Below, one piece after another: positions 1 through 20,468 of a DNA stretch of 20,468 nucleotides (its first letter is position 1; every line of letters starts with the position of its first letter). Location of the stretch: the IMG/VR virus record IMGVR_UViG_3300017598_000114, positions 1 to 20,468 of that record. One strand, written 5' to 3'. The stretch comes from a virus. Under the pieces are notes generated by a model, which had not been told where the DNA came from, searched no databases, and saw only the letters and a program-made list of their open reading frames with translations. The position numbers and the translations under genes were made by a program.

Positions 1-270
1 AGATACCATCCACAAAGAAACTTTAGTAAAGCAAATGTAAGGCTTTATAATCTCATCTCCTGTAAATACTTTTAAACCGTTCTCTTTTGCTTCCTTTATA
101 CATTGGTTAGATATATCCATTCCAGCTACATCATAACCCCAATCACTTAAACGCTCTAAATGTCTCCCAACACCACAACCAAACTCAAAGATAGTCTTAA
201 CATCTAAGTCTAAGATGAGATTATAAAGCCTTACATTTGCTTTACTAAAGTTTCTTTGTGGATGGTATCT
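1..270. repeat. 58-bp perfect inverted repeat at left contig end
   Basis: Bases 1-58 are the exact reverse complement of bases 213-270, with a 154-base spacer; the match stops at 59/212. The inner arm encodes ordinary methyltransferase residues. The outer arm takes over the same reading frame where real gene sequence should continue. A fold-back chimera from amplification or assembly is the simplest reading. Confidence 0.95.
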
Positions 271-300
271 TCTTTTATAGAACTCTTTTTCTTTCTTCAT
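1..300 (-). CDS. Class I SAM-dependent methyltransferase, N-terminal part
   Basis: The ATG at 298-300 overlaps the stop of the acyltransferase gene (ATGA), and the frame stays open to the window edge, giving 100 codons. Residues 38-45 read FEFGCGVG, the glycine-rich SAM-binding motif I, and AGMDIS at 59-64 fits motif II with an acidic residue binding the ribose. This is the usual start of a small-molecule or sugar O/N-methyltransferase, a family normally 180-250 residues long. Only the first 80 or so residues are trustworthy. From residue about 82 the frame runs into an inverted copy of the gene's own codons 11-29 (bases 1-58), so the tail after GDE is probably artificial. The gene is the last of a tightly coupled set (DNA methyltransferase, GT2, acyltransferase), which suggests it methylates a sugar. 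The substrate cannot be read from the sequence. Confidence 0.75.
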   Translation of the reverse strand, partial: MKKEKEFYKRRYHPQRNFSKANVRLYNLILDLDVKTIFEFGCGVGRHLERLSDWGYDVAGMDISNQCIKEAKENGLKVFTGDEIIKPYICFTKVSLWMVS

Positions 301-728
301 CTCTTACTTATTGGGTTGCCGTAATACACTCCAGGTTCTTTAATATCTTTATTAACGTAAGACTTCGAGCCTATGGTTACATTATCGCATATAGTTATTC
401 CTTCCTTTATTGTAACGTTAGTACCTATAAAACAATTAGAACCAATCTTAGCACCGCCTTTAGTCTCTTTATCTGTGTCTAAGTTTTGAAACATTACTTG
501 TGGACTGATAAAAGTATTATCTCCTATCTCTACACCTCTTGCAATTATACCATGATTTCTAATAGTAACGTTGTTCCCAATTTGGGAACTTCCTGTAAAA
601 CAACAATGAGAATCAATATAACATTCAGAACCTATTATAACATCTTTACGGATAACCACAAACTCTTTAATAGTTGTGCCTATTCCTATCTTGGCGGTTG
701 GGTCTATTATAGATGTCTTGTGTATCAT
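297..728 (-). CDS. Left-handed beta-helix (hexapeptide-repeat) acyltransferase
   Basis: This 143-aa protein is built almost wholly of hexapeptide repeats of the [LIV]-G-x4 type (for example IGIGTT, IGNNVT, IGDNTF, IGSNCF, IGTNVT, IGSKSY). They form the left-handed beta helix of trimeric acetyl-CoA-dependent sugar acyltransferases such as the WbpD/WlbB group. The break in the repeats around residues 82-92 (FQNLDTDKETKGG) resembles the loop carrying active-site contacts, and the C-terminal VYYGNPISK matches the usual 'GNPAK' ending. It acts in the cytoplasm, probably adding an acetyl group to an amino or hydroxyl group of a nucleotide-sugar. It overlaps both neighbours by 4 nt (ATGA), so it is likely co-translated with the GT2 and the methyltransferase. 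The family is sure; the substrate is not known. Confidence 0.88.
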   Translation of the reverse strand: MIHKTSIIDPTAKIGIGTTIKEFVVIRKDVIIGSECYIDSHCCFTGSSQIGNNVTIRNHGIIARGVEIGDNTFISPQVMFQNLDTDKETKGGAKIGSNCFIGTNVTIKEGITICDNVTIGSKSYVNKDIKEPGVYYGNPISKR

Positions 729-1327
729 CTATATCTATTTCTAATCATTTCTATTTGTTTCGCTCTGGCTTCTTGATACTCAAAGCTAGTGTTTCCTAGT
801 GACTTCTGCAAATCATGTCGCCTGTATTTATACAGTATCTTATCACAGAATCCTAAACGATAGCCTAAAGATAACAATTTTAAGTTAAAATCATACTCAC
901 CGCCAGTCCAAAGTTCTTCATCCCATTTAACCTTCTTAAATATCTCAGTCCTATAAAGCGTTGAGCCTCCGTTAATTCCATTCTGAACCAACATAGAGCT
1001 TAACTGTGCGTATGGATTAGTCATGGTGTACGGTGTTTCTACTCCGTCTTCAAATAGATTTATCCCTCTGCCATGTATAAAGTCAAACCCCTTAATAGCG
1101 TCTAAAGAATCTTGTAAACAATTCGGTGTTAATAAGTCGTCTTCACAGAGATATTTTAAGTACTCTCCTTTAGCTTTCTCTATCCCTCTATTCATGTTAT
1201 ACCCTCCTGAGTTAGGAGAATGGCTTAAAACTATCTCAAAATCTTTGTATGTTTGTTGGTGGATCGAGTTTAAAGCTTCACCTAGATAACCCCTATCGAT
1301 ATTATATGGAACTATTACACTTATCAT
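725..1327 (-). CDS. Family 2 (GT-A) glycosyltransferase
   Basis: This 200-aa protein starts MISVIVPYN, the first beta strand of the GT-A nucleotide-binding fold, followed by LGEALNSIHQQTYKDFEIV as in GT2 enzymes. CEDD at residues 61-64 is the DxD-like metal and UDP-sugar site. GGEYDFNLKL at 142-151 corresponds to the acceptor-side acidic motif holding the general base. It should transfer a sugar from a nucleotide-sugar to an unknown acceptor in the cytoplasm. It is shorter than many GT2 enzymes (often 250-330 residues) but both key motifs are present, and it has no membrane segment. It overlaps the upstream DNA methyltransferase and the downstream acyltransferase by 4 nt each. Possible acceptors are host surface glycans, a phage structural protein, or modified DNA bases. 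Confidence 0.88.
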   Translation of the reverse strand: MISVIVPYNIDRGYLGEALNSIHQQTYKDFEIVLSHSPNSGGYNMNRGIEKAKGEYLKYLCEDDLLTPNCLQDSLDAIKGFDFIHGRGINLFEDGVETPYTMTNPYAQLSSMLVQNGINGGSTLYRTEIFKKVKWDEELWTGGEYDFNLKLLSLGYRLGFCDKILYKYRRHDLQKSLGNTSFEYQEARAKQIEMIRNRYR

Positions 1328-1959
1328 ATTACATCAAATATAGTCTGCTGTGCGGTGTGATTGTTTATTCTTTTGATTGCTGCTTCAAAATAATCTTTAT
1401 CTAATTCACAGGCGGTTAGATTAAACCCTCTATCGTGACAAGCTAAAGCGATTGAGCCAGAGCCTAGGTGAGTGTCTAGGATTTTATCACCCTCACTCGC
1501 ATAATTTTTTAATAACCATTCATACAATGCAATCGGCTTCTGCGTTGGGTGTATTCTTTCACATTCAACTAAGTAAAAACCTCTTTTACCTATTTGCTTG
1601 TGCCTATAAATATAACTCCCTTTATCTGTGCTGCACCAAGCCAATTCAGATTTCCAAAGACCATTTCTCGCAGTATCTTTTTTATCCCAAACAATCATTG
1701 ATTTTGTAGCGCCTAAATAATCAAGAAAAAAATTTCCACCCCAAATAATTTGATTCTTAGATACTCGCAACAATTCTGTAAAATATTCTTTTTGTGGTAT
1801 ATTGTCATCCCATTTTTTACCATCTTTAAAAACTCTACTTTCATAGCTTAATCCATAAGGAGGGTCTACGATAGCTAAATCAAAATGATTGTCTTCATAT
1901 CTTGACATTAAAGCCATATTATCTTCGTTGGTTATCTCTATTTTATCTGTTAGTTTCAT
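1324..1959 (-). CDS. N4-cytosine/N6-adenine DNA methyltransferase
   Basis: This is a 211-aa PF01555-type DNA methyltransferase. Catalytic motif IV is DPPYG at residues 32-36. A later HPTQKP (137-142) precedes the SAM-binding motif I region DTHLGSGS (162-169), with ACELD at 183-187 giving the acidic ribose-binding residue. Catalytic motif before SAM-binding motif is the beta-class order. Motif I normally reads DxFxGSGT; here His replaces Phe and the last residue is Ser, both probably tolerated. It would methylate phage DNA in a sequence-specific way, probably to escape host restriction. No restriction endonuclease is seen nearby, so it looks like an orphan enzyme. It starts inside the stop of the 46-codon SAP/HeH gene (ATGA). 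Confidence 0.92.
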   Translation of the reverse strand: MKLTDKIEITNEDNMALMSRYEDNHFDLAIVDPPYGLSYESRVFKDGKKWDDNIPQKEYFTELLRVSKNQIIWGGNFFLDYLGATKSMIVWDKKDTARNGLWKSELAWCSTDKGSYIYRHKQIGKRGFYLVECERIHPTQKPIALYEWLLKNYASEGDKILDTHLGSGSIALACHDRGFNLTACELDKDYFEAAIKRINNHTAQQTIFDVI

Positions 1960-2096
1960 TTCTTCAGTCGTTTAAGTATTTCAGATTTAGTTAAATGAAG
2001 TGTATTAATTCCTTTCGCTTTTGCATAGGTTCTTAAATCATTCCATGTTAAATCTTCTGGGTTAACTACTCTTATGTCTGTTTCTATTGTTCTCAT
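1956..2096 (-). CDS. 46-aa SAP/HeH-like DNA-binding mini-protein
   Basis: This small ORF reads MRTIETDIRV at its start. Its C-terminal half, LTWNDLRTYAKAKGI followed by LTKSEILKRLKK, has the helix-extended loop-helix pattern of SAP or HeH domains (L-x2-L-R-x-Y-A-x2-x-G-I then a T/S-K-x-E-I/L-x3-L helix), which bind DNA. Its ATG shares one base with the upstream stop (TAATG) and its stop overlaps the DNA methyltransferase start (ATGA). That tight coupling on both sides is strong evidence that it is translated. It may guide or regulate the methyltransferase encoded next, but that is only inference from position. Confidence 0.72.
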   Translation of the reverse strand: MRTIETDIRVVNPEDLTWNDLRTYAKAKGINTLHLTKSEILKRLKK

Positions 2097-2299
2097 TAGT
2101 CCAACTCAAAAAGCTCATTATAATACTCCTTATCCTTTGCTTTTATCTCCCGTTTAAGTTCTTTCTCTCGCTTTATTCCTGCTCTTAATTCTTTAACCGT
2201 GCAGTCTGTTGAATTGATAATAGGTGATATAGTTTCTACTATCTCTCTTACTCTTTTATCTATGTAGGCTTTTGTTTGTTGGTTGGTTTTATACGACAT
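2096..2299 (-). CDS. 67-aa charged helical protein, unknown
   Basis: I chose the start at 2297-2299 (MSYKTNQQTKAYIDK). The longer frame to 2398 would overlap the NinG gene and run through a palindrome-rich intergenic stretch with no coding character. The protein is Lys/Glu rich and mostly helical, ending in a stretch such as GIKREKELKREIKAKDKEY that is likely a short coiled coil. I do not recognise a family. A TATATTTG box ends 4 nt before the ATG, so the mRNA could be leaderless. The stop shares a base with the next start (TAATG). It opens the sub-operon holding the SAP/HeH protein, DNA methyltransferase and sugar genes. Confidence 0.65.
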   Translation of the reverse strand: MSYKTNQQTKAYIDKRVREIVETISPIINSTDCTVKELRAGIKREKELKREIKAKDKEYYNELFELD

Positions 2300-2303
2300 A
2301 TTG

Positions 2304-2311
2304 CAAATATA
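2304..2311 (-). promoter_or_regulatory. Possible -7 box (TATATTTG) giving a leaderless mRNA
   Basis: TATATTTG on the minus strand matches the Bacteroidetes -7 consensus TAnnTTTG and ends 4 nt before the ATG at 2299. No clear TTTG lies 19-21 nt upstream, so the promoter is weak as read or needs an activator. Transcription would begin at or next to the start codon. Confidence 0.4.
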
Positions 2312-2330
2312 ATAAAAAAATCTAACTTCA

Positions 2331-2372
2331 TGTAAAATCCATTCATCAAAGATGAACGTACATAATTTTACA
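2331..2372. promoter_or_regulatory. Nested inverted repeat, possible operator
   Basis: The arms are TGTAAAAT (2331-2338) with ATTTTACA (2365-2372), and inside them TTCATC (2342-2347) AAA GATGAA (2351-2356). The element sits between the NinG stop and the 67-aa gene, covering the -20 to -60 region of the possible promoter at 2304-2311. No T-run follows on the minus strand, so an operator is more likely than a terminator. Confidence 0.5.
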
Positions 2373-2378
2373 CGATCA

Positions 2379-2753
2379 TTAGCCTTTATACTTCTCAATC
2401 ATCTCTCTTAATTCTACTCTTCCAAACTTATAACCGTTCTTTTTATAATCGGCTGCTCTGTCTTTTAAAGCTTGGTAGTCTTGTTCTCCTATCTTAATTT
2501 TAAGATTCTCAGCATAACCTATTAAGTGGCTTTCATCATATCGGTTACAATAAGGGCACTCGCCGTGTACATTATCTTCATCAAATCTTAAACCAGAGTA
2601 ACCACCTACAGCGAAAAAATGCCCTGCGTCTTTCTTCTCTACATATTTTCCGCAACTAATACAAGGCTTATCTTTATCCCGTTCACGAATATAAGCATTA
2701 AAAACTATTTGGAGTTTCTTTATAAGTTGTCCTGCTGTTTTTGCTTTAGGCAT
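2379..2753 (-). CDS. ninG: NinG/Rap-like recombination endonuclease
   Basis: This 124-aa protein matches lambda NinG (Rap), a nuclease that acts on branched DNA such as D-loops and Holliday junctions during Red-type recombination. Two cysteine pairs, C31-x2-C34 (PCISCG) and C66-x2-C69 (CPYCN), form the zinc site. DAGHFF at 42-47 and the G-LRFDEDNVHGEC run at 54-66 carry the conserved His and Asn residues of its HNH-like core. The N-terminal half lacks the long leader of lambda NinG (about 200 residues), as is common in the short Bacteroidetes versions. It belongs functionally with the ERF annealing protein upstream at 8261-8776. It overlaps the preceding 119-aa gene by 8 nt. Confidence 0.9.
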   Translation of the reverse strand: MPKAKTAGQLIKKLQIVFNAYIRERDKDKPCISCGKYVEKKDAGHFFAVGGYSGLRFDEDNVHGECPYCNRYDESHLIGYAENLKIKIGEQDYQALKDRAADYKKNGYKFGRVELREMIEKYKG

Positions 2754-3105
2754 CTAGTTTATCTTTATAGTGTTGTATTATCTTCTCCATTTCGTTAGCA
2801 TAGAATACCTTAAAGTTTTCTTCTATCTGTGGATTCTGTTCTCGGTAAATATACAAAACATTTCTTAACCTTTGAGATTTAGATTTACCCTCTACTTCTA
2901 CATCTACATTATCTATTTCGTCTATCTCTTTTTGGGTTAGTGTTCCGTCTGGTTTAAAATACAACACACCGCTTTGACCATCTATTCTGTCTACTTCCAT
3001 AAACTGCTCTGTAGATTGTTCAAGTTGGGTTGTGAAGGTTAAACTTACAGAACGGTCTTTTTTTCTGTTTGATCGGTCTAATGTTACTTGTCTTAGTAGG
3101 TTCAT
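2746..3105 (-). CDS. 119-aa protein, unknown, between Dam and NinG
   Basis: This protein has no recognised catalytic motif. The N-terminal half (residues 1-50) is likely beta-rich (VSLTFTTQLEQSTEQFMEVDR), the middle is acidic (EIDEIDNVDVEVEG), and the C-terminal 40 residues are a charged helix ending in EKIIQHYKDKLDA. It overlaps the Dam-like gene upstream by 4 nt and NinG downstream by 8 nt, so it is clearly part of the recombination/modification operon. The N-terminal pattern loosely resembles small recombination accessory proteins, but I cannot support a function. Confidence 0.75.
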   Translation of the reverse strand: MNLLRQVTLDRSNRKKDRSVSLTFTTQLEQSTEQFMEVDRIDGQSGVLYFKPDGTLTQKEIDEIDNVDVEVEGKSKSQRLRNVLYIYREQNPQIEENFKVFYANEMEKIIQHYKDKLDA

Positions 3106-3554
3106 GCTTTAAATATTATTAACATTGAAGGGAACGGTGCGGAGTTTTTAGCGTCTCCAAACTTTAACCGTCCTTTTATAAATCTTATTTCTGTTGCGTA
3201 AGGTAAGCAATATTTATGAAACCATTTTGTATCTGTTCTACTTGGTACTAATAATACTACTGTTTTATCTTTTTTAAATTCGTTGTAGGCTTTTACCATC
3301 CAGTTACTAATGTCTGAGTAAGGAGGGTTAACAAAGTTAGAACTCCCCCAATCTACATTAAGCCCATTAAATACTTCTTTCTTTTCTTTGTCTGTATCAA
3401 ATAAAGTTATAGATAGTTTTGGATTCAGATCTAAAGGACAAGGGTCGAAGTCAAAATTAAATTCCTTGTCCAATTCGTTTTTTAATCCTATCGGTGTACT
3501 CCATGAATCAGATTGAGAACTAAATAAAACCTCTTGACCTTTCATCTTGTACAA
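3102..3554 (-). CDS. Dam-like phage DNA N6-adenine methyltransferase
   Basis: This 150-aa protein fits the PF05869 (DNA_N6_MTase, phage Dam) family. WSTP at residues 18-21 is the family's N-terminal motif, DFDPCP at 35-40 is the SAM-pocket region, and NPPYS at 76-80 is catalytic motif IV. VVLLVPSRTDTKWFHKY at 99-115 and the GRLKF...APFPSMLIIF ending (128-148) are also typical. It would methylate adenine in short target sites of phage DNA. It is near full length for the family. With the separate N4/N6 enzyme at 1324-1959 the phage has two DNA methyltransferases of different classes, which suggests layered protection from restriction. The start overlaps the upstream 79-aa gene by 13 nt. Confidence 0.92.
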   Translation of the reverse strand: MYKMKGQEVLFSSQSDSWSTPIGLKNELDKEFNFDFDPCPLDLNPKLSITLFDTDKEKKEVFNGLNVDWGSSNFVNPPYSDISNWMVKAYNEFKKDKTVVLLVPSRTDTKWFHKYCLPYATEIRFIKGRLKFGDAKNSAPFPSMLIIFKA

Positions 3555-3781
3555 TTTTCATCTATTAATACTGGTTGCATATCTATAATATATCCTTTAC
3601 CTTCCCAAATATGCGGAGCGTATCTAGTTTCCTCTTTAGTTTCATAACCTTCTAAGATATATCCTGTAGATAATATCAAAGCCATAACTAACCAAAGGTA
3701 CTTGCTTACGTCTTTCGGTTCGTGTTCTGTTGTAGGCTGTATAACTAGATATTCTGGTTTTAATTTTGGTCTCTCTTTCAT
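3542..3781 (-). CDS. 79-aa single-pass membrane protein, unknown
   Basis: Residues 1-27 are polar (KERPKLKPEYLVIQPTTEHE), 28-43 form one hydrophobic segment (YLWLVMALILSTGYIL), and the remainder is polar with aromatic residues (APHIWEGKGYIIDM). This predicts one membrane pass. I do not recognise a family. It overlaps the Dam-like gene by 13 nt, so it is expressed with it. A start at the ATG next to 3781 is supported by the A-rich leader upstream (GATAAACAAAAAGAGAT). Confidence 0.68.
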   Translation of the reverse strand: MKERPKLKPEYLVIQPTTEHEPKDVSKYLWLVMALILSTGYILEGYETKEETRYAPHIWEGKGYIIDMQPVLIDENCTR

Positions 3782-3812
3782 ATCTCTTTTTGTTTATCTC
3801 TAATTGGAGGGG

Positions 3813-3884
3813 TTAACTTAATCTGTCTACTTTTCTCCATAGAATAATATATGCTATAATTAAAAGTATTATCTCGATTTCCAT
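3813..3884 (-). CDS. Possible 23-aa membrane mini-protein
   Basis: A short frame reads MEIEIILLIIAYIILWRKV and a few more residues: one hydrophobic helix capped by a basic end. It is preceded by the same 28-bp leader, including the ATG, that precedes the 47-aa gene at 3902-4045. That duplicated leader is the main reason to believe it is translated. It could equally be a decayed copy. Confidence 0.4.
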   Translation of the reverse strand: MEIEIILLIIAYIILWRKVDRLS

Positions 3885-4070
3885 AATCTTATCTTTATTG
3901 GTTATTGGTGGTTTATTATTTTTTGATTGTTTGTGTGGATTTCATCTCTTAATTTATCTCTATCAAAACAGTTGAATATAAAAAATACTGTTTGACAAAG
4001 AAATACAAGTAAGAATAGTTTTTCAAGTGCTGTAAATTGTTTCATAATCTTATCTTTATTGGTTATTGGT
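3882..4070. repeat. 28-bp direct repeat forming two gene leaders
   Basis: Positions 3882-3909 and 4043-4070 are identical over 28 bases. Read on the minus strand, each copy is a leader containing two ACCAATA units and GATAAGATT, ending exactly at an ATG (3884 and 4045). Each copy starts a short membrane-protein frame. The repeat probably arose by duplication of a gene start and acts as a translation-initiation leader. Confidence 0.75.
3902..4045 (-). CDS. 47-aa single-pass membrane protein, unknown
   Basis: The frame reads MKQFTALEKLFLLVFLCQTV and continues through a hydrophobic run to residue 25, then a polar tail (FDRDKLRDEIHTNNQKIINHQ). One membrane helix with a short cytoplasmic N-terminus is predicted. 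It lies in an otherwise empty 290-base stretch between the 208-aa and 79-aa genes and starts at the end of the 28-bp repeated leader. I do not recognise a family. Small phage membrane proteins at this place often block superinfection or alter host membranes, but nothing here shows that. Confidence 0.55.
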   Translation of the reverse strand: MKQFTALEKLFLLVFLCQTVFFIFNCFDRDKLRDEIHTNNQKIINHQ

Positions 4071-4696
4071 TAGGAAATATACTCTTTGAATTGTCTTTCA
4101 AATGAATCGTATGGGTCAAATCCTTCAAATACATACCTCATGTCGTTCTCTCGTTGTTCTTTCATTCTATCAATCTTATCCTCATAAGCCTTAACAGTTT
4201 CGGCTTGGGCTTTTAAATCTCTATCTATTCGTTCTTTGTGGGATTGTTTTAGTTCTTTTATCTTGTCTAAATAAATTGATTCAGATAATTCAAGCTCCTT
4301 TATCTTGTCGGTTGCTTGTTTCAAGTCATATCCTAAATCAGCCTTTTGTTGACCTCTTAATTGAATCAATTTACTTGCTCGTTCTCTTTCCTCCTTAATG
4401 CTTTCTATCCACTCAGGGAGGGATTTGGCTTGTTGGTATTTTTCTAAATCGTGTTGATACAGTTCTTGTGGTTTTGGATTGTCTGAGTTAAATTCTGGCG
4501 CATCAAGTCCATAATCAGATTTAAAAACATAATCCAATTCTTTCCCCTCATCATCTACCTTTATCTTATCAGAGGTGAGGGAGTTGGCTACTTTTAATAC
4601 ATCCTCATACTTAATCCACTTATCAGTATTGAATATTGTAGAATCGTTTTTACAATCTCTTATGTACGGTTTCAATTGTTCTTCTAAGTTCTTCAT
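4070..4696 (-). CDS. 208-aa coiled-coil protein, unknown
   Basis: The first 60 residues are mixed. From about residue 105 to 195 the protein is strongly charged with heptad-like spacing (ATDKIKELELSESIYLDKIK, then KAYEDKIDRMKEQREND), predicting a long coiled coil. The C-terminus is FEGFDPYDSFERQFKEYIS. No catalytic motif is seen. It follows the primase-helicase and a 61-aa gene with a 6-nt gap, so it belongs to the early operon. Its leader AATAAACTAAAAGATT-ATG matches the repeated leader style of this phage. Confidence 0.7.
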   Translation of the reverse strand: MKNLEEQLKPYIRDCKNDSTIFNTDKWIKYEDVLKVANSLTSDKIKVDDEGKELDYVFKSDYGLDAPEFNSDNPKPQELYQHDLEKYQQAKSLPEWIESIKEERERASKLIQLRGQQKADLGYDLKQATDKIKELELSESIYLDKIKELKQSHKERIDRDLKAQAETVKAYEDKIDRMKEQRENDMRYVFEGFDPYDSFERQFKEYIS

Positions 4697-4702
4697 AATC
4701 TT

Positions 4703-4888
4703 TTAGTTTATTTGATTTAATAGACAGTCATAAACATAGCTAGTATCTTCATTGATAATATCTAACTGTTCTTCTGTCATTGGTTTACCGTCATAGTCTG
4801 CACTCTCTATGTAAGCATCTGAAAAGTCTGGATAGTCCTTTGTGTCTATTCCTGTTACATACACGTTTGTTATTTTGTTATAGTTCAT
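4703..4888 (-). CDS. 61-aa acidic protein, unknown
   Basis: This short acidic protein contains VTGIDTKDYPDFSDAYIESA and YDGKPMTEEQLDIINEDTSY. The second phrase, T-E-E-Q-L-D-x-I-N, recurs in small phage proteins of Bacteroidetes, but I know no function for it. Acidic small early proteins are often inhibitors or DNA mimics; that is only a possibility. It sits directly after the primase-helicase gene with a 29-nt gap. Confidence 0.65.
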   Translation of the reverse strand: MNYNKITNVYVTGIDTKDYPDFSDAYIESADYDGKPMTEEQLDIINEDTSYVYDCLLNQIN

Positions 4889-4917
4889 AGTTTTTAGTTT
4901 AAATATAGTAATTAATT

Positions 4918-6774
4918 TTAAAAGTCTAATTCTTTAGGGTCTTTAGTTAACCATTCATATTCTAAATCTTCTTTTGCTTTCTCTACTGAGTTTTCAAAGG
5001 CGGTATTAGGTTTTATCACCTCTAACTGTTCATACTCTGGAGTTAGCCAGTTGCTATAATCTAACGATTTTGCATTGATAACAGAAGAAAAATCTATGTC
5101 CATTGGTTGATATTCTAAGTCTTCGTATCTTCCGTTAACCGTGTTGTAACTATAATAAACATTCTTTTGTTGTTCTCCTAAGTGCTTAAACTTAACTTTC
5201 AACGTCTTAATTTGAACTATCTTTTGTTCATAAATTCGGTTAACTCCTAGAACGTTGTAACTCATATCAAAGTGTTCTCCTCCTCCTTTTATGTTGTATG
5301 CGTTTGGCATCTTAAAAGTACTCTCACTTCCGTCTGCTTGTTCTGTTTTATTTGGATGAGCTACTAAGAATAAGTGAGAATTAGTTTCTTTTACAAAAGC
5401 ATCTATTTGCGTGTGGTACTCATTTGTAAAATCGTTAATACTTGTTATATGGTCTTTCAGTTTAACCTTATTAAACGGATCAATCACAAAGATTCTACAG
5501 CCTTTTCTTCTAGTCAACTCCCTAAACTTAGAAAGCACTTCCTCCAGGTAGTATCTTTTGTCAAAATGCACATGAAAAAAGTTGTCATTTATGTAACTCT
5601 TCACCTCTTCTAGTTCTTTTGTGCCTATGTTTTTTGCTTCTGGTCTTCTTCCGTAAAGCTTTTGAGCTAATTTATCATAGTGAAATATAAAAGGTTCGTT
5701 TTCTATTGATACAAAACCTACTTTATTTTTAGAAGATAAATTGTACTTAACAATTATTTGGTCTAACCATTCGGACTTGCCAGACTGAGGCACACCAGTA
5801 ACTAAAGTATATTGCCCAAGTTCGGCAGAAAATATGTCATCAAAACAAGTCATTCCTGTTAGCATTCCTTTTGGAAGTCCATTAACCCAAAAATTATCTA
5901 AGTCTTTTGAATAGTCGCTTAACTGTTTAACATTCTCTAACGGTGTTATCTGAGCATTACTAATACAGTTTTTAAGCTCTTCTGCACCGTACTTAACTAA
6001 ATACTCATTCGCATCTTTACAGTCTTTAAAATCCACTAGGTAGCATCTTTCAGAACCTAACCGCCTTACAAATTCTGCTCTACCTTTTAGACCTGCTTCA
6101 TCATTATCTAAAGCTAAATAGATTTTTTCTTTATTATCGAAGTATTCTAAGTAGTTATCTAGGTAGTCTAGGTTAACATTACCTTGTAAATTAAATCCAT
6201 TTGGCACGCTTACTACGTTATGAAGTCCTGATTCTATAAAGCTCAGTACATCTATTTCACCTTCAACAATTATACAAGTAACATCTGTCCGTATAGCGTC
6301 AATATTGTAAAATATCTTCTCAGCTCCTTTGAAGAGTTTGAAGTTCTTTCTGCCATCTCTGTACTTTGTGTTTATCAATTCATCATTTAGAAAGTAATTG
6401 AAGTGAATAGTGTTTTCTTCTTTACTTGTTTGTGGCATCCATTCCATACCCTCTGTTATTCTACACCTATTTAAAGTTAACTGTGTAATACCTCTAGAGA
6501 AAAACCATTTAACACACTTATCTGAAAGTGTTGTTCTATTCCACTCTGGTTTAATGTAAACTATCTCGGCATCTTTTTTCTTGTAGGTGTGTAGTTGGAT
6601 CAATTCTCCGCAATGGTTACACATTCCTAAACCCGTATCCCAAAACACAGACAAACATTTATCCGTTTTCTTCTTTCTATGCTCTGAACATTTAGGACAA
6701 GTAGAACTTTTAGCTCTGTCTTTAATCCCGTATTGGTTAAATTGGTCTATTTCAAATCCGTTTAATTCGCTCAT
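4918..6774 (-). CDS. T7 gp4-like bifunctional primase-helicase
   Basis: This 618-aa protein has the domain order of T7 gp4 and Twinkle. An N-terminal zinc finger holds C26-x2-C29 (CPKC) and C52-x2-C55 (CNHC). A TOPRIM primase fold has EGEID at 171-175 and ALDNDEAG at 221-228, giving the conserved Glu and DxD metal ligands. A RecA-like DnaB helicase domain has Walker A TGVPQSGKS at 326-334, Walker B FVIDPF at 429-434 and LVAHPNK at 470-476. It makes RNA primers and unwinds the phage replication fork. It follows the DUF6291-type gene by 3 nt. No DNA polymerase is in the window, so the phage encodes one elsewhere or uses the host's. Confidence 0.95.
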   Translation of the reverse strand: MSELNGFEIDQFNQYGIKDRAKSSTCPKCSEHRKKKTDKCLSVFWDTGLGMCNHCGELIQLHTYKKKDAEIVYIKPEWNRTTLSDKCVKWFFSRGITQLTLNRCRITEGMEWMPQTSKEENTIHFNYFLNDELINTKYRDGRKNFKLFKGAEKIFYNIDAIRTDVTCIIVEGEIDVLSFIESGLHNVVSVPNGFNLQGNVNLDYLDNYLEYFDNKEKIYLALDNDEAGLKGRAEFVRRLGSERCYLVDFKDCKDANEYLVKYGAEELKNCISNAQITPLENVKQLSDYSKDLDNFWVNGLPKGMLTGMTCFDDIFSAELGQYTLVTGVPQSGKSEWLDQIIVKYNLSSKNKVGFVSIENEPFIFHYDKLAQKLYGRRPEAKNIGTKELEEVKSYINDNFFHVHFDKRYYLEEVLSKFRELTRRKGCRIFVIDPFNKVKLKDHITSINDFTNEYHTQIDAFVKETNSHLFLVAHPNKTEQADGSESTFKMPNAYNIKGGGEHFDMSYNVLGVNRIYEQKIVQIKTLKVKFKHLGEQQKNVYYSYNTVNGRYEDLEYQPMDIDFSSVINAKSLDYSNWLTPEYEQLEVIKPNTAFENSVEKAKEDLEYEWLTKDPKELDF

Positions 6775-6777
6775 GTC

Positions 6778-7359
6778 TTAAAAGGTTGATGCGTCATGTG
6801 TTATCTTAGCTCCAACACTTCCTAAGATTTCATCATTCCAACTTAAATTATTTAAAAATGTTTCTGGGTTCTTCCTATACTTTTTGTCGGGTTGCGAATT
6901 TATGTATTTTGGAATATAAACCATAATTTTATCTTGGTCTTCTTTAGATAATTTATCCCACTTCTTTTTGACTTTACTTTTGTCACCTATTTTTTTATCA
7001 TACAAATTCCAAAAATTATCAAACCTCTCTTGTCCTTGTTCTTTTACTTCTACTTGTTCTTTTACTTGTTCTTCCTGTAGGGGGTCTGCCTTGGGTAGCC
7101 CCTTAGGGGGGTCGTACACCCCTGTCAACTCCTCGCCAGTAGCGTCTTTCCAGCCTTTTACTTGTTTTTCGATTGAGTGTACTTGACTAATGTAGGCAAA
7201 TTTAACTAAGCCTTTTAAGTCTGGCTCAATATCTAAAAATTGTTTATCTAAAAGAGCTTTAATAAATGTTAGTTTATCCTTGTCATTTTCAAGCTCATTG
7301 AATATATCAAAGTAAGACCTGTAAAACTTAAAGGTTTTTCGTTTAGTTGGCTTAATCAT
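6778..7359 (-). CDS. DUF6291-type replication protein, possible helicase loader
   Basis: Residues 1-65 (KTFKFYRSYFDIFNELEND onward) match the DUF6291 pattern of phage replisome organisers. The middle, residues 75-110, is a low-complexity linker with repeated E/Q/V/K (QEEQVKEQVEVKEQGQERF). The C-terminal part, FDNFWNLYDKKIGDKSKVKK and RKNPETFLNNLSWNDEI, resembles the DNA- or helicase-binding domain of such proteins. Placement just before the primase-helicase supports a role in loading it onto the origin or fork. The linker contains a GC-rich patch (7080-7125) unlike its surroundings. The function is inferred from family resemblance and position, not from catalytic motifs. Confidence 0.75.
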   Translation of the reverse strand: MIKPTKRKTFKFYRSYFDIFNELENDKDKLTFIKALLDKQFLDIEPDLKGLVKFAYISQVHSIEKQVKGWKDATGEELTGVYDPPKGLPKADPLQEEQVKEQVEVKEQGQERFDNFWNLYDKKIGDKSKVKKKWDKLSKEDQDKIMVYIPKYINSQPDKKYRKNPETFLNNLSWNDEILGSVGAKITHDASTF

Positions 7360-7552
7360 TTGTGCCCTCCTTTACTTTATTAATCTCTGTTCTTATTGTT
7401 TTAGAAAATCTAATAGCGGTTGGAATGTCTAAATAAACCTCAACCTCTGATCCTTGACACACACCATGAATAAGAATTAATCTATCTTCCGCCTTTACGC
7501 CTAGATAATCTAAAGGAGATAGTGAACAAGTGTGTTTTAATATTATACCCAT
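7352..7552 (-). CDS. 66-aa protein, unknown
   Basis: This small, probably alpha/beta protein has a central beta-rich part (RLILIHGVCQGSEVEVYLDI) and a C-terminal helix (AIRFSKTIRTEINKVKEG). No family is recognised. It overlaps the replication protein by 8 nt and is the first gene after the structured RNA and terminator at 7592-7685, so any control exerted by that RNA would act on this gene and the replication genes behind it. Confidence 0.65.
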   Translation of the reverse strand: MGIILKHTCSLSPLDYLGVKAEDRLILIHGVCQGSEVEVYLDIPTAIRFSKTIRTEINKVKEGTND

Positions 7553-7591
7553 AATAATAAAGGTTTTAAGATACCAGTAAACTTTTAAATT

Positions 7592-7643
7592 AAAAAACCC
7601 TTACAAATCCTCGAGGGTCTAACGTCTCAATTCATTGTAAGGG
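7592..7643 (-). terminator. Hairpin plus T-run terminator
   Basis: On the minus strand CCCTTACAA (7643-7635) pairs with TTGTAAGGG (7606-7598), followed at once by six Ts (7597-7592). The loop is long (28 nt) and contains GTTAGACC, complementary to a segment near the RNA's 5' end. It lies 39 nt before the 66-aa gene, so replication genes need read-through or antitermination. Confidence 0.75.
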
Positions 7644-7685
7644 CTTAGTTAAAATTCCTTTGTTGCTTATATGTTAGACCGCAAC
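7592..7685 (-). ncRNA. Candidate structured RNA with kissing loops, about 94 nt
   Basis: A strong Bacteroidetes-type promoter (7691-7722) predicts a start near 7685. The RNA then opens with a hairpin GTTGC (7685-7681) / GCAAC (7666-7662), whose 14-nt loop begins GGTCTAAC (7680-7673). It ends with the terminator hairpin at 7643-7598 plus six Ts. The terminator loop holds GTTAGACC (7623-7616), an exact 8-nt complement of the first loop, so the two loops can kiss or form a pseudoknot. The terminator loop also holds the palindrome CCTCGAGG (7609-7616). No coding frame of note is present. It could be a free small RNA or a leader controlling read-through into the replication genes. I do not recognise a known RNA family. 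Confidence 0.6.
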
Positions 7686-7690
7686 TTGTA

Positions 7691-7722
7691 CAAATATACA
7701 AAATTTATTCTATATGCTCAAA
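7691..7722 (-). promoter_or_regulatory. Bacteroidetes-type promoter for the structured RNA
   Basis: TTTG (7722-7719) is followed after exactly 20 nt by TATATTTG (7698-7691), a full match to the -33/-7 consensus TTTG-N19/20-TAnnTTTG. The -33 box lies inside the last codons of the 4-Cys gene. Confidence 0.7.
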
Positions 7723-7875
7723 CTTTAATATAAAAAATTTACATTTACTTTCTCCTTCTTTGAATTTGAAGTCGTTGTAAGTCTTAAACTCTTGCTTTTT
7801 AACGGTATATCTCATACACTTTTTACGTGAAGGACACAACCCGTTAAGGCAAAGGCCTACTTCCTGGTTGAACAT
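7705..7875 (-). CDS. 56-aa four-cysteine protein, possible metal binder
   Basis: The frame starts MFNQEVGLCLNGLCPSRKKC and has four cysteines at 9, 14, 20 and 45 (C-x4-C-x5-C-x24-C), ending ESKCKFFILKFEHIE. The pattern of three clustered Cys, an aromatic/basic middle and a final C-x-F/Y-F-I resembles small metal- or Fe-S-binding proteins found in Bacteroidetes and their phages; I cannot name a family. The gene fills most of what would otherwise be a gap of more than 300 bases. It lies 31 nt after the SSB gene, and its 3' end carries the -33 box of the structured-RNA promoter. Confidence 0.65.
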   Translation of the reverse strand: MFNQEVGLCLNGLCPSRKKCMRYTVKKQEFKTYNDFKFKEGESKCKFFILKFEHIE

Positions 7876-7906
7876 ATAAATCAAATTTATTTGCTAGTTT
7901 ATTTGC

Positions 7907-8254
7907 TCAAAACGGAAGATCGTCTTCAGATTCTACATGAGCCTTAACCGTTTCATTAGCTTCTGTATCTCTATCTACTTTAGAACACTTCCAACAAGAT
8001 AGATTAGTATAATATTTACCTTGATATTCTCTGCAATCAATGTTAAATTCTACTTCTACCGCATCACCTACTTTGTTAAACTCTAAGAAGTTCTCCAGGT
8101 GTTTAAGGTTCTCTGCGTTCTTGAACAGATCAAACGAATATAAATTATTATACTGTTTTCCTGAATCTATTTGAAAGCTTAATTTCTTAGCTCCACTATC
8201 GAAACTCATTGTATCACTTATGGCTGTGATATTTCCTTTTACTTTGTAACTCAT
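7907..8254 (-). CDS. DUF3127-type single-stranded DNA-binding protein
   Basis: This 115-aa protein begins MSYKVKGNITAISDTMSF and contains a predicted OB fold. It fits the DUF3127 family, the SSB-like proteins of Bacteroidetes: KLSFQIDSGKQYNNLYSFDL, GDAVEVEFNIDCREY at 63-77, then YYTNLSCWKC. The C-terminus is acidic and ends EDDLPF, the classic SSB tip that docks recombination and replication partners. It should coat single-stranded DNA at the fork and work with ERF, encoded just upstream with a 6-nt gap, during strand annealing. Confidence 0.87.
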   Translation of the reverse strand: MSYKVKGNITAISDTMSFDSGAKKLSFQIDSGKQYNNLYSFDLFKNAENLKHLENFLEFNKVGDAVEVEFNIDCREYQGKYYTNLSCWKCSKVDRDTEANETVKAHVESEDDLPF

Positions 8255-8260
8255 AATCTA

Positions 8261-8776
8261 TTATTTACTTGTTTGTTTTAAATATTCCTCAGCTACTTCT
8301 TTAGTAACTTGGTAAACTTCTTTAACTGCGTCTAAGTCTGGGTGCTTTTCTAGTACGTTATCCCATTCTTTAGAACCTACTTTAAGAATCTTTTTAATAG
8401 TTGGTTTAACTTCCTCTCCTTTAGCATCTATATCTTTATCTGTGATAAGTCCTAACATACAACTAAGGCTATAACGTCTTAAATAGGTTATTCCACTACC
8501 TAAAGATTGATATTCATTCATAGAGCCTAATTTAACTTTAGGTATCTCTATTGAGCTTAAAATCTCTTCTCCACTTTCCACATGGAATACAACTGTATCT
8601 AAATTCTCACCACTTAAATATTGATAAAATGCTAAACCGTGTTTTTTCAGTATCGGCTTAATTACTTCAAATATCGTATTAATGTTAGAGTAGGTATAAT
8701 TGTACCCTTTAGTGTCTTCATGGATAACAGGTACTTCTTCTTGAAATTCTGCTAACGCTTTGTATAAGTTTTTCAT
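8261..8776 (-). CDS. erf: ERF-family single-strand annealing recombinase
   Basis: This 171-aa protein matches the ERF family (PF04404; P22 Erf type). GYNYTYSNINTIFEVIKPIL at residues 24-43 and the signature SLGSGITYLRRYSLSCMLGL at 91-110 followed by DKDIDA are the conserved core. These proteins form rings and anneal complementary single strands in phage recombination or genome circularisation. The C-terminal 45 residues are charged and helical, shorter than the P22 Erf tail. SSB is encoded next and NinG further on, giving a full annealing-recombination set without a visible exonuclease. Confidence 0.92.
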   Translation of the reverse strand: MKNLYKALAEFQEEVPVIHEDTKGYNYTYSNINTIFEVIKPILKKHGLAFYQYLSGENLDTVVFHVESGEEILSSIEIPKVKLGSMNEYQSLGSGITYLRRYSLSCMLGLITDKDIDAKGEEVKPTIKKILKVGSKEWDNVLEKHPDLDAVKEVYQVTKEVAEEYLKQTSK

Positions 8777-8804
8777 AATCTAGTTTATTGTAAAGTTAAT
8801 TAAT

Positions 8805-9203
8805 TTATTCTAATTCTAGTAATTTATCAAACTTATTACTAGCTGTTTTTGCGTATTCGTCAAACCTAATATCCATCTCAATAGTGTTTAAACTATGCAT
8901 AACACTAGAATGATTCCTATTAAATAATTCTCCTATCCCCACTAAGGTGTAACCCATTGACCTAAGTTGTCTAATACAAAGGTTTCTAGCTACTACATTA
9001 CGCCTTAACCTAGATGCACTTCTTACACCTCTAATCGTTGTGTTGCAAACTCTAGCAGAGAAAAACATCATATCCTGTAAAGGTACATCTATATCTTCTG
9101 TGGCTAAGTCTAATTGATTCAGGTAAAGATTTATTTTGTCTGGATTCCATTTAGGTTTACCCATCTCTTTAACTATTTTTCTTTTTGTTTCTGTTTTTGT
9201 CAT
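8805..9203 (-). CDS. Stand-alone DnaA domain-IV-like DNA-binding protein
   Basis: Residues 66-108 (RLRRNVVARNLCIRQLRSMG, then LVGIGELFNRNHSSVMHSLN) match the C-terminal domain of DnaA: an R-x3-x3-AR helix, the IG-x2-F helix-turn-helix and the signature N-R-x-H-S-S-V-x-H-S in place of G-R-D-H-S/T-T-V-x-H-A. The AAA+ ATPase domain of DnaA is absent; residues 1-60 are a short charged lead-in. Such proteins may bind DnaA boxes at the phage origin, compete with host DnaA, or act as early regulators. It overlaps the preceding 86-aa gene (ATGA). Confidence 0.88.
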   Translation of the reverse strand: MTKTETKRKIVKEMGKPKWNPDKINLYLNQLDLATEDIDVPLQDMMFFSARVCNTTIRGVRSASRLRRNVVARNLCIRQLRSMGYTLVGIGELFNRNHSSVMHSLNTIEMDIRFDEYAKTASNKFDKLLELE

Positions 9204-9460
9204 TTTATTTGTCGTTTAAGTTGTTCTATTATTTCGTCTTTTTCTGCTAATTCCTTCATGTGCTTGAAAGTAATGTCTGCTAATTCGCTTTTTAAGACGT
9301 CTGTTAGCTCATTTAAGGCATCATCTACCGTTTTAGGTGTGTTAGTATTACTGAGATTTTTTAAAGCTCTTACAGATGACTTTGTTAATAGCATCTCAAT
9401 ATCAATTTTCTGTTGTTCTGTCAGTTCGACAAAGATATTCTTTTCGTGTTTGCTTTTCAT
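9200..9460 (-). CDS. 86-aa helical protein, unknown
   Basis: This Lys/Glu-rich helical protein has a central segment (KTVDDALNELTDVLKSELAD) and a C-terminal heptad-like helix (MKELAEKDEIIEQLKRQIK). The start MKSKHEKNIFVELTEQQK is preceded by AATAAACTAAACATT, the leader style seen at several starts in this window. No family is recognised. Its 4-nt overlap with the DnaA-like gene suggests paired expression. Confidence 0.7.
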   Translation of the reverse strand: MKSKHEKNIFVELTEQQKIDIEMLLTKSSVRALKNLSNTNTPKTVDDALNELTDVLKSELADITFKHMKELAEKDEIIEQLKRQIK

Positions 9461-9480
9461 AATGTTTAGTTTATTAAAGT

Positions 9481-9816
9481 TTAAAAATGATCTATACTGT
9501 TTTTGTAATCTCTTCTTTGATTGTCTAGCCTATTACTAGAGTAGTTAAAACCGTCTTCTGCTTCAACCCATTGGCTTCTATAATTAGTCTTGTATTCCAT
9601 CTTTGGAGTCTGTGAGTTTAAAGCGTTCCATTTAATTAAGGTTGCTTTACAGTACTTGGTTCTAGTTTCCCATAGTACCTCAAGGATTTTATTCCAACAC
9701 TTAGTAGCAAATTCGTTACCTTCTTTAATCTTCCAAACTATATCAAGTGCTTTAGCTGGGTCTTCTTGACCATCTATAACGTTCTGTGTTAGTTCGCTTA
9801 TTTGTGTGTCTGTCAT
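9481..9816 (-). CDS. 111-aa tryptophan-rich protein, unknown
   Basis: The N-terminal half is helical (QISELTQNVIDGQEDPAKAL, then DIVWKIKEGNEFATKCWNKI) and rich in Trp; the C-terminal half is polar (NYRSQWVEAEDGFNYSSNRL). I do not recognise a family or catalytic motif. Its ATG overlaps the stop of the ribbon-helix-helix gene (ATGA), placing it firmly in the early operon. Confidence 0.7.
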   Translation of the reverse strand: MTDTQISELTQNVIDGQEDPAKALDIVWKIKEGNEFATKCWNKILEVLWETRTKYCKATLIKWNALNSQTPKMEYKTNYRSQWVEAEDGFNYSSNRLDNQRRDYKNSIDHF

Positions 9817-9935
9817 TTCTTATAGTGTTTAATTAATATCTCTCTTATCTGAGCCATTATTGGTTGACCTGTTTCGGCTTTTATCTTCTCCATTCGTTTA
9901 TGGATTTTGTCAGGTATGTTAATTAGTTTTTTCAT
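9813..9935 (-). CDS. 40-aa ribbon-helix-helix (Arc/CopG-like) protein
   Basis: The whole protein is MKKLINIPDKIHKRMEKIKA followed by ETGQPIMAQIREILIKHYKK. The short beta strand (KLINIP), then a helix, a turn at G-Q-P and a second helix ending in K-H-Y-K-K match the ribbon-helix-helix fold of Arc, CopG and Mnt. These bind DNA as dimers through the strand. It overlaps the preceding 56-aa gene by 17 nt and the next gene by 4 nt. Near the head of the early operon, a self-regulating repressor role is plausible; the AT palindromes around 10315-10345 would be a natural site. Confidence 0.75.
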   Translation of the reverse strand: MKKLINIPDKIHKRMEKIKAETGQPIMAQIREILIKHYKK

Positions 9936-10089
9936 TGTTTATTTGTTTAAATTCCCATGTCATTACTTTATCCCCAACTTGGATTAATGAATACAAGTAC
10001 TGTTCTATCTGGTCCGCACTTAAAAATGACGAAACAGCTACCTCTGTTTTTTGTGTATTCTTTAAAGTTCTATATATTATTGTTTTCAT
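9919..10089 (-). CDS. 56-aa small protein, unknown
   Basis: The frame starts MKTIIYRTLKNTQKTEVAVS and continues FLSADQIEQYLYSLIQVGDK, ending NEKTN. It looks like a compact beta-alpha-beta fold. The leader CTTTAAACAAAGACT-ATG fits the A-rich starts used here. It overlaps the ribbon-helix-helix gene by 17 nt in another frame, which supports translation of both. The function is not known. Confidence 0.55.
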   Translation of the reverse strand: MKTIIYRTLKNTQKTEVAVSSFLSADQIEQYLYSLIQVGDKVMTWEFKQINNEKTN

Positions 10090-10138
10090 AGTCTTTGTTT
10101 AAAGCGGTGGACCTTTGTTAAGTGGTCCACCTTGTTGT

Positions 10139-10285
10139 TTATTTTCCTACTATTGATTTAGCAAATTCTTCTACTTCTTTTCTAGTCCATCCTGCTTCTG
10201 CTAAATCTTTATCTTCTTGTTCAATCATATCATTAAGTAATTCTGAGTTTAAGATTTCATCTAAAGTTGTTTCTTGATTTTTCAT
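10139..10285 (-). CDS. 48-aa acidic helical protein, first early gene
   Basis: The frame reads MKNQETTLDEILNSELLNDM and then IEQEDKDLAEAGWTRKEVEE, ending AKSIVGK. It is acidic and helical. It is the first frame downstream of the promoter at 10317-10348, with about 25 nt of leader. The segment AGWTRKEVEEFAKS resembles a short helix-turn-helix, but it is too brief for a confident assignment. No family is recognised. Confidence 0.6.
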   Translation of the reverse strand: MKNQETTLDEILNSELLNDMIEQEDKDLAEAGWTRKEVEEFAKSIVGK

Positions 10286-10316
10286 AATTTAAAGTTTTTT
10301 GTTTGTTTCTATACTG

Positions 10317-10348
10317 TAAATATATAGAAAGTATATATATCTACCAAA
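10317..10348 (-). promoter_or_regulatory. Promoter of the early operon
   Basis: TTTG (10348-10345) is followed after exactly 20 nt by TATATTTA (10324-10317), one base off the Bacteroidetes -7 consensus. The 120-nt gap 10286-10405 holds this promoter and nothing else I can identify. The spacer is an AT palindrome-like run (TATATATACTTTCTATATA) that a repressor could bind. Confidence 0.6.
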
Positions 10349-10405
10349 TAAAATAGCAATTATTTTCAATTTATTTTTAAGATTGTAGAGTTTATAAGGG
10401 TTTGA

Positions 10406-10795
10406 CTACTTGTTCAAGATGTAAATTAATTCTAAAGTCGCTACTACTCCGAGTGAAATAGATAGTATTTTGAAGTTCTGAACCTTACGATTAAGGGTTT
10501 TGATTTGCATCATCTGACTTGTGATAAGTCTGCTAGATAGTTGTAGTTCCTCATCTTGAAGATAGACAACACTTTCAAGGCTTTTAGTTTTCTTCTCATA
10601 GGCTGTTATTAACGTGTCGCATATTTCTCCACGTCTTGCAAATTTAAGTAAAGTTTTTGATTGATCGACAGTAAAACAAATACTATCTGTGCCTATTGAA
10701 GAAGCCTGTGAGCAAGCTGTCCAATTGAGGGCGGTTAGCAACGTCAATAATACTATCACTCTTAACCAGTTCGGATTTAATTTCATTAATCTCAT
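10406..10795 (-). CDS. Lipoprotein with C-terminal membrane helix, u-spanin-like
   Basis: This 129-aa protein has an N-terminal signal (LRVIVLLTLLTALNW, residues 11-25) ending in TAC-S with Cys28 as the likely lipidated residue. A polar, partly helical periplasmic region spans about 30-107 (QSKTLLKFARRGEICDTLIT, then LQDEELQLSSRLITSQMMQI). A second hydrophobic helix lies at 108-126 (FKILSISLGVVATLELIYIL). Outer-membrane lipid anchor plus C-terminal inner-membrane helix in one chain is the u-spanin design (T1 gp11). Spanins join outer and inner membranes in the last step of lysis. The position after endolysin and holin agrees. Trp at -3 makes the lipobox non-standard. Its first 113 nt overlap the preceding gene in another frame, as Rz/Rz1 genes do. 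Confidence 0.68.
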   Translation of the reverse strand: MRLMKLNPNWLRVIVLLTLLTALNWTACSQASSIGTDSICFTVDQSKTLLKFARRGEICDTLITAYEKKTKSLESVVYLQDEELQLSSRLITSQMMQIKTLNRKVQNFKILSISLGVVATLELIYILNK

Positions 10796-10958
10796 TGTCT
10801 ATCTTTTTTATCTCAGTTCCCAATTTGGTAACTTTTTCTTTTAAGTGTTTGTATTCGGTTTGGTAATATGAATAGTCTTTTGAGTCTGGTTTTAACCAAC
10901 TCCATGCTACATTAATAATTAGCAAAAATAGTATAATATAAATTAACTTATCTTTCAT
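10683..10958 (-). CDS. Rz-like (i-spanin-like) membrane coiled-coil protein
   Basis: Residues 5-21 (LIYIILFLLIINVAWSW) form one N-terminal membrane anchor. The rest is a periplasmic coiled coil (EYKHLKEKVTKLGTEIKKID, then NEINEIKSELVKSD). This is the shape of the inner-membrane spanin subunit Rz. Its 3' third overlaps the lipoprotein gene at 10406-10795 in a different frame, the classic Rz/Rz1 arrangement. At 91 residues it is shorter than lambda Rz (153). It overlaps the holin-like gene by 11 nt. It may pair with the downstream lipoprotein, or that lipoprotein may work alone. Confidence 0.65.
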   Translation of the reverse strand: MKDKLIYIILFLLIINVAWSWLKPDSKDYSYYQTEYKHLKEKVTKLGTEIKKIDNEINEIKSELVKSDSIIDVANRPQLDSLLTGFFNRHR

Positions 10959-11145
10959 ATTCTTCTAAATGTTTTTGTGTTGCTTTACCTCCTAGCCCTA
11001 AAGTGATAAGCCCTAAAGATAGTGTATAATCTCTAAAAGTAAAAGCTATTACTATTCCAGAAGTAACTAAAAGAAAAGTACAAAGTCGCATCATTGACAT
11101 ACTGCCTTTTGAATCTGTAAAAAAGTCTAAAATATATTTCTTCAT
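10948..11145 (-). CDS. Holin-like two-helix membrane protein
   Basis: This 65-aa protein has a short polar start containing DSKGSMSMMR, one hydrophobic helix (LCTFLLVTSGIVIAF, about 21-35), a short charged loop (RDY), and a second hydrophobic run (LSLGLITLGLGG, about 42-53), ending in a charged tail (KATQKHLEEYER). The size, two membrane segments and charged C-terminus fit a class II-type holin that opens the inner membrane to the endolysin. The motif SMS-x-MR before the first helix recurs in phage holins of Gram-negative hosts. The position between endolysin and spanin genes supports the call. Confidence 0.7.
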   Translation of the reverse strand: MKKYILDFFTDSKGSMSMMRLCTFLLVTSGIVIAFTFRDYTLSLGLITLGLGGKATQKHLEEYER

Positions 11146-11190
11146 GTTACTTTAATTATAGTTAATCGTATTATTTCCGATTATATTATG

Positions 11191-11198
11191 TATATTTG
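11191..11198 (+). promoter_or_regulatory. Possible plus-strand -7 box
   Basis: TATATTTG on the plus strand matches TAnnTTTG. No TTTG is present 19-21 nt upstream, so only half of the promoter is recognisable. It is the only such box I saw that could drive plus-strand transcription, and a terminator follows 24 nt later on the same strand. Confidence 0.35.
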
Positions 11199-11203
11199 TC
11201 GTA

Positions 11204-11271
11204 TTCATATAGTTTAAGTTTCCCCTAGCATAAAACTCTAAACTGTTTGTTCAAAGTGCTAGGGGTTTTTT
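11204..11271 (+). ncRNA. Candidate plus-strand small RNA, about 68 nt
   Basis: If transcription starts near 11204, the RNA ends at the plus-strand terminator (stem 11222-11230/11257-11265, six Ts). Its leader AGTTTAAGTTT (11211-11221) is complementary to AAACTCTAAACT (11233-11244) in the terminator loop, 11 pairs with one bulged C. That pairing can form a pseudoknot or replace the terminator stem, as in an attenuator. It lies between the metallophosphoesterase and holin genes and runs against all protein genes, so it could also act as antisense to the lysis transcript. Confidence 0.45.
11222..11271 (+). terminator. Hairpin plus T-run terminator on the plus strand
   Basis: CCCCTAGCA (11222-11230) pairs with TGCTAGGGG (11257-11265), a perfect 9-bp stem with a 26-nt loop, then six Ts (11266-11271). 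On the minus strand the hairpin is followed by AAAC, so it is poor as an end for the metallophosphoesterase transcript, whose stop codon (11270-11272) touches the T-run. Confidence 0.7.
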
Positions 11272-12022
11272 ATAACTCCATAGGGACGTTAATAGGTGTT
11301 TTACCGTTGTCTAAAACAACACCACAAGCTACTGCTTCTTTTTTACCTCCTTGCATATAACCCATAGCATAAGACTTAGAATCAATTCCACAACCTACAC
11401 TCATAGCAAAGATACGTCTAGTCTTGCCAAACATCCACTCAGTATAAAGGTCTGTATGAAAGTGTCCTGTAACCGTACTCATCATATCTCTTTTAGCGGC
11501 TGTCTTTGCTTTACTACTTTTATCACCATGAACATATCTAACAGAGTTATAAATAACCTCATTAGTAAAGTTCCAGTCTGGTGTGTTTAAAACGTCTTTA
11601 TATTCCTTAATCCACTTGGTAGGTATTGCACTTGATTGAGCCTTACGCATTATTATTCTATCGTGATTTCCTATTAATACATCTGCTTTAGGAAAAGCTT
11701 TATACCATTTGCTTATCTTTTTAATAGCGAACTCTAATTCATCTTGACCGCCTAAACCGTTACTATCTGTTTCGTGATAACTTGAATAATGATTGTCTAT
11801 AATGTCTCCTATAAAGATAACTCTATTACAGGCGTACTTATTATATGTATAAATACAGTGTTCTAAATAACCATCTAAACAAAAAGGTTCGTGTAAATCA
11901 CCAATAACTAAAACGTTTTCTGTGTCTGAATCAACACCTTGTTTGAGACTTCGATAATAAGTAATCAATCCTACTTCATCATCTTTTAATCTCATTCTTT
12001 CGTTGCGTCTTCCTTTTTCCAT
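11270..12022 (-). CDS. Calcineurin-like metallophosphoesterase
   Basis: This 250-aa protein has all five motifs of the binuclear metallophosphoesterase family: GDLHE (D42, H44), GDIIDNH (D73), GNHDR (N119, H120), YVHGD (H165) and TGHFHT (H187, H189). These bind two divalent metals and hydrolyse phosphoesters of nucleotides, nucleic acids or proteins. The nearest general types are the phage lambda PP and YfcE-like enzymes. Full catalytic residues suggest an active enzyme. It lies inside the lysis block, between endolysin and holin, an uncommon site for such a gene; its substrate is not known. The final residues (TPINVPMEL) run into the terminator-like element at 11222-11271. Confidence 0.92.
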   Translation of the reverse strand: MEKGRRNERMRLKDDEVGLITYYRSLKQGVDSDTENVLVIGDLHEPFCLDGYLEHCIYTYNKYACNRVIFIGDIIDNHYSSYHETDSNGLGGQDELEFAIKKISKWYKAFPKADVLIGNHDRIIMRKAQSSAIPTKWIKEYKDVLNTPDWNFTNEVIYNSVRYVHGDKSSKAKTAAKRDMMSTVTGHFHTDLYTEWMFGKTRRIFAMSVGCGIDSKSYAMGYMQGGKKEAVACGVVLDNGKTPINVPMEL

Positions 12023-12052
12023 AATGTTTGATTTTCCGCAATATACTAAAAA

Positions 12053-12487
12053 TTACGGTTTTATGTAGCGAACATTGTTAAGTTCCGTATTTTCCACGCT
12101 CACATGAAGCCATGTTTTTGTATATTTAAAGTCTTCAATCACCCTCAATCCGAACTCAAAATAATAAGCAGCGTTATCTGCTACGTGTTGTTGAAGTTTC
12201 TTTATATCCTTAGTGTGTAAGTCTGCACATAAGCCGTAGTAATGTCTTGACCTATTAAGCTTTCCTAAAGGGTTTTTATAGTCTCTTAAACCGCTATTCT
12301 TTAGTTTGCCTCCTGTTGCCCATGTATTGATATAAATAGGTTCTCCGTAGGTTTCTCTAATCGCCTGGACTAACTTAACTAGTTGAGGGTTTAAATACCA
12401 GATAGAAGCGGATTCAAATTGCTTATAGATTACAGGATGAATGAACTCATCTAAATAAAAGTTATCACTAACTGAAATTCTTTTCAT
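12053..12487 (-). CDS. Peptidase M15-like endolysin
   Basis: This 144-aa protein fits the M15_3 type of zinc peptidases that cut peptidoglycan cross-links. The metal site is H82-x6-D89 (RHYYGLCADLH) and H128 in TWLHVS. INTWATGG at 53-60 is the substrate-side strand with a T-G-G turn, and SGLRD at 65-69 carries the conserved Arg. No signal peptide or membrane segment is present, so it needs a holin to reach the wall; a holin candidate is encoded downstream. Length is normal for a single-domain phage endolysin. It shares one base with the upstream gene (TAATG). Confidence 0.9.
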   Translation of the reverse strand: MKRISVSDNFYLDEFIHPVIYKQFESASIWYLNPQLVKLVQAIRETYGEPIYINTWATGGKLKNSGLRDYKNPLGKLNRSRHYYGLCADLHTKDIKKLQQHVADNAAYYFEFGLRVIEDFKYTKTWLHVSVENTELNNVRYIKP

Positions 12488-12786
12488 TATTTAGCTTTAA
12501 GTAGTAGGTCTAATTTTTCGTCTATTCTAGCTAGAGCAAGCTTTAAACTTTCGTTGATCTCTCTTTGCTTTTCTTCTCTAGTATGTAATGCTGTAAACTT
12601 TTTAAACATTGTTCTTTCGTTTTTTTCTATCCGATCTAAATTACTTGCTATTTTTTGTTCTGTTAATGCGTGTTGCATGTCTTGTTTTTTTAAGTACTCT
12701 ACATCTGTTAGCACCTTCTTTAGAAAGTAACCTGCAACCGCTAAAAGCCCTGCTAAAATATATGTTATTATTTCTTCGTGTTCCAT
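12487..12786 (-). CDS. Membrane-anchored coiled-coil protein, lysis-associated
   Basis: This 99-aa protein has one hydrophobic N-terminal segment (IITYILAGLLAVAGYFL, residues 6-22) followed by a long charged coiled coil (KIASNLDRIEKNERTMFKKF, then REINESLKLALARIDEKLDL). The form resembles Rz-like or XhlA-like lysis accessory proteins, though XhlA has its membrane segment at the C-terminus. It lies directly before the endolysin and shares one base with it, so co-expression is certain. A holin role is possible but only one membrane pass is seen. There is a 40-nt A/T-rich gap upstream. Confidence 0.68.
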   Translation of the reverse strand: MEHEEIITYILAGLLAVAGYFLKKVLTDVEYLKKQDMQHALTEQKIASNLDRIEKNERTMFKKFTALHTREEKQREINESLKLALARIDEKLDLLLKAK

Positions 12787-12826
12787 TGTGCTAAAGTAAA
12801 CTATTTATTTTTATAGGTGTTTATAC

Positions 12827-14470
12827 TTAACTGTTGTATGCGTTGGATATTGCTGTTGTTTCTCCATTCCCTAAACTATCACCTAATACACATACCTTTT
12901 CTACTCCCGTCCACCCTAACGTGTCTAATACTGTAGCTACTGCAATACCGTATTGAGTATATCCAGTAGAGCTAAAGTGAATACCGTCTGCGCTAATCCA
13001 AGAAGAATAAGGGGCTGATTGACCGTCTATAAAGTACTGGAATGTATCTATAAATGTCACACTTTCTGCTGTTGCTACATCATTTGCCTTAGTTACATAC
13101 AAAGGTATAACCGCCTCAACTCCTACATCTGCCTCGTTGAAATCCCAACCGCTTTCAGGAGTAGGATTCTCAGGGTCACCACTTAACATAGCTCCAATAG
13201 TTGAATCATAATCTTTTGCAGCTTGTAAAATAGATGTAACCATAGACCCACTAAAGGCTATTATAGGTGTTATCCCTGCTGTTTTTAATTTTTGTATCAC
13301 ATCTGTTAAAGCTGTTTCGTATTCGTCAGCCGTTAAGAAGTTCCCAACATTAGCAACGTCATTTGTTATAGTTGTAATAATTGCGTGTGTATATCCCTCT
13401 GGGTTATGGTCGCCTACGTTATAAAGTTCTGCTATTTGATAGTCTACTGTGCCTACTGTGTAATCACCAGGGGCGGCATTTATGTTTGTTTGTAATGCTG
13501 CGGTTGAACGTGCTGAAACGCTTAAACTGTTAAACGTTATAAATCCAACTGGAGGCGGGATTACTGCCGTCCACATTGTATCATTAATATAACTCAATCC
13601 TCCTGATGCTGTTATAGTCAAAACTGTTGAATCGTCTACGCTTGTTAAACTAGCTCCAGACCCTTCATCTATCAGCCACTCATTATCTCCATCATGGTAA
13701 TAATATAAATAGCCTGCCGTTCCAAATCCTCCTGTCACATAAATACTATCCACTAAGAAATTACCAGATTTATTAAATAAATATTGTGCAGATTCATCCC
13801 CGTCCACAAAATAAACGTCATCTGAACCATCTCTGTAAAATTCTAAAATTCTCCTATCTGCTAAATCCAAAGTAGGTGATAATAACGGAGAAGATAATAA
13901 ACCACCTCCATTGATGTTTGCTCTGATTTTATTTAAACTAAAACTCAATAGTATTCTATTAGACGAGCCACCGTTCTGTCCTACTAAACCAGTAGAGCCG
14001 CTTGCATCTGTAAGCCCTTGAATCCCTACCTTTATATTGAAAGTGCCTGTATAAGTTTTAGTAGAAGGATAAGCTATTCTGTCGCTATCTGCGAATAAGA
14101 GTCCTTGTTGTACTTCTGTTGTTGTGATGCTTGATTGATTCTCTCCTATAATTGAGTCGGTTGTTTCATCAACTCCAATATAAGCGTTTACTCTATAATC
14201 ATATTCTGTGTCTGACGCTACCGTAGTATCTGTGTAAACTCCAACTGCTTCTGCGATAGTTCCCAAAGCCGTACCCCACGAACCGCCAACACTAGTTAAA
14301 CGTCTATACACTTTATATCCGTCTACTGATTCTGCTACGTCAGTCCAAGATACAACGACCTCAGTAATGACTAACTCACTAAGTGAAATATCTTGAGGTG
14401 TGCTTATTGCTACAGAACCCTCCCCTGCTGACATACCGCCTGCGCTATATCTAAACCCGAATCCGTACAT
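12827..14470 (-). CDS. Fibronectin-III plus permuted SGNH hydrolase surface/tail protein
   Basis: In this 547-aa protein residues 21-117 form a fibronectin type III domain (SELVITEVVVSWTDVAESVD, then GYKVYRRL). About 120-300 is a beta-rich, lectin-like sandwich (TGTFNIKVGIQGLTDASGS). About 308-547 is an SGNH/GDSL hydrolase whose blocks come in a changed order: TND (369-371, block III), then DGIH (D495, H498, block V), and last GDSL (530-533, S532, block I). The triad Ser/Asp/His is all present but the nucleophile strand lies at the C-terminus, suggesting circular permutation. Such enzymes deacetylate or de-esterify surface glycans. With FnIII it is likely a tail or baseplate protein that binds and trims host polysaccharide. 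It shares one base with the 94-aa gene (TAATG). Confidence 0.8.
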   Translation of the reverse strand: MYGFGFRYSAGGMSAGEGSVAISTPQDISLSELVITEVVVSWTDVAESVDGYKVYRRLTSVGGSWGTALGTIAEAVGVYTDTTVASDTEYDYRVNAYIGVDETTDSIIGENQSSITTTEVQQGLLFADSDRIAYPSTKTYTGTFNIKVGIQGLTDASGSTGLVGQNGGSSNRILLSFSLNKIRANINGGGLLSSPLLSPTLDLADRRILEFYRDGSDDVYFVDGDESAQYLFNKSGNFLVDSIYVTGGFGTAGYLYYYHDGDNEWLIDEGSGASLTSVDDSTVLTITASGGLSYINDTMWTAVIPPPVGFITFNSLSVSARSTAALQTNINAAPGDYTVGTVDYQIAELYNVGDHNPEGYTHAIITTITNDVANVGNFLTADEYETALTDVIQKLKTAGITPIIAFSGSMVTSILQAAKDYDSTIGAMLSGDPENPTPESGWDFNEADVGVEAVIPLYVTKANDVATAESVTFIDTFQYFIDGQSAPYSSWISADGIHFSSTGYTQYGIAVATVLDTLGWTGVEKVCVLGDSLGNGETTAISNAYNS

Positions 14471-14754
14471 TATATCCCTACCCCTCTAATTGCTGCAACC
14501 GATCCGCTAGTTAACGTTATTGCGCTAAAGTAATCTCCACCTATTGTAGTAATTAAAGTACCTGCTTTAACTGCTGTTGCTGCTGTTGAAATATAATCCG
14601 CCTTAACGTCTGTTCCTGTAACTTCGTTTACTTCTAATCTAGCTATTACGCTATCTTCTGCAACATAGAAGCCTGACCATTGTCCTGTAGCTTCGTCTGT
14701 GTCGTTAATATAAAAGACTCCGTCAATCGCAGCCATAAAATTTGTTCCTGTCAT
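14470..14754 (-). CDS. 94-aa small structural protein, unknown
   Basis: This protein is mostly beta-rich (DGVFYINDTDEATGQWSGFY, then DSVIARLEVNEV) with many Gly, Thr and Ala residues and a C-terminal AITLTSGSVAAIRGVGI. No family is recognised. Its place between the neck protein and the surface hydrolase suggests a virion component such as a decoration or tail-attachment protein. It starts after an A-rich leader (AAATAAAAACAAA-ATG). Confidence 0.68.
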   Translation of the reverse strand: MTGTNFMAAIDGVFYINDTDEATGQWSGFYVAEDSVIARLEVNEVTGTDVKADYISTAATAVKAGTLITTIGGDYFSAITLTSGSVAAIRGVGI

Positions 14755-14765
14755 TTTGTTTTTAT

Positions 14766-16160
14766 TTAGTAGTGGTTTCTTATCGCCACTGATATTATAC
14801 CTGTGTTTGCTGTGGTTGGACTAAAATTATTAAACCAACTACCTGCTGCAAATGTTAAATTTCTTCTCCAGAAAAAAGCACTTGATGAGGATGAATTTAA
14901 TAACCAAATATTATTCTGACTCCATGAGTGAAAAGAAGTAAACACATTACTAAAACTTCCTTCCCCTACTAAGGTATTTGTTACATCCATAATAGACAAC
15001 ATTCTATAATCACTAAACCCACCGAAAGAAAAGGATTGCATTTCTGTCGCATGGGTTTCCCAGCTTTTACTGCCGTTGATAGCATCTGACATCACTACAC
15101 CATAACCCGTATAGTGGTCTATAACATAATCAACTATCTCACCGCCTGACCCGTCAACGGTTTGCCCACCTTCTGAGTTTGTTATTCTGTTTAAGTTTCC
15201 AAAGTCATTATTGATAAGTAGTTTAGTTGAATCTGTTGGGTCTAATATTGGCGCAACTCCTGTAACATTATAGTCGAATTTAGTGTCATTTGCTAAGTAC
15301 CAACCTAAATCATAATTTCTATTGTTTTGGTTTTTAACTATCCATCCGTTACGAACGTAAGCAATACCACTAACTGAATCTGGAATAGTTCCTTCAAATA
15401 AAGTAGCACTATCTGAAACCTCAGTAACTACTACAGGGTCGCCATTAGCATATTCTATTTGAAAGTCTTTTGTAGTTCCTCCTGCTATATCTGTTTTAGC
15501 ATCTCCATTAACTTCGTTACCTGCTGGACTTCCTGCCGTATTAACAACCCAATTAGCGCCAACTTTAGAACCTACTGGGTTGTCATCTTGGTCTATTACT
15601 GGTATATCTTCGTCTACTCCACAAGCAGCCGTTACAAATGTACTTCCGTTGATTGTTATAACTACATTAGAACTTGGTGCAGGGTCTACACCTGACATAG
15701 GTATAATACAAGAATTGTAGTTAAAAGGTTGGGTTAATTTAATATCTACAAAACATCCCGTAACTCTATCCTCTAGTTGATCGGTTATAGTTGTAATGTT
15801 GAAATTTCTTTCAATGTCTAGTAAAGCGTTGTTCTTGTCTTGAACCCAAAAACTTATTAAGTCTTGGCATACTTGAACCATGTTAGACTTAACCTCATTC
15901 TCGTTAGTGTATTGTAAGTCTGTACCACGTTCTTTTATTGTAGGTACTAAATCAAGAAAGTAAATTCTCCAACCCATTACATACATTCCGTCTGGTGCGG
16001 TGTGGGGTAAATCCTCCATCCACATCAAAGGGTATTTAAACGTAGCCTCTTGGTTGTGAGTTACTATATTATACCTCTCACCGTTTCCGAAGTTTTTTAG
16101 TGCGTAATGATTGTCCGCAAACGTTCGGTTTTGTTTTATTAGTTGATTGTAGGTTAGCAT
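14766..16160 (-). CDS. Neck/tail protein with DUF1566-like C-terminal domain
   Basis: This 464-aa protein looks modular. Residues 1-155 (MLTYNQLIKQNRTFADNHYA, then PLMWMEDLP and VKSNMVQVCQDLISFWVQ) resemble head-tail connector proteins of Bacteroidetes phages. Residues 160-240 are beta-rich with an Ig-like look (VVITINGSTF). Residues 320-464 resemble DUF1566 (C-type lectin-like): TGYGVVMSDAINGSKSWETH, GFSDYRMLSI (381-390), then a Trp/Ser/Asn-rich end (SSSSSAFFWRRNLTFAAGSW) closing with AIRNHY. A lectin-like end on a neck or tail protein suggests host-surface binding. Lectin folds at gene ends are also the usual target of diversity-generating retroelements, but no reverse transcriptase is in this window. 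Confidence 0.72.
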   Translation of the reverse strand: MLTYNQLIKQNRTFADNHYALKNFGNGERYNIVTHNQEATFKYPLMWMEDLPHTAPDGMYVMGWRIYFLDLVPTIKERGTDLQYTNENEVKSNMVQVCQDLISFWVQDKNNALLDIERNFNITTITDQLEDRVTGCFVDIKLTQPFNYNSCIIPMSGVDPAPSSNVVITINGSTFVTAACGVDEDIPVIDQDDNPVGSKVGANWVVNTAGSPAGNEVNGDAKTDIAGGTTKDFQIEYANGDPVVVTEVSDSATLFEGTIPDSVSGIAYVRNGWIVKNQNNRNYDLGWYLANDTKFDYNVTGVAPILDPTDSTKLLINNDFGNLNRITNSEGGQTVDGSGGEIVDYVIDHYTGYGVVMSDAINGSKSWETHATEMQSFSFGGFSDYRMLSIMDVTNTLVGEGSFSNVFTSFHSWSQNNIWLLNSSSSSAFFWRRNLTFAAGSWFNNFSPTTANTGIISVAIRNHY

Positions 16161-16190
16161 AATATTTAACTAATTTCTTTTCTATTTTCT

Positions 16191-16709
16191 TCATTTATCT
16201 ATCTCTGATAAGTAAACACTCACGGTATTATCTATGTTATGCGCTCTTACCTCATCTGAAGTAGTGTAAGTTGTGTAAAGTGGATAGTCTGAACTATTAG
16301 CACATAAATAACGCTCTATCTTTTCTGCGTATCTTTCCGCTTTCATTTGGTAGAAGTCTTTTAAGTATCTATGTTCTTTAAAGTCAATAGGATTAGAAAA
16401 CTCGCTTCTATCATTTAAAACAGATTTATTTCTAAACTTATAAAGCAAAGAAACTTGAGCGTCTGTCATTACATATTTTAACAAACAAGGCGCAATATAA
16501 TCGTTAACCAATGTAAGATTTAAAGCAGTTAAAGTGTCTGCTACTACTTGTGTTTTTAATTCACTATACAAAGGACTTCCTATAATGTCTTGAATGTATA
16601 ACTCTTGAGCATCCCAAACCGACGGTCTAATAAGTTTCCAATCTGTGTTCTCATCTACTTCAGTCTCCTCATAGAAGTATGTTTGGTCGAAAAATAATCC
16701 TCTAGCCAT
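16191..16709 (-). CDS. DUF6712-type head-tail connector protein
   Basis: This 172-aa helical protein matches the DUF6712 pattern found after portal genes in Bacteroidetes phages. IRPSVWDAQELYIQDIIGSP near residues 27-46 and LYSELKTQV are its N-terminal core, and the central helices hold YIAPCLLKYVMTDAQVSLLY. These correspond to the gp6/gp15-type adaptor that joins portal to tail. It starts 1 nt after the portal stop. The 30-nt gap after it carries no signal. Confidence 0.78.
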   Translation of the reverse strand: MARGLFFDQTYFYEETEVDENTDWKLIRPSVWDAQELYIQDIIGSPLYSELKTQVVADTLTALNLTLVNDYIAPCLLKYVMTDAQVSLLYKFRNKSVLNDRSEFSNPIDFKEHRYLKDFYQMKAERYAEKIERYLCANSSDYPLYTTYTTSDEVRAHNIDNTVSVYLSEIDK

Positions 16710-16710
16710 G

Positions 16711-18549
16711 TTATTTCTTTTTTCTTACTAAGTGAGCCTCGAATACGTGTCTACAAAATGGTACGTGTCTATCTGTTCCAGGTATTGTGTACCATCCACC
16801 TCTTGAAGTGAACACATCTAAGCCCATTCCGTTATTCATTAACTTAATATCTTGTAAAGTCCAAGATTTAAACTTAGATTGTACTACTAAGCTCTTACAG
16901 AAGTCTCTTGTAGTGTCTATTACATCACCTCCCGAAACGTCCGAGCGTTTAGCATACTTATAAACTACAAAAACCTCTTCTTCATCTCTTACTACGTTCT
17001 TTTCTTCGTCTATTAAACCCTCATCTATTAAATTTAATAGCATTTGGTCTATTTCCTTTTCTGTTACATCTAAAAGCTCTGCTAACTCCTTTGTAGTTGC
17101 TTCTGGGTTGTTTTTAAGCACGTCTAAGAGTGTATTTTCCTTTTTAGTAGCAAAGTCATGAAGCATAGTAGTTGCTTGTTTCTCTGCGTCCTCTGTGTTT
17201 AAAGCAAATAGTTCTTTTTTACCTAAAAACGTAAAGTTTTCGTCTAAAGTTCCACACTCAGAAAAAGCTTGTATAATTTTTTCGTCTTTAGATAGTTGAA
17301 TAAAAGTATTAGTTTCTTTTGCTATTATATCTCCATCTTCTACTTCTTCGTACCCTGCTCTTAGTCTTCTTTCGTTTGTTGTTAGGATAGCAGCTAATTC
17401 TGCTTCTGATACTTCCGCTTGTAGTGGGTCTAGTCTCTCAATAGTTAACTTACCTCTTATTTCGTTGAATGTTTTAACAGCGTTAACGTGCTGTTCAATA
17501 ATCATTTGTTTACCTCTAACGTAATACGTCTGAAAGTCTTCTATTGCTATTCTCTTTTCGTCTGCGTTGTTATTAAATCCAGACTCACCTTTTAAACCTA
17601 CCACAACAGGGTCTACTGTATGACCGCTAAAGATTTCCTCTCTAATTTGGTTATTTAGATTTATGTACCTATCGTCTTGACCGTTTGCAGGTAATGGTGT
17701 TACTTCTACACCTGAATCTTTGTCTTCGTTAAAAGAAAGAATCGGATCGCCTGCATTGTCGCTTCCATGTTTAGATTTCTTCCAAGCCTTTTCTATTTTA
17801 GACTTCTGTTCGTTGCTTGGTTCTCCATTATAAAAGTTAACTAAATAAGAACCTGCAAAACCGTTTTTAGTATTGTTGTAGGTAAAGTTTCCTACTTCAT
17901 AATCTGCCGCAATATAAGGAACTGCTGCGGTGTACTCTGGTAATGGATAAGCGCAGTCTTCATCTGCTGAATAATAAACTATTTGTCTATCTGTTCCGCC
18001 CGTTTCCCAATCAAAAGGCTTAAATATTGTAAAGTCTTTGTTCTCTTCTGGCTTTCTTGCGCTCCAATCTGCGGTATAATAATATACAGGGTCTTTCTCT
18101 CTACCTTGTGCGTCATATTCTATCTTAGACCTTCTTAGGTTTCCGAAATTAATATAATGTGGCATAATCTTTTTCCCTGCCTTATCAAATATAACTTCGT
18201 AAGCAAAGCCGTTAAACTCTGTAAAGTTCTTAGCAATCTTTCTAGTAAATTCAGCGTCTTCTAGTTTAGCAGCAAAAGCTCTAATTTCTAACTTGTCTTC
18301 TGCACCGCTTCCAAAGTCGTCAGCTTTCCAACCTTTACCAGTTATAAAAAGATTCTTTCTGTTTAATATTGCTCTATGTTTAGAACTTGAATTGTAAAGC
18401 CAATCATAGTAAGCAGGTTGGTTATTCTTGTATTCTTTATCATTTCCCCATAGAACCCACTTAAACCGCTTTTCTTCTTTAAATACGGGTTGCTTATGAG
18501 CGTCAAACTTCATCAACTTACCGCTTTGACCTATTAAATAATTACCCAT
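16711..18549 (-). CDS. Portal-like protein with winged-helix-like segment
   Basis: In this 612-aa protein residues about 40-460 have a portal-type layout: NQPAYYDWLYNSSSKHRAIL at 43-62, the wing-region phrase NGFAYEVIFDKAGK at 113-126, and EEIFSGHTVDPVVVGLKG at 304-321, typical of portal proteins near their stem helices. Residues 471-520 (ENTLLDVLKNNPEATTKELA, then ELLDVTEKEIDQMLLNLIDE) read as a winged helix-turn-helix. The end (TTRDFCKSLV, 546-555; GGWYTIPGTDRHVPFCRH, 584-601) resembles the C-terminal part of minor head (MuF-like) proteins. So portal and minor head functions may be fused. The portal forms the DNA entry ring at one capsid vertex. It lies downstream of the capsid gene, opposite to the commonest order. 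Confidence 0.8.
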   Translation of the reverse strand: MGNYLIGQSGKLMKFDAHKQPVFKEEKRFKWVLWGNDKEYKNNQPAYYDWLYNSSSKHRAILNRKNLFITGKGWKADDFGSGAEDKLEIRAFAAKLEDAEFTRKIAKNFTEFNGFAYEVIFDKAGKKIMPHYINFGNLRRSKIEYDAQGREKDPVYYYTADWSARKPEENKDFTIFKPFDWETGGTDRQIVYYSADEDCAYPLPEYTAAVPYIAADYEVGNFTYNNTKNGFAGSYLVNFYNGEPSNEQKSKIEKAWKKSKHGSDNAGDPILSFNEDKDSGVEVTPLPANGQDDRYINLNNQIREEIFSGHTVDPVVVGLKGESGFNNNADEKRIAIEDFQTYYVRGKQMIIEQHVNAVKTFNEIRGKLTIERLDPLQAEVSEAELAAILTTNERRLRAGYEEVEDGDIIAKETNTFIQLSKDEKIIQAFSECGTLDENFTFLGKKELFALNTEDAEKQATTMLHDFATKKENTLLDVLKNNPEATTKELAELLDVTEKEIDQMLLNLIDEGLIDEEKNVVRDEEEVFVVYKYAKRSDVSGGDVIDTTRDFCKSLVVQSKFKSWTLQDIKLMNNGMGLDVFTSRGGWYTIPGTDRHVPFCRHVFEAHLVRKKK

Positions 18550-18949
18550 GTTCTACGTATGTTATATCTATTGAATGTTCTGTATAATTAGAGCTTTCAG
18601 AAGTTGAACTGATTAACCTCATAAAACCTCTTTGTACTATTCCATCTGCGCTATCAGGGTCTAAGTTAGTTGTTGAGGTTTGTTCGTAAACAATGTAATG
18701 GTACATACCTTCTCTACCTAAAATTAAACTCCCATTAGTTCTATCGTCTGCGCCTTCAGTTATAGTAAATAGATTAGCTCTATCTCTTGCTGCTCCAGGT
18801 GTACTTAAATCTGCGCTGATACAAGTATATTCTACGTTAGTACTATCACTTGTAAAAGCAAATAGATAAGTAGGACTGTCTAAAGTTGTCTTCTCTTCTA
18901 AAGTAAAAACAAGATTAGTATTAGCTTGCGCTTTCGTTAGTAAAATCAT
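18542..18949 (-). CDS. 135-aa structural protein, unknown
   Basis: This beta-rich protein contains PTYLFAFTSDSTNVEYTCIS, NGSLILGREGMYHYIVYEQT and DGIVQRGFMRLISS. The phrase EGMYHYIVYEQTS recurs in virion genes of Bacteroidetes phages but has no named function that I know. It lies just before the portal with an 8-nt overlap, and its first 29 nt overlap the preceding gene. A head or neck component is likely. Confidence 0.68.
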   Translation of the reverse strand: MILLTKAQANTNLVFTLEEKTTLDSPTYLFAFTSDSTNVEYTCISADLSTPGAARDRANLFTITEGADDRTNGSLILGREGMYHYIVYEQTSTTNLDPDSADGIVQRGFMRLISSTSESSNYTEHSIDITYVEHG

Positions 18950-19166
18950 ATAACTTCTTCTGTAATGTTTCTATCTTAGAATTACTTCTATAACTTACTC
19001 CAAGTTCATCTAGCTTATCTGTAATCTCTTTTTTTAAGTCAAATACATCTAAACCTAAAGTTCTATAAAACTTATATTGGCTAGGGTCTTGGCTTATGGT
19101 AGTAGTGAATACTAAACCGTTAAAAGTTACCGTATACTCCTTACCTATTTCATCTTCTTTTATCAT
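18921..19166 (-). CDS. 81-aa protein with HeH-like C-terminus
   Basis: I start it at the ATG 19164-19166 (MIKEDEIGKEYTVTFNGLVF). The longer frame up to 19205 would encode MVVCYYPF from inside a terminator stem and a promoter box. The C-terminal half (GLDVFDLKKEITDKLDELGV, then SNSKIETLQKKLYDF) has the L-x2-L-G-V/I ... K-x-E-x-L-x3-L pattern of HeH/LEM helices. The N-terminal half is beta-rich. It may be a small head-completion protein; that rests on its place between capsid and portal genes only. Confidence 0.7.
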   Translation of the reverse strand: MIKEDEIGKEYTVTFNGLVFTTTISQDPSQYKFYRTLGLDVFDLKKEITDKLDELGVSYRSNSKIETLQKKLYDFTNESAS

Positions 19167-19170
19167 AGTA

Positions 19171-19201
19171 TAAATATACAAAAAAGGGTAGTAGCATACA
19201 A
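19171..19201 (-). promoter_or_regulatory. Promoter after terminator, possible leaderless start
   Basis: TTG (19201-19199) is followed after 20 nt by TATATTTA (19178-19171), and the ATG at 19166 lies 4 nt further on. Transcription would start at or beside the ATG. The spacer contains the 3' arm and T-run of the terminator before it. Confidence 0.45.
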
Positions 19202-19210
19202 CCACTACCC
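19180..19210 (-). terminator. Hairpin plus T-run terminator after the 180-aa gene
   Basis: On the minus strand GGGTAGT (19210-19204), an 11-nt loop, ACTACCC (19192-19186), then six Ts (19185-19180). It follows the 180-aa structural gene by 22 nt and should reduce read-through from the highly expressed capsid genes into the portal genes. Confidence 0.75.
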
Positions 19211-19232
19211 CTCTTTAGATTATGAAAAAACC

Positions 19233-19775
19233 TTAACTTGCTGAACCAACAATAGAAAGACCTGCTACAACTGATGCTTCAACTGTATAAGGATATTGTG
19301 CTTCACTTGAAGTCCAAGCTATTTGGTAACCGTTTTGATCTGCTGCTGCAGTTCCTGTTTGGCTTCCGTTTGTTCCTCCCATTTTCTCTGCTCCGTTAGA
19401 TAATCCGATACAATGCCAAATATCTTGGTTGTCTTGGTAAATTACTACCGTAGGTTTAGAAACTAATAACTGTAACTCTACATTTTTTGCTGAACTTAAT
19501 TTGTTTAGCATTGTTTGTAGTACTGTATCGTAAACAGTAGTGCCAGTTAATGGGTCATGTGTTTCTGTTGTTACTGCTCCAGCAATAAACTTCTTCGCTT
19601 TATAACGATAGAACTTTGTTCCTGCGCTTTGTGTAAGTGCTGTGATTTCTCCTGCTGTAACCGTACTAGCGGTAATAGATGTAAACTGAGCCACTAAAAT
19701 AGTAGCTTGTTTAATCCCTCCGATACTGTCGTCACATTCGTAATCAAAAGCTGATGTTAATGCTCCACAACTCAT
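19233..19775 (-). CDS. 180-aa capsid-adjacent structural protein
   Basis: This protein starts MSCGALTSAFDYECDDSIGG and is beta-rich with many Thr, Ala and Ser residues (QFTSITASTVTAGEITALTQ). Later it has VELQLLVSKPTVVIYQDNQD and ends VEASVVAGLSIVGSAS. The start motif C-x9-C with D-x-I-G-G-I recurs in phages of Bacteroidetes next to the capsid gene. It is a virion protein, perhaps a tail-tube or capsid-decoration protein, but I cannot choose between them. It lies between a UUCG hairpin and a terminator, so it forms a two-gene unit with the capsid gene. Confidence 0.7.
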   Translation of the reverse strand: MSCGALTSAFDYECDDSIGGIKQATILVAQFTSITASTVTAGEITALTQSAGTKFYRYKAKKFIAGAVTTETHDPLTGTTVYDTVLQTMLNKLSSAKNVELQLLVSKPTVVIYQDNQDIWHCIGLSNGAEKMGGTNGSQTGTAAADQNGYQIAWTSSEAQYPYTVEASVVAGLSIVGSAS

Positions 19776-19794
19776 ATTAATATTATTTAGTTAA

Positions 19795-19814
19795 GGGGAT
19801 GCCGAAGCACCCCC
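19795..19814 (-). promoter_or_regulatory. UUCG-tetraloop hairpin between capsid and next gene
   Basis: As minus-strand RNA this reads GGGGGUGC-UUCG-GCAUCCCC: an 8-bp stem with one G-U pair closed by a C(UUCG)G loop, one of the most stable RNA hairpins. Only a weak T-run follows (TTAACTAAAT), so it more likely protects the capsid mRNA 3' end or partly terminates. Confidence 0.65.
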
Positions 19815-19829
19815 GTTTAATTTATTTTC

Positions 19830-20468
19830 TTAGGAAGCTCCTAATCCCCATCTAACGATATAGTCAGAGAAGTTATATTGGATACCTCTTTTAAATGCAA
19901 TCAAAGAATGATTAGTTCTGTCATCTTCTGAATACCAAATTTTCATTGCGTCATCATCTGAATCTCCGTCCATTCCTACCATGATATTATCTCTTGTAGA
20001 AATAATCATTTTGTCTGCTCCAGTTAAACCAACAGTAGGTCTCATGATAACTTCTGTACCGTGATACTTTTGTGTGTTTTCTTTTACATCCCAATGAAAT
20101 AGGTTAGCGTTTCTTGCTGCGATAATATACAAATCGTAGTACGCTTGTGGCATCCACCAAATAAGTTGATCTCCGTCAGGGTTACCTGCTCTTAAATCTT
20201 CTGGAATTGCTAAGTACATATTTTGGAAGTTAGCCAATACATTACTAATAGTCATAGTAGTTGCGTTGTTTGTGTTTCCATCAATAGTTGATCCGTCAGC
20301 AAAGGCAGTTTTTAGGATGCCGTCATATTTATTTAAATTTGCATTTCCACTAAGAACGTCGCCTTGAAAGTCTGCAATAGATAATTGTCTCTTAACTAAG
20401 TTAAGTTTCTTTGTCATCCATGCTGCAGCGCAGACAAAATGATTATTTCTACAAGAGATAATATCATG
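19830..20468 (-). CDS. Major capsid protein, C-terminal part
   Basis: The frame is open to the window edge; the first Met (20417) is internal. Residues from there read MTKKLNLVKRQLSIADFQGD, then NKYDGILKTAF, FQNMYLAIPEDLRAG, YYDLYIIAARNANLFHWDV and GTEVIMRPTVGLTGADKMII. The order (target sequence, 'YDG' loop, helix with YxAIP, then the P-domain strands and a closing RWGLGAS) fits the C-terminal two thirds of an HK97-fold capsid protein as seen in Bacteroidetes phages. About 13 codons beyond 20429 come from an inverted copy of 19980-20018 and are not real protein. The N-terminal part, including the N-arm, is missing. It is the first gene of the window in transcription order and is followed by the UUCG hairpin. 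Confidence 0.82.
   Translation of the reverse strand, partial: HDIISCRNNHFVCAAAWMTKKLNLVKRQLSIADFQGDVLSGNANLNKYDGILKTAFADGSTIDGNTNNATTMTISNVLANFQNMYLAIPEDLRAGNPDGDQLIWWMPQAYYDLYIIAARNANLFHWDVKENTQKYHGTEVIMRPTVGLTGADKMIISTRDNIMVGMDGDSDDDAMKIWYSEDDRTNHSLIAFKRGIQYNFSDYIVRWGLGAS
19980..20468. repeat. 39-bp perfect inverted repeat at right contig end
   Basis: Bases 20430-20468 are the exact reverse complement of 19980-20018, with a 411-base spacer. The inner arm encodes normal capsid residues (TRDNIMV region). The outer arm replaces the capsid sequence that should continue. Together with the left-end repeat it points to fold-back chimeras at both ends. Confidence 0.95.

Follow-up and report, generated by a model that had tools for sequence, protein, structure and literature searches.

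A previously undescribed RNA family is present in abundant and poorly studied aquatic phages, viruses of marine and freshwater flavobacteria. Read from sequence, it is a kissing-loop RNA, in which the loops of two hairpins keep a covarying complementarity, and it is near certain that the family is real. The window is a 20.5-kb virus record with genes of the type found in tailed phages of Bacteroidota, nearly all on the minus strand, and the element lies on this strand between ORF59, an SSB-like gene, and a 66-aa ORF. Its carriers comprise about 70 distinct relatives (IMG/VR contigs) and five isolated phages, namely morran9-1, Olleya phage Harreka_1, Tenacibaculum phage JQ and the Cellulophaga phages phi10:1 and phi19:1, to which the knowledge of hosts is confined. 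On balance, the RNA probably acts as a phage-specific leader and as a cis-acting transcription attenuator of the replication operon.

Anatomy of the RNA and its promoter

The features of the element are collected in Table 1. An earlier note on this DNA had proposed the promoter, H1, the complementary loops and the terminator, all of which lie on the minus strand where it had placed them. Within its outer stem, hairpin T contains an internal loop (TGAA/GGAT), an inner stem (TTGAG/CTCGA) and the apical loop holding GTTAGACC, and it is followed by TTTTTT. The fold of the 100-nt RNA has a z of -3.1, with 2 of 200 shuffles as good, while the loop-loop helix, computed as a free duplex, reaches about -11 kcal/mol. 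Both complementary loops are on the same transcript and have no opposite-strand partner. The exact GGTCTAAC has one further copy in the window, and an isolated 8-nt complement could be due to chance; hence the weight of the evidence comes from the relatives, where chance is clearly not the explanation.

Table 1. Features of the element and of the genes that follow it, in window positions
Feature	Position	Strand	Remarks
Flavobacterial sigma-A promoter, TTTG-N20-TATATTTG	7691-7722	-	-33 TTTG at 7722-7719; -7 box TATATTTG at 7698-7691
Hairpin H1, GTTGC[GGTCTAACATATAA]GCAAC	7662-7685	-	Stem GTTGC/GCAAC, 14-nt loop; predicted 5′ end of the RNA
Kissing strand 1, GGTCTAAC, in the H1 loop	7673-7680	-	Exact complement of 7616-7623
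A/U-rich single-stranded linker, H1 to T	7647-7661	-	11-36 nt in relatives
Hairpin T	7595-7646	-	Outer stem AAGCCCTTACAA/TTGTAAGGGTTT, 7646-7635/7606-7595
Kissing strand 2, GTTAGACC, in the apical loop of T	7616-7623	-	Complement of the H1 loop; covaries in relatives
U-tract of the terminator	7592-7597	-	T enrichment in members
Hairpin H3, GGT-ATCTTAAA-ACC	7561-7576	-	Immediately 5′ of the small-ORF start codon
Small ORF, 66 aa	7352-7552	-	Predicted beta4-alpha fold resembling a PUR repeat
DUF6291/replication-initiation-like gene	6778-7359	-	Downstream of the element
Primase-helicase (TOPRIM)	4918-6774	-	Downstream of the element

The full promoter pattern occurs three times in the window where 1.0 is expected, so that the match is weak taken alone. 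In Flavobacterium psychrophilum, TAnnTTTG occupies positions -12 to -5 (PMC9723704), which places the predicted +1 at 7686 and implies that the RNA begins with H1. The transcription start of the earlier note, given as near 7685, is thereby corrected by one position. In 60 of 72 members, a TAnnTTTG-like box ends 4 to 7 nt 5′ of the H1 core, and the mode of 5 nt suggests that the core begins at about +1 (+1/+2) in members generally. A terminator closing the upstream operon is found just before the promoter at 12 of 69 loci, compared with 4% of shuffles; at least there, the replication genes are thus reachable only through T.

A coding explanation of the segment was rejected, since linker indels and covariation do not fit any reading frame, in line with the original view that no coding frame is present. 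The palindrome CCTCGAGG, which had been listed as a feature, is incidental: it arises from the last loop bases and the inner stem, and is absent in relatives. A pairing between the linker and the H3 region (AAAGG/CCTTT in the window) is not kept in the relatives examined by eye. In morran9-1, a hypothetical CDS annotated as gp042 (MN812219.1; L236 14157-14300) overlies the element and is probably spurious.

Conservation and covariation in relatives

Relatives of the primase share the layout with other loops (GTTCCGACA/TGTCGGAAC, ACATAGGA/TCCTATGT, GTACGAC/GTCGTAC, ACTTCACAA/TTGTGAAGT and others). The exact loop string GTTAGACCCTCGAGG retrieved nothing but unrelated sequences from the collection, which is what variable loops would predict. 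Further members were gathered via a conserved leader string and the small ORF, an anchoring which over-represents the small-ORF context among the loci. A descriptor made of the promoter box, a hairpin loop and its exact complement inside a second hairpin returned 85 distinct forward matches over 1.76 Mb, compared with 15 on the opposite strand and 19 in shuffled sequence, and the layout is consistent in some 72 of the descriptor matches. Because the descriptor itself selects complementarity, counts based only on it are biased, and a locus-anchored count and loop-blind models were therefore made. The strict descriptor anchored on the small gene matched 64 of 80 loci and 6 of 1115 control windows. 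Read by eye, nearly all of 15 formal failures also carry the element: the complement is at least 7 nt in ten and 6 nt in one, the ORF start is misplaced or an ORF inserted in two, and a usable ORF start is missing in two.

For the loop-blind check, covariance models were built without the loop-loop pairs. They found L230 (GGTTTGGC), L073 (CGTCCTAC) and L070, whose new loops match over 8, 8 and 6 nt, respectively. For the 24 members that the models yielded, nearly all absent from the training sets (in which L197, L200 and L223 are represented by kin or copies), the complement of a member's own loop spans at least 7 nt in 21, 6 nt in two and 5 nt in one, which is cut off. Cross pairings among these members mostly reach 4-6 nt, and the loops of different members match over at least 7 nt in 4.6% of cross pairs.

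The RNA has a constant size of about 95 nt across members, and in T the inner stem, which presents the apical loop, is usually set off from the outer stem by an internal loop. Four subtypes differ by the size of the H1 loop and by the side carrying the kissing strand. A GTCTCAC-like strand is located in H1 of subtype A and is exchanged in B/C, where H1 holds GTGAGAC (L204 2837 and L212 2746 vs L168 2756 and L182 2768), as if each loop geometry prefers one strand type.

In subtype A (16 sequences), 27 of the 30 pairs change on both sides, with a covariation score of 0.58 compared with 0.20 when shuffled, and 92.5% of cells are paired, compared with 71% in shuffles and 33-50% with slid partners. 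Every pair of the H1 stem changes on both sides (5/5; 84% of cells paired), as do 9 of 12 in the outer stem of T (98% paired). The earlier note had asked for paired substitutions between 7673-7680 and 7616-7623, and these were found: all eight pairs of the loop-loop helix covary in subtype A (96% of cells paired) and six of eight in subtype B (100% paired). Over the whole structure of subtype B (15 sequences), 22 of 30 pairs change on both sides and 98.3% of cells are paired. The element is thus among the clearer covariation cases for a loop-loop helix joining a 5′ hairpin to a terminator. Changes on both sides affect about 24% of cells in the kissing helix and 18-27% in most other helices, so a faster evolution of the former was not seen in subtypes A and B.

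G-U is retained 41 times in the stems, compared with 6 times for A-C, a ratio somewhat inflated by the descriptor, which allowed G-U; the dominance of G-U indicates that the conserved entity is the transcribed RNA strand. A DNA element, either a replication origin or a cruciform, would suit a locus adjoining replication genes but is extremely unlikely, since G-U is kept 7 times as often as A-C, the distance to the promoter is fixed and an 8-bp loop-loop interaction has no obvious counterpart in duplex DNA.

Downstream of T, counting from the last GG, the frequency of T residues at positions +2 to +6 is 0.87, 0.99, 0.94, 0.75 and 0.69 across 71 members, compared with a baseline of 0.38, and the U-tract is short or interrupted in some (e.g., L187 and L185). 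The first ORF starts a near-constant distance away (median 44 nt downstream of T). No promoter of the TAnnTTTG type is found in any of the 71 gaps that separate T from the first gene. The small ORF is nearly always the next gene in the set anchored on it; other genes follow in L005, L006, L010, L070, L073 and L230, and the replication module is the constant neighbour. Three contigs carry a second element with a different loop code (L160 63/2828, L165 307/2120 and L195 205/2739), heading other early genes, namely an ORF ahead of Erf, a GIY-YIG-like ORF and a helicase-like ORF. In each of the five isolated phages, one copy lies directly upstream of the replication operon, in a scan that covered all but the last 3.7 kb of phi10:1 and the last 7.4 kb of phi19:1; their records have no RNA annotation at this locus. 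Comparison of relatives thus establishes both hairpins (H1 and T) with their covarying stems, the helix between their loops, the promoter and the U-tract, as well as where the element lies and on which strand.

Probable attenuation of the replication operon and competing readings

A leader terminator is favoured because the order is promoter, H1, T, U-tract and gene, the U-tract is selected and no later promoter follows. The layout is that of an attenuator, with a promoter before the terminator, a gene after it, and a GC-richer hairpin with a conserved U-tract. Transcription would start at the first base of H1, and the loop-loop helix would form only once the apical part of T is out: the emerging apical loop would pair with the H1 loop (7-10 bp), presumably within one molecule, and lock the leader in one compact fold. 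T and the U-tract would then end most transcripts, giving a short RNA with hairpins closing both ends. The read-through fraction would carry H3, the small ORF, the replication-initiation gene and the primase-helicase, and leakage or relief of T would set the level of replication proteins. T is expected to terminate in vivo, and this termination may be regulated. The kissing could help T close or hold T open, the sequence being compatible with both; our guess is that it strengthens T.

The loop codes differ and yet the two halves always match, hence the RNA probably sets the amount of replication machinery. A purely structural role in cis suffices, and loop recognition between phages is not required, because the variation of the kissing helix is no higher than that of other helices. 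No alternative antiterminator hairpin was noticed, short of a systematic search, so that a factor acting in trans must be assumed. Against attenuation, a strong terminator placed before essential genes without regulation would be surprising if it were neither leaky nor relieved, and the U-tract of some members is interrupted or short.

Alternatively, the released RNA of about 95 nt could itself be the product, acting elsewhere on a host target, RNA polymerase or the ribosome, with loop pairing serving only to compact or stabilise it and with the replication genes expressed by leak-through or from further upstream. The own promoter, the 5′ end inside a hairpin, the terminator, the high predicted stability and the constant size would suit such a stand-alone RNA, which is nevertheless rather unlikely: the element has a fixed place before replication or other early genes, its distance to the start codon varying little around 44 nt, and the second copies in L160, L165 and L195 likewise head early genes. 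In addition, no conserved unpaired seed sequence stands out in the RNA.

Loop-loop kissing is tied to the control of replication functions in pT181, pIP501 and ColE1 (RNAI/RNAII). In these plasmid systems, an antisense RNA transcribed from the opposite strand serves as the partner, whereas the two loops of the element are on one strand. In the c4 antisense RNA (RF01695), which is also of phage origin, segments are complementary to a partner carried by the same transcript. It is listed in PMC2864571, and it differs from the element in structure and hosts. Among Rfam 15 families (including c4 antisense RF01695, Flavo-1 and Bacteroidales-1), no match was found for the window and eight relatives, and a permissive scan gave only chance miRNA matches (E about 3), in agreement with the earlier note, which knew of no such RNA family. 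Similarly, no published description of the element was found in the open papers searched, and no annotated phage with DNA similarity to the window was found.

Among the nearest systems by function is the leader of P4 (CI RNA, seqA and seqC), a phage transcript ahead of replication genes with complementary segments and premature termination (PMC4825925). The element resembles it in these three respects, and differs in that its loops sit in the 5′ hairpin and in the terminator of a single short unit; no kinship in Rfam or sequence was found. In lysogens, P4 CI undergoes processing and works in trans, whereas the phages described here are mostly not integrated. A trans-acting RNA for immunity or timing, like P4 CI RNA or P1/P7 c4, would use the H1 loop of one RNA to pair with the T loop of a second, nascent leader, thereby ending transcription of the replication genes, with the consequence that phages of the same code exclude each other or that early genes are shut off. 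Private matching loop pairs that differ between phages, and between the two leaders of one phage, would agree with this, as would the replication operon downstream, which recalls P4 as outlined in PMC4825925. However, same-molecule pairing in cis should win, and the kissing helix turns over no faster than other helices, hence there is no sign of diversifying selection; an action in trans is therefore improbable. Lysogen immunity is an unlikely setting, since no chromosomal prophage with the element was found in the sample searched: the small ORF was present in 0 of 295 genomes of the class searched, and the RNA model matched in two, once on a phage-like contig in a Lutibacter MAG and once (L246) on an ordinary long terminator, rejected as a chromosomal homologue. 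Comparably improbable is a loop-coded recognition, in which each phage has a private loop pair and the short RNA ends replication-operon transcription of co-infecting or newly made genomes of the same code; if true, it would provide RNA-only timing and superinfection control in non-integrating phages.

Like the element, IsrK of Gifsy-1 has a promoter, a short RNA ending at a terminator and a read-through mRNA (PMC4825925). IsrK differs in promoting translation of its long form in trans, and no kissing between a 5′ hairpin and a terminator loop is described in the section of that paper devoted to it. In HK022, put is a cis-acting structured RNA at the start of early transcripts (PMC9378689). 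A put-like leader would bind RNA polymerase and make it ignore terminators further along the early operon, for which two hairpins placed right where an early transcript begins are in the right cis-acting position (PMC9378689). This is very unlikely, since put suppresses termination while the element carries a terminator, the conserved U-tract at its end is the reverse of put action, and little conserved sequence is available for contacts.

Some 70 leaders with mostly private loop pairs form a natural set for work on the effect of tertiary RNA pairing on termination. The element also offers a testable handle on replication timing in these phages, isolated phages that carry it being available.

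The small ORF, hairpin H3 and neighbouring genes

The stem of H3 is swapped in relatives (CGG/CCG in 16, CCG/CGG in 12 and AGG/CCT in 15) around a constant loop ATCTTAAA, and H3 is a possible translational operator. In the small ORF (window and L148-L227), the start MAKFELKF and the C-terminal helix LDKSTAIKFAKTLRTEINK are conserved while the middle is highly variable. AlphaFold predicts the beta4-alpha fold with a pLDDT of 89, and the top three structural matches are PUR repeats, from the human, Drosophila and Borrelia Pur-alpha proteins (Z 7.0, 6.8 and 6.5). The Foldseek E value of 0.24 is weak and no Pfam match was found for the ORF; hence a PUR-like nucleic-acid-binding fold, and a product that would be an RNA- or ssDNA-binding autoregulator, are given as leads only.

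Upstream of the Erf and SSB genes, the window encodes a protein with the C-terminal HTH (domain IV) of DnaA without its ATPase part (8805-9203, minus strand), and DnaA-like proteins are annotated in Harreka_1, phi10:1 and phi19:1 too. A hexapeptide-repeat transferase gene and a family-2 glycosyltransferase gene, which overlap by 4 bases, lie at the end of the array of phage genes (297-1327, minus strand). Near the structural genes, a phage protein (12827-14470, minus strand) contains a GDSL-lipase-like domain with a Pfam score just below the cut-off.
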